Shown here in pieces: positions 1 to 64,000 of a stretch of DNA of 64,000 nucleotides (position 1 is the first letter of the stretch; the number at the start of each line of letters is the position of its first letter). The position numbers and the translations under genes are program-made. This stretch comes from an uncultured Oscillospiraceae bacterium (GTDB lineage Bacteria > Bacillota > Clostridia > Oscillospirales > Oscillospiraceae): NCBI GenBank assembly GCA_947589545.1, contig CANQBA010000009.1, positions 1 to 64,000 on the forward strand, in the 5' to 3' direction. Below the pieces are notes generated by a model. It did no database searches and was not told the DNA's origin. It saw only the letters and a program-made list of their open reading frames with translations.

Positions 1-10
1 ATTCCTCCAT
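1..10 (-). CDS. 5' end of an unidentified gene running off the left edge
   Basis: Only the first three codons (Met-Glu-Glu) are inside the window. On the minus strand an ATG at 10-8 is preceded by GAGGTGAG about five bases upstream, a good ribosome site, and further up by a TGG-TACAAT extended -10 box (complement of 30-35). No product can be inferred. It lies downstream of the ABC exporter operon on the same strand but appears to have its own promoter. Confidence 0.4.
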
Positions 11-75
11 GATTCTCACCTCACGCACTATTGTACCACATTTGAGGGGGAAATGGGAGGTTTTTTGACAGACTG

Positions 76-118
76 AACTGGCGTGAACCTACGGGTTCAC
101 GCCAGTTTTTCGGTTTTT
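76..118 (+). terminator. Perfect 14-bp hairpin with T-run
   Basis: Arms 76-89 and 94-107 are perfectly complementary around a 4-base loop. T-rich sequence follows on the plus strand (104-110 and 114-118). On the minus strand the hairpin comes just after the stop codon of the ABC exporter gene, so it may also end that transcript, although the minus-strand side lacks a proper T-run. Confidence 0.6.
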
Positions 119-124
119 AAGGTC

Positions 125-2020
125 TTACGCTTTTCCCTCCATCTGTCGTTGCTGTTCATGGAACTGCAGGGTGTAGAGCCGGTAATAGCGGCCCTTCTTG
201 TGCAGGAGCTCCTGATGCGTCCCCTGCTCCCGGATCACGCCGTGGGACAGGAGGATGATGTTGTCGGAGTGCTGGATGGTGGAAAGGCGGTGGGCCACGA
301 TCAGCATGGTGCCGATGTTCTTCATCTTCTCCAGGGAGTCCTGAATGAGGATCTCCGTCTCCGTGTCGATGTTGGCGGTGGCCTCGTCCAGGATCATCAC
401 CTCCGGCCGGTGCAGGATGGTGCGGGCGAAGCTGAGAAGCTGGCGCTGGCCGGCGGAGAAGTTGTTGCCCCGCTCTCTCACCACCTCGTCAAGGCCGCCG
501 TCCAGCTTGTTGATGAAGTGGTCGGCATTGACGTACCGGCAGGCCTGCCAGATCTCGTCGTCGGTGAAGGACTCCTCCCGCAGGACGATGTTGGAACGGA
601 TGGTGCCGGAGAACAGGAACACGTCCTGGAGCATCTGGCCGAAGTGGCGGCGCAGAGAGGAGATCTTGATGTGCCTGATGTCGATGCCGTCGATGAGGAT
701 CTGGCCCTTCTGGATATCGTAGTTGCGGCAGATGAGGCTGAGGATGGTGGTCTTGCCGGAGCCGGTGGCGCCCACGAAGGCCACCGTCTCACGGGGCTTC
801 ACATGGAAGCTCACGCCCTTCAGCACCCACTCGCCGGGGACATAGGCGAACCAGACGTCTTTAAACTCAATTTCGCCCTCGATGTGCTCCAGCTCGATGG
901 CGTTCGGCTCGTCCGTCAACTCCGGCTCCAGATCGAAGATGGAGAAAATCTTCTCCGCCGAGGCGAAGGCGGACTGGAGCTGGTTGAACTGCTCGGCCAG
1001 GGTCTGGATGGGGTTGAAGAACTTGGAGATGTACATGTAGAAGGTGACCAGCGTACCGCTCTCGATGGTCTGCCCCAGGAAGACGGTGTTCTTGATATAT
1101 CCCCGCCCGCACAGGTATAAAAGGCACAGCACGGAGCTGATGTACAGCATGTACACCATGGGCCGGAAGATGCCGAAGACCAGCGTCATGTTGCGCCGGG
1201 CCACCCGCAGGCCGTTGGATTTCTCCAAAAACTCCTCCATTTTGGCGTCCTCCCGGTTGAAGATCTGGGTGATCTTGATGCCGGAGAGGTTCTCGGAGAG
1301 GTAGGTATTGATGTCGGTGGTCCTGTCCTTCACGGTGCGGAACACCCGGCGGGTGAAGACCCGGAAGATGACGGTGAACATCACCAGAAACGGGATGAAG
1401 CACAGCACCATCAGCGTGAGCTCCAGGTTCAGGATCAGCATGGCCGCCAGCACGCCCGCGATAACGAAGACGTTGCGGATCATGTTCACCAGGATGTTGG
1501 TGAACATCATGGAGATGGCGTTGGTGTCGTTGGTGACGCGGGTCACCAGCTTCCCCACGGGGATCTGATTGAGCTGGTTATGGGAAAGGCTCTCGATGTG
1601 GGTAAACAGATCCTGGCGCAGGGAGGACAGGATCTTCTGACCTGTCTTTTGCAGGACGATGGACTGGAAATAGGTGCTGATCATGGAGACGATCAGGATG
1701 CTGGCGTAGAGGCCCACGCGGACAAACAGCTCCCGGAGCTCAAAGTCGTCCTTGATCACCGTCTCGATGTCGCCCACCAGAATGGGGGAGATGATGTCGT
1801 AGGCGATGGACACCATCATCATCAGGAGCACCGCCAGGAAGCTTTTCCAGTAGGGCTTGGCGTAGGGCAGCATGCGGGCCATGATCTCTCCGTCCGGCAC
1901 GTTCCGGTCGAAGGTGACGGCGGCCTTTTTGTGCTTCAACGTGGCGTAGGCGGCGATGAACAGCAGGGAGAAGAACCCCACCACGGCGCCCACGATATAC
2001 AGCGGCGCGAACTCACTCAT
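125..2020 (-). CDS. ABC exporter ATP-binding/permease subunit (catalytic half of a heterodimer)
   Basis: A 631-residue fused ABC exporter half of the MdlB/YfiC type. An N-terminal six-helix membrane domain (about 1-330) is followed by an ATPase domain. Walker A is GATGSGKTT, the signature is the variant FSAGQ, and Walker B reads MILDEATANID with the catalytic glutamate intact. The start was set at the ATG at 2020, preceded by GGAGG eight bases upstream, rather than an upstream in-frame codon. It overlaps the end of the preceding ABC gene by 8 bp, so the two are translationally coupled and should form one heterodimer. Such pairs export drugs, lipids or peptides; the substrate cannot be read from sequence. 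Confidence 0.9.
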   Translation of the reverse strand: MSEFAPLYIVGAVVGFFSLLFIAAYATLKHKKAAVTFDRNVPDGEIMARMLPYAKPYWKSFLAVLLMMMVSIAYDIISPILVGDIETVIKDDFELRELFVRVGLYASILIVSMISTYFQSIVLQKTGQKILSSLRQDLFTHIESLSHNQLNQIPVGKLVTRVTNDTNAISMMFTNILVNMIRNVFVIAGVLAAMLILNLELTLMVLCFIPFLVMFTVIFRVFTRRVFRTVKDRTTDINTYLSENLSGIKITQIFNREDAKMEEFLEKSNGLRVARRNMTLVFGIFRPMVYMLYISSVLCLLYLCGRGYIKNTVFLGQTIESGTLVTFYMYISKFFNPIQTLAEQFNQLQSAFASAEKIFSIFDLEPELTDEPNAIELEHIEGEIEFKDVWFAYVPGEWVLKGVSFHVKPRETVAFVGATGSGKTTILSLICRNYDIQKGQILIDGIDIRHIKISSLRRHFGQMLQDVFLFSGTIRSNIVLREESFTDDEIWQACRYVNADHFINKLDGGLDEVVRERGNNFSAGQRQLLSFARTILHRPEVMILDEATANIDTETEILIQDSLEKMKNIGTMLIVAHRLSTIQHSDNIILLSHGVIREQGTHQELLHKKGRYYRLYTLQFHEQQRQMEGKA

Positions 2021-3794
2021 TCCGCTCGCCTCCCTCCTCCTCAAGCTTCTGGAGATCCACCATATGCTTGTACGCCGGGCAGGAGGCGATCAGCTCCTCG
2101 TGACTGCCCACGGCCGCCAGCTCCCCGTCCTCCAGATAGAGGATCTTGTCCATCCGCTCGATGGTGGAGATGCGGTGGGCGATGAGGATGGTGGTCTTCC
2201 CCTCCCGGGTCTTTTTCAGATTTTCCAAAATGGTCTTCTCCGTGCTGGTATCCACAGCGGAGACGGAGTCGTCCAAAATCAGGATGGGCGCGTCCTTCAA
2301 AAGGGCGCGGGCAATGGAGATCCGTTGCTTCTGTCCGCCGGAGACGGTGACGCCGCGCTCCCCCAGCACCGTTTCGTACCCCTCCGAAAATTCCCGGATG
2401 TTGTCGTCCACGTCGGAGAGGACGGCGGCCTCGGCCACCTTCTCCATATCGGGCTTGCCGTTGGTGAAGGCGATGTTCCGGGCGATGGTGTCGGAGAAGA
2501 GGAAGTTGTCCTGGGGCACGTAGGCGCAGGCGGCCCGCACGTCGTGGATCTTTACGCCGTTCACGTCATGCCCGTCCACAAAGACGGTGCCGTCCGGCAC
2601 ATTGTAGGTGCGCAGGATGAGATCCACCAGCGTGGTCTTCCCCGCCCCCGTGCGGCCCACAACGCCCACGCTCTCCCCCGCGCGGATCCGGAAGGAGACG
2701 TCCTTCAGAACGTCGTACTCCCCGCCGGGGTAGCGGAAGGTCAGGTGCTTGAACTCGATATCCCCCCGGACGTTCCGGAGCTCCGCGACGCCCTCCCGGT
2801 CGATCACGTCCTGCTTGGCGTTCAAAAGCTCGCTGACGCGTTTCAGGGACGCCTTGCCCCGGCTGGTCATATCGATAAGCTCCGAGACGGCCATGATGGG
2901 CCAGACGATGGCGTTGAAATAGCCTATGTACTCCACCAGCTGTCCGGCATTGAACACCTTCTCATGCACCAGCCACCCGCCGTAGCCCAGCACCACGCAG
3001 ATGACCGACTCCACAAAGAGCGTCACCAAAATGCGCAGCAGCACCGAGGCGCGGGTAAAGTCCACGTTGGCCTTCTCGTTTTCCTGATTGAGCTTTTTGA
3101 AGGCCCACAGTTCCTTTGTCTCCTTGACGAAGGCCTTGATGACGGCGATGCCGGAGAAGGATTCCTGGGAGAAGTCCGAAAGCTTGGAAAAGGCCGCCTG
3201 CCGGATATCCCACTTCTTCTCCATATAATGGCCCACCACGGTGCTGATGCCAAAGAGGAACACCATGGGGATCAGGGAGAAGAGCGTCAGCGTCCTGTCC
3301 ATCTTGAACATCTTGAGGATGGACAAAATCCCCAGCATCAGCGCGTCGGCCAGCATCAGAAGACCGTTGCCGTAGCAGTCCTGAATGGTGTCCAGGTCGT
3401 TGGTGAAGAGGCTCATCAGATCCCCCACCTTATGGACCTGATAGTACTGCTGAGACAGATCCTTGCAGTGGTCAAACATGCTGTTGCGGATCTCCGCCTC
3501 CACCCGCACGGCGGAGCCGAAGAAGCAGATGCGCCACAAAAACCGCCCGAAGACCATACTGATGACCACCACCAGCATGGGCAGGCAGATCTCGTCCAGC
3601 AAAAAGTCCATGTCGAAGGTGCGCATAACGCCGTCCAGCATCACCTGGCCGTCGTTCATGCCGTTGACCACCATCTGATAGAGCCTCGGCACCACCAGCT
3701 GCATGTAGTCCACCACGCCCAGCGCCAGCAGGCCCAGCAGTAAGAGCGGCCCGTACTTGATGTAATATTTGTTGATGTGCTTTCCGAATATCAT
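2013..3794 (-). CDS. ABC exporter ATP-binding/permease subunit (degenerate-site half)
   Basis: A 593-residue MdlA/YfiB-type exporter half with an N-terminal membrane domain (about 1-320) and a C-terminal ATPase. Walker A is GRTGAGKTT and the signature is a standard VSGGQ. Walker B reads LILDDSVSAVD, so the catalytic glutamate is replaced by aspartate. This is the usual asymmetry of heterodimeric exporters (TM287/288, BmrCD), where this subunit supplies one non-hydrolysing site. It is the first gene of the two-gene operon, and a sigma-A promoter lies at 3864-3892. Family assignment is secure; substrate unknown. Confidence 0.9.
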   Translation of the reverse strand: MIFGKHINKYYIKYGPLLLLGLLALGVVDYMQLVVPRLYQMVVNGMNDGQVMLDGVMRTFDMDFLLDEICLPMLVVVISMVFGRFLWRICFFGSAVRVEAEIRNSMFDHCKDLSQQYYQVHKVGDLMSLFTNDLDTIQDCYGNGLLMLADALMLGILSILKMFKMDRTLTLFSLIPMVFLFGISTVVGHYMEKKWDIRQAAFSKLSDFSQESFSGIAVIKAFVKETKELWAFKKLNQENEKANVDFTRASVLLRILVTLFVESVICVVLGYGGWLVHEKVFNAGQLVEYIGYFNAIVWPIMAVSELIDMTSRGKASLKRVSELLNAKQDVIDREGVAELRNVRGDIEFKHLTFRYPGGEYDVLKDVSFRIRAGESVGVVGRTGAGKTTLVDLILRTYNVPDGTVFVDGHDVNGVKIHDVRAACAYVPQDNFLFSDTIARNIAFTNGKPDMEKVAEAAVLSDVDDNIREFSEGYETVLGERGVTVSGGQKQRISIARALLKDAPILILDDSVSAVDTSTEKTILENLKKTREGKTTILIAHRISTIERMDKILYLEDGELAAVGSHEELIASCPAYKHMVDLQKLEEEGGERNE

Positions 3795-3863
3795 TTCCTG
3801 TCCCTCAACGTAAATGTGCTTATCCCACAGAAAAATCCCCGCCGGAAGTCCGCAGGGATTTGT

Positions 3864-3892
3864 ATTATAGCATAATCAAATGCGCTTTTCCA
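3864..3892 (-). promoter_or_regulatory. Sigma-A promoter of the ABC exporter operon
   Basis: On the minus strand: -35 TGGAAA, 17-bp spacer, perfect -10 TATAAT preceded by TGC (extended -10). The start point would fall near 3857, about 60 bases before the ATG. A short inverted repeat (arms 3833-3839 and 3855-3861) followed by T5 lies between promoter and gene, but its first arm overlaps the expected start point, so it is unlikely to act as an attenuator. Confidence 0.7.
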
Positions 3893-3960
3893 GACTTTTT
3901 TCAAAAAAATGTTTGCGTTTCTTGCTGAAAAACAGTAGATCTGCGGTATAATTTTCAGGC

Positions 3961-3995
3961 AAAAGGCCGCCTCCCGGTTTTCGCCGGGAGGCGGC
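3961..3995 (-). terminator. Rho-independent terminator of the sigma-serpin operon
   Basis: A 12-bp perfect GC-rich stem (arms 3966-3977 and 3984-3995), 6-base loop, followed on the minus strand by TTTT. It lies 22 bases after the serpin stop codon and separates that operon from the ABC exporter promoter. Confidence 0.85.
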
Positions 3996-4016
3996 GCGGT
4001 TCTTTATCCTTTTGTC

Positions 4017-5477
4017 TTATGGGTTATTGACGATCCCGGCGAAAACGGGGACGCCGTTGTTCGTGACCGTGAAGAGGAAGGGCCGGTCAAAGGTGATGTC
4101 CACCTCGTCGTCGGGCGGTTCGGCGGAGCCGCTCATCACCGCCACCGTATAGGCCGCGCCCACACAGCCCTCCTCGTCGATGCTCACCCGGGCCGCGTGG
4201 AGGATCTGAGAGAGGAAGACGTTGTTTTCCGGCGTGAGGCCCTCCCCCATGACGGGGGAAAAATTGGCCTTCGCCGGGTCGAACACCTCCGCGACCCCCA
4301 GGGCCTTCAGCTTCGGCCCGATCTCGCCGTTCTCCGTCACGTCGAATTTGGGCAGGGACAGGTTGACCTTCAGATATTTGCTCCCCACCGCGTCCCTGTC
4401 CACCGTGTCCGTCAGATAGCTCACGGCGGCGGGGTCGGCCAGGATCTCCTCTATGCTGACGCCCTCGTCCGGGAGCAGCAGCCGCATGGTGCCGCCGTAC
4501 TTAAAGTCTTGCCTCACGGCGGAGAATTTCTCCGACCAGGAGTACCACGCGTCGGAGCTGTTGTGCATGAATTCACACGCCGTATCCCCGGCGGGGGCGT
4601 GAAACACGCCGGTATCCGTTTTTTTGGGGTTGAAGCCGGCGTCCCACTTGTCCTCGAAAAGCACCGTCGTAGCCAGAGCCAGGGCGGTATCCGCGTCCAG
4701 ATCCACCCCGTTCGCCGCGTCCTCCAGGAGCCCGCCGGTGTGGGCGTTCAGCCATTTTTGCAAAAAGCCGTTATAGTCGCCGCCGCCCATCTCCCCCCGG
4801 TAGGAGGAGGCGTAGTAGCTCTCCGCCAGGCGTTCCAGGGGCGCGGTCATATAGTCTGTGTCGTCCCGGAGCCACACTGACGCGGCCAGCCCCAGGGTGT
4901 AGCTGCCGTCGTCGTTATAGAGGGCGTTCCACACCCGGTTGGCTTGGGCCCGCAGGGCCTCCACGCTGTCCGCGCCCAGGGCGTCCAGAATCTCCTGCCG
5001 GCTCGTCCCCTCCGTGATCTCCGACAGCATCCCCAGCGCCAGATAGACGCTCACCGGTGAGCAGACGGTGTTGCCCTCCCCTGCGCCCGTCAAAAGGGCG
5101 GGCACCAGTCTGCGCTCCCAGACCGCCAGGGCGTCCCACTCCTCCTGGGTCAGCTGCCGTGCCAGGAGAGCCTCCAGCCAGGCGTGAAACTGCTCCTCGT
5201 TCACTTCCAGGCCAAGGTCGTCCATCTCCGGGTACCGGGGCCGCTCCGGGTATATTGCCTCCGCCAGCGTCTCCGCCTCTCTGCCGGAGGGGGTGGGGCC
5301 GCCGGGATTTCCGCCCCGCTGTCCCGCCAGGATCGCCACGCTCCCGGTGATGAGCGCCACCGCCAGCACCGCCGCCAGAGCGGCGGACCAGCGCCTTCTC
5401 TTTTTCGTCTTCTTTGCGTTATCGATGAGGTCGTCACGGATATGCGTGACGCCGTCGTACAGATCTTCAGGCTTCAT
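4017..5477 (-). CDS. Membrane-anchored serpin (serine protease inhibitor)
   Basis: 486 residues. A short, charged cytosolic N-terminus (1-29), one membrane helix (about 30-52), a linker and a serpin domain (about 100-486). Serpins trap serine or cysteine proteases by cleavage of a reactive-centre loop. The hinge begins with Glu435-Glu436-Gly437. Counting from the hinge, and aligning the following Pro-Pro with antitrypsin, puts the scissile bond at Ser451-Ala452, suggesting elastase-like targets. Hinge position P14 is Cys and P12 is Gly instead of the usual Thr and Ala. The FDRPFLF strand near the C-terminus is conserved. The ATG at 5477 has GGAGG upstream and overlaps the sigma gene by 11 bp. 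Serpins are known from gut Clostridia (the siropins of Eubacterium siraeum); coupling to a sigma factor suggests a protease-sensing or anti-sigma role (inference). Confidence 0.88.
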   Translation of the reverse strand: MKPEDLYDGVTHIRDDLIDNAKKTKKRRRWSAALAAVLAVALITGSVAILAGQRGGNPGGPTPSGREAETLAEAIYPERPRYPEMDDLGLEVNEEQFHAWLEALLARQLTQEEWDALAVWERRLVPALLTGAGEGNTVCSPVSVYLALGMLSEITEGTSRQEILDALGADSVEALRAQANRVWNALYNDDGSYTLGLAASVWLRDDTDYMTAPLERLAESYYASSYRGEMGGGDYNGFLQKWLNAHTGGLLEDAANGVDLDADTALALATTVLFEDKWDAGFNPKKTDTGVFHAPAGDTACEFMHNSSDAWYSWSEKFSAVRQDFKYGGTMRLLLPDEGVSIEEILADPAAVSYLTDTVDRDAVGSKYLKVNLSLPKFDVTENGEIGPKLKALGVAEVFDPAKANFSPVMGEGLTPENNVFLSQILHAARVSIDEEGCVGAAYTVAVMSGSAEPPDDEVDITFDRPFLFTVTNNGVPVFAGIVNNP

Positions 5478-6030
5478 TGGTAAACTCCTCCTTCTCCAGG
5501 ATCTCCCGCAGGGCGAGGCGCAGACGCCGGAGCCGCTGGGCCAGGGTGTTGGCCCGCTCCCCCGCGTCCCGTGCCAGCTCCTCCAGGCTCTCCCCGTAGA
5601 AATAGCGGCGGACAAACAGCGCCCGGTCCCGCTCCGGGAGGGTGTCCAGCCACCGGGAGAGGATACGTCCCAGCTCCCGGCCCTCGATCTCCCGCTCCAC
5701 GTCCGCCCCGCCGGGGATGGCCTCGGCCAGCTCGTCAAGCTGGGCCTCCAGGGCCGCGTAACGCTTTTCCGCCCGGTTTTTCCGAAACCGGGAGATGGCC
5801 AGGTTCCGCGTCAGCCGCCCTAAAAACGCCTTCAGGGACTCCGGCCTCTCCGGCGGGATGGCGTTCCAGGCGGCCAGATACGTGTCCGTGACGCACTCCT
5901 CCGCGTCCCGCCGGTCGTCTAAGAGACGGGAGGCCAGGGCGGTCACAAACCCGCCGTATTTGGCTCTCGTCTCCCCGATGGCGCTCTCGTCCCGGTCAAA
6001 ATAGAGCTTTACGATCCGGCTGTCCTCCAC
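5467..6030 (-). CDS. ECF-type RNA polymerase sigma factor
   Basis: 187 residues with region 2 (about 10-85) and region 4 (about 125-180), the two-domain layout of extracytoplasmic-function sigma factors. Region 2 carries the segment LGRLTRNLAISRFRKNRAEK, as in many Clostridia sigma factors paired with a membrane protein. The start is a GTG at 6030, preceded by GGGGAGG at suitable spacing; upstream in-frame codons have no ribosome site. The stop overlaps the serpin start, so sigma factor and serpin are co-translated. The serpin gene occupies the position where an anti-sigma factor normally lies. Confidence 0.88.
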   Translation of the reverse strand: MEDSRIVKLYFDRDESAIGETRAKYGGFVTALASRLLDDRRDAEECVTDTYLAAWNAIPPERPESLKAFLGRLTRNLAISRFRKNRAEKRYAALEAQLDELAEAIPGGADVEREIEGRELGRILSRWLDTLPERDRALFVRRYFYGESLEELARDAGERANTLAQRLRRLRLALREILEKEEFTNEA

Positions 6031-6121
6031 GCGCCCACCTCCCCGCTCTTTGGAATCGTGTATGCTCGACGGCCCGTCACCCTCCAAGTCGCAAACCGGG
6101 GACGGATATGACAGATTTTCT

Positions 6122-6820
6122 TTAAAAATCCCCCTCCGCCTCCAGAAGCGTCCTCAGCTTATCCAGCGCCTTCTTCTCGATGCGGGAGACATAGGAGCGG
6201 GAGATGCCCAACTTTTCCGCCGTCTGCTTCTGCGTAAGTCGCGGCCCGCCCAGAAGGCCGTAGCGGAGCGTCACCACCTGCCTCTCCCGGGGCTCCAGAC
6301 CGTTCTCCACAAAATACCGGAGCCGCCCGTAGACCTCCTGGGAGCTGAGCCGTTCAAAGACGTCGTCCTCGGTGCAGATGACGTCCATCAGGGAGAGGTC
6401 GCCCCCGTCCCCGTCCCCGTCGATGGAGTCGGACAGGGATAGATCTCCGGCGCTCTTGCGCTGGCTTCGGAAATACATCAGGATCTCGTTTTCAATGCAC
6501 CGGCTGGCGTAGGTGGCAAGCCTGACCCCCTTGTCCGGCCTGTAGGTGGAGATCCCCTTGATGAGGCCGATGGTGCCGATGGAGATGAGGTCGTCCTGAT
6601 CTCTGGTCCTGGTGTAATATTTTTTCACAATGTGCGCCACCAGGCGCAGATTGTGCTCGATAAGGGTGTTCCGGGCCTCCTGATCCCCGGCGGCGGCCCG
6701 CTCCAGGCACTCCCGCTCCCGCGCCTCCGAGAGGGCCTTGGGGAAGGAGCCGGCGGGGTTGGTCACCCGCAGAAGCAGGAAGGGGTAGCTGAGAAGTGAG
6801 GCGAAAGCAATAGACAGCAA
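6122..6820 (-). CDS. sigK: Sporulation sigma factor SigK
   Basis: 232 residues, close to the 241 of Bacillus SigK. Diagnostic segments are ARNTLIEHNLRLVAHIVKKY, the region-2 core DLISIGTIGLIKGI, the segment ATYASRCIENEILMYFRSQR and the C-terminal helix-turn-helix LGISRSYVSRIEKKAL. SigK directs late mother-cell transcription in sporulation. The TTG start at 6820 has GGTGG upstream. The first 20 or so residues are hydrophobic, like the cleaved pro-sequence of pro-SigK. The frame is continuous, with no skin-type insertion. No clear sigma-E promoter was found upstream. Confidence 0.93.
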   Translation of the reverse strand: MLSIAFASLLSYPFLLLRVTNPAGSFPKALSEARERECLERAAAGDQEARNTLIEHNLRLVAHIVKKYYTRTRDQDDLISIGTIGLIKGISTYRPDKGVRLATYASRCIENEILMYFRSQRKSAGDLSLSDSIDGDGDGGDLSLMDVICTEDDVFERLSSQEVYGRLRYFVENGLEPRERQVVTLRYGLLGGPRLTQKQTAEKLGISRSYVSRIEKKALDKLRTLLEAEGDF

Positions 6821-7483
6821 GTTATATCACCACCGATCGATAATTCCTGCCTACTATATTCCGCCCGGATTTGTCCCTATTCCCCCTTTTTCCGCCCCGC
6901 TTCTCCCCTCCCGGGGCCAAATACTTTTCCGCGCTGTAGTATTATTCCAATATCCCTATAAATCGCCGCGCCCCGTCATTTTCGTCTCTTATGAGGCAAA
7001 TATAACTTTAAAGCACGAAAGCAGTCTGTTTTTCCCCTGAAATCAGGAAATTTTTTTAATTTTTCGGCAGTTTTTTCAAGGAAAACTCTTGAAATATTTT
7101 AATAAATATGTTAATCTATGATTGGTTGAAGGGGATATTTCATCACGCAATGCAAAGCAATCCCTTTTTTCCGATCAATTTGCCCGCGCCAAGGCACTTT
7201 TGTGCCGTCACTCTTATGGAGGGGAGCCCCATGCCAAGCGCGGCGGGACGGGTATCTTTGATGCCCGTCCCGGGGGCGTCTCTCCGCATCTCACCCCTCT
7301 CCCCCGGCTTGTCCGGGGGAGTTTTACTGTCGGGCAAAGGCCGTCAGGCCTTTGCCCGACAAGGGGAACGTGCGGGCAGTTTTCTCTGAATTTTGCGAAA
7401 TTCAGAGAAAACTGCCCTGCTGTCGCCCTGTGCGCACGGGCGTATTATTTCCAGAATTTTATCATTTTTTAAGGTTTCCCTCC
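6821..7483. other. Divergent intergenic region, no gene
   Basis: About 660 bases between sigK and the phospholipid operon. The first part (6821-7190) is AT-rich with no convincing coding frame. The second part (7193-7440) is a run of palindromes: 7193-7206, 7244-7272, 7299-7321, 7328-7361 and 7374-7417, covered by the repeat entry. Open frames across the palindromes lack ribosome sites and mirror the inverted repeats, so I do not call them genes. Confidence 0.6.
7328..7417 (+). repeat. Dispersed multi-hairpin element, copy A
   Basis: A 15-bp perfect stem (7328-7342 with 7347-7361), then the 16-base core AAGGGGAACGTGCGGG (7361-7376), then a 20-bp perfect stem (7374-7393 with 7398-7417) with loop TGCG. 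Two further perfect hairpins lie just upstream (7244-7272 and 7299-7321). The core recurs exactly at 33671-33686 and, inverted, at 38047-38062. The lack of an open frame and the intergenic position suggest a MITE-like or REP-like element. Confidence 0.8.
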
Positions 7484-7512
7484 TTTACCTGGCCGGCGAT
7501 CCATGGTATACT
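7484..7512 (+). promoter_or_regulatory. Promoter of the phospholipid operon
   Basis: -35 TTTACC, 17-bp spacer, -10 TATACT preceded by TGG. The -10 box overlaps an in-frame ATG at 7503, which argues that translation starts at the TTG at 7569 instead. Confidence 0.65.
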
Positions 7513-7568
7513 TATCTGTGCGGACTTTGTCCTGTCCGCTTCCTGTTTCACACGAAAGGTGGATTCCC

Positions 7569-8225
7569 TTGCGAGACCTTATTCCCCGATACGCCCGCCG
7601 GCCTCTGCTCCTGATGCTCCTCTATAACTGCGGTGTCTACTGGCTGACCCAGCTCATGACCGCCGGGGCCGTCCATTACGACCTCACCCTGGGGCTCGAC
7701 CGCGCCGTTCCCTTTGTGCCCTCCTTCATTATCATATATATTCTGGCCTATGTCCAGTGGGTGGCGGGGTATATCGTCATCGTCCGGGACTCCCCGGAGC
7801 GGTGCTTCCGGGTGATCTCCGGGGAGATGCTGACGAAAACCGCGTGTCTGATCTGTTTCCTGTTCCTCCCCACCGTCATGACGCGGCCGGAGGTGACGGG
7901 AACCGATTTTTTCTCCCGGGTCACCGGCCTCATATACGCCCTGGACGCCCCCGACAACCTCTTTCCCTCCATCCACTGCGTGGAATCGTGGATCTGCTTC
8001 CGCGGTATTCTGGGGGCGAAGACCGCCGGGCGCGGCTATAAGCTCTTTATGCTGCTCTTCTCGCTTCTTGTTTTCGCCTCCACGGTGCTGGTCAAGCAGC
8101 ATGTACTTGTGGATGTGATCTCCGGCGTCGCCCTGGCGGAGCTGGGACAGTGGCTTGCCCGCCGCTTTCAGACGGGCCGGATCCTTCAGCGTCTCGGCGC
8201 GGGGAGGGGGCGTACAGTCTCATGA
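7569..8225 (+). CDS. PAP2-family membrane phosphatase/phosphotransferase-like protein
   Basis: 218 residues with about five membrane helices. Two PAP2 motifs are visible: FPSIHC with His136, and KQHVLVDVISG with His178 and Asp182, which supply the catalytic histidines. The classical first motif (KxxxxxxRP) is not evident, as in the inositol-phosphorylceramide-synthase-like branch. The TTG start at 7569 follows AAAGGTGG by six bases. The stop overlaps the next ATG (ATGA at 8222), starting a chain of such overlaps through four genes. It could dephosphorylate a lipid phosphate or transfer a headgroup; the context points to phospholipid metabolism. Confidence 0.8.
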   Translation: MRDLIPRYARRPLLLMLLYNCGVYWLTQLMTAGAVHYDLTLGLDRAVPFVPSFIIIYILAYVQWVAGYIVIVRDSPERCFRVISGEMLTKTACLICFLFLPTVMTRPEVTGTDFFSRVTGLIYALDAPDNLFPSIHCVESWICFRGILGAKTAGRGYKLFMLLFSLLVFASTVLVKQHVLVDVISGVALAELGQWLARRFQTGRILQRLGAGRGRTVS

Positions 8226-9271
8226 ACAGCACCGGTAAATCGCCCCGCTCCAAGCTCTGGTGGTCCCTCCTCTTCTTCGCCATCGCGGGCTTCAGCGTCT
8301 ATTTCATCGTCTCCCGGAGCCGGGATTTCACCCTGGCCTCCTTCTCGGAATTCATTCGCCGCGCCGACCCTCTCTGGCTTCTTTGCGCCCCGCTCGCCAT
8401 GCTCGTCTACATCGTCAGCGAGGGCGAGGCGGTGCGGGCCGCCGTGACGGCCTTCGGCTTCCGCCCCAGTCACCGTCAGGCGTTCATATACGCCGCGTCT
8501 GACATCTATTTCTCCGCCATCACCCCCTCCGCCACAGGCGGCCAGCCCGCCTGCGCCTGGTTCATGATGAGAGACGGCATCCCGGTGCTCATCTCCACGG
8601 TGGCCCTGCTCATCAACCTCACCATGTACACCGCCTCCATCCTGGTGCTGGGCCTTGTGGCGCTGGTGACCCAGCCGGAGGTGATGGGCTCCTTCGGCGC
8701 ACTTTCCAAGCTCCTGATCGCCGTGGGCTTCGCGGCCCAGACGGCGCTGGCGGGCTTTTTCCTCCTGCTTTTGTACAAGGAAAAGCTTCTCCACCGGATC
8801 TGCTCCGGGGCCATCCATCTGGCCTGCAAGCTCCGGCTTCTCCGCCACGAGGAGCGCCGGCAGGAATCCCTGAACCGGCACATGGAGACGTATCTGCGGA
8901 GCGCGAAAATGGGCTTGGCGCACAAAAAGGCCCTGGTGCGCGTCTTTTTCCTCAATCTTCTCCAGCGGTTCTCGGTGCTGTGCGTCCCGTTCTTCCTGTG
9001 TCTGGCCTCCGGCGGCGGCTTTGTAAGGGCCGCCAGGGTCTGGGCCGTCCAGTGCTTTACCGTGCTGGGCGCCACCTTCGTCCCCATCCCCGGCGGCATG
9101 GGTGTGTCGGACTATCTGATGCTGGACGGCTTCGGCAGCTTTCTCTCCCCGGCGGATCTGGTGGATTTTGAGCTTCTCACCCGCGCGCTCTCCTTTTACG
9201 TGTGCGTTGTGTTCTGCGGGATCGCGACGCTGGTCAAATTTATACTGTTAAAAAAGAGGGACAAAGCATGA
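8222..9271 (+). CDS. LPG-synthase-type transmembrane protein (YbhN/UPF0104 family)
   Basis: 349 residues with about eight membrane helices. The family is the membrane flippase-like part of MprF without the C-terminal aminoacyl-transfer domain. Recognisable segments are the TPSATGGQPA loop near residue 100 and the late PIPGGMGVSDY loop. It starts at the ATG that overlaps the PAP2 stop codon and ends in the same way over pssA. Members have been linked to lipid translocation. Lying between a PAP2 protein and PE synthesis enzymes, it may move a phospholipid or its precursor across the membrane (inference). Confidence 0.82.
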   Translation: MNSTGKSPRSKLWWSLLFFAIAGFSVYFIVSRSRDFTLASFSEFIRRADPLWLLCAPLAMLVYIVSEGEAVRAAVTAFGFRPSHRQAFIYAASDIYFSAITPSATGGQPACAWFMMRDGIPVLISTVALLINLTMYTASILVLGLVALVTQPEVMGSFGALSKLLIAVGFAAQTALAGFFLLLLYKEKLLHRICSGAIHLACKLRLLRHEERRQESLNRHMETYLRSAKMGLAHKKALVRVFFLNLLQRFSVLCVPFFLCLASGGGFVRAARVWAVQCFTVLGATFVPIPGGMGVSDYLMLDGFGSFLSPADLVDFELLTRALSFYVCVVFCGIATLVKFILLKKRDKA

Positions 9272-9957
9272 TCGGATTTTATGACTACACGGTGATCCTC
9301 ACCTATCTGAGCCTGCTCTCGGCCTGCGCGGGGATCATCGTCTCCCTGGCCGGGCCCGGGCACCCCTACATAGGCACCTTCTTCCTCCTGGTCTGCGGCC
9401 TGTGCGACGCCTTTGACGGCAAGGTGGCAAGGCGAAAGAAGGATCGGACCGACGCGGAAAAGGCCTTTGGCATCCAGATCGACTCCCTCTCCGATCTTGT
9501 GGCCTTCGGCGTCCTGCCGGTAGCCATCGGCGCCGCCATGCTGCGCTGGTCCCCCATCATGCTCTGGGTGCGAGACAACGCCCCCGGCGCGGTTTACGCC
9601 GCGGTCAACGTGGCGCTGATGGCCATCCTGATCCTCTACGCCCTGGCCGCGCTCATACGTCTGGCGTACTTCAACGTCACCGAGGAGGAGCGCCAGCGGG
9701 TGGAGGGCGGCGCCCGGAAATATTACCAGGGAATGCCCGTCACCACCGTGTCCCTGATCTTCCCCTTCATCCAGCTTCTCCAGTACATCATCCCCGCCGA
9801 CGTGACCATGATGTACTTCGCCACCGCCGTACTCTGCGGTCTCGCCTTCCTGATCCCCGTCCAGATCCGCAAGCCGGGCCTCCGGGGCATTTTGCTGATG
9901 GTGGCCATCGGCGCGGTGGAATTTTCCCTGATGCTGGTGGGGAGGCTCCTGAAATGA
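9268..9957 (+). CDS. pssA: CDP-diacylglycerol--serine O-phosphatidyltransferase
   Basis: 229 residues, an integral membrane enzyme that makes phosphatidylserine from CDP-diacylglycerol and serine. The CDP-alcohol phosphotransferase signature is complete: Asp47, Asp50-Gly51, Ala54-Arg55, then Gly68, Asp72 and Asp76 in the segment FGIQIDSLSDL. The interval between Ala-Arg and Gly is 12 residues, longer than the usual 8-9 but familiar in clostridial PssA. The start at 9268 overlaps the previous stop, and its stop overlaps the psd start. Its product is the substrate of the next gene product. Confidence 0.93.
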   Translation: MIGFYDYTVILTYLSLLSACAGIIVSLAGPGHPYIGTFFLLVCGLCDAFDGKVARRKKDRTDAEKAFGIQIDSLSDLVAFGVLPVAIGAAMLRWSPIMLWVRDNAPGAVYAAVNVALMAILILYALAALIRLAYFNVTEEERQRVEGGARKYYQGMPVTTVSLIFPFIQLLQYIIPADVTMMYFATAVLCGLAFLIPVQIRKPGLRGILLMVAIGAVEFSLMLVGRLLK

Positions 9958-10766
9958 CGGCCCTGGGATTCCTCTACGGCACCCTTCCGGGGCGGCTGTG
10001 TCTGAAGGCCCTGACGCGCCCCGGCCTCTCCCGGGCTGTGGGCCGTTTTCTGGACGCCCCTGCCTCAAAAATTCTCATCGACCCCTTTGTGAAAAGAGCG
10101 GGGATCGACCTGTCTCAATTCGAGTCTGACAACTTCACCTGCTTCAACGACTGCTTCTCCCGGCGGATCAAGGACGGGAACCGGCCTGTGGACGCCTCCC
10201 CCCGCGCCCTGATCTCCCCCTGCGACGGGCTTTTGTCGGTCTACGCCATCACGGAGGACACGGTTTTCCCCGTCAAGCAGTCCGCCTACACCCTGCCGGC
10301 GCTTCTGGGCGGCGACCCCGTCTATCACCTTTTTGAAAACGGTACGGCCCTGATCTTCCGGCTGTGCGTGGGCGATTACCACCGTTACTGCTATGTGGAT
10401 TCCGGCGTAAAGGGCGAAAACATCCGCCTCCCCGGCGTCCTCCACACGGTTCGTCCCGTGGCCCTGGAGCGCGTGCCCGTGTTCATCCAAAACACCCGTG
10501 AGTACACGGTCATCGACTCAACCGCCTTCGGCCCCCTTGTCCAAATGGAGGTGGGGGCGCTGCTGGTGGGGCAGATCAAAAACCATCACGGCCCCGGCCC
10601 CGTCACCCGCGGTCAGGAAAAGGGCATGTTCCTCTACGGCGGCAGTACCGTTATCGTCCTTCTGGGGCGGGGTCGCGCCGCCCTGGATCCGCTCTATCCG
10701 GATCACTCCCGCCTGGGGATCGAAACGCCGGTGCGTTACGGCCAGCGGATCGGCTTCGCCACGTAA
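9954..10766 (+). CDS. psd: Phosphatidylserine decarboxylase proenzyme
   Basis: 270 residues. Converts phosphatidylserine to phosphatidylethanolamine. The proenzyme cuts itself at a conserved GST-type motif to create a pyruvoyl cofactor; here it is Gly229-Gly230-Ser231-Thr232 in FLYGGSTVIVLL, giving a large beta chain and a short alpha chain beginning at Ser231. Other family landmarks are ISPCDGLL and the histidine-bearing GDYHRYCY segment. The start overlaps the pssA stop by 4 bp. Last gene of the operon, followed by a terminator at 10841. Confidence 0.93.
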   Translation: MTALGFLYGTLPGRLCLKALTRPGLSRAVGRFLDAPASKILIDPFVKRAGIDLSQFESDNFTCFNDCFSRRIKDGNRPVDASPRALISPCDGLLSVYAITEDTVFPVKQSAYTLPALLGGDPVYHLFENGTALIFRLCVGDYHRYCYVDSGVKGENIRLPGVLHTVRPVALERVPVFIQNTREYTVIDSTAFGPLVQMEVGALLVGQIKNHHGPGPVTRGQEKGMFLYGGSTVIVLLGRGRAALDPLYPDHSRLGIETPVRYGQRIGFAT

Positions 10767-10840
10767 CTTTTTTTAGCGCGTTCGAAAAAGACTAACCGCA
10801 TTTCGAAAAAATCACAGAAAAGTACCCTTTTCGGCAGTCC

Positions 10841-10867
10841 GCCGCGGCTTCGCGCCGCGGCTTTTTT
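10841..10867 (+). terminator. Terminator of the phospholipid operon
   Basis: Arms 10841-10848 and 10854-10861 (GCCGCGGC, itself palindromic), 5-base loop, followed by TTTTTT at 10862-10867. About 75 bases after the psd stop. Confidence 0.85.
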
Positions 10868-10868
10868 C

Positions 10869-10897
10869 TTGCTTTCAATACCATATTGTGATATACT
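10869..10897 (+). promoter_or_regulatory. Promoter of the SLH protein gene
   Basis: -35-like TTGCTT, 17-bp spacer, -10 TATACT with an extended TG two bases upstream. It directly follows the preceding terminator and lies about 50 bases before the ATG at 10945. Confidence 0.55.
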
Positions 10898-10944
10898 GTC
10901 CGCATATGACGATATTTTTCGACGCGATCATTCGGAGGCGCAGG

Positions 10945-12552
10945 ATGAAGAGAGAGAGAATCAAGCGGTGGGCGGGGCTCCTGGCGGCCCTGGCCCTGAC
11001 CGCCGCCCTTACCGGCCCCGCCCTGGCCGCCGGCGGCACGATCCCGGTGGACCGGCTGGCGGCGGGAGAGGCGGCGGCGAATACCCTTTACGATATGGGC
11101 CTTCTTCGCGGTACCGGCTTAAGCGACGACGGCACGCCCATTTTCAGCCTGGAGTCCGTGGGTAACAGGGCCGACTCCCTGACCATGCTGGTGCGCCTTT
11201 TGGGCGGCGAGCCGGAGGCTCTGAGCGCCAACTACACCCACCCCTTCGGGGACTCCTATGGCTGGATGAGCCCCTATGTGGGCTACGCCTACGTCTACGG
11301 CATCACCAACGGCACCTCCCTGGGCCCCACCCAGGAGGGCGTCTACGGGGCGGGCACCTTCTCCCCCGCCGATAATATCCCCTGCCGTGACTTCGTCACC
11401 TGGATCCTCCGCGCCCTGGGCTACGCCAATGTGGACTGGGCCTCCCCCTGGGCGCTGGCGCGGGAGGTGGGCCTGTCCTACCCCGAGAGCGACGTCTTTT
11501 ACCGGGCCGACATGGCGGTGACGGCCCTCTCCGCCCTGGACTGCCGGACGGTCAACGGGATCTCCCTCCGCCAGCGGCTCATCAGCTCCGGCGTGATCCC
11601 CGACGACTCCCCGGCGGAGACTCCCGACCCGCCGGCGGAGCTTCCGGACGATCTGCCCGACGACCCCACCGACGATCTGCACAACTATGAGGGCGACGAC
11701 CTGCCCGACGATCCCGCCAGCGACGACGCCCAGCCCATCCGCTTCACCCCCGGCCCGGTCTACGACTATGTCACCGGCGTCACGGTCAGCGACATCTCTC
11801 AGCTCCCCTCCGCTCTCGCCCAGGCGGCCAGTGGCCACGCGCCCTCCGTCGTGGTCAGCACCCCCTCCGGCAAGGCAAAAGAATACGCCGCTGACTTCCC
11901 GGCGTGGGAGGCGGCGCTTTACGATATGAGCGATGCGATAAACGCCGTCACCCGCCCGGTAGACGGCAGCCACTTCGCCGTGGATCTGACCTATTCCGAT
12001 GCCGGCCAGGCCATGGCCCTTTTGGAGGGGCGGCTCACCGGCCCCGGCGACAGCGCCGCGGCCCTTATCAACGAGGCCAAGGGGCTTCTCTCCGATATCC
12101 GCGCCCAGGACAGCCGGGACTTCTCCGTGGTCAAGGCCATCCACGATTATCTGATCTATACCACGGCGTTTACGGAGGACTATCTGCGCGCCTACGGCGA
12201 GCTCCCCGACGACGTGGACAGCGCCGCCGGCCCCATCCTCTACGGCGTGGGCGACAGCGAGGGGCTTGCCCTGGCCTTCCGACTCATGTGCTATCTGGCC
12301 GGCGTGGAGGCCATTCCGGTGCGCGGCCAGGTGCTGACAGACAGCGGCGCCGCGACCACGGTCTGGAACAAGGTGAAGGTGGACGGCGGCTGGTACAACA
12401 TCGACCTTACCATGGACAGCCGCTTGGACGCCGCCGGAAACATCGGCTACAACTATTTCTTAGTGAGCGACGCCGCCATCGCCTCCACCCATATCCCCAC
12501 CCCCGGCCGGCCCCTCTGGCCCGCCTCCCCCGCCGATTACGCGGTGGGATAA
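10945..12552 (+). CDS. Secreted SLH-domain protein with a catalytically dead transglutaminase-like domain
   Basis: 535 residues: signal peptide (1 to about 29, ending PALAAGG), S-layer-homology repeats (about 40-200), an acidic Asp/Pro-rich linker (about 213-265) and a C-terminal transglutaminase-like fold (about 280-520). SLH repeats usually bind pyruvylated cell-wall polymer. In the transglutaminase fold the motif normally reading Cys-Glu-Gly is Ser438-Glu439-Gly440, and the usual His-Ala-Trp-Asn is Thr472-Val-Trp-Asn; only Asp487 of the triad remains. Enzymatic activity is therefore unlikely and the domain probably binds a partner. The ATG at 10945 follows GGAGG; an upstream in-frame ATG lacks one. 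It converges on the DinB-like gene. Confidence 0.82.
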   Translation: MKRERIKRWAGLLAALALTAALTGPALAAGGTIPVDRLAAGEAAANTLYDMGLLRGTGLSDDGTPIFSLESVGNRADSLTMLVRLLGGEPEALSANYTHPFGDSYGWMSPYVGYAYVYGITNGTSLGPTQEGVYGAGTFSPADNIPCRDFVTWILRALGYANVDWASPWALAREVGLSYPESDVFYRADMAVTALSALDCRTVNGISLRQRLISSGVIPDDSPAETPDPPAELPDDLPDDPTDDLHNYEGDDLPDDPASDDAQPIRFTPGPVYDYVTGVTVSDISQLPSALAQAASGHAPSVVVSTPSGKAKEYAADFPAWEAALYDMSDAINAVTRPVDGSHFAVDLTYSDAGQAMALLEGRLTGPGDSAAALINEAKGLLSDIRAQDSRDFSVVKAIHDYLIYTTAFTEDYLRAYGELPDDVDSAAGPILYGVGDSEGLALAFRLMCYLAGVEAIPVRGQVLTDSGAATTVWNKVKVDGGWYNIDLTMDSRLDAAGNIGYNYFLVSDAAIASTHIPTPGRPLWPASPADYAVG

Positions 12553-12570
12553 ACCGCCCCGGCGCGGCAG

Positions 12571-13287
12571 TCACGCGACCTCGATAGGCAGGTTATCCAG
12601 GCACGGGGGCAGGTGCATCATGTGGTGATTCGTGAGGGGCGTCAGGATCATCCCGGCACGGGTAAGCCGGCCCCAGAAAACCAACAGCCAGACCGACCGG
12701 AGGTCCGTGGTGACGCCGCCCTCCTCAAGGATGCGCATGACCCACTCCTCCGGGACCATCTCCCGGACCCGGTCAAGGGTGAGGGACGATATGATCTCAC
12801 GGCTCCTGCGTCCCACCGCGACCATGTACTCCCGAAGGGCGGCCGGATCGACGGCTTTTCCAAATTCCCGGACTTCCTCCGGTTCCAGCGCGTTGCCGGT
12901 GTCCGTGATGGGAGAGCCTATCCGCCGGCGCCACTCCTCGTTGAAGATCTGTTCCCCGTCGGCCATAAGGATATTTCCCACCAGATCCTCGATCCTTGCG
13001 GTGTGCCAGAGCTGCCACACCATGGGCACCTTATCCGTCCCGGCGTAGTGCAGATCGGTGTCCCAGGGCTGGCGCGGCACCCACTCGTTCTGATGGCCGG
13101 AGAGCATATAGTCCGTCACATAGTCCGCCATGGTCTTCTTTTCCCGTCCCGAAACCTCCGCCAAGTGGACAAGGGCGTGAACCTCCAGGGCGAGAGCGCG
13201 GATAAGCTCAATGTCGTCCCCCTCCAGCGCGGCTTTCAGCCGGTCGTATTTTTCGTAAAATTCCCGGTACAGTGTTTCTTTGGACAC
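12571..13287 (-). CDS. DinB-like four-helix-bundle protein
   Basis: 238 residues, mostly helical, cytosolic. The WHTARIEDLV segment (His95) resembles the conserved helix of DinB/YfiT metalloproteins. Candidate metal-binding histidines are His37 or His41, His95, and the cluster THHMMH-like near 221-225. Many relatives are thiol-dependent transferases (for example bacillithiol-linked), but no substrate can be assigned. The start is a GTG at 13287 with GGGAGG upstream. It is flanked by a hairpin that ends the LarA-family gene, so it is probably transcribed alone. Confidence 0.6.
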   Translation of the reverse strand: MSKETLYREFYEKYDRLKAALEGDDIELIRALALEVHALVHLAEVSGREKKTMADYVTDYMLSGHQNEWVPRQPWDTDLHYAGTDKVPMVWQLWHTARIEDLVGNILMADGEQIFNEEWRRRIGSPITDTGNALEPEEVREFGKAVDPAALREYMVAVGRRSREIISSLTLDRVREMVPEEWVMRILEEGGVTTDLRSVWLLVFWGRLTRAGMILTPLTNHHMMHLPPCLDNLPIEVA

Positions 13288-13331
13288 CGTGATCCCTCCC
13301 TTATGCCGTTAAAAAGCATGATTTGAATATT

Positions 13332-13358
13332 CTCCCCCTTCCGAACCAGAAGGGGGAG
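13332..13358 (-). terminator. Hairpin after the LarA-family gene
   Basis: 10-bp perfect stem (13332-13341 with 13349-13358), 7-base loop, lying 6 bases after the LarA-family stop on the minus strand. The tail is AT-rich but has no long T-run, so termination strength is uncertain. Confidence 0.55.
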
Positions 13359-13363
13359 CTATT

Positions 13364-14623
13364 TTATTCCCTTTCCCCCGCCACGCGCGGCAGGGTGGAG
13401 CCGCCGTAGGGCATGACCAGCACCGTGGCGTCGGGGCCGTATTCCCGGAGCGCCCGCTCCAGCGCCTCCTGGGCCGAGGCCGCCGGCATCAGGAACGCCC
13501 CCCGGACCTGCTCGTCGGGCAGGTCGGACACCAGCACCACCCTGGCGTTTTCCAGCACCATGGCGATAGCCGCCGCCTTGTGGCCGCCCAGCTCAAAGCG
13601 GGTTTTCACACGCTCGATGAGGCTGTGGGCGTCGGGCGCCTCCTGAAGCCACCGGGCAAATACCCCCTCGCCGCAGCCCTCCCGGCAGGAGCCCACCAGG
13701 ATCACCGTGCCGCCCTTTTTCACGGCGTGCTTGGCGTTGTCCAGGGCCTTCTGCGTCTGATAGAGGTTCAGATCCTTGGGCGCGCCCCCCTGGGAGACCA
13801 CCACGATATCGGCGCGGGCGTCTATTTTCTTCATGTACAGGGTGTCCAGGAACGCGCACCCGGCCCGGTGGGCCTCCGTCACGTCCCCGGCCACGGCCCT
13901 GATGATCTCCTTGTGCTCGTCCAGAACCACGTTGAGGATGAAATCGATCCCCACGATGGCCCCGGCCTCCTCGATGTCCGCCCGGAGGTTGTTGCCGGCG
14001 ATATGCCCGGCGCAGCTGGTATCCTCCACCATCCGGGCGTGGTTGGCCTGGATGGCGGCGCGGGTGGAGACGCCGGGCATGATGGCCTTGGCCCCGCCGG
14101 AGTACCCGGCGAAATAGTGATATTCAATGTTCCCCAGGCAGATGCGCCTGTCGGCCTTCGCCACGGGCGTGAAGATATCCACCGGCGTCCCCCGGCTGGT
14201 GACGCCCAACTGTACGCAGTCCGCAGGGTCGGAATCTACGCACCGGATCTCGTTATAGGCCCGCTCCCCCGCCAGGTGCCGCCGCTCCTCCGGGCTCTGG
14301 GCCCGGTGACTGCCCAGGGCAAAGACCAGTGTGACGTCCTCCGGCCTCACGCCCCCGGCATACAGCTCATCCAAAAGCGCCGGCATGACCTTCCATGTGG
14401 GCATGGGGCGGGTGATATCGCTGGTGATAACGGCGATCTTCTCCCCGGGCTTTACGATCTCCCTGAGGCGCGGCGTGCCGATGGGCGAGGCCAGCGCCCT
14501 TTTGACCTCCGCCTCCCCTGTCAGCTCCTTTTTCACATCGTTGGGTGTCAGCACCGCCATCAGATTTTTGTCCGGCACCGTGATTTTTTGCGTCCCCGTG
14601 CCAAAACCAAGCTCAAGCTCCAT
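13364..14623 (-). CDS. LarA-family (nickel-pincer lactate racemase-like) protein
   Basis: 419 residues, DUF2088 plus the C-terminal LarA domain. LarA of Lactobacillus interconverts L- and D-lactate with a nickel pincer cofactor bound to a lysine. The key residues are in register: the SDITRP segment (67 onward), His106 in GSHR, His169 in EYHYFAGYSGG, Lys179 in GGAKAIMPG and His195 in ANHARM, equivalent to His108, His174, Lys184 and His200 of LarA. The larB, larC and larE cofactor genes are not in this window. Relatives racemise other 2-hydroxyacids, so the substrate is open. It starts three bases after the stop of the small DUF4177-like gene. Confidence 0.85.
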   Translation of the reverse strand: MELELGFGTGTQKITVPDKNLMAVLTPNDVKKELTGEAEVKRALASPIGTPRLREIVKPGEKIAVITSDITRPMPTWKVMPALLDELYAGGVRPEDVTLVFALGSHRAQSPEERRHLAGERAYNEIRCVDSDPADCVQLGVTSRGTPVDIFTPVAKADRRICLGNIEYHYFAGYSGGAKAIMPGVSTRAAIQANHARMVEDTSCAGHIAGNNLRADIEEAGAIVGIDFILNVVLDEHKEIIRAVAGDVTEAHRAGCAFLDTLYMKKIDARADIVVVSQGGAPKDLNLYQTQKALDNAKHAVKKGGTVILVGSCREGCGEGVFARWLQEAPDAHSLIERVKTRFELGGHKAAAIAMVLENARVVLVSDLPDEQVRGAFLMPAASAQEALERALREYGPDATVLVMPYGGSTLPRVAGERE

Positions 14624-14626
14624 GGT

Positions 14627-14833
14627 TCATTCCTCTCTCTGAAAGATCAGGGACAACTCCTCGATGTCCCCCGTACCTCTGGTGGTCACGGGAACATAGC
14701 CCTCAAAGGACCAGCCGCCCTGGATGTGTTCTCTTATGATATCCTCCACCCCGTCAAAGGAGTATTTCGTCCCCTTGCCAAAGCCATAGCCGCTCAGCTC
14801 CGACCTGACCCTTACAAATTTGACCTTTTTCAT
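14627..14833 (-). CDS. Small DUF4177-like protein
   Basis: 68 residues, no signal or membrane segment. The beta-rich start (KKVKFVRVRS) and the Gly-Trp segment (HIQGGWSFEGYVPV) followed by LSLIFQRE match the DUF4177 pattern. The ATG at 14833 is preceded by GGAGG at 8 bases; the longer frame upstream overlaps recO in antisense and is not used. It sits immediately upstream of the LarA-family gene as the first gene of a likely two-gene unit. Function unknown. Confidence 0.7.
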   Translation of the reverse strand: MKKVKFVRVRSELSGYGFGKGTKYSFDGVEDIIREHIQGGWSFEGYVPVTTRGTGDIEELSLIFQREE

Positions 14834-14894
14834 GTAATCGACCTCCAAATGCTTACTCCGGTCAAGTGAATTGCCGGTTTCATCGGGACGGCGT

Positions 14895-15638
14895 TCACCG
14901 CACTGTTTTATAGAAATCCAGCGTCCCGAAGCCCCTGCCCAGCTGGGTGAGAAAATACGCCTCGCAGACCCTGCCCAGCCGTCGCTCCGTCTCCGGCCCC
15001 ACGCGGAAGGCATAGAGCCGCTTGGGATCCGTATACACGATATGCCGCATGGCGTCCAGCGTCCCGGGACTCAGGGTCAGGCACTCCCCCGCCCCGTCGG
15101 GGCGGCAGGCGGCGCAGAAAAGCGTCCCGCCCTCCAGAGAGAGCAGCGGCGCGTCGGGCGTCTCCTTCCCGCAGACGCTGCAGTGGGTCAGCAGCGGCTC
15201 AAAGCCCGCAAGGCAGGCAAGCCGCAGCTCAAAGGCCGCCTTGATGAGCGCGTCGGAATTGAGCGATTCCGACAGAGCGTAGAGGGCGTTCAGCCCCAGG
15301 GACAGAAGCTCCGGATTCGGCGCGTCCTCGTCGGACAGGCTGTCCAGCGCCTCGGCAAAATAGGCCCCCAGCGCCAGCTTGGCCACATCCTCCCGCAGTC
15401 CCCGGAACTGCTCGACGCTCCTGGCCTCCGTCAGGGTGTAGCGGTCTTTATTTTCAAAAAGCGTCATCTCGGACAGAGACAGCAGCTGTGTGGCCGCCGC
15501 GATCTTGCTCCCCTTGCGCTTGGCGCCCCTGGCCTGAACGGTGATCTTCCCGCTCTTGGCCGTCAGCACGGTGAGGATGCGGCTGGACTCCTTATACTCC
15601 GTCTCTCTCAGGACAAGCCCCGGCGTCGTTATGTACAT
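14895..15638 (-). CDS. recO: DNA repair protein RecO
   Basis: 247 residues. RecO works with RecF and RecR to load RecA on SSB-coated single-stranded DNA. It has an N-terminal OB-fold (about 1-80), a helical domain, and a zinc knuckle with Cys153, Cys156, Cys175 and Cys178. The ATG at 15638 was chosen because the next protein end is at 15659 and the MYITTPGLVLRE start is typical of the family. The ribosome site is weak, suggesting coupling to yqzL. It is the last gene of the era-yqzL-recO unit. Confidence 0.93.
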   Translation of the reverse strand: MYITTPGLVLRETEYKESSRILTVLTAKSGKITVQARGAKRKGSKIAAATQLLSLSEMTLFENKDRYTLTEARSVEQFRGLREDVAKLALGAYFAEALDSLSDEDAPNPELLSLGLNALYALSESLNSDALIKAAFELRLACLAGFEPLLTHCSVCGKETPDAPLLSLEGGTLFCAACRPDGAGECLTLSPGTLDAMRHIVYTDPKRLYAFRVGPETERRLGRVCEAYFLTQLGRGFGTLDFYKTVR

Positions 15639-15658
15639 CTGCGCCCCCGGACGGCCCT

Positions 15659-15766
15659 TCAGGCCGTCCGATCTTCCTCTCTCTCGTTTTTCAGCATCCG
15701 GGCCGCCAGGTAGAACCGTATGTCCCCCGTAGCCCAGAAAAGCCGCCACAATCCGGCAATATCCAT
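15659..15766 (-). CDS. yqzL: YqzL-family small protein
   Basis: 35 residues starting MDIAGLWRLFWATGDIRFYL. The Trp/Phe-rich start with a Thr-Gly-Asp/Asn turn followed by a Tyr-Leu helix matches the short YqzL family, which in Bacillus lies exactly between era and recO. The ATG at 15766 follows an AGAGAGGA purine stretch. Below the size most gene callers report. Function unknown; order and spacing give the assignment most of its weight. Confidence 0.8.
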   Translation of the reverse strand: MDIAGLWRLFWATGDIRFYLAARMLKNEREEDRTA

Positions 15767-15844
15767 ATCCGTTCCTCTCTTCTCCCCCGTTGCAGGTTTA
15801 TTTTTTGCGCTCCGTGTGGGAATATGAGAGGGAAATTATAACGA

Positions 15845-16735
15845 TTACTCCGTATACCCGAAGGTCTTGAGGTTGGCCCCGGAATCCCGCCAGTTCTCCT
15901 TCACCTTCACCCAGGTATTCAGATAGACCTTAGTCTCCAGCAGCTTCTCCATATCGTGCCGGGCCAGCTCCCCCACGGCCTTGAGCATCTCGCCCTGCTT
16001 CCCGATGATGATGCCCTTGTGGCTCTCCTTTTCGCAGTAGATGGTGGCGGTGATCTCCGTGACCCCGTCCTCCCGCTCCGTAAAGGTGGTGATCTCCACC
16101 GCCGTGCCGTGGGGCACCTCGGACTGGAGCTTCAAAAGGAGCTTTTCGCGGAGGATCTCGGCGCACATCTGGCGGGTGGTCTGATCGGTGATCATATCCT
16201 CCGGGAAGAGCTGCTGATCCTCCTTGGCAAATTTTTCAAGTTCGTCGAACAGCTCCTGTATCCCCTGTCCCCGGCGGGCGGAGACGGGCACCACGGCGTC
16301 CCAATCGTGGGCCTTGGCGTAGAGGGCGATGACGGGCAGAAGCTCAGGCTTGTCCACCGTGTCGATCTTGTTGATGACGAGAACGGCCGGTGCCTTGGCC
16401 GCCTTGATCCTGGCGATCAGTCCCTCCTCCTGCCGGCCGATGTTGGCTTTTGGCTCCACCACCAGGCAGAGGGCGTCCACGTCGTCCTCCACGGACTCCT
16501 CCACCACATGCACCATGTAGTCCCCCAGCTTGGTGCGGGCCCTGTGGAAGCCGGGGGTGTCGGCAAAGACCAGCTGCGTCTCCCCTCGCTCGGCCACGCC
16601 GAAAATGCGGTTGCGGGTGGTCTGGGGCTTGGGCGTCACGATGGACACCTTCTCCCCCACCATGGCGTTCACAAGGGTGGATTTGCCCACGTTGGGCCGC
16701 CCCACCACGGTGACTAAGGCTGTACGTTTTATCAT
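15845..16735 (-). CDS. era: GTPase Era
   Basis: 296 residues. Era binds the 3' end of 16S rRNA and is needed for small-subunit maturation. The G domain has GRPNVGKST at 12-20, the DTPG motif and NKID; the C-terminal KH domain carries the IIGKQGEMLKAVG loop. The ATG at 16735 follows a GGAGGATCACCT stretch. It sits between ybeY and yqzL-recO as in many Firmicutes, but without the dgkA and cdd genes often found upstream. Confidence 0.96.
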   Translation of the reverse strand: MIKRTALVTVVGRPNVGKSTLVNAMVGEKVSIVTPKPQTTRNRIFGVAERGETQLVFADTPGFHRARTKLGDYMVHVVEESVEDDVDALCLVVEPKANIGRQEEGLIARIKAAKAPAVLVINKIDTVDKPELLPVIALYAKAHDWDAVVPVSARRGQGIQELFDELEKFAKEDQQLFPEDMITDQTTRQMCAEILREKLLLKLQSEVPHGTAVEITTFTEREDGVTEITATIYCEKESHKGIIIGKQGEMLKAVGELARHDMEKLLETKVYLNTWVKVKENWRDSGANLKTFGYTE

Positions 16736-16797
16736 AGGTGATCCTCCTATGTCGGATGTTTTATCGTTGTATATCAGGGTTGGCGTGAGCTTCGCAC

Positions 16798-16819
16798 GGG
16801 CCGCCGGGGACGGCGGCCC
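16798..16819. repeat. Short GC hairpin with CCCCTAC tail
   Basis: 8-bp perfect stem (16798-16805 with 16812-16819) between era and ybeY, followed by CCCCTAC. A close relative with the same tail lies at 41775-41796, and GTAGGGG occurs beside the 29665 hairpin. Probably a small dispersed repeat rather than a terminator, as T-runs are missing. Confidence 0.5.
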
Positions 16820-16824
16820 CTACG

Positions 16825-17307
16825 TCAAATGCCCAATATCTCCATCACGTCTTCCTCCCGGGCCCGCATTTGGCGCTTTTGCGGCCCCTCGTCCAGGTGG
16901 TCGTAACCCAGAAGGTGCAGGGTGGAGTGGACGGCCAGGTAGCTGACCTCCCGCCTGAACCCGTGGCCGTACTCCTCCCCCTGGACTTCACAGCGGGGGA
17001 TGTCGATGACCATGTCGCCCAGGAGGATCTCGCCGGCGTCGTAGTCCGTCTCACAGCCCTCCGGGTCAAACGCCCCCGGCGTCAGCTCGTTCAGGGGGAA
17101 GCTCAGCACGTCCGTGGGCGCGTCCACGCCCCGGTGCTCAAGATTGATGGCGTGGATGCCCTCGTCGTCGGTGAGGAGCACGTCCACGCGGCAGGACACG
17201 GAGATGTTCTCCGCCCTCAGGGCGGCCAGGACGGCCTTTTTCACCAGCGCCGCCGTCTCCGGGCGGCCCAGCCCCGGCCTGTCCCTTGTCACGGCGACGG
17301 TGCTCAC
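16825..17307 (-). CDS. ybeY: Endoribonuclease YbeY
   Basis: 160 residues. A single-strand-specific metal-dependent RNase used in 16S rRNA 3'-end maturation and ribosome quality control. The zinc motif HSTLHLLGYDH gives His127, His131 and His137. The conserved DVLSFPL segment lies near 66-72. The start is a GTG at 17307 overlapping the M32 carboxypeptidase stop codon (GTGA), so it is translated by coupling. It functions alongside era in ribosome assembly. Confidence 0.95.
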   Translation of the reverse strand: MSTVAVTRDRPGLGRPETAALVKKAVLAALRAENISVSCRVDVLLTDDEGIHAINLEHRGVDAPTDVLSFPLNELTPGAFDPEGCETDYDAGEILLGDMVIDIPRCEVQGEEYGHGFRREVSYLAVHSTLHLLGYDHLDEGPQKRQMRAREEDVMEILGI

Positions 17308-18800
17308 AGGCCGTACACCTCCGTGAACTTCCGCTCCAGATAGTCGGTGTAATAGGCGGGGTCGAAGGGGCCGCCAAAGGCTTTTTCCATCAGCTCCGAC
17401 GGCTTGTAGAGGGAGCCGTATTTCCAGATCCTGTCCTCCAGCCAGCCGCTGATTTTGGCGATCTGAGCGGTGCGGATGGCCTCCTTCACGTCAAATTCCT
17501 CCCCCATCTTATGGAGCAGCTGGGCCCCGTAGGCGCTGCCCAAGGCGTAGGACGGGAAATAGCCGATGCCGCCGCCGGACCAGTGGGAGTCCTGCAAAAT
17601 GCCGTTTTTATCGTCGGGCACGTCGATGCCCAGATATTCCTTATAGAGGGCGTTCCACATCTGGGGCAGCTCCGAGGTCTTCACGTCCCCCTTGATCATA
17701 GCCTTCTCCATCTCATACCGCACCATGATGTGCAGGGGGTACGTCAGCTCGTCGGCCTCCGTGCGGATAAGGCTGGGCTTCGCCACATTGGCGGCCCGCC
17801 AGAGCTCCTCCTCACTGTGGGCGGCCAGGGCGGGACAGAGCCTGATTATCTCCGGGTAGACAAGGTCCACAAATTCACGGCTCCGGCCGATGATGTTCTC
17901 ATAAAACCGGGACTGGCTCTCGTGTACGCCCATGGAGACGCCCCCCTCCAGGGAGGTGAAGCAGAACCGGTCGTCGGAGTGCAGGTCGTAGAGGGCATGT
18001 CCCCCCTCGTGGATCACGGAGTACATGGAGCTTAAAAAAGCGTCCTCGTAATAGTGGGTGGTGATGCGCACGTCGTACTTGGAAAAGCCCGTGGTGAAGG
18101 GGTGCTCCACCTCGCCCAGGATGCAGTTGTCCTCCGGCAGACCCTCCAGGGCCATCAGCTTTTTGGAGAGCTCCCGCTGGGCCTCCGCCGGGAAGGGGGT
18201 GGCCAGGAAGCTGTCGTCGATGGGCTCCGCGGCCCTGATTTTCTCCAAAAGCGGCACGATATGGGCCCGGAGCGTGCCGAAAAACGCCTCGCACTTCTCC
18301 TGGGTCAGCCCCTCCTCGTACTGATCCAGGCAGTAGTCGTAGGGATCCATATCCGGCCGCACAAGGCCCGCGAAGCGCTTCTGGGCGTCGATGATCTTCC
18401 CCAGATACGGCTCAAAGAGCTTGTAATCGGACTTGTTTTTCGCCTCGCGCCACACGTTTCCGGCCTCGTTCAAAAGCTCGGAATAGGCCACATATTCCTC
18501 CACGGGGATGGCCCGCAGCTCCCGCATACGCTTCTCCCGCAGATCCGTCCTACGCTTATCCTCCGGCGAGAGTTCGTCGTAATGCTCCTTCAGGGCGTCC
18601 AAGATTTTCCTGGCCCCGTCGCCGGTGGAGAGCTTGTAGCTGAGCTCGGAGAGCACCCCCATGGTCTTGCCCCGGGGCACCACGGAGCCCCGGGGGGCCA
18701 CCGTCTCGTCGTCGTAGCTCAGGATCCCCATGGCGTGGCCGTAGGCGAATTCCTGCAATTCCAGCTCGTTGAGCTTCTGGATGGTTTCCTGTACGTTCAT
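17304..18800 (-). CDS. M32 family metallocarboxypeptidase
   Basis: 498 residues, the usual length of thermostable carboxypeptidase 1. A cytosolic zinc enzyme that removes C-terminal residues from peptides. The HEGGH motif gives His264, Glu265 and His268. Other family segments are DVRITTHYYE, the GGVSMGVHESQSRF signature and GIGYFPSYALG. The ATG at 18800 has AAGGAG upstream. It occupies the place in the phoH-ybeY-era cluster where pgpH commonly lies, and its stop overlaps ybeY. Confidence 0.93.
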   Translation of the reverse strand: MNVQETIQKLNELELQEFAYGHAMGILSYDDETVAPRGSVVPRGKTMGVLSELSYKLSTGDGARKILDALKEHYDELSPEDKRRTDLREKRMRELRAIPVEEYVAYSELLNEAGNVWREAKNKSDYKLFEPYLGKIIDAQKRFAGLVRPDMDPYDYCLDQYEEGLTQEKCEAFFGTLRAHIVPLLEKIRAAEPIDDSFLATPFPAEAQRELSKKLMALEGLPEDNCILGEVEHPFTTGFSKYDVRITTHYYEDAFLSSMYSVIHEGGHALYDLHSDDRFCFTSLEGGVSMGVHESQSRFYENIIGRSREFVDLVYPEIIRLCPALAAHSEEELWRAANVAKPSLIRTEADELTYPLHIMVRYEMEKAMIKGDVKTSELPQMWNALYKEYLGIDVPDDKNGILQDSHWSGGGIGYFPSYALGSAYGAQLLHKMGEEFDVKEAIRTAQIAKISGWLEDRIWKYGSLYKPSELMEKAFGGPFDPAYYTDYLERKFTEVYGL

Positions 18801-18830
18801 TGGTAAACTCCTTCTCTTTACGTATGCCGA

Positions 18831-19826
18831 TTATTTTTTCCTGGGTGGTTTATTCGTATTGTTCCCGCTCTGCCGGGAGCGCTCGTAGCGGTCGTAGGCC
18901 TCCACGATCCTCTGCACCAGCACATGCCGCACCACGTCGGCGGCGGTCAGGCGCAGGATGGCGATGTCCTCCACGCCGTCCAAAACGCGCACCGCCTCCC
19001 GGAGGCCCGACACCTTGTCCGCCGGCAGGTCGATCTGCGTCTCGTCGCCGGTGATGACGATTTTCGAACCGAAGCCCAGGCGCGTCAAAAACATCTTCAT
19101 CTGCTCCCGGGAGGTGTTCTGGGCCTCGTCCAGGATGATGAAGCTGTCGTCCAGCGTCCGCCCGCGCATGTACGCCAGGGGCGCCACCTCGATATCCCCC
19201 CGCTCCAGATATTTCTGATACGTTTCCGCGCCCAGCATATCGAAAAGGGCGTCGTAGAGGGGCCTTAAATACGGATCCACCTTGGACTGCAGATCGCCGG
19301 GCAGGAAGCCCAGCCGCTCCCCCGCCTCCACCGCCGGGCGGGTCAGGATGATGCGGTTCACCGTCTTGGCCCGGAAGGCCGCCACGGCGGCGGCCACCGC
19401 CAGATACGTCTTGCCGGTGCCGGCGGGGCCGATGCCCAGGGTGACGGTGTTTTTCATGATGGCGTCCACGTATTTCTTCTGGCCCAGGGTCTTGGCCTTG
19501 ATGGGTTTGCCCTTGGCGGTGACGCAGATCACGTCCCGGGAAAGCTCCCCGATCTTGTCGTCCTGTCCGGCTCGCACCAGGCCCAGCACATAGCGGACGT
19601 TTTGCTCGTCGATGTTCTCGCCCTTGGCCGCCAGCTTCACAAGCCCCTCGATGGCCCTCTGGGCGTACAGAACATTCTCCGCCTCGCCGGCGATCCTCAG
19701 CTCCGACTCCCTGTCCGTGACCCGGACGCCCAGCTCCGCCTCGATAAGCCGGAGATTCTCGTCAAAGGAGCCGAAAACGTTGATTACGTTCTCCATGCGG
19801 TCGATATTCATAGTCTGCTCTGTCAT
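18831..19826 (-). CDS. phoH: PhoH-like ATPase
   Basis: 331 residues. N-terminal KH-like region (about 15-70) followed by a RecA-like ATPase with Walker A GPAGTGKT at 133-140 and Walker B FIILDEAQN. PhoH proteins are linked to RNA metabolism and ribosome maturation together with YbeY; the precise activity is unsettled. RBS GAGAGG precedes the ATG at 19826. Conserved position downstream of yqfD. Confidence 0.92.
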   Translation of the reverse strand: MTEQTMNIDRMENVINVFGSFDENLRLIEAELGVRVTDRESELRIAGEAENVLYAQRAIEGLVKLAAKGENIDEQNVRYVLGLVRAGQDDKIGELSRDVICVTAKGKPIKAKTLGQKKYVDAIMKNTVTLGIGPAGTGKTYLAVAAAVAAFRAKTVNRIILTRPAVEAGERLGFLPGDLQSKVDPYLRPLYDALFDMLGAETYQKYLERGDIEVAPLAYMRGRTLDDSFIILDEAQNTSREQMKMFLTRLGFGSKIVITGDETQIDLPADKVSGLREAVRVLDGVEDIAILRLTAADVVRHVLVQRIVEAYDRYERSRQSGNNTNKPPRKK

Positions 19827-19866
19827 AGCTCTACCTCTCTTTTGTATGGAACCCGCCGGGGCGCCC

Positions 19867-21081
19867 CTACGGCCGGGGCTGTCCGATCCTCTCGGCGGCG
19901 ATCTCCTCCTGTGTCAGCGCCCGCTCCTGCCCGATCTCCTCCACGCACTCGGCCCGCAGGGTGACGGTGACGAGGCCGTCCTCCTCCTGCGTTTCGAACG
20001 CCTGAGAGACGACCCAGCCCTCGCCGATCTGCGCCTCCAGAAGCTCCGTAAGGCGCGCGGACAGCACCTGCTCCGCCTCCTCCGGGCTCAAAACATCCCT
20101 TCGCACGGTGTACTCATCGAAGGTGTCCCGCACCACGGTGACGGGCAGAATTGTCCCGCCGGGGAGCGTCAGCTTTTGATACACGGTTATTTTATCACAA
20201 TCGGCATACGGATTTCCACCCAAAAAATAAAGATTTATTCTTTTTCCGCCAAAAAGCAGGGAAAATCTTTTGGCCTTCTCCCCGGTATACGCCTTGCGAT
20301 GCGTCTCCAGGGGCATTTTCATGGACATCTCGTACCACGTCCTGGCCCAGACACTGCCGCTGGCGTGGGTCAGCCGCCCCGTCCCCAGGGGCACCCAGGA
20401 CGCGATCAGCTCATCCCCCGCGTCCACCGTATCCCCCGGAGCCGCCGTTTTCCAGCCCTCCAGGGCCGTGACCTCGGTAATGATGCCCGCCTTCCGGGCA
20501 AAAATCCCCGTGGGAACGTCCGGGTCGTACAGCTCCGGCACGGGCCGCTTCTCCCGGACGATGACCTCGATGCGGCTGCCGTGGTTGTTGAGGGTGATAA
20601 AGCTCAGCTCCGGGATCTGCAAAAGGATCCGGTCTGCCACCCGTTGCTCCGTGATGTTGAGGACGCATTTGCCGATGTCCACGCCCTCCCCCTTCAGGGC
20701 GGCCAGGATCTTGGAGGACGGCACGGTTTTGTTCCCCGTCACGTCTATCTGCCAGATGAACACCGAGGACAGGCCCGTGAGAAAAACGCACAGCGCCAGC
20801 CCCGCCAGCAGGGCGTACCGCCGGCGCAGCCGCCAGAGGAAGAAGGGCGCGCCGCTCCGTTTGACGATCCTCACCGTAAAGGCCCCTGTCTCCCGAGCCA
20901 CCTGCCGCAGCTTCACATAGGCCGGCAGGCTGACGCTCATCTGCGCCGCGCCCTCCGGCGTGCGCTTCAAGTCCCAGAATTCCACGTGGTTCCTGGCGCA
21001 GATGTTGACGGCCCGCTCGGAGTACCGGCAGTCCAGCTCCACCCGTGCCCAGCCCCGGAGGGCATTCATGATGCTTCCCAT
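19867..21081 (-). CDS. yqfD: Sporulation protein YqfD
   Basis: 404 residues with one membrane helix near residues 88-110 followed by a long extracytoplasmic domain beginning with the POTRA-like stretch WQIDVTGNKTVPSSKILAAL. YqfD belongs to the mother-cell sporulation set (SpoIV-type stage) and is found in spore formers. The ATG at 21081 follows GGAGG by six bases. Located 10 bp after yqfC. Confidence 0.92.
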   Translation of the reverse strand: MGSIMNALRGWARVELDCRYSERAVNICARNHVEFWDLKRTPEGAAQMSVSLPAYVKLRQVARETGAFTVRIVKRSGAPFFLWRLRRRYALLAGLALCVFLTGLSSVFIWQIDVTGNKTVPSSKILAALKGEGVDIGKCVLNITEQRVADRILLQIPELSFITLNNHGSRIEVIVREKRPVPELYDPDVPTGIFARKAGIITEVTALEGWKTAAPGDTVDAGDELIASWVPLGTGRLTHASGSVWARTWYEMSMKMPLETHRKAYTGEKAKRFSLLFGGKRINLYFLGGNPYADCDKITVYQKLTLPGGTILPVTVVRDTFDEYTVRRDVLSPEEAEQVLSARLTELLEAQIGEGWVVSQAFETQEEDGLVTVTLRAECVEEIGQERALTQEEIAAERIGQPRP

Positions 21082-21091
21082 ACGCCGCCTC

Positions 21092-21373
21092 CTACGAAAT
21101 CAGCTCCACGCCCGCCACCTTGCCCGTCACCACCAGCTCCAGGTCGCTCATGGCGGAGATCTCCAGGGCCGCGCCCCGGATCTTCACCAAAAGGCCCGGG
21201 CAGCTGGCCACGATGGTCTCCGGCCCGTATTCCAGCAATCCCCGGTGGTTTTCGATGTGTACGTGATGGGCTCCCGTCACCGTCACCCTGGGCACGCCCA
21301 GGCCCGCCTCACCCGGCAGGTCGAAGAGCTCCGACACCTTCAAAAGGGCCTTCCCGCCCCTGTCTTTTCGCAT
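21092..21373 (-). CDS. yqfC: Sporulation protein YqfC
   Basis: 93 residues, YabP/YqfC family, beta-rich and cytosolic. The segment PRVTVTGAHHVHIENHRGL and the GLLVKIRGAAL strand are characteristic. A GTG 15 bases upstream is in frame, but the GTGGAGG it begins with is the ribosome site for the ATG at 21373. First gene of the yqfC-yqfD-phoH unit and divergent from ylbJ, so the 130-bp gap must hold both promoters; I could not place a convincing sigma-E box. Confidence 0.9.
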   Translation of the reverse strand: MRKDRGGKALLKVSELFDLPGEAGLGVPRVTVTGAHHVHIENHRGLLEYGPETIVASCPGLLVKIRGAALEISAMSDLELVVTGKVAGVELIS

Positions 21374-21500
21374 ACCTTCCGCCTCCACAGCTTCCCTATA
21401 GTCGACTCCCGTCAGCTGTCCCTACAACATATGAAGCTCCTGTCAATTTTAGCCCATCCGCCACATACCCTTTAGCAAACGAGAAAAAAGGGGTAAAGGT

Positions 21501-22667
21501 ATGAAAATTCTATCTGTTCGGGACAAGGTATACGATCTTCTTACGATCCTGGGGCTCTTGGGGGTGGCGGCGGGCCTTATCGCCCTGCCCGCCCAAATGG
21601 TGGAGGCGGCCAGAAGCGGGGTGGAGATGTGCTTCAACGTGCTGATCCCGTCGCTTTTTCCCTTCTTCGTCCTCTCCTCCCTCACCGTGGAGCTGGGGCT
21701 GGCCGACCGTCTGGGCAGGCTGGCCTCCCCGCTGATGGAGCCGCTTTTCCATGTGGGCGGCGGGTGCGCCCCGGCGCTGATCCTGGGCTTCATCGGCGGC
21801 TATCCGGTGGGGGCCAGGACGGTCATCGAGCTCTATAAGGCCGGAAAATGCTCCCGGCTGGAGGCGGAGCGGATGCTGGCCTTCTGCAACAACTCCGGCC
21901 CCGCCTTTATCTTCGGCGTGGTGGGCGCGGGCATCTTCTCCAGCTCCGCCGTGGGACTGCTTTTGTACCTGACGCACCTGTCCGCCTCCCTGCTGGTGGG
22001 ACTCATCTTCCGGGGTCACGGCGGCGCGGGCGGCGTCACAAAGCCCCGGCGGGGGGAGACTGTCCGCGCGCCCTTCCCCGCCGCCTTCGTTCGGGCAGTG
22101 GGCTCCTCCTTTCAGTCCTGCCTTGGCATCTGCGGCTTTGTCATCTTCTTCACGGTGCTCTTAAAGCTGCTGTTCCTCTCCGGCTTCATGGACGCGGTGT
22201 CCCGGGCCCTGGCCGCTGCCTTAGGGGCCGTGGGCCTCAATGGGGACTGGGGGCCCATGCTGATCTCCGGCCTTCTGGAGCTGACCAGCGGCGTGTGGAG
22301 CCTGCGGGAGGTGTCCGGCTCCCTGGGCGCGTCCATCGCCATGGCGGCCTTTATGCTGGGCTGGGCGGGCCTGTCCGTCCACTGCCAGGTGCTGTCCTTT
22401 TTGAACGAGGCGGGCCTCTCCGCCAGAACCTATCTTCTGGGAAAGCTCCTGCACGGGCTCTTTTCCGCCTGCCTTGCGGGGATATCCGCCTCTCTGCTCT
22501 CCGCCGGCACCCCCCTGGGCGCGTTCCTGGCCACCCAGGTGGGGGATCTGGCGGAGTTGGACTTCGCCTCCGCCCTGCGGGGCTCCGTCCTCCTCTCCGC
22601 CGGGGTGCTGGCGGGATTTCTCATCGTTTCCGCAGTTTCTTTAAAAAGCAGTGGAAAAAAGCGATAG
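21501..22667 (+). CDS. ylbJ: Sporulation integral membrane protein YlbJ
   Basis: 388 residues with about eight to nine membrane helices and the nucleoside-recognition (Gate) fold. The GGYPVGARTV segment and the CNNSGPAFIFGVVGAG loop are typical of YlbJ. In Bacillus it is a sigma-E-dependent membrane protein needed for spore cortex formation. The ATG at 21501 is preceded by AAAGGGGTAAAGG. Divergent from yqfC, putting four sporulation genes within 3 kb. Confidence 0.9.
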   Translation: MKILSVRDKVYDLLTILGLLGVAAGLIALPAQMVEAARSGVEMCFNVLIPSLFPFFVLSSLTVELGLADRLGRLASPLMEPLFHVGGGCAPALILGFIGGYPVGARTVIELYKAGKCSRLEAERMLAFCNNSGPAFIFGVVGAGIFSSSAVGLLLYLTHLSASLLVGLIFRGHGGAGGVTKPRRGETVRAPFPAAFVRAVGSSFQSCLGICGFVIFFTVLLKLLFLSGFMDAVSRALAAALGAVGLNGDWGPMLISGLLELTSGVWSLREVSGSLGASIAMAAFMLGWAGLSVHCQVLSFLNEAGLSARTYLLGKLLHGLFSACLAGISASLLSAGTPLGAFLATQVGDLAELDFASALRGSVLLSAGVLAGFLIVSAVSLKSSGKKR

Positions 22668-22680
22668 CATCGTGTATAAT
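22652..22680 (+). promoter_or_regulatory. Promoter of the small Cys protein-birA unit
   Basis: -35 TGGAAA, 17-bp spacer, perfect -10 TATAAT. It overlaps the end of ylbJ and lies 30 bases before the ATG at 22710. Confidence 0.65.
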
Positions 22681-22709
22681 GGAGGAAAAAAGCTAGGGAG
22701 GGCGGGTAT

Positions 22710-22922
22710 ATGCTCTTTCGCCGTGATATCGAGCCCTGCTGCGCCTACTGCGCCAGGGGCACCAACATCAGCGACACCGAGACGATCTGCTACAAGCGCG
22801 GCGTCGTCTCCGTCTCCGGCCAGTGCAGGAGCTTCCGGTACGACCCGCTGAAGCGCGAGCCCCCCGCGCCGGCGGCTCTGGACGGTTCAAAATATTCCCA
22901 GGAGGACTTTTCCCTTGACTGA
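22710..22922 (+). CDS. Small cysteine-rich protein of unknown function
   Basis: 70 residues with cysteines at 10, 11, 14, 27 and 39 in the arrangement EPCCAYCARGT, then CYKRG, then GQCRSFRYDP. It looks like a small zinc or iron-sulphur binding module with a C-terminal Pro-rich tail. GGGAGG lies upstream of the ATG. Its stop overlaps the TTG start of birA by 8 bp. I recall similar short proteins in related Clostridia, but no function is known to me. Confidence 0.75.
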   Translation: MLFRRDIEPCCAYCARGTNISDTETICYKRGVVSVSGQCRSFRYDPLKREPPAPAALDGSKYSQEDFSLD

Positions 22923-23700
22923 ATCGGAGATCCTTCCCCTTCTGAAGGGGACGCCGGCGGATCTGAGGGTACGCGTCGTGGAGACGTGCGACTCCACCAA
23001 CTCCGCCCTTAAGCGGGACGCCGCCACCCTGCCCGCGGACACCGTGCTCATCGCCCTGACCCAGACTGGCGGGCGGGGCCGGCTGGGCCGGAGCTTCTAC
23101 TCCCCACCCGGCCACGGCCTCTATATGAGCCTCCTTCTGCGGCCGAAGCTTGCCGGGGACGACCTCACCCTGCTGACCCCCGCCGCCGCTGTGGCGGTGT
23201 GCCGGGCCCTGGAGGGCCTGTTCGGTGTCAAGACCCATATCAAGTGGGTAAACGACGTGTACGTCCGGGAGAAGAAGGTCTGCGGCATCCTCACCGAGGC
23301 GGTCTTCACCCCTCAGGGCGGCCTTTCCCACGTAGTGCTGGGCCTGGGCGTCAATCTGACGCCGCCCCCCGGCGGCTTCCCGGAGGAGATAGCCGGGATC
23401 GCCGGCGCGGTGCTGACCGAGGCGCGCCCCGGGGCCCTGCCGGCCCTGGCCGCGTCCGTGCTTTCGGAATTTTACCGCCTCTATCAAGCCCTGCCGGACT
23501 GCGATCTTCAGGCGGAATACGCCCCCCGGCTTCTCTATGTGGGCCGGGACGTGCTGGTTTTGCGGGGCGGAGAATCCCGGCGCGCTCTCGTCCTGGGCGC
23601 GGACAGCCGGTGCCGGCTTTTGGTGCGGTATGAAAACGGTGCCTCGGACGCCCTCTCCGGCGGGGAGATCTCTCTGCGGCTCCCAGGAGGCGAACCATGA
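22915..23700 (+). CDS. birA: Biotin--[acetyl-CoA-carboxylase] ligase
   Basis: 261 residues. Attaches biotin to the lysine of biotin carrier proteins via biotinyl-AMP. The segment TGGRGRLGRSF (51-61) is the biotin/ATP loop, and KWVNDVYV near residue 100 supplies the catalytic lysine. There is no N-terminal DNA-binding domain, so it is a mono-functional ligase, not the repressor type. The start is a TTG at 22915 with GGAGGACTTTTCCC upstream. It overlaps genes on both sides (8 bp before, 4 bp after). Confidence 0.93.
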   Translation: MTESEILPLLKGTPADLRVRVVETCDSTNSALKRDAATLPADTVLIALTQTGGRGRLGRSFYSPPGHGLYMSLLLRPKLAGDDLTLLTPAAAVAVCRALEGLFGVKTHIKWVNDVYVREKKVCGILTEAVFTPQGGLSHVVLGLGVNLTPPPGGFPEEIAGIAGAVLTEARPGALPALAASVLSEFYRLYQALPDCDLQAEYAPRLLYVGRDVLVLRGGESRRALVLGADSRCRLLVRYENGASDALSGGEISLRLPGGEP

Positions 23701-24074
23701 GACTGCGGCCCCATCACGCCCTGTGCATCCAGAAATTCACCGGCCACGGGTACGACGACAGGTTTACGGAACATATGACGGAGATCTGCGAAACGCTCCG
23801 AAAATTTCCGGAAACGCAAATTAACATAATTTCCGGCTGTGACGAGCTTTGCGCGGCCTGCCCCCATGCTCATACCGGAAAATGTGCCGCCCTTGAGAAG
23901 GTGGAGACTATGGACGCGCAGGTCGTAAAGGCCCTGGGCGTCCGCCCCGGCGGCGCGCTCCCCTGGGCGGAGCTGGCCGCCCGGGCGCGGAAAAATGTAT
24001 TTGAAACGGACGCGTTTAAAGAAATCTGCGGCTCCTGCGAATGGTTCGACCTGTGCAGGGATACAAAAATTTGA
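23697..24074 (+). CDS. DUF1284 protein
   Basis: 125 residues starting MRLRPHHALCIQKFTGHGY, the DUF1284 hallmark. It has further cysteine groups CDELCAACPH and, near the C-terminus, CGSCEWFDLC, consistent with an iron-sulphur cluster or zinc site. Function unknown. The ATG overlaps the birA stop (ATGA). Last gene of the three-gene unit begun at 22710. Confidence 0.85.
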   Translation: MRLRPHHALCIQKFTGHGYDDRFTEHMTEICETLRKFPETQINIISGCDELCAACPHAHTGKCAALEKVETMDAQVVKALGVRPGGALPWAELAARARKNVFETDAFKEICGSCEWFDLCRDTKI

Positions 24075-24137
24075 CATGAAAGAATCCCTCTTCTTTGCGG
24101 AAAAATAAAGCCGAATTTGACAAAGGAGGGCCTTTCT

Positions 24138-24296
24138 ATGACAGAATTTGCCAAGGGCATCGCCATCGGCATGATCGCCGGCGGGACGGTGGGCGCCATC
24201 GTGGCCATGCCCAAGAAAAAAGCCAGCGCCGCCGGAAAATTCCTGAAAACAGCGGGAAATATTATTGAAAACATCTCTGAAACATTGGGATTATAA
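24138..24296 (+). CDS. Short YtxH-like membrane peptide
   Basis: 52 residues: a Gly-rich hydrophobic helix (about 5-24, FAKGIAIGMIAGGTVGAIVA) followed by a basic amphipathic tail. The size, single Gly-rich membrane segment and Lys-rich tail resemble YtxH-like stress peptides. A strong AAAGGAGG precedes the ATG at 24138. The stop codon lies in the loop of a 14-bp perfect hairpin. Too short for most gene callers. Confidence 0.7.
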   Translation: MTEFAKGIAIGMIAGGTVGAIVAMPKKKASAAGKFLKTAGNIIENISETLGL

Positions 24297-24310
24297 CCCA
24301 ATGTTTCAGA
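24276..24310 (+). repeat. 14-bp perfect hairpin enclosing a stop codon
   Basis: Arms 24276-24289 and 24297-24310 pair perfectly; the 7-base loop contains the TAA of the short membrane-peptide gene. A second hairpin follows (24322-24329 with 24343-24350). No T-run follows either one, so a mRNA-stability or 3'-end-processing role is as likely as termination. Confidence 0.6.
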
Positions 24311-24412
24311 GGAATCCCATCGGAAGGGGCACCCTGACGGTTCCCCTTCCAATCCCCTCCCTCCGAACAATCGAGAGCAAAAATAAATAATACATATCAG
24401 GAGTGTGGTCAC

Positions 24413-26443
24413 ATGAGCAAACACAACTGGCAGTCCCGGGTCTTTGGACAGTCCACGGATCTGAACTTCACCTCCACCCTGCTGCTGCCCGCCTACGCCG
24501 GGAAGATCGGCCTCCACGAGGCGCGGGTCAACGGCGACGGCTCCGTCACGCTGGAGAGCCGGGGCGGCAAGATCACCGGCGGGCACGACGGGCTGCTCTA
24601 CTACTATGTGGAGCTGGATCCCCGGCGGGAGAGCTTTGTCCTGACGGCGGACGTGTTCGTGGAGAATTACGGCCGGGAGGGCACCAATGACACGCCCCAG
24701 CAGTGCGGCTTCGGCCTGATGGCCCGGGACACCGTGGGGCCGGCGCGGCGCGAGCCCTACGACCCCTCCTTTCAGGAGATCCCCGCCCCCTCCAACATGG
24801 TCTATCTGGGCCTGTTCGCCGGGAACCGGGACGAGAACGTCCTGCGCGTCACCCGCCGCCGGGGCGTTTACGATCCGGGCGAGCTGGTGGGCGTGACGCT
24901 GGATCACCTGGAGCTGCCCTTCGAGACGAGGATCGTCACCGGCGGCCAGGGAGTCCGTATGATCCTGGGCCGGGACGAAAAGGGCTTTTTCGCGGCGGCG
25001 GAGACGGAAAACGGCCTCCTGTCCGATCCCTGGTACGTCCCCGACTGCCCGCCCAACCTGCTGGAGCAGCAGGATCCCGACCATATGTACATAGGCTTTT
25101 TCGCCTCCCGCAACGCCCAGGTGCGGTTTGAGAATATCGACCTGCGGGTGACGGATTACATCCCGCCCGTCCCCGCCCCGGCGCTGTGGATGCCGGTCAA
25201 CGACAGCGTGAAGCCCACGCTGTATCTGCGCTCTGGCACCGTCGCCGGATCCCCGGACTACGCCCTCACCCTCCAGGGGAACGAGGACGGAGAGGTTGAC
25301 ATAACAATGAACGGCATCCCCGTGGGAACGGTGCGTCTCGCCGGCGAGACGCCCGCCGCCCTGGCGGTGTCCCTGACGCCGGGGGAAAATGTCTTTGACT
25401 GTCTCTACCGCTTTGGGCAGGAAACCCTTCGGGAGATATTTACGGTGAATCTCCGTGAGGACGGCGGCTCCGCCGGAGAGCTCTACGCCGCCCCCGACGG
25501 CCGGGAGGACGGCGCGGGCACGCGGGAGCGGCCTCTCTCCCTTTCCGCCGCTCTGGGGCGGATAGATCAGGGGGGCACGGTGGTTCTGATGGGCGGCGAC
25601 TACGCCGAGGCCCTGGCTGTGACGCCGGAGCTGTCCGGCGGGCTGGAAAGGCCCAAGACCGTCCGCCCCGCGGCCGGAGAAAAGCCGCGTATTCTGGGCG
25701 GGCTGGCGCTGGGCGGCTGCTTCTGGCACGTCCGGGATCTGGAATTTACCAAAACCAGGAATCTCATCACCGGGAGCTTCAACCTGGTGGAAAACTGCGT
25801 CTTCCACGACTGTGAGGAGACGGGCCTGATGATCGGCCGTGGCCAGCCGGCGGGGTTCAACTTCGCCTGGCCCAGCCACAACACGGTGCGCGGGTGCGAA
25901 AGCTTCGGGAACATCGACCCCAAGCACATGAACGCCGACGGCTTTGCCGCCAAGGTGGGCGTGGGGCCGGGGAACGTGTTTGAATCCTGCGTCTCCCACG
26001 ACAACGTGGACGACGGCTACGACCTCTACAACAAGGTGGAGAGCGGAAAGAGCTCCCCTGTGGCCCTCTGGGGGTGCGTGGCCTACCGCAACGGCATATG
26101 GACGGATCCCGCCGACCGGTCGCACGTCATTCTGGGCGGAGGCGGCGGCAACGGCTTCAAGGTGGGCGGCGAGGGCCTGCCTGTGGGGCACGTGCTGGAG
26201 CACTGCGTGGCCTTCCAAAACCTGATGGCGGGCTTCTCCGACAACTTCAACCCCGGGGCGCTCCGGGTCACCGGCTGCGTCTCCGTGGACAACGAACAGC
26301 AGAATTTCATCTTCCGGGACAATCCCCTGACAGCCCCCGCCGGGGTCTACCGGGACAATATCTCCATCCGCACCGCCCCCTCGGACTGGCCCGACGCCAT
26401 CACCGGCGACGTGGACGGCACCAATCGCCTGTGGCAAGGTTAA
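24413..26443 (+). CDS. PL9-type pectate lyase-like protein without signal peptide
   Basis: 676 residues. N-terminal beta-sandwich-like region (about 1-240), a short Ig-like segment (about 255-345), then a DUF1565-like entry strand and a right-handed beta-helix (about 360-670). The PL9 calcium site is intact: Asp509 (NADGF), Asp533, Asp534 and Asp537 (VDDGYD), with a candidate catalytic Lys583 (GNGFKVGG); the Asp spacing of 24, 25 and 28 residues matches Pel9A. PL9 enzymes cleave polygalacturonate by beta-elimination. The N-terminus (MSKHNWQSRVFGQST) is not a signal peptide, so it may act on imported oligosaccharides. RBS AGGAG precedes the ATG. Monocistronic, with a terminator at 26593. Confidence 0.8.
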   Translation: MSKHNWQSRVFGQSTDLNFTSTLLLPAYAGKIGLHEARVNGDGSVTLESRGGKITGGHDGLLYYYVELDPRRESFVLTADVFVENYGREGTNDTPQQCGFGLMARDTVGPARREPYDPSFQEIPAPSNMVYLGLFAGNRDENVLRVTRRRGVYDPGELVGVTLDHLELPFETRIVTGGQGVRMILGRDEKGFFAAAETENGLLSDPWYVPDCPPNLLEQQDPDHMYIGFFASRNAQVRFENIDLRVTDYIPPVPAPALWMPVNDSVKPTLYLRSGTVAGSPDYALTLQGNEDGEVDITMNGIPVGTVRLAGETPAALAVSLTPGENVFDCLYRFGQETLREIFTVNLREDGGSAGELYAAPDGREDGAGTRERPLSLSAALGRIDQGGTVVLMGGDYAEALAVTPELSGGLERPKTVRPAAGEKPRILGGLALGGCFWHVRDLEFTKTRNLITGSFNLVENCVFHDCEETGLMIGRGQPAGFNFAWPSHNTVRGCESFGNIDPKHMNADGFAAKVGVGPGNVFESCVSHDNVDDGYDLYNKVESGKSSPVALWGCVAYRNGIWTDPADRSHVILGGGGGNGFKVGGEGLPVGHVLEHCVAFQNLMAGFSDNFNPGALRVTGCVSVDNEQQNFIFRDNPLTAPAGVYRDNISIRTAPSDWPDAITGDVDGTNRLWQG

Positions 26444-26592
26444 CTTTGGCATTTGAGTGAATTGTACCATAATTTTAAGCATTTGTCAAGTATTATTTTT
26501 AACTATTCAGAAATCGAATAGATAAATGGATTTGATGGGTCGAGCGGGTCTGACTCCTACAGGTTCTCGTGCGGGCGCACCCCTGGGGGAGT

Positions 26593-26628
26593 CCAGATGG
26601 GGGTCGCAACCCCCTCTGGTCGTTTTTT
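26593..26628 (+). terminator. Terminator after the PL9-like gene
   Basis: Stem of five G:C pairs plus CCAGA/TCTGG with one bulged T (arms 26593-26603 and 26610-26619), then TTTTTT at 26623-26628. It lies 150 bases after the stop. Confidence 0.75.
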
Positions 26629-26654
26629 AAAGGTGGGGTTCAGGGGAGGCGGGG

Positions 26655-26860
26655 CCCCCATCGGGCAACAGCCCGATGGGGAGAGGAGGAGCGATGCCTG
26701 CGCCTGAGGGCGAATACTTGAAGCCCGAGGCAAAGCGGCTTCCGCGACGACGCGGAGATCCCTCCCCTGGTTGTTTTTCTCCTCTTTGTTGCTTTCTCCT
26801 CTTTTGTCAATACAAAAGAGGAGAAAGCAAATTCCCGTCCGCCCATAAGGCGGACAACCT
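26655..26860. repeat. Multi-hairpin intergenic cluster
   Basis: Several inverted repeats in 200 bases of non-coding DNA: a CCCCATCGGGC / GCCCGATGGGG pair near 26657-26683, a 19-bp perfect stem with a 4-base loop (26789-26807 with 26812-26830), and a 7-bp stem (26837-26843 with 26849-26855). The layout resembles the multi-hairpin element at 7328, and GCAAGGGAAC downstream (near 26876) resembles its core, so this may be a diverged copy. No gene is visible in 26444-26954. Confidence 0.6.
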
Positions 26861-26887
26861 TATAACCCCGCCGGGGCAAGGGAACAT

Positions 26888-26916
26888 TTGACATTTTATT
26901 GGAAATGTGCTACAAT
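26888..26916 (+). promoter_or_regulatory. Strong sigma-A promoter of the tcdA unit
   Basis: Perfect -35 TTGACA, 17-bp spacer, -10 TACAAT with TG one base upstream (extended -10). About 40 bases before the ATG at 26955. Confidence 0.85.
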
Positions 26917-26954
26917 GGACAGGCATTTGATAAACAGAACTCTGAGGTGATGGT

Positions 26955-27275
26955 ATGGCCTCCTGCGGAGGGTGCGGGGAACTCTATCTGACCGGCAAAG
27001 CGCTGGAGCTGCTGGAGCTTTTGGGCGAGTACGCCTTTCTCCCCCTGGGGGAACGGGACGGGAAGCCGGTGGTTGTTTCCGAGACCGGCGAGACGTTCTC
27101 CAACGCGGTGACGGCCTTAAAGCTCTACGGCCTTGTGACTCTGGACTACGATCTGCCGTTGGCGGGGTTTGATTATAAGAATTATGTAAACTGCTCCCGG
27201 CTGGGGAGCATGGCTCTCACCGCCCGGGGGCAGGCGGCCCTGGAGGCACTGGACGCCCAGGGGGTGGCGGAATGA
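26955..27275 (+). CDS. Small protein of unknown function coupled to tcdA
   Basis: 106 residues, soluble, with a Cys pair in CGGCGEL at the N-terminus and a possible winged-helix region (ALELLELLGEYAFLPL, then LTARGQAALEAL). No enzyme motif. RBS GAGGTGATGG precedes the ATG, and its stop overlaps the tcdA ATG by 4 bp, so the two are co-translated. A role in tRNA modification or gene control is conceivable but not supported directly. Confidence 0.7.
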   Translation: MASCGGCGELYLTGKALELLELLGEYAFLPLGERDGKPVVVSETGETFSNAVTALKLYGLVTLDYDLPLAGFDYKNYVNCSRLGSMALTARGQAALEALDAQGVAE

Positions 27276-28000
27276 ACGAGGCCCTGTCCCGCACGGCTAT
27301 GCTTATTGGGCAGGAGGGCCTTATGAAGCTGCGCCGGAGCCGGGTGGCGGTCTTTGGCCTGGGGGGCGTGGGCGGCTACGTCTGCGAGGCCCTGGCCCGG
27401 TCGGGGGTGGGCGCGCTGGATTTGGTGGACAAGGACACCGTCAGCGTCAGCAATATAAACCGACAGCTCTTCGCCCTGCGCTCCACCGTGGGGATGAACA
27501 AGGTGGACGCGGCGGCGGCGCGGATCCGGGACATCGACCCGGAGATCCGCCTGACCCTGTGGCCCGTCTTCTACGGGCCGGACACGGCGGACAGCTTTGA
27601 TTTCTCCCTGTACGACTACATCGTTGACGCCATCGACACGGTTACCGGGAAGCTGATGCTGGTGACCCGGGCCCGGGAGGCGGGCGTCCCCGTCATCAGC
27701 GCCATGGGCGCCGGCAACAAGCTGGATCCCACGGCCTTCCGGGTGTCGGACATCTTCGAGACGCAGTTTGACCCCCTGGCGCGGATCATGCGCAAGGAAT
27801 TAAGACGCCGGGGCATCGACCGGCTGAAGGTGGTCTGGTCGGAGGAGCCGGCCCTTGTCCCCTCCCCGGAGGCGCGGGAGGCCGCGGCGGCGGAAAATCC
27901 CGGCCGCCGGGACACGCCGGGCAGCTGCGCCTTTGTCCCCGGCGCGGCGGGGCTTGTTTTAGCCGGCCAGGTCATCCGGGAGCTTGCCGGGATCGGATGA
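27272..28000 (+). CDS. tcdA: tRNA threonylcarbamoyladenosine dehydratase (ThiF/E1-like)
   Basis: 242 residues. Catalyses ATP-dependent cyclisation of t6A to ct6A at position 37 of ANN-decoding tRNAs. The E1-type nucleotide-binding loop GLGGVGGYV lies at 29-37, followed by DLVDKDTVSVSNINRQLFAL with the conserved Asn-Arg-Gln. The QEGLMKLRRSRVAVFG start is typical of the YgdL/TcdA group. Its start overlaps the preceding small gene. Confidence 0.9.
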   Translation: MNEALSRTAMLIGQEGLMKLRRSRVAVFGLGGVGGYVCEALARSGVGALDLVDKDTVSVSNINRQLFALRSTVGMNKVDAAAARIRDIDPEIRLTLWPVFYGPDTADSFDFSLYDYIVDAIDTVTGKLMLVTRAREAGVPVISAMGAGNKLDPTAFRVSDIFETQFDPLARIMRKELRRRGIDRLKVVWSEEPALVPSPEAREAAAAENPGRRDTPGSCAFVPGAAGLVLAGQVIRELAGIG

Positions 28001-28104
28001 AAATTGGCAAAATTTTTTGATAAAACGGGAACATTTCGCAGATATGGTATGTCATAAGGGTGCGTGACCACAAATCGCGCAAATCCATGAAAGGACATAC
28101 CGAA

Positions 28105-29097
28105 ATGAAAAAGATAACCGCACTGCTTTTTGCGCTGATCCTGGCGCTGTCCGTCGCCGCCTGCGCCCCAAAAAACGAGGGCCCCGACGCTTCGGATTCC
28201 ACGGATCCCACCGATACTTCCAACGTTACGGATTCCACTGACACCGCAGACCCCAAGGACACGGCGGAGGATACCGCGAAGGACACCACCGAGGACACCG
28301 CCGCGCCGAACACCGAAAAGGATACGACCGAGGATACCGCCGCGCCGGATACCGGGAAGGATACGACTGAGGATACCGCCAAGGACACTACCAAAGACAC
28401 CACGAAGGACACCACTAAAGACACCACGAAGGATACTACTAAAGACACCACTAAGGACACCACGAAGGATACTACACCCCCTGATACCGCCAAGGATACC
28501 ACGCCCCCGGACACCACCGCTCCCGACACTTCCGCCCCTGACACGACTGAGCCGGATACGACAGTTTCTGACACCACGGATGACACCACAGGAGACACCA
28601 CTGAGGACACCGCCGGAGGCGGCACGCCCGGTTTTGGCGGCCCCGGCTTCCAGTTTGGGCCCGGCGGCGTCATCATGCCCGGCGGTAACGGCGGCGGCAC
28701 CACCGAGGACATCCCCGTGGCCGACGCGGGGGATCTGATCGATCAGCTGGACGCCCTTTGCCAGGGCATTGTGGAGGGCTCCTACTGTGCCGCTCCCCGC
28801 TCCTCCGCTGATTTCAGCAGCTATTTCGGCGGCAATGTCCAGTACACCGAGGGGATGCGCGTGGCCATGAACCATTTGCAGATGGCCCCTCCCGCCCACG
28901 TTGTCATGCTCATCGAGGTTCCCGAGGGGGAGAACGCCAAGGACTACGCCAAGAAGCTTTCCGACAACGCCAATCCCCGCTGGCTGGTGTGCGCCACTGC
29001 CGATTCCGTCCAGTACGCTGTGAAGGGGAACCTGGTGCTCTTCGTCATGTCATCTACCGAGATCGCGGACGCAGTTGTCGCCGCTTTCAACGGTTGA
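28105..29097 (+). CDS. Lipoprotein with a Thr/Asp-rich repeat stalk
   Basis: 330 residues. Lipoprotein signal with lipid-modified Cys20 (LSVAAC). Residues about 25-170 are a low-complexity Asp/Thr/Lys/Pro stalk including eight perfect KDTT units (93-124). A Gly/Pro-rich hinge (about 172-195) leads to a globular domain (about 200-330) that is also present in the next gene. The stalk probably lifts the domain through the cell wall and may be glycosylated on Thr (inference). RBS GAAAGGA precedes the ATG at 28105. The paired domains loosely resemble DUF4358-type lipoproteins often found near MBOAT genes, but I am unsure of the match. Confidence 0.8.
   Translation: MKKITALLFALILALSVAACAPKNEGPDASDSTDPTDTSNVTDSTDTADPKDTAEDTAKDTTEDTAAPNTEKDTTEDTAAPDTGKDTTEDTAKDTTKDTTKDTTKDTTKDTTKDTTKDTTKDTTPPDTAKDTTPPDTTAPDTSAPDTTEPDTTVSDTTDDTTGDTTEDTAGGGTPGFGGPGFQFGPGGVIMPGGNGGGTTEDIPVADAGDLIDQLDALCQGIVEGSYCAAPRSSADFSSYFGGNVQYTEGMRVAMNHLQMAPPAHVVMLIEVPEGENAKDYAKKLSDNANPRWLVCATADSVQYAVKGNLVLFVMSSTEIADAVVAAFNG
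28381..28476 (+). repeat. Eight in-frame 12-bp KDTT tandem repeats
   Basis: Eight consecutive 12-base units each encode Lys-Asp-Thr-Thr, with synonymous codon changes between units (AAG/AAA, GAC/GAT, ACC/ACT/ACG). Looser versions (EDTA, KDTA, PPDT) flank it on both sides. Likely to vary in copy number by slippage without changing the frame. Confidence 0.9.
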
Positions 29098-29137
29098 GAT
29101 AATCAATTTTGAAAAAGCAGAAAAGGAGAAACGAAAA

Positions 29138-29641
29138 ATGAAAAAGGTAATCGCACTGATCCTGGCCCTGATGATGATCCTGGCCCTGGCCGCCTGCGGC
29201 GGCGACAACAATCAGGAGGACAAGGACCGCCTCACCGACGAGCAGCTCGTGGAAAAGCTCCAGGGGATCGTTGACGGCAAGACCGGCGAGCTGCCGGTGG
29301 AGACCACCTCCTTTGCCGCCCTGCAGGAGAACGGCTTTGAGACGGAGGGTCTCTTTAAGAACTGGTTCAACAACATGGACGTTCCCGCCGGCGCCAAGAT
29401 CGCCGTCAACCAGCCCATGATGGGCCAGGCCCACGTGGTTCTGCTGATCCAGCCCGGCGAGGGCCAGAGCGCGAACGACCTGAAGGCCGAGCTTGACAAG
29501 AACGCCAACCCCAACTGGATGATCTGCATGACCGCCGACTCCGTGGCCTCCGCCGTCAAGGACGGCCTGGTGCTCTTCGTCATGACCTCCAGTGAGCTGG
29601 GTCTGGACGCCCAGACCTTTGTGGACGCCTTCAACGCCTGA
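29138..29641 (+). CDS. Small lipoprotein, paralogue of the preceding domain
   Basis: 167 residues. Lipobox LALAAC with Cys20, then a short linker and a globular domain that matches the C-terminal domain of the upstream lipoprotein: AHVVLLIQPGEGQSANDL against AHVVMLIEVPEGENAKDY, and DSVASAVKDGLVLFVMTSSE against DSVQYAVKGNLVLFVMSSTE. It is the stalkless partner from a tandem duplication. AAGGAG lies upstream of the ATG at 29138. Function unknown; it directly precedes the MBOAT acyltransferase gene. Confidence 0.82.
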   Translation: MKKVIALILALMMILALAACGGDNNQEDKDRLTDEQLVEKLQGIVDGKTGELPVETTSFAALQENGFETEGLFKNWFNNMDVPAGAKIAVNQPMMGQAHVVLLIQPGEGQSANDLKAELDKNANPNWMICMTADSVASAVKDGLVLFVMTSSELGLDAQTFVDAFNA

Positions 29642-29664
29642 TTTTTACCGAATATTCGCCGTAG

Positions 29665-29690
29665 GGGCGGGTTCCAAGACCCGCCCTTTT
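29665..29690 (+). terminator. Terminator between lipoproteins and MBOAT gene
   Basis: 8-bp perfect stem (29665-29672 with 29679-29686), 6-base loop, then TTTT. Preceded by GTAGGGG, the tail motif of the short hairpin repeats at 16798 and 41775. Readthrough into the MBOAT gene is possible because no clear promoter separates them. Confidence 0.65.
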
Positions 29691-29725
29691 CGATAACTAC
29701 GATTTTTAAATAGGGAGAGACGCCT

Positions 29726-31117
29726 ATGCTGTTTTCGGGAGCAACCTTCCTCTACGCCTTCCTGCCGGTGGTGTTGCTGTGCTACGCCCTCGCGCCGGGG
29801 GTCAAGGCGAAAAACTATGTCCTGCTCATCGCCTCCCTGGTCTTCTACTTCTTCGGGGAGCCGGTCTATGTGCTCTTGCTCATCTTCTCCTCCATCTCCG
29901 ACTGGCTCCACAGCATCTACATCGAGAAGCACCGGGGGGAGCGCAAGGCCAAGATCGCCCTCATCTCCTCCATCGTCATCAATCTGGGGATGCTGGGTTT
30001 TTTCAAGTACACCGATTTCCTCATCGGAACGGTGAATTCCATCCTGGGCACCTCCATCCCCAAGACGGGCGTGCCCCTGCCCATCGGCATCAGCTTCTTC
30101 ACCTTCCAGACCATGAGCTACACCATCGACGTGTACCGGGGCCGCGCCCACGCGCAAAAGGATCTGGGCACCATGGCCACCTTCGTGTGCCTGTTCCCCC
30201 AGCTGATCGCCGGGCCCATCGTGCGGTATGTGGATGTGGCGGCGGAGCTGGAGACGCGCCGGCATACCCTGGAGGGCGTGGCCCAGGGCATCCGGCGCTT
30301 CGCCTTCGGCATGGGCAAAAAGGTGCTTATCGCCAACGTCATGGGGGAGCTGACACAGATTTTCCGGGACTCCGGCGACAAGTCGGTGCTGTTCTACTGG
30401 CTCTACGCCGTGGCCTATGCTTTGCAGATCTATTTCGACTTCTCCGGCTATTCGGATATGGCTATCGGCCTGGGGGCCATGTTCGGCTTCAAATTCCCGG
30501 AAAACTTCAACTACCCCTACATCTCCAAGTCCATCACCGAGTTCTGGCGGCGCTGGCACATGACCCTGGGCGGCTGGTTCCGGGACTATGTGTACATCCC
30601 CCTGGGCGGAAACCGCACCACGAAGCTCAAGTGGCTTCGGAACATCGCCGTCGTCTGGATCCTCACCGGCGCGTGGCACGGGGCGGAGTGGAATTTCGTC
30701 CTCTGGGGCGTGATGTTCGGCGTTCTGCTGATCGTCGAGAAGCTTTGGCTGGGGAAGGTGCTGGAGAAGCTCCCCGCCTTTGTCAACCACATCTATGTTC
30801 TCTTCATCGTGGTGCTGAGCTTCGTGGTGTTCAACGCCGCCGGTCTCAAGGGCGTGGTCTCCGATCTGGGCGGCCTCTTCGGCGCGGGCGGAATCCCGCT
30901 TGTAAGCTCCGAGGCCGTCTATTACCTGCGCAGCTACGCCGTGGCTATTGTTGTGGCTGTCATCGGCGCGACGCCCGTCCCCAAGCTTCTCTACAACAAG
31001 CTGACGGAGGCGCCCAAGGTGGTGCTGGAGCCGCTGGCCACGGGGGTTTTGCTGATTCTCAGCACCGCGCTCATCATCAACGGATCCTTCAACCCGTTTT
31101 TGTATTTCCGGTTTTAA
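29726..31117 (+). CDS. MBOAT family O-acyltransferase (AlgI/DltB-like)
   Basis: 463 residues with 10 or more membrane helices. Family landmarks: LFFSG-type start (MLFSGATFLYAFLP), FFTFQTMSYTIDVYRG, CLFPQLIAGPIVRY, FWRRWHMTLGGWFRDYVYIP and the catalytic His318 in LTGAWHGAEWNF. Such proteins move acyl (usually acetyl) groups across the membrane to a surface polysaccharide. The ATG at 29726 follows AGGGAGA. It is paired with the DHHW gene 12 bp downstream, the usual two-part acylation apparatus. Polymer substrate unknown. Confidence 0.93.
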   Translation: MLFSGATFLYAFLPVVLLCYALAPGVKAKNYVLLIASLVFYFFGEPVYVLLLIFSSISDWLHSIYIEKHRGERKAKIALISSIVINLGMLGFFKYTDFLIGTVNSILGTSIPKTGVPLPIGISFFTFQTMSYTIDVYRGRAHAQKDLGTMATFVCLFPQLIAGPIVRYVDVAAELETRRHTLEGVAQGIRRFAFGMGKKVLIANVMGELTQIFRDSGDKSVLFYWLYAVAYALQIYFDFSGYSDMAIGLGAMFGFKFPENFNYPYISKSITEFWRRWHMTLGGWFRDYVYIPLGGNRTTKLKWLRNIAVVWILTGAWHGAEWNFVLWGVMFGVLLIVEKLWLGKVLEKLPAFVNHIYVLFIVVLSFVVFNAAGLKGVVSDLGGLFGAGGIPLVSSEAVYYLRSYAVAIVVAVIGATPVPKLLYNKLTEAPKVVLEPLATGVLLILSTALIINGSFNPFLYFRF

Positions 31118-31129
31118 GGAGGGACGGAC

Positions 31130-32227
31130 ATGAAAAAAGCAAAATATATCGGTACCATCGCCGTGTTCGTCTGCCTCATCTTCGGTCTGGCTATCTGGCA
31201 GATCCTGCTGCCCGACCGGGACAAGAGCTATACCGAGCGGCGTGAGCTGGCCCAGGCGCCGGAGATCACCGCCAAGGCGCTCTTTAACCGGGAGTTCTCC
31301 GACGACCTGGAGTCCTATTTCCTGGATCAGTTCCCCCTGCGGGAGGGCTTCCGCCAGGTCAACGCCGTGTACCGCTTCTACGGGATGCGGCAGCTGGACT
31401 CCAACGGCATCTTCCTGAAGGACAGCATGGTCTTCAAGACCGAGACGGCCACCAATGAGGATCAGATCCGCTACGGCGCGTCCCTCTACAACGCGGCCAT
31501 CCAGGCGTGGCTTGGCGATTGCCACGTCTACTACACCGTGGTGCCCGACAAGACGTACTTTGTCCGGGATCAGGGCTATCCCCATCTTGACTATGACAGA
31601 CTCTATGCTATAATGGAGAACGACGTCCAGGGCGCTACATTTGTGGACATCCGGGACACCCTGTCCCTGGACAAATACTACCGCACGGACACCCACTGGA
31701 AACAGCCGGATCTCTTTGACACCGTCCAAAAGCTTGGCGACGCCATGGGCGTGGGCGACGCCCTCACGCCAAAGGACGCCTACACCGCCCACACCCTCTC
31801 CCCCTTCTACGGGGTCTATCTGGGGCAGGCGGCTGTGCCCATGGACACGGACGACCTTGTGTACCTCACAAGCGAATACACCGACAGCGCCAAGGTCACC
31901 GGCCCCATGTACAAGTACGACAGCGTCTACCCCACGGAGCTTTTTGAGGGAATGGACGGGTACGATGTATTTCTGGGCGGCACTCAGCCCATAATTGAGA
32001 TAGAGTGCCCCAACGCCCGCACCGACCGGGAGCTGTACATCTTCCGCGACTCCTTCGGCTCCTCCCTGGCCCCGCTGTTTACCGGGGCGTATGCCAAGAT
32101 CACGGTCATCGACCTTCGGTATGTGACCACCGCCTATCTGCCCAACTACGTTACGTTCACCCCCGGCGCGGACGTGCTCTTTGTGAACTCCACGTTGGTG
32201 CTGAACACCGCCATGATCATGAGGTGA
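31130..32227 (+). CDS. DHHW/AlgX-like extracytoplasmic partner of MBOAT
   Basis: 365 residues. One N-terminal membrane helix (about 6-27), then an extracellular SGNH-like domain. The catalytic signature TDTHW has Asp187 and His189, and FRDSFGSS has Asp307 and Ser308, matching the DHHW (PF14286) and AlgX/AlgJ acetyl-transfer families. It should take the acyl group delivered by MBOAT and place it on the polymer. A strong AAGGAGG precedes the ATG. Seven bases later the next lipoprotein gene begins, so they form one operon. Confidence 0.88.
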   Translation: MKKAKYIGTIAVFVCLIFGLAIWQILLPDRDKSYTERRELAQAPEITAKALFNREFSDDLESYFLDQFPLREGFRQVNAVYRFYGMRQLDSNGIFLKDSMVFKTETATNEDQIRYGASLYNAAIQAWLGDCHVYYTVVPDKTYFVRDQGYPHLDYDRLYAIMENDVQGATFVDIRDTLSLDKYYRTDTHWKQPDLFDTVQKLGDAMGVGDALTPKDAYTAHTLSPFYGVYLGQAAVPMDTDDLVYLTSEYTDSAKVTGPMYKYDSVYPTELFEGMDGYDVFLGGTQPIIEIECPNARTDRELYIFRDSFGSSLAPLFTGAYAKITVIDLRYVTTAYLPNYVTFTPGADVLFVNSTLVLNTAMIMR

Positions 32228-32234
32228 CTTTTCC

Positions 32235-33635
32235 ATGAAGCTCTTCCGCCGCCTGCTGGCTCTGATGCTCTGCGCCCTTCTGCTTCTGTCCGCCCTGGCC
32301 GGGTGTGACCGGGACGGCAATACCAACGATACCGGCGACACCTGCGATACCGGCACCGCCGGAGGCACCCTGCCCCCGGAGAAGGGGCCGGATCCGGAGG
32401 CGCTGGCCTCCGGCGCTCTCAAGACCACCGTTGCCGAGCTGAAGGCCCGGATAGACGGCTCGCGTCTGGGCGCGTATCTGCGGTTTTTGGAGCGGGAGAA
32501 CGTGGCGGCGGACTTTACCGTGGGCCATCCCGACGACCTGGGCGACAACGCCGTCATCTCCGCCGGGACACTGGCTATGAACCGCACCGCCGGTACGGCG
32601 CTGATGGACTTCACCCTCTCCGGCGCGGACGGGGCGGGGGAAACCGTCTCCCTGCCCATGAAGCTCTGGTACAGCCCCGAATTTTTTGGCTTGAGCTCTC
32701 CCCTTTTCGGCAGCGACACCTTTTACGGCGTGTCGCCCCAGAATATGGCCGCCCAGCTGGAGGGCACGGATTTCGCGGCGCTCTTCTCCCTGAACACCGA
32801 GGCCCTGGCCCAGGGCGACCGGTTCTTAGACACGCTCCCCGGCAACGTGGGCGTCCTCAAGGCGGGATTTCTGGACGGGATGCAAAGCTCCCTGCTCAGC
32901 CTGCTGGAGGGCCGGACGCTGGCGCTGGAGCCGCTGACGCTCTCCCACGGGGGGCAGACCTTTGAGGGGTACGCCGTCAGGGCCGCCCTCACCGCCCAGG
33001 AGGCCGGCCAGCTCCTGGCCGACGCGGCCAATCTCCTGCCGGAGGCCGTACTGCTCTACGGCATCGTCTCCCAGGACGAGCGGGTGCTGACCGTTTCCGA
33101 GCACCTGGACAAGCTCAGAACGGGCGCCTCCGGCGCCACGCTGGAGCTGGACGCGGCGGACGGCCGGCTTCTGGGCTTCCGTCTGGAGCTCACCCTGGAG
33201 GGCGGCACAAGTACCGTGTCCGGTACCCTCTACGGCGACGACGACCGGAGCGTTAGCGTAGAAATACAGGATCTTCTGGACTTCACTCTGACCCTGGACA
33301 GCGATCTCCGCTTTGACATGGTGACCCACAGCGACATGCCCACCGTCACCAACATCGACTGGAAGGCCGACGGGGCGCTGGAGCTGATGGCCTACACCAA
33401 CGACGTCACTGACCTGTGCCTGGACGGGACGGCCACGGTGACGGAGGACGCCCTGAGCTTCGACGGCATCTGGTTTTCCGGCGAGCGGGGCGACCGCAAT
33501 CAACTGACCTTCACCGCCGGCCCCGGCGAGGCCCCCGCCGCCCCCGCCAACACCAAAAACGTGGCGGATATGAGCGCCGCGGAGCTCTATAAGCTGGTGT
33601 CGAAGCTCCTCTTTAACGGGCTGTTTGGGGAGTAA
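32235..33635 (+). CDS. Large lipoprotein of unknown function
   Basis: 466 residues. Lipobox LSALAGC with Cys24, a short Asp/Thr linker, then a beta-rich extracellular domain. No enzyme motif. The segment SPEFFGLSSPLFGSDTFYGVSP matches, in position and pattern, DPDFFGVSLPEIAGGTYYGFAP in the next gene, so the two are distant paralogues. It is seven bases downstream of the DHHW gene and shares its mRNA, suggesting a part in the same surface process. Confidence 0.75.
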   Translation: MKLFRRLLALMLCALLLLSALAGCDRDGNTNDTGDTCDTGTAGGTLPPEKGPDPEALASGALKTTVAELKARIDGSRLGAYLRFLERENVAADFTVGHPDDLGDNAVISAGTLAMNRTAGTALMDFTLSGADGAGETVSLPMKLWYSPEFFGLSSPLFGSDTFYGVSPQNMAAQLEGTDFAALFSLNTEALAQGDRFLDTLPGNVGVLKAGFLDGMQSSLLSLLEGRTLALEPLTLSHGGQTFEGYAVRAALTAQEAGQLLADAANLLPEAVLLYGIVSQDERVLTVSEHLDKLRTGASGATLELDAADGRLLGFRLELTLEGGTSTVSGTLYGDDDRSVSVEIQDLLDFTLTLDSDLRFDMVTHSDMPTVTNIDWKADGALELMAYTNDVTDLCLDGTATVTEDALSFDGIWFSGERGDRNQLTFTAGPGEAPAAPANTKNVADMSAAELYKLVSKLLFNGLFGE

Positions 33636-33636
33636 A

Positions 33637-33721
33637 ACTGTCGCCAAAGGCCTGACGGCCTTTGGCCGGCAAGGGGAACGTGCGGGGGATTTTTCCGACG
33701 CGCATGTCGCCGGAAAAAAAT
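33637..33721 (+). repeat. Dispersed multi-hairpin element, copy B
   Basis: Begins two bases after the lipoprotein stop codon. A CCAAAGGCC / GGCCTTTGG stem with TGAC loop, then the exact 16-base core (33671-33686), then an imperfect T-rich/A-rich stem (33689-33697 with 33711-33721). The second hairpin differs from copy A but resembles the outer hairpin of copy C. Confidence 0.75.
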
Positions 33722-33745
33722 TGAAGTTGAGTTTTTTTAATCTAT

Positions 33746-33777
33746 AACGGGGGAAGGCTTTCGCTTTCCCCCGTTTT
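33746..33777 (+). terminator. Terminator of the MBOAT-DHHW-lipoprotein operon
   Basis: 10-bp perfect stem (33746-33755 with 33766-33775) and a run of T at 33774-33777. It lies just upstream of the next promoter. Confidence 0.8.
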
Positions 33778-33780
33778 CCC

Positions 33781-33808
33781 TTGACTTTGCGGTTTTCAAG
33801 CTTATAAT
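33781..33808 (+). promoter_or_regulatory. Promoter of the second large lipoprotein
   Basis: -35 TTGACT, 16-bp spacer, perfect -10 TATAAT. About 30 bases before the TTG start at 33841. Confidence 0.8.
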
Positions 33809-33840
33809 GGCTGGTAGTATACGGAAAGGACGCGATAAAC

Positions 33841-35154
33841 TTGAAAACCTGTATCAACCGGCTTCTCTGCCTGACGCTGGTGTTGGCGCTGGCGCTCTCC
33901 CTGGGCGGCTGCGGGAAAATGGACGGCTTTTTGGGTGCGGCGGATCTGCTGGTCAGCGCCGCGGATATGCCCTCTCCCGAAAATGACCCGGCGGGATTTT
34001 TGCGACTCAACGCCGTCAACACCATCGAGGCGGTGAAGGCGCGTTACGCCGGCTCGCCCCTGGCGGCGCTGGCGGGGATCCGGGCCGATGCCGGCGTCCT
34101 CACCCTGACGTGGGGGGAGACCCGGGAGCGGCTCACCGCCGCCCTGACCTTTGACCGGACAGCCGGGAGGATCGGCGTGGAGGCCGCCGGCGGCGGCCTC
34201 CACGCCCGGTTGTACGCCGACCCGGACTTTTTCGGCGTCAGCCTGCCGGAGATCGCCGGCGGGACTTACTACGGCTTCGCGCCGGCGGACGTCTACAGCC
34301 GCGCCAGCAACAGCGCCCTGGGCGGGCTTATGGGGGAGGATGTGTTGACGGCCCTGAAGGAGCTGGAGAGCCTGCTGGACGCCGCCCGATCCGCCTCGCC
34401 GCCGGATCCGAAGGAGGCGGAGAAGCGGCTGGAGAACGCTTTTGAAGAGCTTTTTTCCGCCTCCCAAGTGAACGTGGAGAGATCCGCAATCCAGTACGGA
34501 GATCAAAAAACCGACGGATATATCCTCACCGTGGACGCCGCCGGCGCGGCCGTGTCGGCCTTTCAGCAGGCGCTCCGGGAGATTTTTCCTGCTCTGACGG
34601 CCGGGCCCTCGGAAAACAGCGCGGACGCCCCCGCCGGGTGCCGGACCGTCTTTGCCGCCAACGGCTTTCTTGTCTCCGCGACGCTGGAATTCACCGGCGG
34701 GGACGGCTCCCGGTGGGGCCTGGCGCTGGAGCTTTTCACGGAGAACGGCGAGACGCTCACCCTTACCCGCTCCGGGGAGACGGTCACGCTCATGAGCCGT
34801 CCGGTGCCCGGGGAAAACGGCTGGAGCCACACCCTCACCCTGCAAAAGGGCGGGCAAACCTCCGTGCTCACCACCGCCTATGAGAAGGACAATGTCGCTC
34901 TTTCCCTGGCAGCCCCCGAAAAAAGCTTGCGCGTCAGCGGTGAGCTTCACGTCACGGAGGACGGCTTCACCCTGGACAACGCTTCGGTCGCCTCGGGCCG
35001 TCCGGCCTCCGTCCGCCCGCTGACGGCGTCCTTTGCCGCCAGCGGTCCTGTGGAAAAGCCCACGGATACGGTGGATATCTTCTCCCTGGATGAGGCGGCC
35101 CTCTCTTCCCTGCTGATCAGGGCGTACAAGGCGATGGAAAAAGAGGGAATTTGA
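33841..35154 (+). CDS. Large lipoprotein, paralogue of the upstream one
   Basis: 437 residues. Lipobox LSLGGC with Cys24, then a beta-rich extracellular region sharing the DPDFFGVSLPEI pattern with the upstream lipoprotein. The start is a TTG at 33841 with AAAGGACG upstream and a strong promoter before that. No enzymatic motif. It has its own promoter and terminator, so it can be expressed apart from the acylation operon. Function unknown. Confidence 0.78.
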   Translation: MKTCINRLLCLTLVLALALSLGGCGKMDGFLGAADLLVSAADMPSPENDPAGFLRLNAVNTIEAVKARYAGSPLAALAGIRADAGVLTLTWGETRERLTAALTFDRTAGRIGVEAAGGGLHARLYADPDFFGVSLPEIAGGTYYGFAPADVYSRASNSALGGLMGEDVLTALKELESLLDAARSASPPDPKEAEKRLENAFEELFSASQVNVERSAIQYGDQKTDGYILTVDAAGAAVSAFQQALREIFPALTAGPSENSADAPAGCRTVFAANGFLVSATLEFTGGDGSRWGLALELFTENGETLTLTRSGETVTLMSRPVPGENGWSHTLTLQKGGQTSVLTTAYEKDNVALSLAAPEKSLRVSGELHVTEDGFTLDNASVASGRPASVRPLTASFAASGPVEKPTDTVDIFSLDEAALSSLLIRAYKAMEKEGI

Positions 35155-35171
35155 TCAACACATAAAACGCC

Positions 35172-35200
35172 ACAGGGCCGCCCGGATTGGGCGGCCCTGT
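35172..35200. terminator. Bidirectional terminator
   Basis: 12-bp perfect stem (35172-35183 with 35189-35200), 5-base loop, between converging genes. T-rich sequence follows on the plus strand, and A-rich sequence on the other side gives T on the minus strand. Confidence 0.8.
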
Positions 35201-35219
35201 CATATGCTTTTTCCCGTTT

Positions 35220-35981
35220 TTATCGCGTAAGCAGATACCACCAGATGGCCGGAACCTCCCGGAGGTAGTAGTTCAGCTCCAGGACGGGGTAGCCGGAGTA
35301 GGCGGCGCGGGCGGTGGTGGAGGAATATCCCAGATCGGCGGCCATCAGGCGGGCCCGGGCGATGTGGTAGCCGCCGGTGATAACGGTGACGTTCTCGTCC
35401 GCCGCGCCCAGCTCCGCAAGCTTTTGCCGGGAGAAGGTCAGGTTCTCCTCGGTGCTGGTGGATCGATCCTCCAGCACAAGCCGGGAGGCGTCCACGCCCC
35501 GGGCCGTGAGCCAAGCGTACATGCATTGGGCCTCGGAGATGTCCTCCCCCGCCCCCTGGCCGCCGGAGAGCACCAGCACGGCGTCTGGGTTCTCCCCGGC
35601 GAATTTCAGCGCTGTATCCAGACGCACCCGCAGGGCCCGGGAGGGAACCGTCCCGTTGACGCCCGCGCCCAGCACCACGGCGTACCGCTCCGGCGCCTTA
35701 ATGGGGCGGGCGTTGATGCGCTCCGCCACCACATAGCCCTCGGTGACGAAGACGGCCAGAAAGCCAATGACCACGCAGACATTCAGAAAAACGCGCAGGG
35801 CGGAGGCCGCCTTTTTGTGCTTGACGGACAGCAGCCGCAGGAGCATATAGCAGAAGATCAGCGCGGCGGCGCCCCCAAAGCACACGGGCAGAAAGCGGTA
35901 GCCGATCATGGCGAACTGAAAAAACGCCGCCAAAACCAGCAAGATCACAATGGGAACCCAATAGCGGGCAAATTTTTTCAT
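35220..35981 (-). CDS. YdcF/SanA-like DUF218 membrane protein
   Basis: 253 residues. Two to three N-terminal membrane helices (about 8-28, 32-50 and 65-85) and an extracytoplasmic DUF218 domain with VVLGAGVNGTVPSRAL and LSGGQGAGEDISEAQCM plus ITGGYHIARA. Relatives (SanA, ElyC, YdcF) affect envelope integrity and polymer synthesis; the biochemical role is unclear. Its ATG overlaps the ABC-F stop by 4 bp. Confidence 0.88.
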   Translation of the reverse strand: MKKFARYWVPIVILLVLAAFFQFAMIGYRFLPVCFGGAAALIFCYMLLRLLSVKHKKAASALRVFLNVCVVIGFLAVFVTEGYVVAERINARPIKAPERYAVVLGAGVNGTVPSRALRVRLDTALKFAGENPDAVLVLSGGQGAGEDISEAQCMYAWLTARGVDASRLVLEDRSTSTEENLTFSRQKLAELGAADENVTVITGGYHIARARLMAADLGYSSTTARAAYSGYPVLELNYYLREVPAIWWYLLTR

Positions 35982-37849
35982 TCCGATGCCTCCTCCCAGG
36001 CGCTGTAAAGCCCCTCCAGCTCCTGGGTAAGGGCCTGATGCTCCTCCGTCAGCTCCATGAGCCGCTGGTAGTCCGTGGCGGCGGCCTCCTGGGCGGCCTC
36101 GTTTTCGGCGATCCGGGCCTCGAGTCTCCCGATCTCCCGCTCCAGCTTCGCGGCGCTGGCCCCCTTGGCCGCCGGCGTCTTTTTCGGCGGCTTTTTGGGC
36201 TTCTCCGCCTTGGCGGTGACGGTCTGGGCCAGCTGCTTCTGCCGCTCCAGATACGCCCTGTACTCGTCAAAGCCCATGCGGTAGTCCCGCAGAGCGCCGT
36301 TCTCCATGGCCCAGATGCGCGTGGCGAAGCGGCTGATGAAATACCGGTCGTGGGAGACGAACAAAAGGGCCTCGGTGTAGTCGGACAGGGCCTCCTCGAT
36401 CCACTCGCGGCTGGCCGCGTCCAGGTGGTTGGTGGGCTCGTCCAGGATCAAAAGGTTGATGTCCGAACGCATCAGCATACACAGCTTCAGGCGGCTCCGC
36501 TCTCCGCCGGACAGATCGCCCACCCGGGTGAAGACGCTCTCCCCCCGGAAGAGGTAGGCCGCCAGCCTGTCCCGGGCCTCCTGCTGGGTGCATTTGGCCT
36601 CGAACATCATGGCCTCCAGTACGGAGAGGTTTTCATCCTCAAAGCGCACGGTCTGGGGCAGATAGGCGGCCTTGACGGCGGGGCCCAGACGGATAAAGCC
36701 CGTGTCCGTGGGCTCCAGGCCCATGATCATTTTCACTAAGGTGGATTTGCCCGTGCCGTTGTCGCCGATGAGGGCCACGGACTCCTTCGGCTCCATAAGA
36801 AGCTCCGTCTCGCCCAAGATCCTCCTGTCCCCAAAGGCTTTGGTGACGCCCTTGGCCACCAGCACCTCGTCGCCCCGGAACTCCGTTTGACCAAACCGGG
36901 AGCGCATCTTCGCCTCCTCTTTTGGCCTTTCCGTCACGCGCATCCGCTCGATGCGCTTTTCCATGGAGAAGGCCCGCTTGTGGAGCTTATCATTCCCCAT
37001 AAAGGCCCAGAGATGCAAATCGTCCGCCGCCTTCTGGAGTTGGGCGATCTTGGCCTCCTGCTTTTCATACTGCTTCAGGCGCTCCTCGTACCGGCGCCTT
37101 TTTTCCTGCAGATAGAAGGTGTAATTCCCGCTGTAAAATTCCGGCAGGCCTTCCACGATCTCGATGACGCGGCTGACGGTCTTATCCAGAAAATACCGGT
37201 CGTGGGAGATGGCCAGGACGGTGCCCTTGAAGCGGTTAATATAGTCCTCCAGCCACTCGGCGGCGGACATATCCAGGTGGTTGGTGGGCTCGTCCAGCAG
37301 GAGGATGTCGGTGTCCTCCAGAATGAGCCGGGCCAGGTTGAGGCGGGTCTTCTCCCCGCCGGACAGCTCCGCGTAGGGCTGTTCCCGCTGGACGCGGGGG
37401 ATGCCCAGGCCGTTGGCCACCGTGTCCCGAAAGCGCTCCAGCTCCCAGCCGCCCAGCCGCTGGAATTCCGCCGACAGCTTATCGTAGGCCCGGAGGGTGT
37501 CGCTGTCGGAGCCGCCGGCGGCCATTTTCTCCTCCAGCTCCTCCATTTGGCGGCCCATGCGCTCGATGCGCTTCTGGGCCTGCCGCAGGACATCCTCGCC
37601 GGTGAAGGCCTCCGGGTAAACGGGCAGCTGGCTCAGCACGCCCACCCGCTTTCCCGGCGGCGTGACCACGGCGCCCTCGTCGGCCTCCAGCGCCCCGGAG
37701 ATGACGCGAAAGAGCGTGGTCTTCCCCGCCCCGTTACGGCCCAGGATGCCCACGTGCTCCCCCGCCGTCACATCAAAAGTGACGCCCTTTAAAATATCGT
37801 TGCCTTTTTCATAGGCGATGCGGATTTTTTGTACGGATAGATCGATCAT
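35978..37849 (-). CDS. ABC-F family ATPase (ribosome-associated)
   Basis: 623 residues, no membrane domain. Two ATPase domains: Walker A GRNGAGKTT near 36-44 and GDNGTGKST near 355-363, signatures LSGGEKTRLNLARL and LSGGERSRLKLCML, both with LLDEPTNHLD or LILDEPTNHLD. The interdomain linker is rich in charged helices, and a C-terminal coiled coil follows a Lys/Pro-rich stretch, as in YdiF/Uup. ABC-F proteins act on the ribosomal E site to relieve stalling; some give antibiotic resistance. Housekeeping is likelier, as the linker is not of the long resistance type. Confidence 0.9.
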   Translation of the reverse strand: MIDLSVQKIRIAYEKGNDILKGVTFDVTAGEHVGILGRNGAGKTTLFRVISGALEADEGAVVTPPGKRVGVLSQLPVYPEAFTGEDVLRQAQKRIERMGRQMEELEEKMAAGGSDSDTLRAYDKLSAEFQRLGGWELERFRDTVANGLGIPRVQREQPYAELSGGEKTRLNLARLILEDTDILLLDEPTNHLDMSAAEWLEDYINRFKGTVLAISHDRYFLDKTVSRVIEIVEGLPEFYSGNYTFYLQEKRRRYEERLKQYEKQEAKIAQLQKAADDLHLWAFMGNDKLHKRAFSMEKRIERMRVTERPKEEAKMRSRFGQTEFRGDEVLVAKGVTKAFGDRRILGETELLMEPKESVALIGDNGTGKSTLVKMIMGLEPTDTGFIRLGPAVKAAYLPQTVRFEDENLSVLEAMMFEAKCTQQEARDRLAAYLFRGESVFTRVGDLSGGERSRLKLCMLMRSDINLLILDEPTNHLDAASREWIEEALSDYTEALLFVSHDRYFISRFATRIWAMENGALRDYRMGFDEYRAYLERQKQLAQTVTAKAEKPKKPPKKTPAAKGASAAKLEREIGRLEARIAENEAAQEAAATDYQRLMELTEEHQALTQELEGLYSAWEEASE

Positions 37850-37861
37850 AACGCAATTACA

Positions 37862-38124
37862 CGTAAAAAGGCCGCCCGTCGGACAGCCTCAGAGTATTGA
37901 CAAACCCCAAATTAAATTCTAATTTTTTTCCGGCGGCATGTACGTCGGAAAAAATCCCTTTTGTCGCACAAGTGTACCGCTTTGCGGCGCGCGCAGTGTG
38001 ACGGCAGGGGATAAATTTCTGAATTTCGCAAAATTCAGAAATTTTTCCCGCACGTTCCCCTTGTCGGGCAAAGGCCGTCAGGCCTTTGTCGACAGCTTTA
38101 GGCCGCCCGACGGACGGCCTTTTT
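37862..38124 (-). repeat. MITE-like element with copy C of the multi-hairpin repeat
   Basis: About 260 bp without an open frame between two genes. Each end carries a hairpin, and the two ends form a 24-base inverted repeat with three mismatches (37864-37887 against the complement of 38102-38125). Inside are an A/T hairpin near 37921-37953, a 14-bp perfect stem (38013-38026 with 38031-38044) with the same loop as copy A, and the exact 16-base core inverted at 38047-38062 followed by the AAAGGCC stem. Confidence 0.7.
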
Positions 38125-38139
38125 GACTGTTGACTTCAA

Positions 38140-38634
38140 TTACTCCTCGGGCTCCAGATCCTCGTCGTCGTACTCCTCGTAGTCGTCGTCATCGTCGTTC
38201 TCGTCCTCTACCTCGGTGAGGTCGAGCTCCAGCGTCTCGCCGCACTCAGGGCAGCTGATGACGCCCTGCTCCAGGTCGCCCTCCTCCAGAACAAGCTCGG
38301 CGCCGCAGGCGGGGCAGACGACCTCGTACTCGTAGTCCTCGTCCTCGTCGTCCTCGCAGCAATGATGGTGGTGATGGCGATGGCCGCAGCTGCAGCCGCC
38401 GTCGGGATCCTCCTCCTCGTAAACGACGCTCTCCACCAGCTCCAGATCGTCGGAGACGGCGTCCAGACCGTCGTTCAGCTCCTCGATGGCGTCCTGGATG
38501 TCCTCCTGGCCCAGGGCCAGATCCTCCAGGGCGTCAACCACAGCCGCCAGGATCTTGCCCTCGCCCTTCTCGGTGTCCAGGCCCATGCCTTCCATAAGGC
38601 CCTTGATATAAGCCACTTTCTCAGCAGGTGTCAT
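38140..38634 (-). CDS. CD1247-like acidic zinc-ribbon protein with a His/Cys cluster
   Basis: 164 residues. The N-terminal helical domain (1-75, starting MTPAEKVAYIKGLMEGM) matches the family named after Clostridioides difficile CD1247. Then a metal-rich cluster with Cys81, Cys83, His85, His87-91, Cys92 and Cys93, a zinc ribbon (Cys107, Cys110, Cys128, Cys131) and a very acidic tail. It is directly upstream of efp on the genome but downstream in transcription. A structural zinc is likely; the His cluster suggests nickel or zinc binding (inference). Function unknown. Confidence 0.85.
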   Translation of the reverse strand: MTPAEKVAYIKGLMEGMGLDTEKGEGKILAAVVDALEDLALGQEDIQDAIEELNDGLDAVSDDLELVESVVYEEEDPDGGCSCGHRHHHHHCCEDDEDEDYEYEVVCPACGAELVLEEGDLEQGVISCPECGETLELDLTEVEDENDDDDDYEEYDDEDLEPEE

Positions 38635-38700
38635 TTGAAATATCCTCCTTCAAAGATCAGTCTGTTGAAATGAACCTTATTTGCCGGTAAAGGACGCCGC

Positions 38701-39270
38701 TTATCCCTTGGCGCGCTCCAGGTACTCGCCCACGCGGGTGTCGATGCGGATCTTGTCGCCCACGTTGATGAAGAGGGGCACCTTGATCTCGGCGCCGGTC
38801 TCCAGGGTGGCGGGCTTTAAGGTGTTAGTGGCGGTGTTGCCGGCAAAGCCGGGGTCGGTATCCACGATCTCAAGCTCCACGAAGTTGGGGGGATCCACGG
38901 AGAAGACGTCGCCCTTGTAGCTGGAGATGGTGCAGATCATGTTCTCCTTGACGAAGCGGAAGTTGTCGCCCAGCTTGGAGGCGGCCACGGGCTCCTGCTC
39001 GTAGGTCTCGGGATCCATGAAGTAGTACAGCTCGCCGTCCTGATAGAGGTACTCGGCCTCCTTGCGCTCCACAAACGCCTCCTCGAACTTGGCGGTGGGG
39101 TTGAAGGAAGTCTCGGTGACGGCGCCGGTGATGAGGTTCTTCATCTTGGTGCGGACGAAGGCCGCGCCCTTGCCGGGCTTGACGTGCTGGAACTCAACGA
39201 CCACAACGGGCTTTCCCTCATATTCAAAAGTCTTGCCGTTTCTGAAATCGCTGGCGGTAATGGTTGCCAT
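38701..39270 (-). CDS. efp: Elongation factor P
   Basis: 189 residues, three beta-barrel domains. EF-P rescues ribosomes stalled at consecutive prolines. The domain I loop reads KPGKGAA with Lys34 at the tip, the position that is aminopentanolylated in Bacillus or beta-lysylated in enteric bacteria; no modification enzyme is in the window. A clear promoter lies at 39318-39346, and GGGAGG precedes the ATG. Confidence 0.96.
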
Positions 39271-39317
39271 GTTTATATCCTCCCGTAGAGTAGTATTGCT
39301 GATAAAGAATCTAATCT

Positions 39318-39346
39318 ATTCTACATCATATTCTCCCTTTTTGCAA
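39318..39346 (-). promoter_or_regulatory. Promoter of efp
   Basis: Minus strand: -35 TTGCAA, 17-bp spacer, -10 TAGAAT. About 45 bases upstream of the efp ATG. Confidence 0.75.
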
Positions 39347-39376
39347 GAGAAAATCTGACAATCGCCGAAAAAACTG

Positions 39377-40447
39377 TCAGGCGCAGTAAACCTCCAGCGT
39401 TTTGGGCAGCTCCGTCAGGTCGAAGCAGCCGTCCTCGCAGATCTGAATGACGTCCTCGATGCGCACGCCGAACTGTCCCGGCAGGTAGATACCCGGCTCC
39501 ATGGAGATGACGTCGCCGGGTTCCAGCACGTTCTCGCTCCTGGGGGAGCAGTTGGGGTACTCGTGGATATCGATGCCCACGCCGTGGGAGAGGGAGTGGG
39601 AGAAATATTCCCCGTAGCCGGCCTCCGTGATGACCCTGCGGGCCACGCCGTCCAGCTCCTTTCCGGTCATGCCGGCCCTGGCCGCCGCGATGGCCTCCGT
39701 CTGGGCCCGGAGGACGGTGTCGTACACCTTCATCATCTCCGCCGTGGGCTCGCCGATGGCCACGGTGCGGGTGGTGTCGGAGCAGTAGCCCTTATAGAGC
39801 GCGCCGAAATCCATGGTCAAAAAGCCCCGCTGGATCTTCACGTCCCTGGGCTTGCCGTGGGGGACGCTGGAGAGGGCGCCGGAGACGACGATGGGATCGA
39901 AGGATTTGTCCTGAGCGCCGGCCTTCAGCATCTGGCAGGTCAGCTCCGCCGCCAGCTCCCGCTCCGTGATGTCCGGGGTGATGAGCTTCAGGGTGTTGAG
40001 GTACGCCTTCTCGGCGATCCGCTGGGCGGCGATGAGGATCTCCATCTCCTCGGCGGATTTGACGGCCCGCAAATCCCGGAGAAGGCTCTGCCCCGGCACG
40101 AAGGCGGGCTCCAGCTTGCTCTGGAGCTCCGTATAGGCGGCGTAGCTGAGGGAGCCCTCCTCCACCGCCAGCTTTGTGACGCTGTGGGCCTTGAAGTAGT
40201 CGTTCATCATCTCGTAGATGGGCTTGTCGTTGGAGCGGATGACCTCCACCTCAGTGATGCTCCGGCTGGCCTCCTCAAAGTACCTGGCGTCGATGAAAAG
40301 CGCCGCGTGGCCGTCGCCGCAGATGATCAGCTCCCCGGCGGAGGAGGCGAAGCCCGTGGCGTAGTACCTGTTTTGGGGGCTTGTCACAAAAATGGCCTGG
40401 GCGGGGCTTTTGGCCACGGCGGCGGAGATTTTCTTTACGTTGTTCAT
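39377..40447 (-). CDS. M24 family Xaa-Pro aminopeptidase
   Basis: 356 residues. Creatinase-like N-terminal domain (about 1-125) and pita-bread catalytic domain. Metal ligands are seen in MDFGALYKGYCSDTTRT (two Asp), SHSLSHGVGIDIHE (His), SMEPGIY (Glu) and GVRIEDV (Glu). It removes the N-terminal residue before proline, a useful activity next to EF-P in handling proline-containing peptides, though that link is only positional. The next gene upstream is yqeG, 17 bp away. Confidence 0.93.
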   Translation of the reverse strand: MNNVKKISAAVAKSPAQAIFVTSPQNRYYATGFASSAGELIICGDGHAALFIDARYFEEASRSITEVEVIRSNDKPIYEMMNDYFKAHSVTKLAVEEGSLSYAAYTELQSKLEPAFVPGQSLLRDLRAVKSAEEMEILIAAQRIAEKAYLNTLKLITPDITERELAAELTCQMLKAGAQDKSFDPIVVSGALSSVPHGKPRDVKIQRGFLTMDFGALYKGYCSDTTRTVAIGEPTAEMMKVYDTVLRAQTEAIAAARAGMTGKELDGVARRVITEAGYGEYFSHSLSHGVGIDIHEYPNCSPRSENVLEPGDVISMEPGIYLPGQFGVRIEDVIQICEDGCFDLTELPKTLEVYCA

Positions 40448-40464
40448 GGGAATACACTCCTTTT

Positions 40465-40950
40465 TTAACGTTTTTCCCGTCTGAAGGGAAGCTCAAAAAA
40501 ATATCGGATCGCCAGAAACGGGTTTGTGAACTTGATAGGCTCCACCAGGAGCATCTGTACGCCGGCCAAATTGGCGGCGATGGTGTCGGTGTAGATCTGA
40601 TCCCCCGCCAGGGCCGCCTTCTCCGGGGCCGTGCCGGTAACCGCCAGGGCCTCCCGCACGCCGCGGGGGCTGGGCTTCCCCGCCCGCTTGAGGTACGGGA
40701 TGCCCAGGAGAGCGGCGAAGATTTCCGGACGCTCCCCCTTGTTGTTGGACACGATAAAGAGGGAGACGCCGGCCCCCTTGAGCCCCTCCGCCCAGTCGGT
40801 GACGGGCTTTTCCAGGGTCAGGGTCTTGTAGGGCGCGATGGTATTATCCACGTCCAGGATGAGAAGCTCCACGCCCAGCTCCCGCAGGATCTCCGGCGTG
40901 ATCTCCGTAACGTTATGGAATTTTCTCCGGGGGAAAAGGGAAAAACGCAT
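40465..40950 (-). CDS. YqeG-family HAD IIIA phosphatase
   Basis: 161 residues. HAD motif I is LILDVDNTIAPY with Asp33 and Asp35, motif II is VSNN, and the late GDQIYTDTIAAN supplies motif IV. YqeG proteins resemble mitochondrial PGP phosphatases (PTPMT/Gep4), so a phosphatidylglycerophosphate phosphatase role is plausible. ATG at 40950 chosen because GAGG is nine bases upstream. Divergent from the 41036 gene. Confidence 0.88.
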   Translation of the reverse strand: MRFSLFPRRKFHNVTEITPEILRELGVELLILDVDNTIAPYKTLTLEKPVTDWAEGLKGAGVSLFIVSNNKGERPEIFAALLGIPYLKRAGKPSPRGVREALAVTGTAPEKAALAGDQIYTDTIAANLAGVQMLLVEPIKFTNPFLAIRYFFELPFRREKR

Positions 40951-41035
40951 AACCGCCATCCTCGCGCATAAAGTTCTTTGTCCGGGCCTGTCCGGGCCCA
41001 CAACCGCAGTATAGCACATAACCGGGGAAATGTAT

Positions 41036-41752
41036 ATGGATGAAATGAAAATTTATCTCACCGCGCCGGGGGAGCTTTCGGCAAAAGCCGCCCGGTACGG
41101 CCCTGTGGCGGCGCGTCTGTGGCGGCTGGGACGGGATCTGAAGCTGACCCGCACCCCCCTGCCCGAGACTCGCGTCGCCCTGGCGGTGGTGGACGCCACG
41201 TCCTTTGGGGGACGCGGCCCCCACGAGACCCTGGCGCGGGCGCTCCTTTGTCACTGCTGTCTTGCCGGATGCCGGGGCCTTGTGCCGGAGCTTCCCCGCC
41301 CCAACGAGGCCCTGCTGCGGTTTTGCCAGGTGCTTGACCGAATGGCCTCCCGGGCCGGGCTGGAGCTCTATCTGCCCCGGGGATATGCCGCCGCCGCTCC
41401 CGGCTCTTTTGTGCTGATCCCGGCGCAGAACACCGGCGGGACGTATGAGGGGCGGCTCAGGCGGCTCTCCGCCCTCTACGGCGCGGACAGGCTGGCCCTG
41501 ACGCTGGATACCCTGGCCACCCGCACTCTCCTCCCCTGCCGGGCGGGACTTGGCCAAAAGGTCAGGCGGGCGGAGCTCCCGCCTCTGACGCCCCACTTCT
41601 CCCCCGCTCTCTGCGCCAACACAGCCTCCCGCCTGAACAACGGACGCGCCGAGGTCATCCTCTGGGACGACGAAACCACCCTCCGTCAAAAGCTGGCCGC
41701 CGCCCGGGCGTTGGGGATTTGCCGGGCATTTGTGGAGTTCCCCATTGATTGA
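41036..41752 (+). CDS. Hypothetical protein
   Basis: 238 residues, no signal peptide or membrane helix. Arg/Leu/Ala-rich with five Cys, two adjacent in LLCHCCLAGCRG. The C-terminus (EVILWDDETTLRQKLAAARALGICRAFVEFPID) looks like the last beta-alpha-beta unit of a TIM-like barrel, but no catalytic motif can be named. CGGGGA lies seven bases before the ATG at 41036. Flanked by divergent yqeG and convergent beta-CASP genes, so it stands alone. Confidence 0.65.
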   Translation: MDEMKIYLTAPGELSAKAARYGPVAARLWRLGRDLKLTRTPLPETRVALAVVDATSFGGRGPHETLARALLCHCCLAGCRGLVPELPRPNEALLRFCQVLDRMASRAGLELYLPRGYAAAAPGSFVLIPAQNTGGTYEGRLRRLSALYGADRLALTLDTLATRTLLPCRAGLGQKVRRAELPPLTPHFSPALCANTASRLNNGRAEVILWDDETTLRQKLAAARALGICRAFVEFPID

Positions 41753-41774
41753 CAGCCCGGTAGTTGTCCGGGAC

Positions 41775-41796
41775 GGGCCGCTGAGGGCGGCGGCCC
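41775..41796. repeat. Short GC hairpin with CCCCTAC tail, second copy
   Basis: 7-bp perfect stem (41775-41781 with 41790-41796) followed by CCCTAC, between converging genes. Same core (GGGCCG...CGGCCC) and tail as 16798-16819. Confidence 0.5.
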
Positions 41797-43407
41797 CTAC
41801 TTCTTCATCTTATCTGTCAGGGAATTGACCATATTCGTAAGCTTCGCCAGCTCCTTGGTGGCGAGGCCCTCGCACTCTTTGGCGGTGAGCACAAGGCGGT
41901 TGACGGCCTCCAGAAGCCGCTTGTAGGCGTCGTCGGCGCGCTTGCGGGCCGGGGAGACAGGCTTGTCCTTCCGCACCCGAATGCCCTCCGTCAGGCGTAC
42001 GAATTCCCCTGTCTTCAAATCGTACTCCGTGCCGGAGTAGGGGGCGTAGGCGTCGATGCCGTGCTCCTCCCGAAGGCACCGGGCCAGCTCCTCGCAGGCC
42101 CCCTCGTCGCCGTGGTTCACAAAGACCTTTTTCGGCTTCGGATCAAAGCCGGTGATCCAGTCGATGAGCCCCGCCTTGTCCGCGTGGCCGGAGACGCCGG
42201 GCAGATACTCGATCTGGGCGTTCACCGCCACGTCGTCCCCGAAAAGCTTTACGCTCTTTGCCCCGTCGTAGATAAGCCGGCCCAGCGTCCCCGCCGCCTG
42301 ATATCCCACGAACAGGATCATACATTCCGGCCGCCACAGGTTGTATTTCAGGTGGTGCCGCACCCGGCCCGCGTCGCACATGCCGGAGGCGGACAGGATG
42401 ATCTTGGGCTCCGCGTCCGTGTTCAGCGCCTTGGATTCGTCGGTGGAGGTGGTGAGCCGCAGGCCCGGGAATACCAGCGGGTTCTCCCCGGCGGCCATGA
42501 CGGCCCGCGTCTCCTCGTCCAGGTACGCGGTGTCGCACTGCATGAACACCGAGGTGGCCTCGTTGGCCAGGGGGCTGTCCACATAGACGGGGAAATCCGG
42601 GTGCCCCTTCACAAGGCCGGCGTTTTTGATCTCGCGGATGAAGTACAAAATCTCCTGCGTCCGGCCCACGGCGAAGGACGGGACGATCACGTTGCCGCCC
42701 CGGTCCAGCGTCCTCTGGATGAACCCCGCCAGGGTGTTGATGTACTCCCGCCGCTCCCCGTGGAAGCGGTCGCCGTAGGTGGATTCCAGCATCACGAAGT
42801 CCGCCTCCGCCACATGCTGGGGATCGCGGATGATGGGCTGATCGGTGTTGCCCACATCCCCGGAAAAGACCATTTTCCGCGCCTCGTCCCCCTCGTGGAG
42901 CCACGCCTCGATGCAGGCGGAGCCCAGGAGATGGCCGATGTCGGTAAAGCGCACGGTGAGGGCCTCGTTTATCTGGATGGGCCGCTCATAGTCGCACCCG
43001 CGAAAGAGCTTCAGCACCCCCTCCGCGTCGTTGAGGTCAAAGAGCGGCGGGAGCTCCGGCTCGCCGGCGCGGCGGGCCTTGCGGTTTTTATACTCCGCGT
43101 CGCTCATCTGGATGTTGGCGCAGTCGCGGAGCATGATCTCGCAGAGATTCCTGGTGGCCTCCGTGGTGTACACCGCCCCCCGGAAGCCGTTTTTGTACAG
43201 GAGCGGCAGCAGCCCCGAGTGATCCACGTGGGCGTGGGTCAGCAGGACGCACTCGATGTCCTTTTCCGCCACGGGCAGAGGCACATTTTCAAAGGCCGTG
43301 GTTCCCTGCCTCATGCCGCAGTCGATAAGGGCCATATGGCCGCCCGCCTCCAGCAGGGTACAGCTGCCCGTAACGTCGTGGGTGGCGCCGATAAATGTGA
43401 TTTTCAT
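41797..43407 (-). CDS. Beta-CASP metallo-beta-lactamase-fold ribonuclease
   Basis: 536 residues. Metallo-beta-lactamase motif THAHVDHSG gives His58, His60, Asp62 and His63; GHLLGSACIE and FSGDVG follow. The beta-CASP insertion has SFAVGRTQEILYFI and SASGMCDAGRV, and the late VSGHADKAGLIDW gives motif C. Such enzymes (CPSF73/YsgA-like) are RNA exo/endonucleases. A C-terminal extension after residue 470 is helical. The ATG at 43407 follows GGAGG; the longer upstream frame overlaps the divergent flavin reductase. Confidence 0.9.
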   Translation of the reverse strand: MKITFIGATHDVTGSCTLLEAGGHMALIDCGMRQGTTAFENVPLPVAEKDIECVLLTHAHVDHSGLLPLLYKNGFRGAVYTTEATRNLCEIMLRDCANIQMSDAEYKNRKARRAGEPELPPLFDLNDAEGVLKLFRGCDYERPIQINEALTVRFTDIGHLLGSACIEAWLHEGDEARKMVFSGDVGNTDQPIIRDPQHVAEADFVMLESTYGDRFHGERREYINTLAGFIQRTLDRGGNVIVPSFAVGRTQEILYFIREIKNAGLVKGHPDFPVYVDSPLANEATSVFMQCDTAYLDEETRAVMAAGENPLVFPGLRLTTSTDESKALNTDAEPKIILSASGMCDAGRVRHHLKYNLWRPECMILFVGYQAAGTLGRLIYDGAKSVKLFGDDVAVNAQIEYLPGVSGHADKAGLIDWITGFDPKPKKVFVNHGDEGACEELARCLREEHGIDAYAPYSGTEYDLKTGEFVRLTEGIRVRKDKPVSPARKRADDAYKRLLEAVNRLVLTAKECEGLATKELAKLTNMVNSLTDKMKK

Positions 43408-43435
43408 TGAAGACACCTCCGGGTTGTAGTATAAT
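43407..43435 (+). promoter_or_regulatory. Promoter of the flavin reductase gene
   Basis: -35 TTGAAG, 17-bp spacer, perfect -10 TATAAT. The -35 box touches the start codon of the divergent beta-CASP gene. Confidence 0.75.
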
Positions 43436-43465
43436 GGGATCATCATCCTGTGAGGAGGAATATGA

Positions 43466-43939
43466 ATGGAACTCAAAACCGATATTTTCAGTCTTTTCAA
43501 CAACGAGTGGGCACTGGTCACCGCCGGCACGGCGGAGCGGTTCAACACCATGACCGTCAGCTGGGGCGGCGCGGGCACCCTCTGGGGCAAAAGCGTCGTC
43601 ACCGTCTACGTCAAGCCCGTGCGGTATACCCACGAATTTTTGGAGGAGAACGGCTTTTTCACCGTCAGCTTCTATCCGGAGAAATACCGCAAGGCTCTGC
43701 TGCTCCTGGGGAGCGAATCGGGCCGGGACGGGAATAAGGTGGCGAAGGCCGGCCTGACGCCGAGATTTCTTGAAAACGCCGTGACCTTTGCCGAGGCCCA
43801 CACCACGCTTGTCTGCAAAAAAATCTACCGCCAGGATCTGGACCCCGCCGCCATGCCGGAGAACGTGGTCAACGCCTTCTACAAAACCGAAGCGCCCCAC
43901 ACCATGTATATCGGCGAGGTGGTGGAGATCGTCAGGTAA
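43466..43939 (+). CDS. Flavin reductase-like (flavoredoxin) protein
   Basis: 157 residues, split-barrel FMN-binding fold. The TMTVSWGGAGTLWGKSV and VYVKPVRYTHEFLEENG segments are typical of the flavoredoxin/flavin reductase family, which bind FMN and carry electrons or reduce flavins. RBS GAGGAGG precedes the ATG at 43466. Partner oxidoreductase not visible. Confidence 0.88.
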   Translation: MELKTDIFSLFNNEWALVTAGTAERFNTMTVSWGGAGTLWGKSVVTVYVKPVRYTHEFLEENGFFTVSFYPEKYRKALLLLGSESGRDGNKVAKAGLTPRFLENAVTFAEAHTTLVCKKIYRQDLDPAAMPENVVNAFYKTEAPHTMYIGEVVEIVR

Positions 43940-43949
43940 AGCGAAAAGC

Positions 43950-43978
43950 TTGTAAAATTCGATCCTTTGTGATAGGAT
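43950..43978 (+). promoter_or_regulatory. Possible promoter of the 43999 gene
   Basis: -35 TTGTAA, 17-bp spacer, -10 TAGGAT. Both boxes match four of six consensus bases. It leaves only about 15 bases of leader. Confidence 0.45.
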
Positions 43979-43998
43979 TTACGGTGAGGTGAACGATT

Positions 43999-44481
43999 AT
44001 GGACGCACGCCAAAAAATCAAGGCTTCCGCGGAGTCCAAAGCGTATTCCGCCGACATCAAGCTCCTGACGGCGGCCTATCTCTTCCTGCTCTTTGTCTCC
44101 GCCGTCCTTGTCTGCGTCGGCATGGCGGGCCTGGCAAACTACTGGAATACCGTTTTTTTGATCTTCGTCGGGTTCCTTACCGTGCTGTACGTCCCCTTCA
44201 TCGTCTACTGCGGGATAAAATACGCGGCCCTTTTCAAATCGCCCGACAGCTATGTTTTCTCCGATCAGGTTCTGGAGGAATTTGAGCACGCGGGCTTTTT
44301 GGGGAACCGCGTGACCTTCCGCGTCAACCTCCGGGACGCCGGCGGGAACGCCGTAAAGGTTCGGACAAGGCCCATCTACTGCACCAATTGGAAACGCCCG
44401 CGCTATGAGGACTTTTACCGCAAAAAGGTCTCCGTGGGTTACAACACCGCGACCGGCGAGGTCATTGTGATTGCGAAATAG
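43999..44481 (+). CDS. Two-helix membrane protein of unknown function
   Basis: 160 residues. Charged N-terminus (1-20), membrane helices about 24-45 and 51-75, then a soluble C-terminal domain (about 85-160) with a beta pattern (NRVTFRVNLRD, KVSVGYNTATGEVIVI). No motif recognised. GAGGTGA precedes the ATG. It stops 2 bp from the convergent asparaginase gene. Confidence 0.75.
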   Translation: MDARQKIKASAESKAYSADIKLLTAAYLFLLFVSAVLVCVGMAGLANYWNTVFLIFVGFLTVLYVPFIVYCGIKYAALFKSPDSYVFSDQVLEEFEHAGFLGNRVTFRVNLRDAGGNAVKVRTRPIYCTNWKRPRYEDFYRKKVSVGYNTATGEVIVIAK

Positions 44482-44483
44482 CG

Positions 44484-45470
44484 CTACCTCGGAAACATAT
44501 CCATGGCCACGGGGGTGTAGAACAGGCGTTCCACCTCCGTGGGCGTTTTTGTCTTGGCCAGGATCCACATGAGCTTGGCGATGACGGCCTCGGTGGTCAT
44601 ATCGTAGGCTTCCAAAACGCCCAGCTCCCGCTTGAGCCGGTGGCCCACATGGTAGACCGTCAGATCCGACCCCTCGTTCTCCACCTGGGTGGTTAGGACG
44701 GCGATCCGGCCACGCTCCATCCACCCGCGCACGGATTCGAAAAAGCCCCCCGCCTCCGGCAGGCCCCCCACGCCGAAGCTCTCGATGACCACAGCGTCGC
44801 TGCGCTCAAAGAGAAAGTCCAGCACGTCCCGCTTGACGCCGGGGATCAGCTTCAAAAGCGACACCCTCGTGTCCAGGGCGTCGGAAAACTCCGGCTCCGG
44901 CCCGCAGACCTGGCGGATGAAGGGCAGCACCGCCCCGTCCCGGATGACGCCCAGATCCGGGTAGTTGATGCTCTCAAAGGCCGAAAAGCTCTTGGAGCGC
45001 GTCTTTTTGGCCCGGGTGCCCAGGATGACCTTGTGGTCAAAGACGATGGACACCCCCGGCAGGTCCGACGCGGCGCACAGCAGAGCGTCCCGCAGGTTCT
45101 CCCTGGAGTCGGTGGAGTCCACCCCCATGGGCCTCTGGGCCCCGGTGAGGACGATGGGCTTGGGGCTCCCCTTGATAAGATAGCTCAGGGCCGCGGCCGT
45201 GTAGGCCAGCGTGTCCGTGCCGTGGGTGATCACAAAGCCGTCAAAGTTACCATAATTTTCTTTTATGCACGCCGCGATCATCAGCCAGTGGCGCGGCTCG
45301 ATATTGGTGCTGTCCAGGGCCAGCAGCTCCACGGCCTCCGCGTGGACGCCGCTCTCCACCCCCGCAAGCCCCGTCAGCAGCTCAGAGGCCGTCAGCCCCG
45401 GCGCCAGCCCGTCCCCCGTCTCCCAGGACGCGATGGTTCCTCCGGTGCCGATGAGCAGGATCCGCTTCAC
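44484..45470 (-). CDS. ansA: Type I L-asparaginase
   Basis: 328 residues, cytosolic (no signal). Hydrolyses asparagine to aspartate and ammonia. Catalytic motifs: GTGGTIAS (8-15, nucleophile Thr12) and HGTDT (83-87, with Thr85 and Asp86). VLTGAQRPMGVDSTDSRENL is also typical. The short length and lack of a signal peptide fit the AnsA (type I) rather than the periplasmic type. The symbol is by family; substrate preference is not proven. Confidence 0.9.
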   Translation of the reverse strand: MKRILLIGTGGTIASWETGDGLAPGLTASELLTGLAGVESGVHAEAVELLALDSTNIEPRHWLMIAACIKENYGNFDGFVITHGTDTLAYTAAALSYLIKGSPKPIVLTGAQRPMGVDSTDSRENLRDALLCAASDLPGVSIVFDHKVILGTRAKKTRSKSFSAFESINYPDLGVIRDGAVLPFIRQVCGPEPEFSDALDTRVSLLKLIPGVKRDVLDFLFERSDAVVIESFGVGGLPEAGGFFESVRGWMERGRIAVLTTQVENEGSDLTVYHVGHRLKRELGVLEAYDMTTEAVIAKLMWILAKTKTPTEVERLFYTPVAMDMFPR

Positions 45471-45568
45471 CGTCTATCCCCCCGTTTCCCCGTTGTCTCT
45501 CCGGCCGGACGTTTTGTCCCGGCCTTTTATTTATGCAAAAGTTGTATTAATAATGCTTAAATATACTG

Positions 45569-45597
45569 TTGACATTTCGAAATCTATGTGGTATATT
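45569..45597 (+). promoter_or_regulatory. Near-perfect orphan sigma-A promoter
   Basis: Perfect -35 TTGACA, 17-bp spacer, -10 TATATT, in a locally AT-rich stretch. It points rightward, but genes on both sides are on the minus strand, so the transcript would be a small RNA or antisense to the 45637-46008 gene. Both boxes are among the best in the window. Confidence 0.65.
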
Positions 45598-45636
45598 TAT
45601 ATTGTAATCGTTCGTGATTGCTTTATATGTTTCCGC

Positions 45637-46008
45637 TCAGCCGTGTTCGGCGTACCAGTCGTCCACGCTCCGTGTCAGCTCCAGGATGGAGCTTCGCACC
45701 GAGGCGTGGATCTCCGGGGCGCCCAGGCGCTCCAGGATATACGCCCTGGAGCCGGCGTCCAGAAAGTGCCAGGAGAAGCGGTCGCTGCCCTCCCGGTGGA
45801 CGCCCACCCGGATCCGCCACTGGTCGGAGGTATAGACCTCCACCAATGCCTCGTCCTCAAAGGGCCAGTCCGGGATGCCCATGGTCACATACTGCCGGAA
45901 GGGGGCCCCGTCGGCGGCCTTCTCCACAAAGCCGGACAACAGCTCCAGCACCTTGCCCACCAGAAGATCCATCTTTTCGTCAAAGGTCAGCTTTTTCTTT
46001 TCAGCCAT
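45637..46008 (-). CDS. Hypothetical cytosolic protein
   Basis: 123 residues, no signal or membrane helix. Lys-rich start (MAEKKKLTFDEKMDLLVGKV), Trp-rich middle (IPDWPFEDEALVEVYTSDQW, SWHFLDAGSRAYIL). No motif recognised. RBS GGAGG precedes the ATG at 46008. Located 33 bp downstream of the BtpA-like gene, so probably co-transcribed with it; possibly also covered by an antisense transcript from 45597. Confidence 0.7.
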   Translation of the reverse strand: MAEKKKLTFDEKMDLLVGKVLELLSGFVEKAADGAPFRQYVTMGIPDWPFEDEALVEVYTSDQWRIRVGVHREGSDRFSWHFLDAGSRAYILERLGAPEIHASVRSSILELTRSVDDWYAEHG

Positions 46009-46041
46009 GATGACCGCCTCCGTTTCTTTTTTTCACGCGCG

Positions 46042-46773
46042 TCACAGGCCGGCGCGGAGGGCGCGCACCTCGTCCATAAAGCGCTCCAGACGCCGGGGAT
46101 CCACAGGGTTGACGGCCTTGCCCTCCTCCTTGAACCAGCTGCCCACGATGGCGCCGTCGGCGCAGGCGAGCTGTTCCCGAACCGTCTCGGCGGTGAGGCC
46201 CGCGCCCACGATCAGCGGGAAGCTGCCGGTCACCTGGCGGAAGGACTTGATCTTGTCCAGCTCCGTGTTGATGCCCGTGCCGGCCCCGGTGACCACGATG
46301 GCGTCGCACCGCTCCATGCCCAGGCGCAGATCCTCCTCCACGCTCCGGCCGGACAGCACCGGCTGGTACTTGAACCGCACCCCGCCCAGCACGCTGACCG
46401 TCCCGTCCCGGAGGGAGCTGATCATCCGGGCGTACTCCTGATCCCGTTGGGGCTGGAGGTGCCCGCAGATGGAGTCCACCTGCATGAAGGCCGCGCCGTA
46501 GTGCCTGGCGGCCTCGTAGCTGCCGGAGAAGTCCCCCAGCAGGTTGACGCCGTAAATTTTTCCGGGGTAGTTGTCCCGGAGGTACGCCAGCGTCCAGGCC
46601 ACGTCCTCGGCGGTGCCGAAGTAGTCCTCCACCAGCACGGCGTCCAGGCCGCACTCGTACATCTGGCCGATCTCCAGCCTGGCCCTGGCGCGGAAGCCCT
46701 CTCCGCCGCCGCCCCCCAGGTGGATCATGCCGATAACCGGCTTCTTCTTCTCAAAAAGCTCAAGAAACCCCAT
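46042..46773 (-). CDS. BtpA/SgcQ-family TIM-barrel protein
   Basis: 243 residues. BtpA-family segments: PVIGMIHLGGGGG, GLDAVLVEDYFGTAED, GVNLLGDFSGSYEAARHYGA, VVTGAGTGINTELDKI and GAIVGSWFKEEGK. Cyanobacterial BtpA affects photosystem I stability; relatives (SgcQ) sit in sugar operons, and the TIM-barrel phosphate-binding loops suggest a nucleoside or sugar-phosphate substrate. The start is the ATG at 46773 (AAGGAGG eight bases upstream), not the GTG at 46779. Confidence 0.85.
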   Translation of the reverse strand: MGFLELFEKKKPVIGMIHLGGGGGEGFRARARLEIGQMYECGLDAVLVEDYFGTAEDVAWTLAYLRDNYPGKIYGVNLLGDFSGSYEAARHYGAAFMQVDSICGHLQPQRDQEYARMISSLRDGTVSVLGGVRFKYQPVLSGRSVEEDLRLGMERCDAIVVTGAGTGINTELDKIKSFRQVTGSFPLIVGAGLTAETVREQLACADGAIVGSWFKEEGKAVNPVDPRRLERFMDEVRALRAGL

Positions 46774-46788
46774 CCCCACGTACCTCCT

Positions 46789-47439
46789 TTAAAAAATTTC
46801 TGTTTGTTTCGTCAGCTTACGTCCCATATATTTTGGGTTGATATACAGTATGTAGACAAGCCCCACGGCGGCGATGAGCGCTGCGCCCACGATTCCCATG
46901 CCGAAGCGGATATCCGAAAGCCCCAGGAGGGCCTGGACGGCGCAATAGGCAAGCTCGATAACCGTTTTTTTCCGCCGCTGTCCGGGATCGGACGTAAAGC
47001 GGTGGTTGGACGCCATCCACACGGAGCAGGCGGCCAACAGGATCAGCTCCAGGAAAACCGGAATCAGAAGCGCCTTGGAGGGGGTGTCGGCCTTGATACG
47101 GTTGTAATCATAGATGGCCGTGGCGGAACCCACCAGGAAGCCGGCCTGCAGGATGATCGCCCACCGGGTCAAGTTCGCCCGCAGGATCGGATTGGGTTTT
47201 TCCCTGTCCTCCGGCGGCGCCGCCGCGTCCTTTAGCGCATCCTTGGGCCCCTCCACCAGCTCCGTAAGCTCTGTCTCCAGCAGCTTTGTCAGCTCCACCA
47301 GATTGGCCGCCGTGGGCTCGGACCTCCCCGTCTCCCACTTGGAGACGGCCTGCCGGCTCACGCCCAACCGCTCCGCCACAACCTCCTGGGAGAGCTTTAA
47401 CTGCTCCCGCCTTCTCCTGATGTTTTCACCCAGGCTCAT
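46789..47439 (-). CDS. XRE-family regulator with C-terminal membrane domain
   Basis: 216 residues. Helix-turn-helix domain at about 2-58 (LKLSQEVVAERLGVSRQAVS, KWETGRSEP), a linker, and four hydrophobic helices (about 90-112, 122-142, 158-178 and 182-205). A membrane-tethered regulator of this kind senses envelope state or a membrane ligand. ATG at 47439 with GGAGG eight bases upstream. A TTGGTA / TACCAA inverted repeat at 47461-47481 overlaps its -10 box, suggesting autoregulation. Confidence 0.85.
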   Translation of the reverse strand: MSLGENIRRRREQLKLSQEVVAERLGVSRQAVSKWETGRSEPTAANLVELTKLLETELTELVEGPKDALKDAAAPPEDREKPNPILRANLTRWAIILQAGFLVGSATAIYDYNRIKADTPSKALLIPVFLELILLAACSVWMASNHRFTSDPGQRRKKTVIELAYCAVQALLGLSDIRFGMGIVGAALIAAVGLVYILYINPKYMGRKLTKQTEIF

Positions 47440-47460
47440 TCCGGGCACCTCCTTATGTCT

Positions 47461-47481
47461 TTGGTATGCTCATTGTACCAA
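47461..47481 (-). promoter_or_regulatory. Inverted repeat over the XRE gene -10 box
   Basis: TTGGTA, 9-base spacer, TACCAA (perfect 6-bp arms). On the minus strand it contains TACAAT (complement of 47472-47477) preceded by TGG, an extended -10 box about 35 bases before the ATG. No good -35 box. A likely operator for the XRE protein. Confidence 0.5.
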
Positions 47482-47504
47482 AAGACCCGGTTGCGCGCCA
47501 CCAA

Positions 47505-48299
47505 CTATCTGTCAACCGTAGGTTGCTCCCGCAGCCATTCCACAGATCGGGTCAGCCCCGCCGCGGTTTTTGTCTCCAGCACCACCCGGCAATTTCGTTC
47601 CTCCGCCAGACGCAGATATTTTTTAAGGTCGATCTCCCCCGCTCCCAGGGGCAGGTGGTTTTTCTTCCCCAGGGCGTCGTGCATGTGCATGTGGACAAGG
47701 CGGGACTTATGCGCAAGGATGAATTGTTCATCCACCCCGCCGCAGCCGTGGTCGTGTCCGATGTCGAAGGTCAGGCCGAACACCGGGGACTCCAGAAGGA
47801 TCTCCATGGCTTCCTTCTGAAAATCCGTATACCCGTCGCAGTTTTCAACGCAGACAGTTATCCGCGCGCCGCCAATGGCCTCCTCGCACAGCTTGCGGAA
47901 GGCGGCGACGCTGGCAAGATACCGCTCCCTGTACGCGTCAAAGAGGTACACCCTTCTGTCCGGCAGGGTAAAATAGACGCCTTTCGACAGGTGCATATTC
48001 AAAACGGGGATCTCAAGCTTTTTGGCAAGCTCGACAGTCTCCGCGACGGTGCGCCTGTACCCTTCGGCGATATAGGGGTTAAAGTCGCTGACATTCAGGT
48101 TCTCGTCCAGATGGATGGTGTAAAAGATCCCGTATTTCTCCGCGATCTCCCGGAAGCGGCAAACGTCGATCTCCCCCGGCTGATACTGGGGTAAATTCAT
48201 GTTGAGCTCCACAAAATCAAGTCCCAGCTCCCGGCACCTGGCCGCGCAGTCCTCCAAATCGGGAAGCTCGATCAGGGTCGGCAGTCCGAATCTCAGCAT
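47505..48299 (-). CDS. Xylose isomerase-like TIM-barrel protein (sugar phosphate isomerase/epimerase)
   Basis: 264 residues. AP endonuclease 2 / sugar isomerase fold. Putative metal ligands: Glu in CVENCDG, Asp and His in FDIGHDHG, His in VHMHMHDALG and the late Glu in VLETK. Substrate unknown (keto-sugar or inosose). AGGGGAG precedes the ATG at 48299. Its GC content is visibly lower than neighbouring genes. Followed 15 bp upstream by the methyltransferase gene on the same strand. Confidence 0.82.
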   Translation of the reverse strand: MLRFGLPTLIELPDLEDCAARCRELGLDFVELNMNLPQYQPGEIDVCRFREIAEKYGIFYTIHLDENLNVSDFNPYIAEGYRRTVAETVELAKKLEIPVLNMHLSKGVYFTLPDRRVYLFDAYRERYLASVAAFRKLCEEAIGGARITVCVENCDGYTDFQKEAMEILLESPVFGLTFDIGHDHGCGGVDEQFILAHKSRLVHMHMHDALGKKNHLPLGAGEIDLKKYLRLAEERNCRVVLETKTAAGLTRSVEWLREQPTVDR

Positions 48300-48314
48300 T
48301 TTTCTCTCCCCTCT

Positions 48315-49085
48315 TTATCCCTGTATGTCCTCCGGTTTTTTCGCCAGATACAGGACATAGGTGTCCTGAAAAACGATTTTATTCCCGGCGGCCAGGACGG
48401 CGTCTCTGAGTCCGTCGAAAAGCTTGCTTCTATATGGTTCCGGAAGGACGATATGGTCACAATGGGTGCCGGAAAACGCCACATATTCGTCCGCGGTGAA
48501 TTCGCGCCTCCCCGGATATTCGCGCCGTTCGAACGCCGTGTATCCATAGCGGACGGCATTTTCATACGGAAAGGAGCCATGCGTATAGGGGATCTCCGGT
48601 TTGAAATACGCGGAATAAACCTGTTGGATCCTATTGTACAGCTCCACATTCGGCGTTTTATAATCCGCCCTCGTCAGCATCATCGCCAGCGTTCCGCCCG
48701 GTTTCAGCAAATCAAATGTCTTCGAAAACGCAATTTCCTCCGGGAGCCATTGGATAGTTGCCGCTGAATAGATCATATCAAATTGCTGGCCGTCGAAATC
48801 GTGTGTAAGGAAGTCGTCGTTGACGATATGGAAGTTGGGAAGCGCGCCATATTTTTGTATCATCTTAGCGGTCAGATGCTCACCAAGCTCAATGGCGTGA
48901 TAGTCGCAGCCTGTATTCAGGATCGGATCGGAAGCCTGCCCTGTTCCGGGGCCCAGCTCCAAAACGGTTTTATCGGGGCCGATCCCGGCATACGCGATCA
49001 AATCGGCAAATAACTCCGGGCTGTACCTGGGCCGGTATCGGTCAAATTGCTCCGGGATCGTATCAAATACTTTTCGGAATTCCAT
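48315..49085 (-). CDS. Class I SAM-dependent methyltransferase
   Basis: 256 residues. SAM-binding motif I is TVLELGPGTGQASDPIL, with acidic motif II in HAIELGEHL and motif IV in IYSAATIQWLPEE. The layout fits small-molecule methyltransferases of the UbiE/Methyltransf_11 kind; substrate unknown. ATG at 49085 was chosen, with GGAG about ten bases upstream, over longer in-frame starts. Lower GC than RlmD next to it, so perhaps more recently acquired together with the isomerase-like gene. Confidence 0.82.
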   Translation of the reverse strand: MEFRKVFDTIPEQFDRYRPRYSPELFADLIAYAGIGPDKTVLELGPGTGQASDPILNTGCDYHAIELGEHLTAKMIQKYGALPNFHIVNDDFLTHDFDGQQFDMIYSAATIQWLPEEIAFSKTFDLLKPGGTLAMMLTRADYKTPNVELYNRIQQVYSAYFKPEIPYTHGSFPYENAVRYGYTAFERREYPGRREFTADEYVAFSGTHCDHIVLPEPYRSKLFDGLRDAVLAAGNKIVFQDTYVLYLAKKPEDIQG

Positions 49086-49108
49086 TTTTCTCTTCTCCAT
49101 TCCGGGTG

Positions 49109-50461
49109 CTATCGAACGAGCAGACACACCGTCTCAACATGCAGGGTGCGGGGGAACATGTCTACGGCCTCGGCGGCGACGGCTTGGTAGCCGCGGGCGG
49201 AGAAGAGCTTCACATCCCGGGCCAGGGTGGCGGGGTCGCAGGAGACGTAGACAAGGCGCTCCGGGGCCATCTGGGTCACGGTGTCGATGACGGAGGGCTC
49301 CAGACCCCGGCGGGGCGGATCCACGATGACCACCTGGGGGCGGACGCCCTGGCGGGCCAGCATCAGAGCGGTGTCCGCGGCGTCGCCGCAGAAAAATTCC
49401 GCGTTTTCTATGCCGTTGCGCGCCGCGTTGGCCCTGGCGTCCTCCACGGCCTCGGGGACGATCTCCGCGCCGATGACACGCTTTGCCCGCTTGGCGGCGC
49501 ACAGGGAGATGGCGCCGATGCCGCAGTAGAGATCCAGCACCGTCTCCTGGCCCGTCAGGGCGGCGAAGTCCAGGGCGCGGCCGTAGAGCACCTCGCACTG
49601 ATCCCGGTTCACCTGGAAAAAGGACGGCACGGACAGGCGGAAGGTGAGGCCGCACAGCGTCTCATCCAGGGTGGAGCTGCCCCGCAGGGTGCGGTACGCA
49701 TCCCCCAGGATCACGTTGGTTTTGCGCCTGTTGGACGACAGCAGGACGCCTGCGCATCCGGGCAGGGCCTCCCTGAGCCGGCGCACAAGATCCGCCTCAT
49801 CGGGGAGCGCCCGCTCCGCCGGGGCGTTGACCACCAGACAGATAAGCGCCTGGCCGGCGCTGTTTGTCCGCACATACAGATGCCGCACCAGGCCCCGGTG
49901 GGCCGCCTCGTCGTAGGCCGCCGCACCGGAGGCTCTCATCCAGTCCAGCACCGCGCCACGGGCCAGACCCACGCTCTCCGGCTCCAGAAGGCAGTCCGGC
50001 ACGTCGATCACCTCATGGCTCCTGCCCCGGTAAAAGCCGATTTTCGGCCCCGGGGACACCGGCAGCTGGGCCTTGCCCCGGTAGCGCTCCGTCTGGGCAG
50101 CTCCGTGTATTATGTCAACTTTCAGATCCGCGCCGCCCACGCGCCGCAGGGCGTCCTCCACCTTTTGGCGCTTGAAGCGCAGCTCCTCGGCATAGCTCAT
50201 ATGCCGCACGGCGCACCCGCCGCAGGCGGGATAGTGGGGACAGCCGGGGTCGACGCGCTCCGGGGAGGGCTCCTCAATCCCCTCCACCCTGGCAAAGGCC
50301 ATGGATTTCAAGACCTTTAAAACACGCACGCAGCAGCGCTCCCCCGCTATGGCACCGGAGATAAACAGGGCCATCCCGTCCACGTGGGCCACGCCCATGC
50401 CGTCGGCGGAATAGCCGTCGCAGATTGCGGAAAGGATCTGGTTTTTCTTAAGCTCACTCAT
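49109..50461 (-). CDS. rlmD: 23S rRNA (uracil-C5)-methyltransferase RlmD-like
   Basis: 450 residues. N-terminal TRAM domain (about 1-60), iron-sulphur cluster cysteines Cys74, Cys80, Cys83 (CPHYPACGGC) plus a later Cys, and a SAM domain with LDLYCGIGAISL, VDPPRRGL and the catalytic cysteine in VYVSCDPATLARD. Methylates U1939-type positions of 23S rRNA, or U747 in some relatives. ATG at 50461 used, since the in-frame ATG at 50485 lies inside the ClpE hairpin. Function assigned by family. Confidence 0.88.
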   Translation of the reverse strand: MSELKKNQILSAICDGYSADGMGVAHVDGMALFISGAIAGERCCVRVLKVLKSMAFARVEGIEEPSPERVDPGCPHYPACGGCAVRHMSYAEELRFKRQKVEDALRRVGGADLKVDIIHGAAQTERYRGKAQLPVSPGPKIGFYRGRSHEVIDVPDCLLEPESVGLARGAVLDWMRASGAAAYDEAAHRGLVRHLYVRTNSAGQALICLVVNAPAERALPDEADLVRRLREALPGCAGVLLSSNRRKTNVILGDAYRTLRGSSTLDETLCGLTFRLSVPSFFQVNRDQCEVLYGRALDFAALTGQETVLDLYCGIGAISLCAAKRAKRVIGAEIVPEAVEDARANAARNGIENAEFFCGDAADTALMLARQGVRPQVVIVDPPRRGLEPSVIDTVTQMAPERLVYVSCDPATLARDVKLFSARGYQAVAAEAVDMFPRTLHVETVCLLVR

Positions 50462-50483
50462 AAAATGCGCTCTCTTTATCCCC

Positions 50484-50511
50484 ATAAAGCCGGGGAAGGC
50501 CCCGGCTTTAT
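50484..50511 (-). terminator. Hairpin after clpE
   Basis: 12-bp perfect stem (50484-50495 with 50500-50511), 4-base loop. It lies 20 bases after the clpE-like stop. T-run is short (TTTAT), so readthrough into rlmD is possible. Confidence 0.6.
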
Positions 50512-50530
50512 GTCAACTTATATAGTGTTG

Positions 50531-52861
50531 TCAGGCGATGATGACGGTGATCTCGTCCCCCTGGGCGGAGACGCCCACGCGGGTAAGCTCCCGCTGGTAG
50601 TTGTCGATGAGCTCGGCGGCCAGCCGGTCCTCGATGTCCTTCTGGATGGTGCGGCGGAGGTTCCTGGCCCCGTACTCCACGGAGTAGGACTTGCGCACCA
50701 GGTAGTCGATGACGGACTCATCCCAGACGAAGGTCATGGCCTTTTCCGCAAGGCCCGTCTTCAGCTCCTCCAGCATCAGCGCGGCGATGGAGCGGAAATT
50801 CTCCTCGCTGAGGCGGTTGAAGTAGACCACCTCGTCCACGCGGTTGATGAATTCGGGCCGCAGGAAGTCCCGCAGGGCCTTCATGACCCGCTCCCGATCC
50901 TGATCCCGGGCGGAGGTGCCGAAGCCCACGGTGCCGGAGCCGCGCCGGTCGGAGCCAGCGTTAGTGGTCATGATGATGATGGTGTTTTCAAAGTTGACCA
51001 CCCGGCCCTGGGCGTCGGTGATGCGGCCGTCGTCCAGGATCTGCAGGAGGATATTCATCACGTCCGGGTGGGCCTTCTCGATCTCGTCAAAGAGCACCAC
51101 GCTGTAGGGGCGGCGGCGGATCTTCTCGGTGAGCTGTCCGGCCTCGTCGTAGCCCACATAGCCCGGAGGCGAGCCGATGATCCGGGAGACGGCGAATTTC
51201 TCCATAAATTCCGACATATCGAGCCGGATCAGGGATTCGGGATTTTGGAACATATCGGCGGCCAGACGCTTCACCAGCTCTGTCTTGCCCACCCCAGTGG
51301 AGCCCACGAAGATGAAGCTGACGGGCTTGTGCTTCATGGAGATGCCCACGCGGTTGCGCTTGATGGCGGCGCAGACGGCCTCCACGGCCTCGTCCTGGCC
51401 CACGATGTGCTCCTTCAGGCGGTCGGACAGGTGCGCCAGCCGCTCGTGCTCGTCCTCCCGGATGGAGGAGGCGGGGATCTTTGTCCAGAGCTCTATGATG
51501 CGGGCAAAGTTGTCCATGCCCAGCTCCGGCATCCCCTGGGCCTGGAGCCGCTGCTTCTCGTCGGCGATGGCGATCTCACGGCCCCGCAGCTTGGCAAGGC
51601 GGGCGTAGTCCTCCTCCACATAGGGGCTGGAGTCGGATTCCGGGCGCTCCAGGAGCATATCCCGCTCCTTGGCGATATCCGCCAGCTCCCGGTCGATCTC
51701 CGCCAGACGGGCGTAATTTTTGCATTTTAAATTCACGTCGGAGCAGGCCTCGTCGATAAGGTCGATGGCCTTGTCCGGCAGGAAGCGGTCGGTGATGTAC
51801 CGCTCGGAGAGCAGGACGGCCTGACGGCACATGGCATCGGAGATCTTCACCCCGTGGTACTGCTCGTAGTAGTGGGCGATGCCCTTGATGATCTTGATGG
51901 ACTCCTCGATGGAGGGCTCCGTCACCGTCACCGGCTGGAAGCGGCGCTCCAGGGCGGAATCCTTCTCGATGTGCTTTCTGTACTCGTTGAAGGTGGTGGC
52001 GCCGATGACCTGGATCTCGCCCCGGGAGAGGGCGGGCTTTAGGATGTTGGCTGCGTTCATGCTGCCCTCGGCGTCCCCCGCTCCCACCAGGGTGTGCACC
52101 TCGTCGATGACCAGGATGATGTTGCCCACGGCCTTGATCTCCTCGATGAGGCCCTTCATGCGGGACTCGAACTGGCCCCGGAACTGGGTGCCCGCCACAA
52201 GGCTGGTCAGATCCAGCAGGTAGACCTCCTTGTCCCGGAGCTTATAGGGGACGTCGCCCTCGTTGATACGGATGGCAAGGCCCTCGGCAATGGCGGTTTT
52301 GCCCACGCCCGGCTCGCCGATGAGGCAGGGGTTGTTCTTCTGGCGGCGGTTCAGGATCTGGATGACACGCTCCATCTCCTCCTCCCGGCCCACGATGCGG
52401 TCCAGCTTCCCCTCCCGGGCGCGGCTCGTCAGGGAGATGCAGTAGGTGTCCAGGTATTTGCGCTTCCTGTCCCGATCCTTATGCTGGCGCTTGTCGTTCC
52501 CCTTCTCGGCGCTGCCGCCGCCCTGGCCGGGGCCGGGACCCATGTCCTGGGCGCCGAAGAGCTTGCCCAGGAACGGGAAGGTGGCCGTTTTGCCGGAATC
52601 GTCCTCGCCGTCGTCCTCGCCGCTCTCCGGCAGGTTCTCGGCGCCGTTCAAAGCCTCCATCATCTCACCGGCCATATTCTCGATGTCGTCGTCGGTGATG
52701 CCCATTTTCTGCATGAAGTCGTCCACCGGCTTCATGCCCAGCTCCCGGGCGCACTTCAGGCACAACCCCTCGCTGGTGGTCTTGCCGTTTTCGATTTTTG
52801 TCACGTAGATCACCGCCACGTTCTTATGACAACGGGCGCACAGTGCGGGTTCCATATACAT
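50531..52861 (-). CDS. clpE: ClpE-like AAA+ unfoldase subunit
   Basis: 776 residues. N-terminal zinc finger (Cys8, Cys11, Cys34, Cys37) in place of the ClpC N-domain, a Gly/Asp-rich linker (about 80-135), first AAA domain (Walker A GEPGVGKT, 182-189), a middle coiled coil with UVR-like segment (about 380-440), and second AAA domain (Walker A GSTGVGKT, 520-527). The VGFG loop after GSGT is the ClpP-docking type, so it should work with ClpP in proteolysis. No CtsR operator was seen upstream. GGAAGAAGG precedes the ATG at 52861. Confidence 0.9.
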
Positions 52862-52926
52862 ACCTTCTTCCTTAAAACCAGAGTTTATCTATCAGCATCG
52901 GCCCTCCCCGGCGGGAAAACCGGTCG

Positions 52927-53481
52927 TTATCCTCTCTCCCGCTCCGTCCGGCGTTTTTTCAAAAAGGCCAGCAGGGACGGCACATAGCTCAAAAGCGCCG
53001 TCAGGGACACCAGCACCGCCAGGATCATAAGCGTTCTGGCGACGGCGGGAGGCAGCTTAAAAATCATAAGCGCGGCGCCCACGCAGAAAAGCACGAAGGT
53101 CGCGGTTTTTCCAACAAAATTTGAGGGCGGCACATTCTTTTCGCCGGTGGCGCGGACGAAGAGCCCGCCGGCCGCCATCAGGCTCTCCTTCGCAAGGTAG
53201 AACCAGAAGATCCAGCCGGGGATGATCCCGTCCAGGGAAAGGCACAGCACCATAGCCAAGGTCATCAGCTTATCCCCCGCCGGATCCAGGATCTTGCCCA
53301 GATTCGAGATGGCGTTATACCGTCTGGCAAGATACCCGTCCAGAAAATCGGTGACCGCCGCCAGGAGAAAGACGCCGGCGGCCCACATGCGTCCGTATTC
53401 ACCTCCCAGCCTCCAGGCGGCCGCAAAAAGCGGCACCAGCGCGATCCGGAAGCCGGAAAGGATATTCGGAAGGTGTTTCAT
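52927..53481 (-). CDS. pgsA: CDP-diacylglycerol--glycerol-3-phosphate 3-phosphatidyltransferase-like
   Basis: 184 residues, about four to five membrane helices. Complete CDP-alcohol signature: Asp45, Asp48-Gly49, Ala52-Arg53, Gly62, Asp66 and Asp70 (the segment NLGKILDPAGDK). Makes phosphatidylglycerophosphate. A second family member in the window besides pssA (9268), whose spacing differs. The C-terminus is basic. Follows the cvpA gene by 36 bp on the same strand. Confidence 0.88.
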   Translation of the reverse strand: MKHLPNILSGFRIALVPLFAAAWRLGGEYGRMWAAGVFLLAAVTDFLDGYLARRYNAISNLGKILDPAGDKLMTLAMVLCLSLDGIIPGWIFWFYLAKESLMAAGGLFVRATGEKNVPPSNFVGKTATFVLFCVGAALMIFKLPPAVARTLMILAVLVSLTALLSYVPSLLAFLKKRRTERERG

Positions 53482-53517
53482 CTCTCTGTACCTTTCAAAA
53501 CGCAGTCTTTACGCTGT

Positions 53518-54237
53518 TCAGATATTTAAAAGCTCGGCGATCCTGTTGGTCTCCAGCAGCTTTTGATAGAGAAACGTCTTATCGGTGACCGAGGCGGGGA
53601 TCAGAAGGCCCAGATACCGGCCGATACAGCCGATGGCCAGGAGGATGAGCAGGCCGCGGATCACGCCCAGGGCCGCGCCGGTGACGTGGTTCAGGTTCTC
53701 GTGGCCGGGGATGCCGAAGCTCAGATCGGCGATGTTGCCGATGACGGAAAAGATGATGGCGATGAGGATGAAGGCGATGGCGAACAGCGCCACATACGCC
53801 GCCCTGGCGCACACCTGGGCCGTCAGCTCCTCCTCCATGGCGTTATTGACCTTGGCGTGGGTGGAGGCCACGTCCCTGGCGATGCCCTCGGAGGCGCCGC
53901 CGGAAAAGCCCAGACGGCCCATGACCTCCTTGGAGACGGTGTAGACGTCCAGCTTCTCCCGCTCCTCCACGGTGAGGGGTTTGCTCTCCGTCCCGTTCTC
54001 CGTCGCGTTCTCCTCGGGACTGCCGCCGCCCACGGCCTTTTCCACCACGCTGAGGGCGAAGGGCTCCACGATATCCGAAAACTCCGTATAGAAGGCCGCG
54101 GCCAGCAGGTTCGCCCCGTAGAGGGCGATCACCACCGCCAGGATGCCGCAAACGCCGTTTATGATCCCCGTGCGGAAGCCCCTCCATCCGCAGAAGACCA
54201 CGATGCCCGCCAGCACCAGATCGATCACCAAGCTCAT
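53518..54237 (-). CDS. CvpA-family membrane protein
   Basis: 239 residues. Four membrane helices (about 5-25, 30-50, 150-170 and 195-220) with a soluble insert around 65-125 that is rich in Glu/Thr. DLVLAGIVVFCGWRGFRTGI and GAALGVIRGLLILLAIG are CvpA-like. CvpA was first linked to colicin V production and later to envelope stress; the role here is unknown. 24 bp separates it from the DUF5711 gene. Confidence 0.82.
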   Translation of the reverse strand: MSLVIDLVLAGIVVFCGWRGFRTGIINGVCGILAVVIALYGANLLAAAFYTEFSDIVEPFALSVVEKAVGGGSPEENATENGTESKPLTVEEREKLDVYTVSKEVMGRLGFSGGASEGIARDVASTHAKVNNAMEEELTAQVCARAAYVALFAIAFILIAIIFSVIGNIADLSFGIPGHENLNHVTGAALGVIRGLLILLAIGCIGRYLGLLIPASVTDKTFLYQKLLETNRIAELLNI

Positions 54238-54261
54238 AGTGGAATACTCCTTTTCGCAAAA

Positions 54262-55395
54262 TCAGGATCTGTCGTTTTCTCCCTTATCCTTATCTCCGTA
54301 CACATAGGCCGAGAACGTGCCGGTGCAGATCACCGAGCCGTCGGGCCGGAGACTCACATGCTCCGCGCCGAAGCCGCAGTCATAGGCGGCCGCGGCCTCC
54401 AGGGCATCGGTGTAGACCGTCACCCGGTCGGCGGTGAGCACCGCCACGCGGCCGTCCCGGATGTCCATATCCAGGGGCGCGTCCAGAAGCGCCATAATGC
54501 CCCGGCTGGCGCCGCCGGCGGACAGGCTCTCCACCGTCCGGCCGCCGCCCACCTGGTAATCGGTGAGGGCGATGACGGCCAGCTCCCCGGAGAGGGCGTA
54601 CCGCTCCAAAAACCGCCCCTCGAACTCCTTCGTCCAGCGCTCCTCCAGCTGTCCCGACAGGCCCACCAGCGAGGTGGTGGTCACGGCGGTGACGCCGGAC
54701 TCGGTGAAGGCCATATCGATCATAAGGCCGGGGAAGGTGTAGGACGCCTGAAGCTCCTCGCTGTCCAGCCGCAGAAGCACGAGCCTGCTCCCGCCGTCGC
54801 CGATGGTCAGCACCAGAAGCTGATCCCGGCCGGAGACTCTGGCGGACAGGACGCGGGAATTGCCCGCCGACCAGCGGTAGATGGCCGTACCCAGGGAGTT
54901 GTACACCGTGACGGAACCCTTGTACCCGTCGGCCTCGGAGCAGACGGCCACATAGCCCAAGTCGTTCACCGAGACGGAGACGATGGGATAGGGGGACGTA
55001 AGCTCCGTCAGGAGCTTATCCTCCCGGAAAAAGATCACCGTGTCGCCGCCCACGTCGTAGACCACGCCGTACTGGCCCGCCGTGGCCAGGGCCTGATCCT
55101 GCCAGGCGTAGAGGCGGGTAAAGGCGATCTCGCCGGTGGGGTCGAAGACGAAAAGGCCCGCGTCCGCCGCCACCGCCAGGGAGTAATCCATCCCCGCGGC
55201 GTCGCCGTGGGAGGCGTTCTCAAAAAAGAACTCCGTGGCTGTCTTTTCGCCTCTCAGCTCCCGCCAGAAGGTTCGGAGCCCGCCCTCCCGCTGGCTCACC
55301 ACGGCCAGAAAGACGGCCAGCAGCGCCACGGCCAGCAGGATCAGTATGAGGAACGGTCTGAAAACGCTCCTTTTTTTCGTCCGCTTCTCCGCCAT
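54262..55395 (-). CDS. DUF5711 beta-propeller membrane protein
   Basis: 377 residues. Basic cytosolic start, one membrane helix (about 13-34), then an extracytoplasmic domain of repeated beta-blade units (LFVFDPTGEIAFTRLY, GYKGSVTVYNSLGTAIYRWS), a propeller-like fold. DUF5711 is typical of Clostridia and has no known function. First gene of a unit with cvpA and pgsA, from the promoter at 55429. GGAGAC precedes the ATG. Confidence 0.85.
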   Translation of the reverse strand: MAEKRTKKRSVFRPFLILILLAVALLAVFLAVVSQREGGLRTFWRELRGEKTATEFFFENASHGDAAGMDYSLAVAADAGLFVFDPTGEIAFTRLYAWQDQALATAGQYGVVYDVGGDTVIFFREDKLLTELTSPYPIVSVSVNDLGYVAVCSEADGYKGSVTVYNSLGTAIYRWSAGNSRVLSARVSGRDQLLVLTIGDGGSRLVLLRLDSEELQASYTFPGLMIDMAFTESGVTAVTTTSLVGLSGQLEERWTKEFEGRFLERYALSGELAVIALTDYQVGGGRTVESLSAGGASRGIMALLDAPLDMDIRDGRVAVLTADRVTVYTDALEAAAAYDCGFGAEHVSLRPDGSVICTGTFSAYVYGDKDKGENDRS

Positions 55396-55428
55396 GGCGT
55401 CTCCTTTACTTGATTATCATATCAAAAT

Positions 55429-55457
55429 ATGATAGCACATTTTTGAACTTTTTGCAA
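55429..55457 (-). promoter_or_regulatory. Promoter of the DUF5711-cvpA-pgsA unit
   Basis: Minus strand: -35 TTGCAA, 17-bp spacer, -10 TATCAT preceded by TGC (extended). An ATCATA / TATGAT inverted repeat with a 6-base spacer overlaps the -10 box and could be an operator. Confidence 0.8.
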
Positions 55458-55475
55458 ATTAAGAAATACGAAAAG

Positions 55476-56258
55476 TTACAGACCGCTCCCCCGCTCCGGG
55501 GACATCATCTCCCCGGCCGGGCCGTCGTACCAGACGCGGGTCAGGTACAGGCCCTGGGGCGGCACCGTGGGGCCGGTGAGCCGGCGGTCGCGAGTCTCCA
55601 AAAGCCCCGGAAGCTCCTCCGGCCGCAGCTTCCCCTCGGAGCAGTAGATGACCGTGCCCATGATGGCCCGAACCATGTTGTAGAGGAAGCCGTCGGCGCA
55701 GACGCGCATGGAGATGAGGGGGCCGTCCGCCTCGATCTCGCACCAGTAGACGGTGCGCACCGTGGTTCTCGTCTCCGTCCCCACGGAGCGGACGGCGGCG
55801 AAGTCGTGGGTGCCCACGAATTGCGCCGCGGCGGCCTTCATCACGTCCACCTTCAGGGGGGCCGGGTAGAAATACGCGCGGCTGCGCTCAAAGGGGTCGG
55901 GGACGCGGGTATTCATGATCCGGTAGGTGTACTCCTTCTTTTGGCAGGAGAGGATGGCGTTGAAGTCCTCCGGCACGTCCACCGCGTCCAGGCATGCGAT
56001 GTCCTCCGGCAGGCGGGAATTCAGCGCCAGGGGCATCCGGCCGGCGGGGATGGTGCAGTGGGACTTGAAATTGGCGCAGTAGCTGAGGGCGTGGACGCCG
56101 GCGTCCGTCCGGCCGCAGCCGGTGACGCGCACGCGCTGGCCGGTGAGCTTAAATAGGGCATTCTCCACCGTCTCCGCCACGGTGACGTCGTTTTTCTGCA
56201 CCTGCCAGCCGTGATAGGCGGTGCCGTCGTAGCGGAGCTTCAGGGCGATGTTTCTCAT
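55476..56258 (-). CDS. truA: tRNA pseudouridine(38-40) synthase TruA
   Basis: 260 residues. Makes pseudouridine at positions 38-40 of the anticodon stem. Catalytic Asp lies in TGCGRTDAGVHALSYC (motif RTDAGVHA). DGTAYHGWQVQKN at the start and GDGFLYNMVR-type segment (ADGFLYNMVRAIMG) are typical. Start overlaps the ecfT stop by 4 bp, the classical ecfA1-ecfA2-ecfT-truA order. Confidence 0.95.
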   Translation of the reverse strand: MRNIALKLRYDGTAYHGWQVQKNDVTVAETVENALFKLTGQRVRVTGCGRTDAGVHALSYCANFKSHCTIPAGRMPLALNSRLPEDIACLDAVDVPEDFNAILSCQKKEYTYRIMNTRVPDPFERSRAYFYPAPLKVDVMKAAAAQFVGTHDFAAVRSVGTETRTTVRTVYWCEIEADGPLISMRVCADGFLYNMVRAIMGTVIYCSEGKLRPEELPGLLETRDRRLTGPTVPPQGLYLTRVWYDGPAGEMMSPERGSGL

Positions 56259-57058
56259 AGGCCGAACCTCTTGAGGACCAGCACCGCCGCCAAGAGCAGA
56301 AGTCCCACGGCGAAGGCCATATAGTCACGGCGGGCAAATTTCAGCACGTTGAGCCGCGTCCGCCCCTCCCCGCCGTGGTAACAGCGGGCCTCCATGGCAG
56401 TGGCCAGCTCGTCGGCCCTGCGGAAGGACGACAGGAAGAGCGGCACCAGGACGGGCAGCATGGCCTTGGCCTTCTCGATGAGGTTGCCTGTGTCGAACTC
56501 CGCTCCCCTGGCCTTCTGGGCGGACATGATCTTGTCCGTCTCCTCGATGAGGGTGGGGATGAGCCGGAGGGCCATGCTCATCATCATGGCCAGCTCGTGG
56601 ACGGGCACCTTCAGCTTCTTTAAGGGGTTCATCAGAAGCTCCAGCCCGTAGGTTAACATAATCGGAGAGGTGGTGTAGGTCAGCATGAAGGTGCCCATCA
56701 CCAGCATGATGAGTCTGGCGGCCATGAGGACCGCGGCCTTGATCCCCTCCCGGGTGACGGTGAAGATCCACCAGTGGGCGATGGGCTCCCCCCGGGCGTA
56801 AAAGAGGTTCAGCAGGGACGTTAAAACCACGATAAAGACCACGGGCTTCAGGCCCCGGAGCATGGCGGTGAGGCGGATCCGGGAGACGGCGACGGCAAAG
56901 ATCAGGAACGCCAGCACCGTGGCGTAGGAGATCCAGCTTTTGGCGTTAAAGAGGGCGGCGATGTAGATCACCACCATCAGGATCTTCGTCCGGGGATCCA
57001 GCCGGTGGACGACAGTAGTGCCGGGGAAATACTGGCCCAGGGTGATGTCACGAAGCAT
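56255..57058 (-). CDS. ecfT: Energy-coupling factor transporter membrane subunit EcfT
   Basis: 267 residues with five to six membrane helices. The two Ala-Arg-Gly-type coupling motifs that dock on the ATPases are present: SAQKARGAEFD and ATAMEARCYHG. It joins EcfA1, EcfA2 and exchangeable S components to import vitamins or metals. Start overlaps ecfA2 by 11 bp. Confidence 0.95.
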   Translation of the reverse strand: MLRDITLGQYFPGTTVVHRLDPRTKILMVVIYIAALFNAKSWISYATVLAFLIFAVAVSRIRLTAMLRGLKPVVFIVVLTSLLNLFYARGEPIAHWWIFTVTREGIKAAVLMAARLIMLVMGTFMLTYTTSPIMLTYGLELLMNPLKKLKVPVHELAMMMSMALRLIPTLIEETDKIMSAQKARGAEFDTGNLIEKAKAMLPVLVPLFLSSFRRADELATAMEARCYHGGEGRTRLNVLKFARRDYMAFAVGLLLLAAVLVLKRFGL

Positions 57059-57917
57059 TTCGCCGCCCCCCTTCCAGCGCCATCAGGGCGTCCACCATCT
57101 GCTCCACGGTATAGACGGTGCCGGGGAGCTTCACGCCGAGTTTACATAATTTATCCGCCACATCGGTCATGACGGGGGTGGCAAGGCCCATTTGGCGAAG
57201 GGCCTCCCCGTGGGAAAAGACCTCCTCCGGCGTGCCGGACAGGGCCACCGTGCCGTGCTCCAGGACGGCCATCCGGTCGGCGTGGCGGGCGGCCTCCTCC
57301 ATGGAGTGGGTGACGATGACGATGGCGGCGCCCGTCTCGTCGTGGTAGCTCAGGATATTCTCCATGATCTCCTCCCGGCCCCGGGGATCAAGGCCGGCCA
57401 TGGGTTCGTCCAGAACCAGCACCTCCGGCATCATGGCGATGACGCCGGCGATGGCCACACGGCGCTTCTGGCCGCCGGACAGGTCGAAGGGGGCGCGCTC
57501 CAGCAGCTCCTCCTCCACGCCGCAAAAGCGCGCGGCCTCCAGGACGCGGCGCTCGATCTCCTCCGCCGGGAGCTTCATGTTTTTGGGGCCGAAGGCGATA
57601 TCCTTTTTGACCGTCTCCTCAAAGAGCTGGTATTCCGGGTACTGGAACACCAGGCCCACGCGGCTGCGCACCTCCCGGACGGACTGCTTGGATTCGTTGA
57701 TGTCGCGTCCGTTCAGCAAAACGCGGCCCGAGGTGGGCTTGATGAGGGCGTTCAGGTGCTGGATGAGGGTGGATTTACCCGAGCCGGTGTGGCCGATGAC
57801 GCCCAGGATCTCGCCCTTGTATATCTCCAGATCCACGTCGTGCAGGGCCGTTGTCTCGAAGGGGGTGCCCGGCGAATAGACGTGGGAAAGCTTTTCGATT
57901 TTCAAAATGGGTTCCAT
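57048..57917 (-). CDS. ecfA2: Energy-coupling factor ATPase EcfA2
   Basis: 289 residues. Walker A GHTGSGKST, Q-loop VFQYPEYQLFEE, signature LSGGQKRRVAIAG, Walker B VLVLDEPMAGLD. The PEYQLFEE Q-loop and GHTGSGKST are typical of EcfA2. ATG at 57917 chosen with AAGGAAG upstream. Pairs with EcfA1 to power the ECF transporter. Overlaps ecfT. Confidence 0.95.
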   Translation of the reverse strand: MEPILKIEKLSHVYSPGTPFETTALHDVDLEIYKGEILGVIGHTGSGKSTLIQHLNALIKPTSGRVLLNGRDINESKQSVREVRSRVGLVFQYPEYQLFEETVKKDIAFGPKNMKLPAEEIERRVLEAARFCGVEEELLERAPFDLSGGQKRRVAIAGVIAMMPEVLVLDEPMAGLDPRGREEIMENILSYHDETGAAIVIVTHSMEEAARHADRMAVLEHGTVALSGTPEEVFSHGEALRQMGLATPVMTDVADKLCKLGVKLPGTVYTVEQMVDALMALEGGRRNAS

Positions 57918-57972
57918 GGTAACTTCCTTTCGGTGCGATTCCGGGTCAAAGCCCGCGCCGGATACCGCCCGT

Positions 57973-58830
57973 TTATTTTTCGGCAAAATGCGCCGCCAGC
58001 GCCTGGGCGCACTCGTCCACCGTCAGGGTGGAGAGCGGCACGTTCAGGCCGCGCCGTCTCAGCTCCCACATGAGCTTCACCGTGCCGGGGACGGTGAGGC
58101 CCAGTGCCTCCAGCTCCTCCACATGGGTGAAGATTGCCCGGGGAGGGCCGTCCATGACGATCTTCCCGTCGGACATGACCACCACCCTGTCGGCCAGGGC
58201 GGCCTCCTCCATGTGGTGGGTGATGAGGATGACGGTAGAGCCCAGCTCGTTCTTCATGCGGCCGATGATCTTCATCACGTCCCGGCGGCCCTGGGGATCC
58301 AGCATGGCCGTGGGCTCGTCGAACACCACACATTCCGGGCGCATGGCCAGCACGCCGGCGATGGCGATGCGCTGTTTCTGGCCGCCGGACAGAAGGTGCG
58401 GGGCGTGGGTGCGGTATTTGTACATGCCCACGGTCTTCAGGGCCTCGTCCACGCGCTGCCGGATCTCCGGGGTGGGGACGCCCAAATTCTCCGGGGCGAA
58501 GGCCACGTCCTCCTCCACCACATTGGAGACGATCTGGTTGTCGGGGTTCTGAAAGACCATGCCCACCCGGCGGCGGATCTCCAGCATCAGCGCCTCGTCC
58601 CGGGTGTCCATGCCGAACACCGTCACGGAGCCTCCCTTGGGGAGCAGCAGGGCGTTCAGGTGCCGGGCCAGGGTGGATTTGCCCGAGCCGTTATGGCCCA
58701 GGATTGCCACGAAGGAGCCCTTTTCGATCTCCAGGCTCACGCCGGAGAGCACGTCCTCCGGGGCGGTATCCTCGTCGTCGGGGGTGTAAAAGAAGGTAAG
58801 ATCGTCGATTTTGATCACTGTATTGTCCAT
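57973..58830 (-). CDS. ecfA1: Energy-coupling factor ATPase EcfA1
   Basis: 285 residues. Walker A GHNGSGKST, Q-loop VFQNPDNQIVSNVVEED (the NPDNQ form is typical of EcfA1), signature LSGGQKQRIAIAG, Walker B VVFDEPTAMLD. ATG at 58830 has GGAG six bases upstream. First ATPase gene of the module; 20 bp after the methyltransferase gene. No S-component gene is in the window. Confidence 0.95.
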   Translation of the reverse strand: MDNTVIKIDDLTFFYTPDDEDTAPEDVLSGVSLEIEKGSFVAILGHNGSGKSTLARHLNALLLPKGGSVTVFGMDTRDEALMLEIRRRVGMVFQNPDNQIVSNVVEEDVAFAPENLGVPTPEIRQRVDEALKTVGMYKYRTHAPHLLSGGQKQRIAIAGVLAMRPECVVFDEPTAMLDPQGRRDVMKIIGRMKNELGSTVILITHHMEEAALADRVVVMSDGKIVMDGPPRAIFTHVEELEALGLTVPGTVKLMWELRRRGLNVPLSTLTVDECAQALAAHFAEK

Positions 58831-58849
58831 AGCTTGCTCCAAAATCCAA

Positions 58850-59707
58850 TTAAAACTCCATCCGGCAGGACGCGCCGCAGGGCAGGCATAGCCCCGTGGC
58901 GGTCACCGGCAGGCCCAGCTCCTGGGCCTCGGCGCGGCCTCCCCGGCCCGCGAAGGCGGTCTGGGCCACATAGCTGACGGTGGAGGCGGAAAGGCCGGTG
59001 GTGTAGGAATTGATCAGCACAAACAGGGGCTTATCGGATAAGACCCCGGCGCACAGGCGCACAAAGGGCATGAGATTCGTCTCCAGCTTCCAGATCTCGC
59101 CGCCGGGGCCGCGCCCGTAGCTGGGCGGATCCATGATGAGGGCGTCGTACCGGCGGCCGCGGCGGATCTCCCGCTCCACGAATTTGGCGCAGTCGTCCAC
59201 GATCCAGCGGACGTTCCTGTCCGCCACACCGGAGCTCTCGGCGTTTTCCCTGGCCCACTGCACCATTCCCCTGGCCGCGTCCACATGACAGACGGAGGCC
59301 CCGGCCTTCAGGGCGGCCACGGTGGCCGCGCCGGTATAGGCGAAGAGGTTCAGCACGCTGACGGGCCGGCTGGCGTCCCGGATCTTCTCCATGGCCCAGT
59401 CCCAGTTGGCGGCCTGCTCGGGGAAAAGGCCCGTGTGCTTGAAGTTCATGGGCTTGACATTGAAGGTGAGCTCCCCATAGCGCACCTGCCAGCTCTGGGG
59501 TACGTCCCGCTTGTCCCAGGCCCCGCCGCCTGTGGCGGAGCGGGTGTACCGGGCGTCGGCCTGACGCCAGCGGGGATCCCTCTTCGGGGTGTCCCAGATC
59601 ACCTGGGGATCCGGGCGGATCAGGATCTGCCGCCCCCACCGCTCCAGCCGCTCCCCGGAGGAGCAGTCCAGAAGCTCATAGTCTGACCATCTGTCGCTGT
59701 ACCACAT
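58850..59707 (-). CDS. RlmI-like class I SAM-dependent methyltransferase
   Basis: 285 residues. SAM motif I NLFAYTGAAT, catalytic-type motif MDPPSYGRGPGGE, and the preceding FKHTGLFPEQ segment place it with the RlmI/YccW-type rRNA methyltransferases, but the N-terminal PUA domain is missing. Target probably 23S rRNA cytosine or guanine (inference). ATG at 59707 with GGAG nine bases upstream. Heads the operon leading into ecfA1. Confidence 0.8.
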   Translation of the reverse strand: MWYSDRWSDYELLDCSSGERLERWGRQILIRPDPQVIWDTPKRDPRWRQADARYTRSATGGGAWDKRDVPQSWQVRYGELTFNVKPMNFKHTGLFPEQAANWDWAMEKIRDASRPVSVLNLFAYTGAATVAALKAGASVCHVDAARGMVQWARENAESSGVADRNVRWIVDDCAKFVEREIRRGRRYDALIMDPPSYGRGPGGEIWKLETNLMPFVRLCAGVLSDKPLFVLINSYTTGLSASTVSYVAQTAFAGRGGRAEAQELGLPVTATGLCLPCGASCRMEF

Positions 59708-59744
59708 AAAATGTACTCCATATCTCACAATACTCCAATTTTAA

Positions 59745-59773
59745 AGAATACCATTTTGCGTCTGTAAAGTCAA
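59745..59773 (-). promoter_or_regulatory. Promoter of the methyltransferase-ecf-truA operon
   Basis: Minus strand: -35 TTGACT, 17-bp spacer, -10 TATTCT preceded by TGG. It stands back to back with the M48 promoter. Confidence 0.7.
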
Positions 59774-59797
59774 TCGTTACGGCGCCAGATTTTGCTC

Positions 59798-59825
59798 TTG
59801 TCTTATTGAAAAAATAGTATATAAT
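59798..59825 (+). promoter_or_regulatory. Promoter of the M48 peptidase gene
   Basis: -35 TTGTCT, 16-bp spacer, perfect -10 TATAAT. About 30 bases before the ATG at 59856. Confidence 0.7.
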
Positions 59826-59855
59826 GGTTTTTATCAAATTCAAGGAGGCGTTTTT

Positions 59856-61070
59856 ATGAATTTCAAGGCCCTGGCGCTTGTTTTGTACACGGCGAGCTTT
59901 CTCTACGAGCTTTTTATGCAGTATCTCGACTGGAAAAGCAAGGACAACCCCATTCCCGCCAACGTTCGGGACGTATACGACGGGGAAAAATATACAAAGT
60001 GGCTCCACTACCACGCCGAGGGCTGTGCGCTCCAGCTGGCGTCGGCCGCCGCCTCCTATCTATTCTATCTTCTGCTTCTTCTCTTTGACGTGTTTCCCCG
60101 GTTCGCCCCGTCGGCCGATCCGTACCTGGCCGCATTGGAGCTGATGGTCATTATCCTGGCCCTGGAGGCCGTCGTCGGCGCGGTTTTCTCCTACATAGAC
60201 TCCATGGTGATCGACCAGAAATACGGCTTTAACAAACGGACGCTCAAGGTCTTTTTGGTGGATCAGGTCAAGAGCTTTATCATCAATACCGCGCTGACCG
60301 TGGGGCTGGTGCTCCTTTTCGCCCTGATCTACCGCTCCCTGGGCGACTGGACGCTCCTTCTTTTCACCGGTATCGCGGCGGCGATCCTGCTGGCGGTGAC
60401 GGTGCTCTACCCGATCCTGTCGAAGATCTACAACAGGTTCACGCCCCTCCCGGAGGGCGAGCTCAGGGACAAGCTGACGGAGCTCCTGACGAAAAACGGC
60501 TACAGGGTACGCCAGATCCAGGTGATGGACGGCTCAAAGCGGGACTCCCGCGCCAACGCCTATTTCTCCGGCCACGGGAGGACGAAGACCATCGTCCTTT
60601 ACGACACGCTTCTGGACACCATGACCGCCGATGAGATCGTGGCAGTATTTGCCCACGAGCTGGGCCACGGGCTTCACAAGGACACCTGGAAGACGCTCCC
60701 CATCAGCGTTTTGCAGATCGTCTGCGTCGTTCTGGCGGTGTGGCTCACCGTCAGAACCGAGTCCATATACACCTGGTTCGGCTTTGACGGCGTAAATTAC
60801 GGCTTCGCCTTCTTCCTGGCCAGCGTTGTGGAGCTGCCGCTGATCCTGCCCCTTTTCTCCCTGGCCGCCAACGCCGTCATGCGCCGCGCCGAGTACCGGG
60901 CCGACGCCCACGCGGTGAAGGAGGGCTATGGCTCGGATCTGATCTCCGCCCTCAAAAAGCTCTCCCGGGACAGCCTGACAAACCTCTCCCCCTCCCCCAT
61001 CGCCGTGAAGCTCTACTACTCCCACCCCACTCTGAGCCAGCGGATCGCGGCCATAGAGAAGGCTATGTGA
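59856..61070 (+). CDS. M48 (Ste24/CAAX-protease-like) membrane metallopeptidase
   Basis: 404 residues with about seven membrane helices. HELGHG gives His267, Glu268 and His271; the third zinc ligand is Glu346 in RRAEYRADAHA. The layout, with an N-terminal Peptidase_M48_N-like region, matches Ste24-type proteases, which in bacteria degrade or process membrane proteins. AGGAGG precedes the ATG. Monocistronic. Confidence 0.92.
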   Translation: MNFKALALVLYTASFLYELFMQYLDWKSKDNPIPANVRDVYDGEKYTKWLHYHAEGCALQLASAAASYLFYLLLLLFDVFPRFAPSADPYLAALELMVIILALEAVVGAVFSYIDSMVIDQKYGFNKRTLKVFLVDQVKSFIINTALTVGLVLLFALIYRSLGDWTLLLFTGIAAAILLAVTVLYPILSKIYNRFTPLPEGELRDKLTELLTKNGYRVRQIQVMDGSKRDSRANAYFSGHGRTKTIVLYDTLLDTMTADEIVAVFAHELGHGLHKDTWKTLPISVLQIVCVVLAVWLTVRTESIYTWFGFDGVNYGFAFFLASVVELPLILPLFSLAANAVMRRAEYRADAHAVKEGYGSDLISALKKLSRDSLTNLSPSPIAVKLYYSHPTLSQRIAAIEKAM

Positions 61071-61124
61071 GTTAAGGCGGCGGGAGCCGCCTTCGGCAGA
61101 ACGGAGCCGGTTACAAAACAGATC

Positions 61125-61174
61125 AAAAAGACCGCTGACTTTTTCACCGGGGCCGGTGCGTCAACGGTCTTTTT
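61125..61174. terminator. Terminator after the M48 gene
   Basis: Long stem with one mismatch: AAAAAGACCGCTGAC (61125-61139) pairs with GTCAACGGTCTTTTT (61160-61174), with an inner CACCGG / CCGGTG stem. T-run on the plus strand; A-run on the other side makes it usable from the minus strand too. Confidence 0.85.
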
Positions 61175-61238
61175 CGATAAGGGTTTTACAGCATTTCAAC
61201 AAACGGGAATTTGCACGAGGCTTGTATGATGTGCGATC

Positions 61239-61622
61239 CTAATATGTTTCCATTTGCCCGCATAGCATATTATAAAAACCGAATCGCTTATAAAATGGCT
61301 TCAAGCGCTCTTCATAAACCACTGAAATCATGTAGATACGCTTTTCTTTCAGATATTCAATCATTTTATCCATCAGGTCTGTGCCAATCCCTTTGCCCTG
61401 GTAGTCCGGACAAACCATTAAATCCTGAATATAAGCATCTGTTACACCGTTTGATACACAATCAATATATCCAATCAGTTTTTCATTTTCATAAACCGCA
61501 ATATGGTAATAGGATGTCATCAAAGGGTTATTATATTCTCTTTCCATCCTGTTCCAACCCACAGATTCACGCAAATCCGCCAATGCTTTTACAGACACTT
61601 TTTCGTTGAACTTATACACCAA
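61239..61622 (-). CDS. GNAT family N-acetyltransferase, AT-rich
   Basis: 127 residues, cytosolic. Acetyl-CoA loop DYQGKGIGTDLM, followed by the SVVYEERLKPFYKRFGFY segment. Target unknown. Base composition is far more AT-rich than every neighbouring gene, with A/T-ending codons (AAA, TAT, ATA) instead of the G/C-ending codons seen elsewhere. The start is a TTG at 61622 with GAGGAGG upstream. A horizontally acquired gene is the simplest explanation. Confidence 0.88.
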   Translation of the reverse strand: MVYKFNEKVSVKALADLRESVGWNRMEREYNNPLMTSYYHIAVYENEKLIGYIDCVSNGVTDAYIQDLMVCPDYQGKGIGTDLMDKMIEYLKEKRIYMISVVYEERLKPFYKRFGFYNMLCGQMETY

Positions 61623-61653
61623 CAGGTTTATCCTCCTCGTGAAAAACAGGATT

Positions 61654-64000
61654 TTATTCTGTCCGCAGGGCCTCTACGGGGTTTTTCTTGGCGGCGATGT
61701 GGGAGGGGACGAGGCCGGCGATAAAGGTCAGGAGCATGGAGATGATCACCAGGGTCACCGCGCCCACCACGGGAAGCTGGGCGGACAGCTCGTTGATGCC
61801 CGTCAGGGCGTGGAGCACCAGGTTGATGGGGATAATGATGAGCAGGGACGCCAGGATACCGATGACGCCCGCGCCGAAGCCCACGGTGAGCGTCTCGGCG
61901 TTGAACACGCGGCCGATATCCCGCTTGGAGGCGCCGATGGCTCGGAGGATACCGATCTCCTTGGTGCGCTCCAGGACGGAGATGTAGGTGATAATGCCGA
62001 TCATGATGGAGCTGACCACCAGGGAGATGGCCACGAAGGCGATCAGCACGTAACTGACGGCGTTGATGATGGTGGTAACGGAGCTCATGAGCAAGGCCAC
62101 GTAGTCGGTGTACTCGATGACGTCGTCCTCGTCCACGGTGTCGTTGTACGCCTCGATGAGCTCGGCGATCTTGTCCTTGTCCTCGAAGGTGACGGCGTAG
62201 AGGGCCACAGTGCTGGGGGATTCCACCCGGGCGTAGCCCAGCTTCTCCATGTTCTGGTCGTAGTTGGCGTCGGACACCGTGGGGGGCATGAATTCATCGT
62301 AGAAGGTCACGTACTGGCCGTCGGTGAACTGGGCCTGGGCGATCATATAGGGCAGCTGCTCCGCCGGGATCTGTGTAAGCTGGGCGGTGACCTGCTGGGC
62401 ATAGCCCTCCGAGACCATCTGGCGGATGCCCTGCTCGGCCATGGCGAAAAGCTCCTCGTCGGTCATCTCGTTGAAGTAGCTCTCGATGCGTTCGGTGTCG
62501 GTGACGCCCATCTGCTGGGCGTAGGATTTCATCATCATATCCACCAGGCTCTGGCGGTCAAGGCCGGCCATCTGCTGCTCCACCGCGGCGGACAGGTACT
62601 CCTCCGTGGGGATGACGGACATTTTGACGAACAGCTCCGCGCGCTCCGTGTCGCTCAGATCGTCGAAATACGCCTTGAAATCGGCGATCTTCTCCGCGTC
62701 CTCCGGCTCCTGATAGTCCGCCGTACGGAAGGGAAGGCCGGTGAACACGTCCACGGTGTCGTCGTCCAGCTGCTTTTGGACGATTTCCTGCTTGCCTGTC
62801 TCCTCCATGGCGTAGAGGGTCAGGGCGGAGGTGTAGCCGATCTGGCCGGAGACGGCGCCGCCGTCCTCCGTGGGCCGGACGATGCCCACCACCTTCAGGG
62901 GTACGCCCACATCGGCGCTGTCGTAGAGGTAATCCATGCCCGTCTCGGTGGCGGAGAGATCCACGTATTTGTTCTGGACGGGATCCCACTGGTAGTATTC
63001 CGAGGGCAGGATGAACTTGAAGCTGGTGTCGCAAAGCTCCTCATAGGACCAGCTGAGGGTCTCGGCCTCCACGGGCTCGCCGTTCATCATGGCCTTCATC
63101 GTCTCATTCATGGCGTCGGAGCTGATGAAGCCCAGGGCGTAGAGCATCAGATCCGAGATCTCGTTCCGGCGGTCCACGAAGATGACGATCTCGTCGTAGC
63201 TTTCCGGCCATTTGCCGTAGAGAAGCTCATACTGATCCTTTGTGGACTGGGCAACGCCCGTGCCGCCGGCATCCGGCAGGAGCTCGTTCCACACGTCCAT
63301 GCGCTCGTACATCTGGCCCATGTTGTCGAAGTAGGCGGAGTAATCGCCGCCGAACATGCCGGTCATGGCCTCCTGCATCATGGTCATCACGTCGGATTTG
63401 ACCACGTTGCCGTCGGAATCCCGGGTGTAGACGTCGAATTTGAAGTCGTAGCTGTAATGGACGTCGGCGATGTCCATGATGCCATTGCCGCCGCCGTCCA
63501 GGAACTTTTTAAAGGCGGTCAGGTTGTTGGTCTTGGTCTGGGCGTTCATCATGGAGGACAGCATGTCGTACATGACGGTGGCGGAGTAGACCCGATCCGG
63601 CTCTCGCTCCTCCTCCAGGGCGTCCTGGCGGGCGTTCATAAAGCCCAGGAGCATGGAGGACATATCCACGCTCTCGGCCTGGATGGTGATGGGATAGCTG
63701 GACAGCGTCTCCTCCTGGACGTGGTCGATATACGCCTGGAAACCGGCGGAGACGGACAGGATCAGGGCGATGCCGATGATGCCGATGGAGCCGGCGAAGC
63801 TGGTCAGGAACGTTCTGCCCTTTTTGGTCATCAGATTGTTGAAGGAGAGACTCAGGGCGGTGAGGAAGGACATGGATCTTTTCTTCTTCTCGCTCTTGCG
63901 CTTCTTCTGCTCCTTTTTGGAGAGGATCTGCGCCACGGAGTCGTCCTCGTAGGGGTCGGAGTCGTCGATGATCTTGCCGTCCAGGAGCTTCACGATGCGG
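61654..64000 (-). CDS. ABC ATPase-permease (MacB/FtsX type), N-terminal end outside the window
   Basis: 782 codons are visible; the frame continues through the right edge. The first visible residues (RIVKLLDGKIIDD) are the end of an ATPase domain, showing a fused ATP-binding/permease protein. Next comes a linker, a membrane helix (about 60-80 in the visible part), a long extracytoplasmic insert of about 500 residues with Asp/Glu/Met-rich helices, then three helices of an FtsX-like domain ending GLVPSHIAAKKNPVEALRTE. MacB-type proteins are mechanotransmitters rather than transporters of lipids. Substrate unknown. Confidence 0.88.
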   Translation of the reverse strand, partial: RIVKLLDGKIIDDSDPYEDDSVAQILSKKEQKKRKSEKKKRSMSFLTALSLSFNNLMTKKGRTFLTSFAGSIGIIGIALILSVSAGFQAYIDHVQEETLSSYPITIQAESVDMSSMLLGFMNARQDALEEEREPDRVYSATVMYDMLSSMMNAQTKTNNLTAFKKFLDGGGNGIMDIADVHYSYDFKFDVYTRDSDGNVVKSDVMTMMQEAMTGMFGGDYSAYFDNMGQMYERMDVWNELLPDAGGTGVAQSTKDQYELLYGKWPESYDEIVIFVDRRNEISDLMLYALGFISSDAMNETMKAMMNGEPVEAETLSWSYEELCDTSFKFILPSEYYQWDPVQNKYVDLSATETGMDYLYDSADVGVPLKVVGIVRPTEDGGAVSGQIGYTSALTLYAMEETGKQEIVQKQLDDDTVDVFTGLPFRTADYQEPEDAEKIADFKAYFDDLSDTERAELFVKMSVIPTEEYLSAAVEQQMAGLDRQSLVDMMMKSYAQQMGVTDTERIESYFNEMTDEELFAMAEQGIRQMVSEGYAQQVTAQLTQIPAEQLPYMIAQAQFTDGQYVTFYDEFMPPTVSDANYDQNMEKLGYARVESPSTVALYAVTFEDKDKIAELIEAYNDTVDEDDVIEYTDYVALLMSSVTTIINAVSYVLIAFVAISLVVSSIMIGIITYISVLERTKEIGILRAIGASKRDIGRVFNAETLTVGFGAGVIGILASLLIIIPINLVLHALTGINELSAQLPVVGAVTLVIISMLLTFIAGLVPSHIAAKKNPVEALRTE

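Follow-up and report, generated by a model that had tools for sequence, protein, structure and literature searches.

A serpin borne on a short-tailed membrane protein behind an ECF sigma factor: a probable anti-sigma factor and candidate protease sensor in an uncultured Oscillospiraceae bacterium

Serpins are repeatedly coupled to anti-sigma-like tails, and the coupling is real; one instance of it lies in a 64,000-nucleotide stretch of DNA from an uncultured Oscillospiraceae bacterium (hereafter the window; positions 1 to 64,000 of contig CANQBA010000009.1, assembly GCA_947589545.1), where an ECF sigma factor gene runs into a gene for a membrane-anchored serpin. Our preferred explanation, to which we assign a probability of roughly 0.6 as a whole, is that the two products form a sigma/anti-sigma module with the serpin outside, operating as a protease-driven, self-amplifying circuit. 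The components of this explanation differ in strength: the tail-bearing serpin protein very probably acts as an anti-sigma factor, the balance leans towards the serpin being the sensing part, and the idea that its stressed-to-relaxed change is the trigger is a tentative one, at slightly under even odds. The features of the locus are as follows.

5467..6030, minus strand: ECF sigma factor gene (187 aa; GTG start at 6030)
4017..5477, minus strand: gene for tail, membrane helix and serpin (486 aa; ATG at 5477)
5391..5477, minus strand: cytosolic tail, residues 1-29; basic, candidate anti-sigma element
5319..5390, minus strand: membrane helix, residues 30-53 by sequence (31-53 in the model, at low pLDDT)
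5370..5378, minus strand: LAA (XAA) motif within the membrane helix, residues 34-36
5109..5318, minus strand: stalk and N-terminal segment, residues 54-123 (A.YP...YP, a consensus of the alignment of relatives)
4020..5108, minus strand: serpin domain, residues 124-486, by Pfam
4104..4175, minus strand: hinge and reactive loop, residues 435-458 (P17 to P7')
6088..6113, minus strand: conserved promoter-like element TGTCATAT-N13-GCGAC, upstream of the sigma gene
6067..6079, minus strand: palindrome-like element between the promoter element and the start codon, recognised by eye

The sigma product matches Pfam Sigma70_r2 (E 4e-13) and Sigma70_r4_2 (E 3e-7) as well as TIGR02937, and its make-up of regions 2 and 4 without region 3 places it among the ECF sigma factors; the GTG start agrees with the start of aligned relatives. 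An initial sequence-only reading had described a sigma stop overlapping the start of a gene for a short tail, one membrane helix and a serpin. Both points held: the two genes share 11 bp (5467-5477), and the open reading frame, Pfam and the sequence itself agree on the architecture. The serpin gene, lying directly behind the sigma gene and coupled to it, occupies the position expected of a gene for an ECF anti-sigma factor. The same reading had proposed a search of genomes for further sigma-serpin pairs, and the pairing proved recurrent, 47 of 52 measured pairs overlapping by 1 to 14 bp. We rejected a chance overlap because the pair is conserved across many genomes. The 11 loci that make up the nearest named records belong to MAGs of uncultured Oscillospiraceae from isolates called Lapin, a name that we read as denoting rabbit gut.

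Directly upstream of the sigma gene and on the same strand, the window carries a SigK/SigE-like sporulation sigma gene (6122-6820), the end of which is still recognisable by eye upstream in several orthologs. Elsewhere in the window a phospholipid gene cluster is found, in which a CDP-alcohol phosphatidyltransferase adjoins a phosphatidylserine decarboxylase (9202-10766), the pair being preceded by a PAP2 protein and an LPG_synthase_TM protein.

Judged by alignment, the tail goes with the sigma factor and not with the serpin, because unrelated ectodomains carry alignable tails. The window's genome (3.83 Mb, 148 contigs) encodes two serpins, each directly behind an ECF sigma gene and each carrying the tail. 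A sigma profile gave 14 close matches in this genome (E < 1e-57, the window's own included), which we refer to as type A; each of the 13 with readable downstream DNA shares 4 or 11 bp with the gene that follows, the fourteenth (C76) running to a contig edge. Each of the 13 downstream partners begins with an alignable tail and helix, typically LxxAIGxIDDxxIxxA followed by basic residues and then a hydrophobic helix, yet only two of them have a serpin and 11 have none. When a partner at a contig edge (C123) is included, Pfam at E 0.01 assigns Serpin to 2 of 14 partners, and BNR, FG-GAP_3 and Sortilin-Vps10 to one each. Twelve more tail-and-helix proteins of the genome (L134-L145) have non-serpin ectodomains, mostly without a Pfam name, and constitute a putative family of sensors.

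A tail profile (A2), built solely from serpin proteins and then run over the genome, returned 11 matches at E <= 2e-4, of which 10 lie directly behind a type-A sigma gene (two of these being rows of the profile) and the eleventh lies at a contig edge, without room for a sigma gene. Most of the thirteen weaker matches (E 0.002 to 0.97) cover just the helix; C20, one of the thirteen, also follows a sigma gene. The partners at C33 and C37 were not recovered by this profile at E up to 1. Each of the three type-A sigma matches in two further genomes of the family (two in G159, one in G106) has a tail match within 30 bp downstream; five additional tail matches in the set G106, G159 and G110 reach model positions 15-49 only, and G110 has a serpin and no type-A sigma at E 1e-30. 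Within the window's genome, distances among sigma factors correlate weakly with those among tails (r 0.25, p 0.023) and not with those among ectodomains (r -0.03, p 0.60). A comparison of the tail with Pfam gave no convincing domain and no known anti-sigma family.

Tail and sigma also occur together across the genus, where 30 of 34 genomes (the window's own included) match the serpin protein. With 2 truncated and 8 second-in-tandem serpins left out, the 46 first-position serpins comprise 33 with tail and sigma, 1 with tail only, 3 with sigma only and 9 with neither (p 2e-6). The single tail-only case (L073) has an intact tail and no upstream sigma. Two of the sigma-only cases (L033, L034) have a lipoprotein serpin first behind the sigma gene and then a tailed serpin in the same operon; the third (L035) has a lipoprotein serpin behind the sigma gene, and tail DNA that is unjoined to the second serpin ORF. 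Serpins occur in 133 of 250 genomes of the family, and the 86 first-position serpins counted in other genera include 15 with both, 0 with tail only, 1 with sigma only and 70 with neither (Fisher p 7e-16), the 90 family loci being a non-random sample (the 30 best serpin matches and 60 hand-picked among the matches listed) and the count omitting two duplicates (L233, L244), three truncated and six second-in-tandem serpins. The sigma-only case (L250) belongs to a second partner type, type B, described below, and the 70 with neither include four with a type-B sigma and tail and one with a type-B tail alone. Counting types A and B together gives 20, 1, 0 and 65 in the same order, a count that is circular for type B, the tail model having been made from the same rows. 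Among the 65 serpins without tail or sigma of either type, 55 fit a loose lipobox pattern.

Independent pairs on the serpin tree gave, for types A and B together (n=7), a mean of 5.8 concordant, 0 opposite and 1.2 ties (median p 0.03), again circular for type B through the origin of its tail model, and for type A alone (n=5) 4 concordant, 0 opposite and 1 tie (p 0.125). Three membrane serpins without an adjacent sigma gene (L245, L074, L075) have tails that are shortened or lack the motif; they are possible cases of natural decoupling, to which L073 is a counter-example. Separately, at locus L168 a lipoprotein serpin stands in third place behind a sigma factor and its tailed non-serpin partner, like an output of that system; at another locus, L174, the sigma gene lies at the same distance from the serpin.

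These distributions bear on whether the tail has any anti-sigma role. The tail and helix could simply anchor the serpin, the gene overlap doing nothing beyond co-expressing a sigma factor and an effector serpin; regulators and effectors are often found together in operons, and L073 does have a tail without a sigma. We consider this very improbable, given that the tail is common to unrelated ectodomains and tracks the sigma factor, that serpins without a sigma mostly have other, lipoprotein-like N-termini, and that the tail is predicted to adopt a two-helix fold beside the sigma factor in the model of a related pair.

That model concerns locus L039, whose sigma factor and tail were folded with AlphaFold as one chain. 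The tail formed two helices (pLDDT 86-88, linkers < 50, pTM 0.79), two of the five models having a lower mean pLDDT of 75-76, in an artificial read-through chain with no aligned tail rows and with trimmed sigma rows (alignment A8; alignments A5, A6 and A7 were discarded for misplaced tail, serpin or sigma-end rows). From this model we infer contact of the L039 tail with its sigma factor. A shape search with it matched ECF structures, mainly over residues 1-185, and so carries no information on the tail. In the model of the window's serpin protein the tail is unordered (pLDDT 38-48; 10-residue means of 38-52 over tail and helix), and residues 71-130 have 10-residue means of 78-92, the segment from helix to serpin being well ordered from about residue 71.

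A tail that binds the sigma factor might still activate or recruit it instead of inhibiting it, and the two modes have the same signature in sequence and predicted fold. An activating membrane partner of an ECF sigma factor would, however, be a rarer case than an anti-sigma factor. Anti-sigma factors are often encoded with ECF sigma factors, those of class I alone standing beside about one-third of ECFs (PMC7406223), and we regard activation as the least probable of the readings considered, with only a slender chance of being correct.

The putative promoter gives some indication of what the sigma factor controls. The consensus TGTCAYAT-N9..15-GCGAC was sought in front of 18 close relatives of the window's sigma gene (L239 and L243 stand outside this count): it is exact in 12 and has at most two changes in 5, within 115 bp, and in the eighteenth (L064) it is exact and lies farther upstream. 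It is missing at L040, at L041 and at 6/6 sigma genes checked from other clades. Across all loci collected, 32/32 exact matches precede a type-A sigma gene (12 distinct sequences, overlapping loci being counted), and in 1.60 Mb the true pattern matched 31 times, its reverse once and neither of two scrambled versions at all. A scan of the window's genome returned the window site and one with a longer spacer (G000:C34), which precedes a small ORF of HTH-like appearance by eye; with one mismatch allowed, it returned the window site and one inside an ORF (G000:C8:1599). The element is thus nearly confined to the sigma-serpin operon in this genome, and for this reason the main target of the sigma factor is likely to be its own operon; no wider regulon was supported by the promoter-pattern search of the genome. 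TGA-GGGCC-TCA stretches resembling the 6067-6079 palindrome were found by eye in orthologs, and this element is perhaps an operator or leader element.

The membrane helix carries a further shared trait. An XAA motif, taken as a hydrophobic residue followed by Ala-Ala within the first 14 helix residues, is present in 60/60 tailed serpins (shuffles: mean 27, highest 37), in 13/14 partners in the window's genome (shuffles: mean 7, highest 11) and in 25/65 lipoprotein signal regions, and A35 and A36 are the sole invariant columns across the 14 partners. XAA motifs of RsgI anti-sigma factors have been called reminiscent of a tag recognised by ClpXP (PMC12203970). The window's genome also encodes an RseP-like M50 peptidase (G000:C17), so that it has both the RseP-type protease and the helix motif of regulated intramembrane proteolysis systems; the presence of the protease weighs little, since M50 proteases were found in 14/14 control genomes. 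The shared tails, the co-occurrence of tail and sigma, the fold of the L039 tail, the promoter element and the XAA motif together lend good support, wholly comparative in kind, to the anti-sigma half of the initial proposal, namely that the serpin protein may double as anti-sigma factor and sensor.

As to the ectodomain, PF00079 (E 2.8e-52) aligns over positions 10-370 of its 370 with residues 124-486, indicating a full-length serpin. An AlphaFold model made with 48 aligned relatives has a mean pLDDT of 81.7, with most of the body near 90, and a fold resembling solved serpins, cleaved, latent and native forms among them; tengpin is the top PDB match by sequence. Inhibitory serpins have a hinge with Gly at P15 and small residues at P12-P10, and the window's hinge has G437, G440, A441 and A442 at these positions. 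The loop numbering proposed at the outset stands, with P17 = E435, P14 = C438 and P12 = G440, and counting from E435 reproduces the predicted P1-P1' bond, S451-A452. The Cys at P14 had been thought unusual, and in this the early reading was mistaken: at P14 the 54 type-A tailed serpins have Cys 28 times, Val 16 times and Thr 6 times, and the 67 lipoprotein-like serpins have Thr 43 times and Cys 9 times. Gly at P12 occurs in 22/54 type-A tailed vs 1/67 lipoprotein-like serpins, and all 54 type-A tailed serpins have Gly at P15 and Ala, Gly or Ser at P12-P10. On these residue counts the Cys is a clade trait, and the window's hinge is predicted to be of the inhibitory type. The suggestion that an odd hinge makes this a non-inhibitory serpin was unsupported by the same counts.

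It is plausible, by analogy, that protease attack alters transcription, because tailed serpins keep an inhibitory-type hinge and the anti-sigma ectodomains of RsiV and RsgI are sensors. In the mechanism that we propose, the ECF sigma factor would be held at the membrane by the two short tail helices. Attack on the reactive loop by a protease outside would take the serpin from the stressed to the relaxed state and thereby open the N-terminal segment or stalk to a site-1 protease; the RseP-like protease would then cut within the membrane, and the exposed XAA end would send the tail to ClpXP, freeing the sigma factor. The freed sigma factor would work mainly on its own promoter, as the distribution of the element suggests, and more serpin would be made, the outcome being a self-amplifying circuit in which protease attack leads to more inhibitor. 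Release of the ordered segment between helix and serpin would be an attractive link in this chain, by analogy with tengpin, whose native state is stabilised by an N-terminal tail bound to the serpin body (PMC8233489).

Alternatively, the tail may be an anti-sigma element and the serpin no shape-change sensor at all, being instead an effector, or an inhibitor of the site-1 protease that cuts the stalk, which would be freed once proteases in the medium had used the serpin up. Several observations suit such an arrangement: serpins without tail or sigma are common in the family and fit the loose lipobox in 55 of 65 cases, the lipoprotein serpin first behind the sigma gene in L033-L035 implies that an inhibitor can be an output, and the hinge is of the inhibitory type. 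Nevertheless, L033 and L034 keep a tailed copy despite the lipoprotein copy in the same operon, and the partners of sister sigma factors place other ectodomains at this position, like the RsgI sensors (PMC12203970), so that we hold this alternative to be unlikely.

The coupling is wider than type A. In type B, another ECF sigma gene directly precedes serpins with the tail YKRANDxLxPxxxxVERAV (L224, L238, L242, L250, L254); at L245, a type-B serpin with a shortened tail, no sigma gene was found at the locus. Type C was seen in two genomes (L264, L265), both from a single genus that belongs to a different family of the class; here a third ECF sigma factor is paired with a serpin protein whose cytosolic part is longer and whose stalk is rich in Pro and Thr. 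In type D, seen at one locus (L283:1439-3507), a protein with HTH_3 and sigma region 4, in which sigma region 2 was not found, precedes a tail, a helix, a Pro/Thr-rich stalk and a serpin. Type A itself is also represented in two further families, by L294 and L295; among the matches listed outside the genus, these alone start at model position 1 or 2, and the class-wide search scored at most four candidates per genome.

On a tree of 67 type-A sigma factors, 51 of them serpin-linked, a single serpin-linked clade was rejected (AU p 3.3e-12), and serpin linkage shows 11 label changes, at least 3 of them forced; the type-A tail on a tree of 148 serpin domains shows 13 changes, at least 8 of them forced. 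Such changes may be gains or losses, and separate gains of the coupling are favoured by the fact that types B, C and D have tails of different kinds. We would suggest, with rather more doubt than conviction, that bacteria use serpins as single-use transmembrane receptors for proteases, in which the stressed-to-relaxed change on loop cleavage frees the sigma factor, and that such receptors evolved on several occasions, involving three kinds of ECF sigma factor and one HTH/sigma-region-4 protein.

The anti-sigma class closest in size may be class II, exemplified by CnrY and its sigma factor CnrH (PMC7406223), although this assignment is unproven. The class II domain is short, has two helices and wraps the sigma factor, and two helices are predicted for the tail here; we can show no sequence match between the two, and the CnrY ectodomain is not known to be a serpin. 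Another comparison is with RsgI-SigI of Clostridium thermocellum, where SigI is not known to be of this ECF type. As in the present system, the RsgI paralogs share a cytosolic domain of a single kind and a single membrane helix, mostly with an XAA motif, and diverge in their sensor ectodomains (PMC12203970). It differs in that the tail here has only about 30 aa, the RsgI N-terminal domain was not found by Pfam (E 0.001), and the sensor types named in the figure legend of that paper include no serpin (PMC12203970). The class I anti-sigma domain (ASDI) consists of four helices and averages about 100 aa (PMC7406223), whereas the tail here has 29 residues and two short predicted helices. In RsiV-SigV of Bacillus subtilis and others, the anti-sigma ectodomain is the receptor for an enzyme from outside, and stepwise cleavage frees the ECF sigma factor; once it has bound lysozyme, the RsiV ectodomain is accessible to signal peptidase (PMC4183432). 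The ectodomain here is instead a serpin, the only domain that Pfam gives at E 0.001, and no lysozyme-binding ectodomain of RsiV type was found at that threshold. As far as its sequence indicates, the module would work like RsiV or RsgI but belongs to neither.

Among bacterial serpins, some prokaryotic members have been classed as membrane anchored (PMC8233489). Tengpin and other group T serpins have the serpin domain in common with the protein described here, and the sections of the same source drawn on report no sigma partner for them; the word 'sigma' is absent from it (PMC8233489), and likewise from two other papers on serpins. In the sections of PMC3990059 drawn on, serpin and anti-sigma are mentioned apart from each other. 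Our literature searches, with most subscription journals outside their scope, found among the titles listed no report of a pairing of a serpin with an ECF sigma or anti-sigma factor.

Serpins are known as inhibitors, and those of prokaryotes have few assigned roles. Should one of them prove to form the outer part of an anti-sigma factor, the large change of shape that serpins undergo would be a candidate for a signal across the membrane. Were this true, gut commensals would sense host or microbial proteases directly and respond with more inhibitor, by means of a small and probably autoregulated system. Beyond the serpins, tails that can be aligned across many unrelated ectodomains suggest that the Oscillospiraceae possess a family of candidate anti-sigma factors with short tails, one that lies outside any Pfam model.
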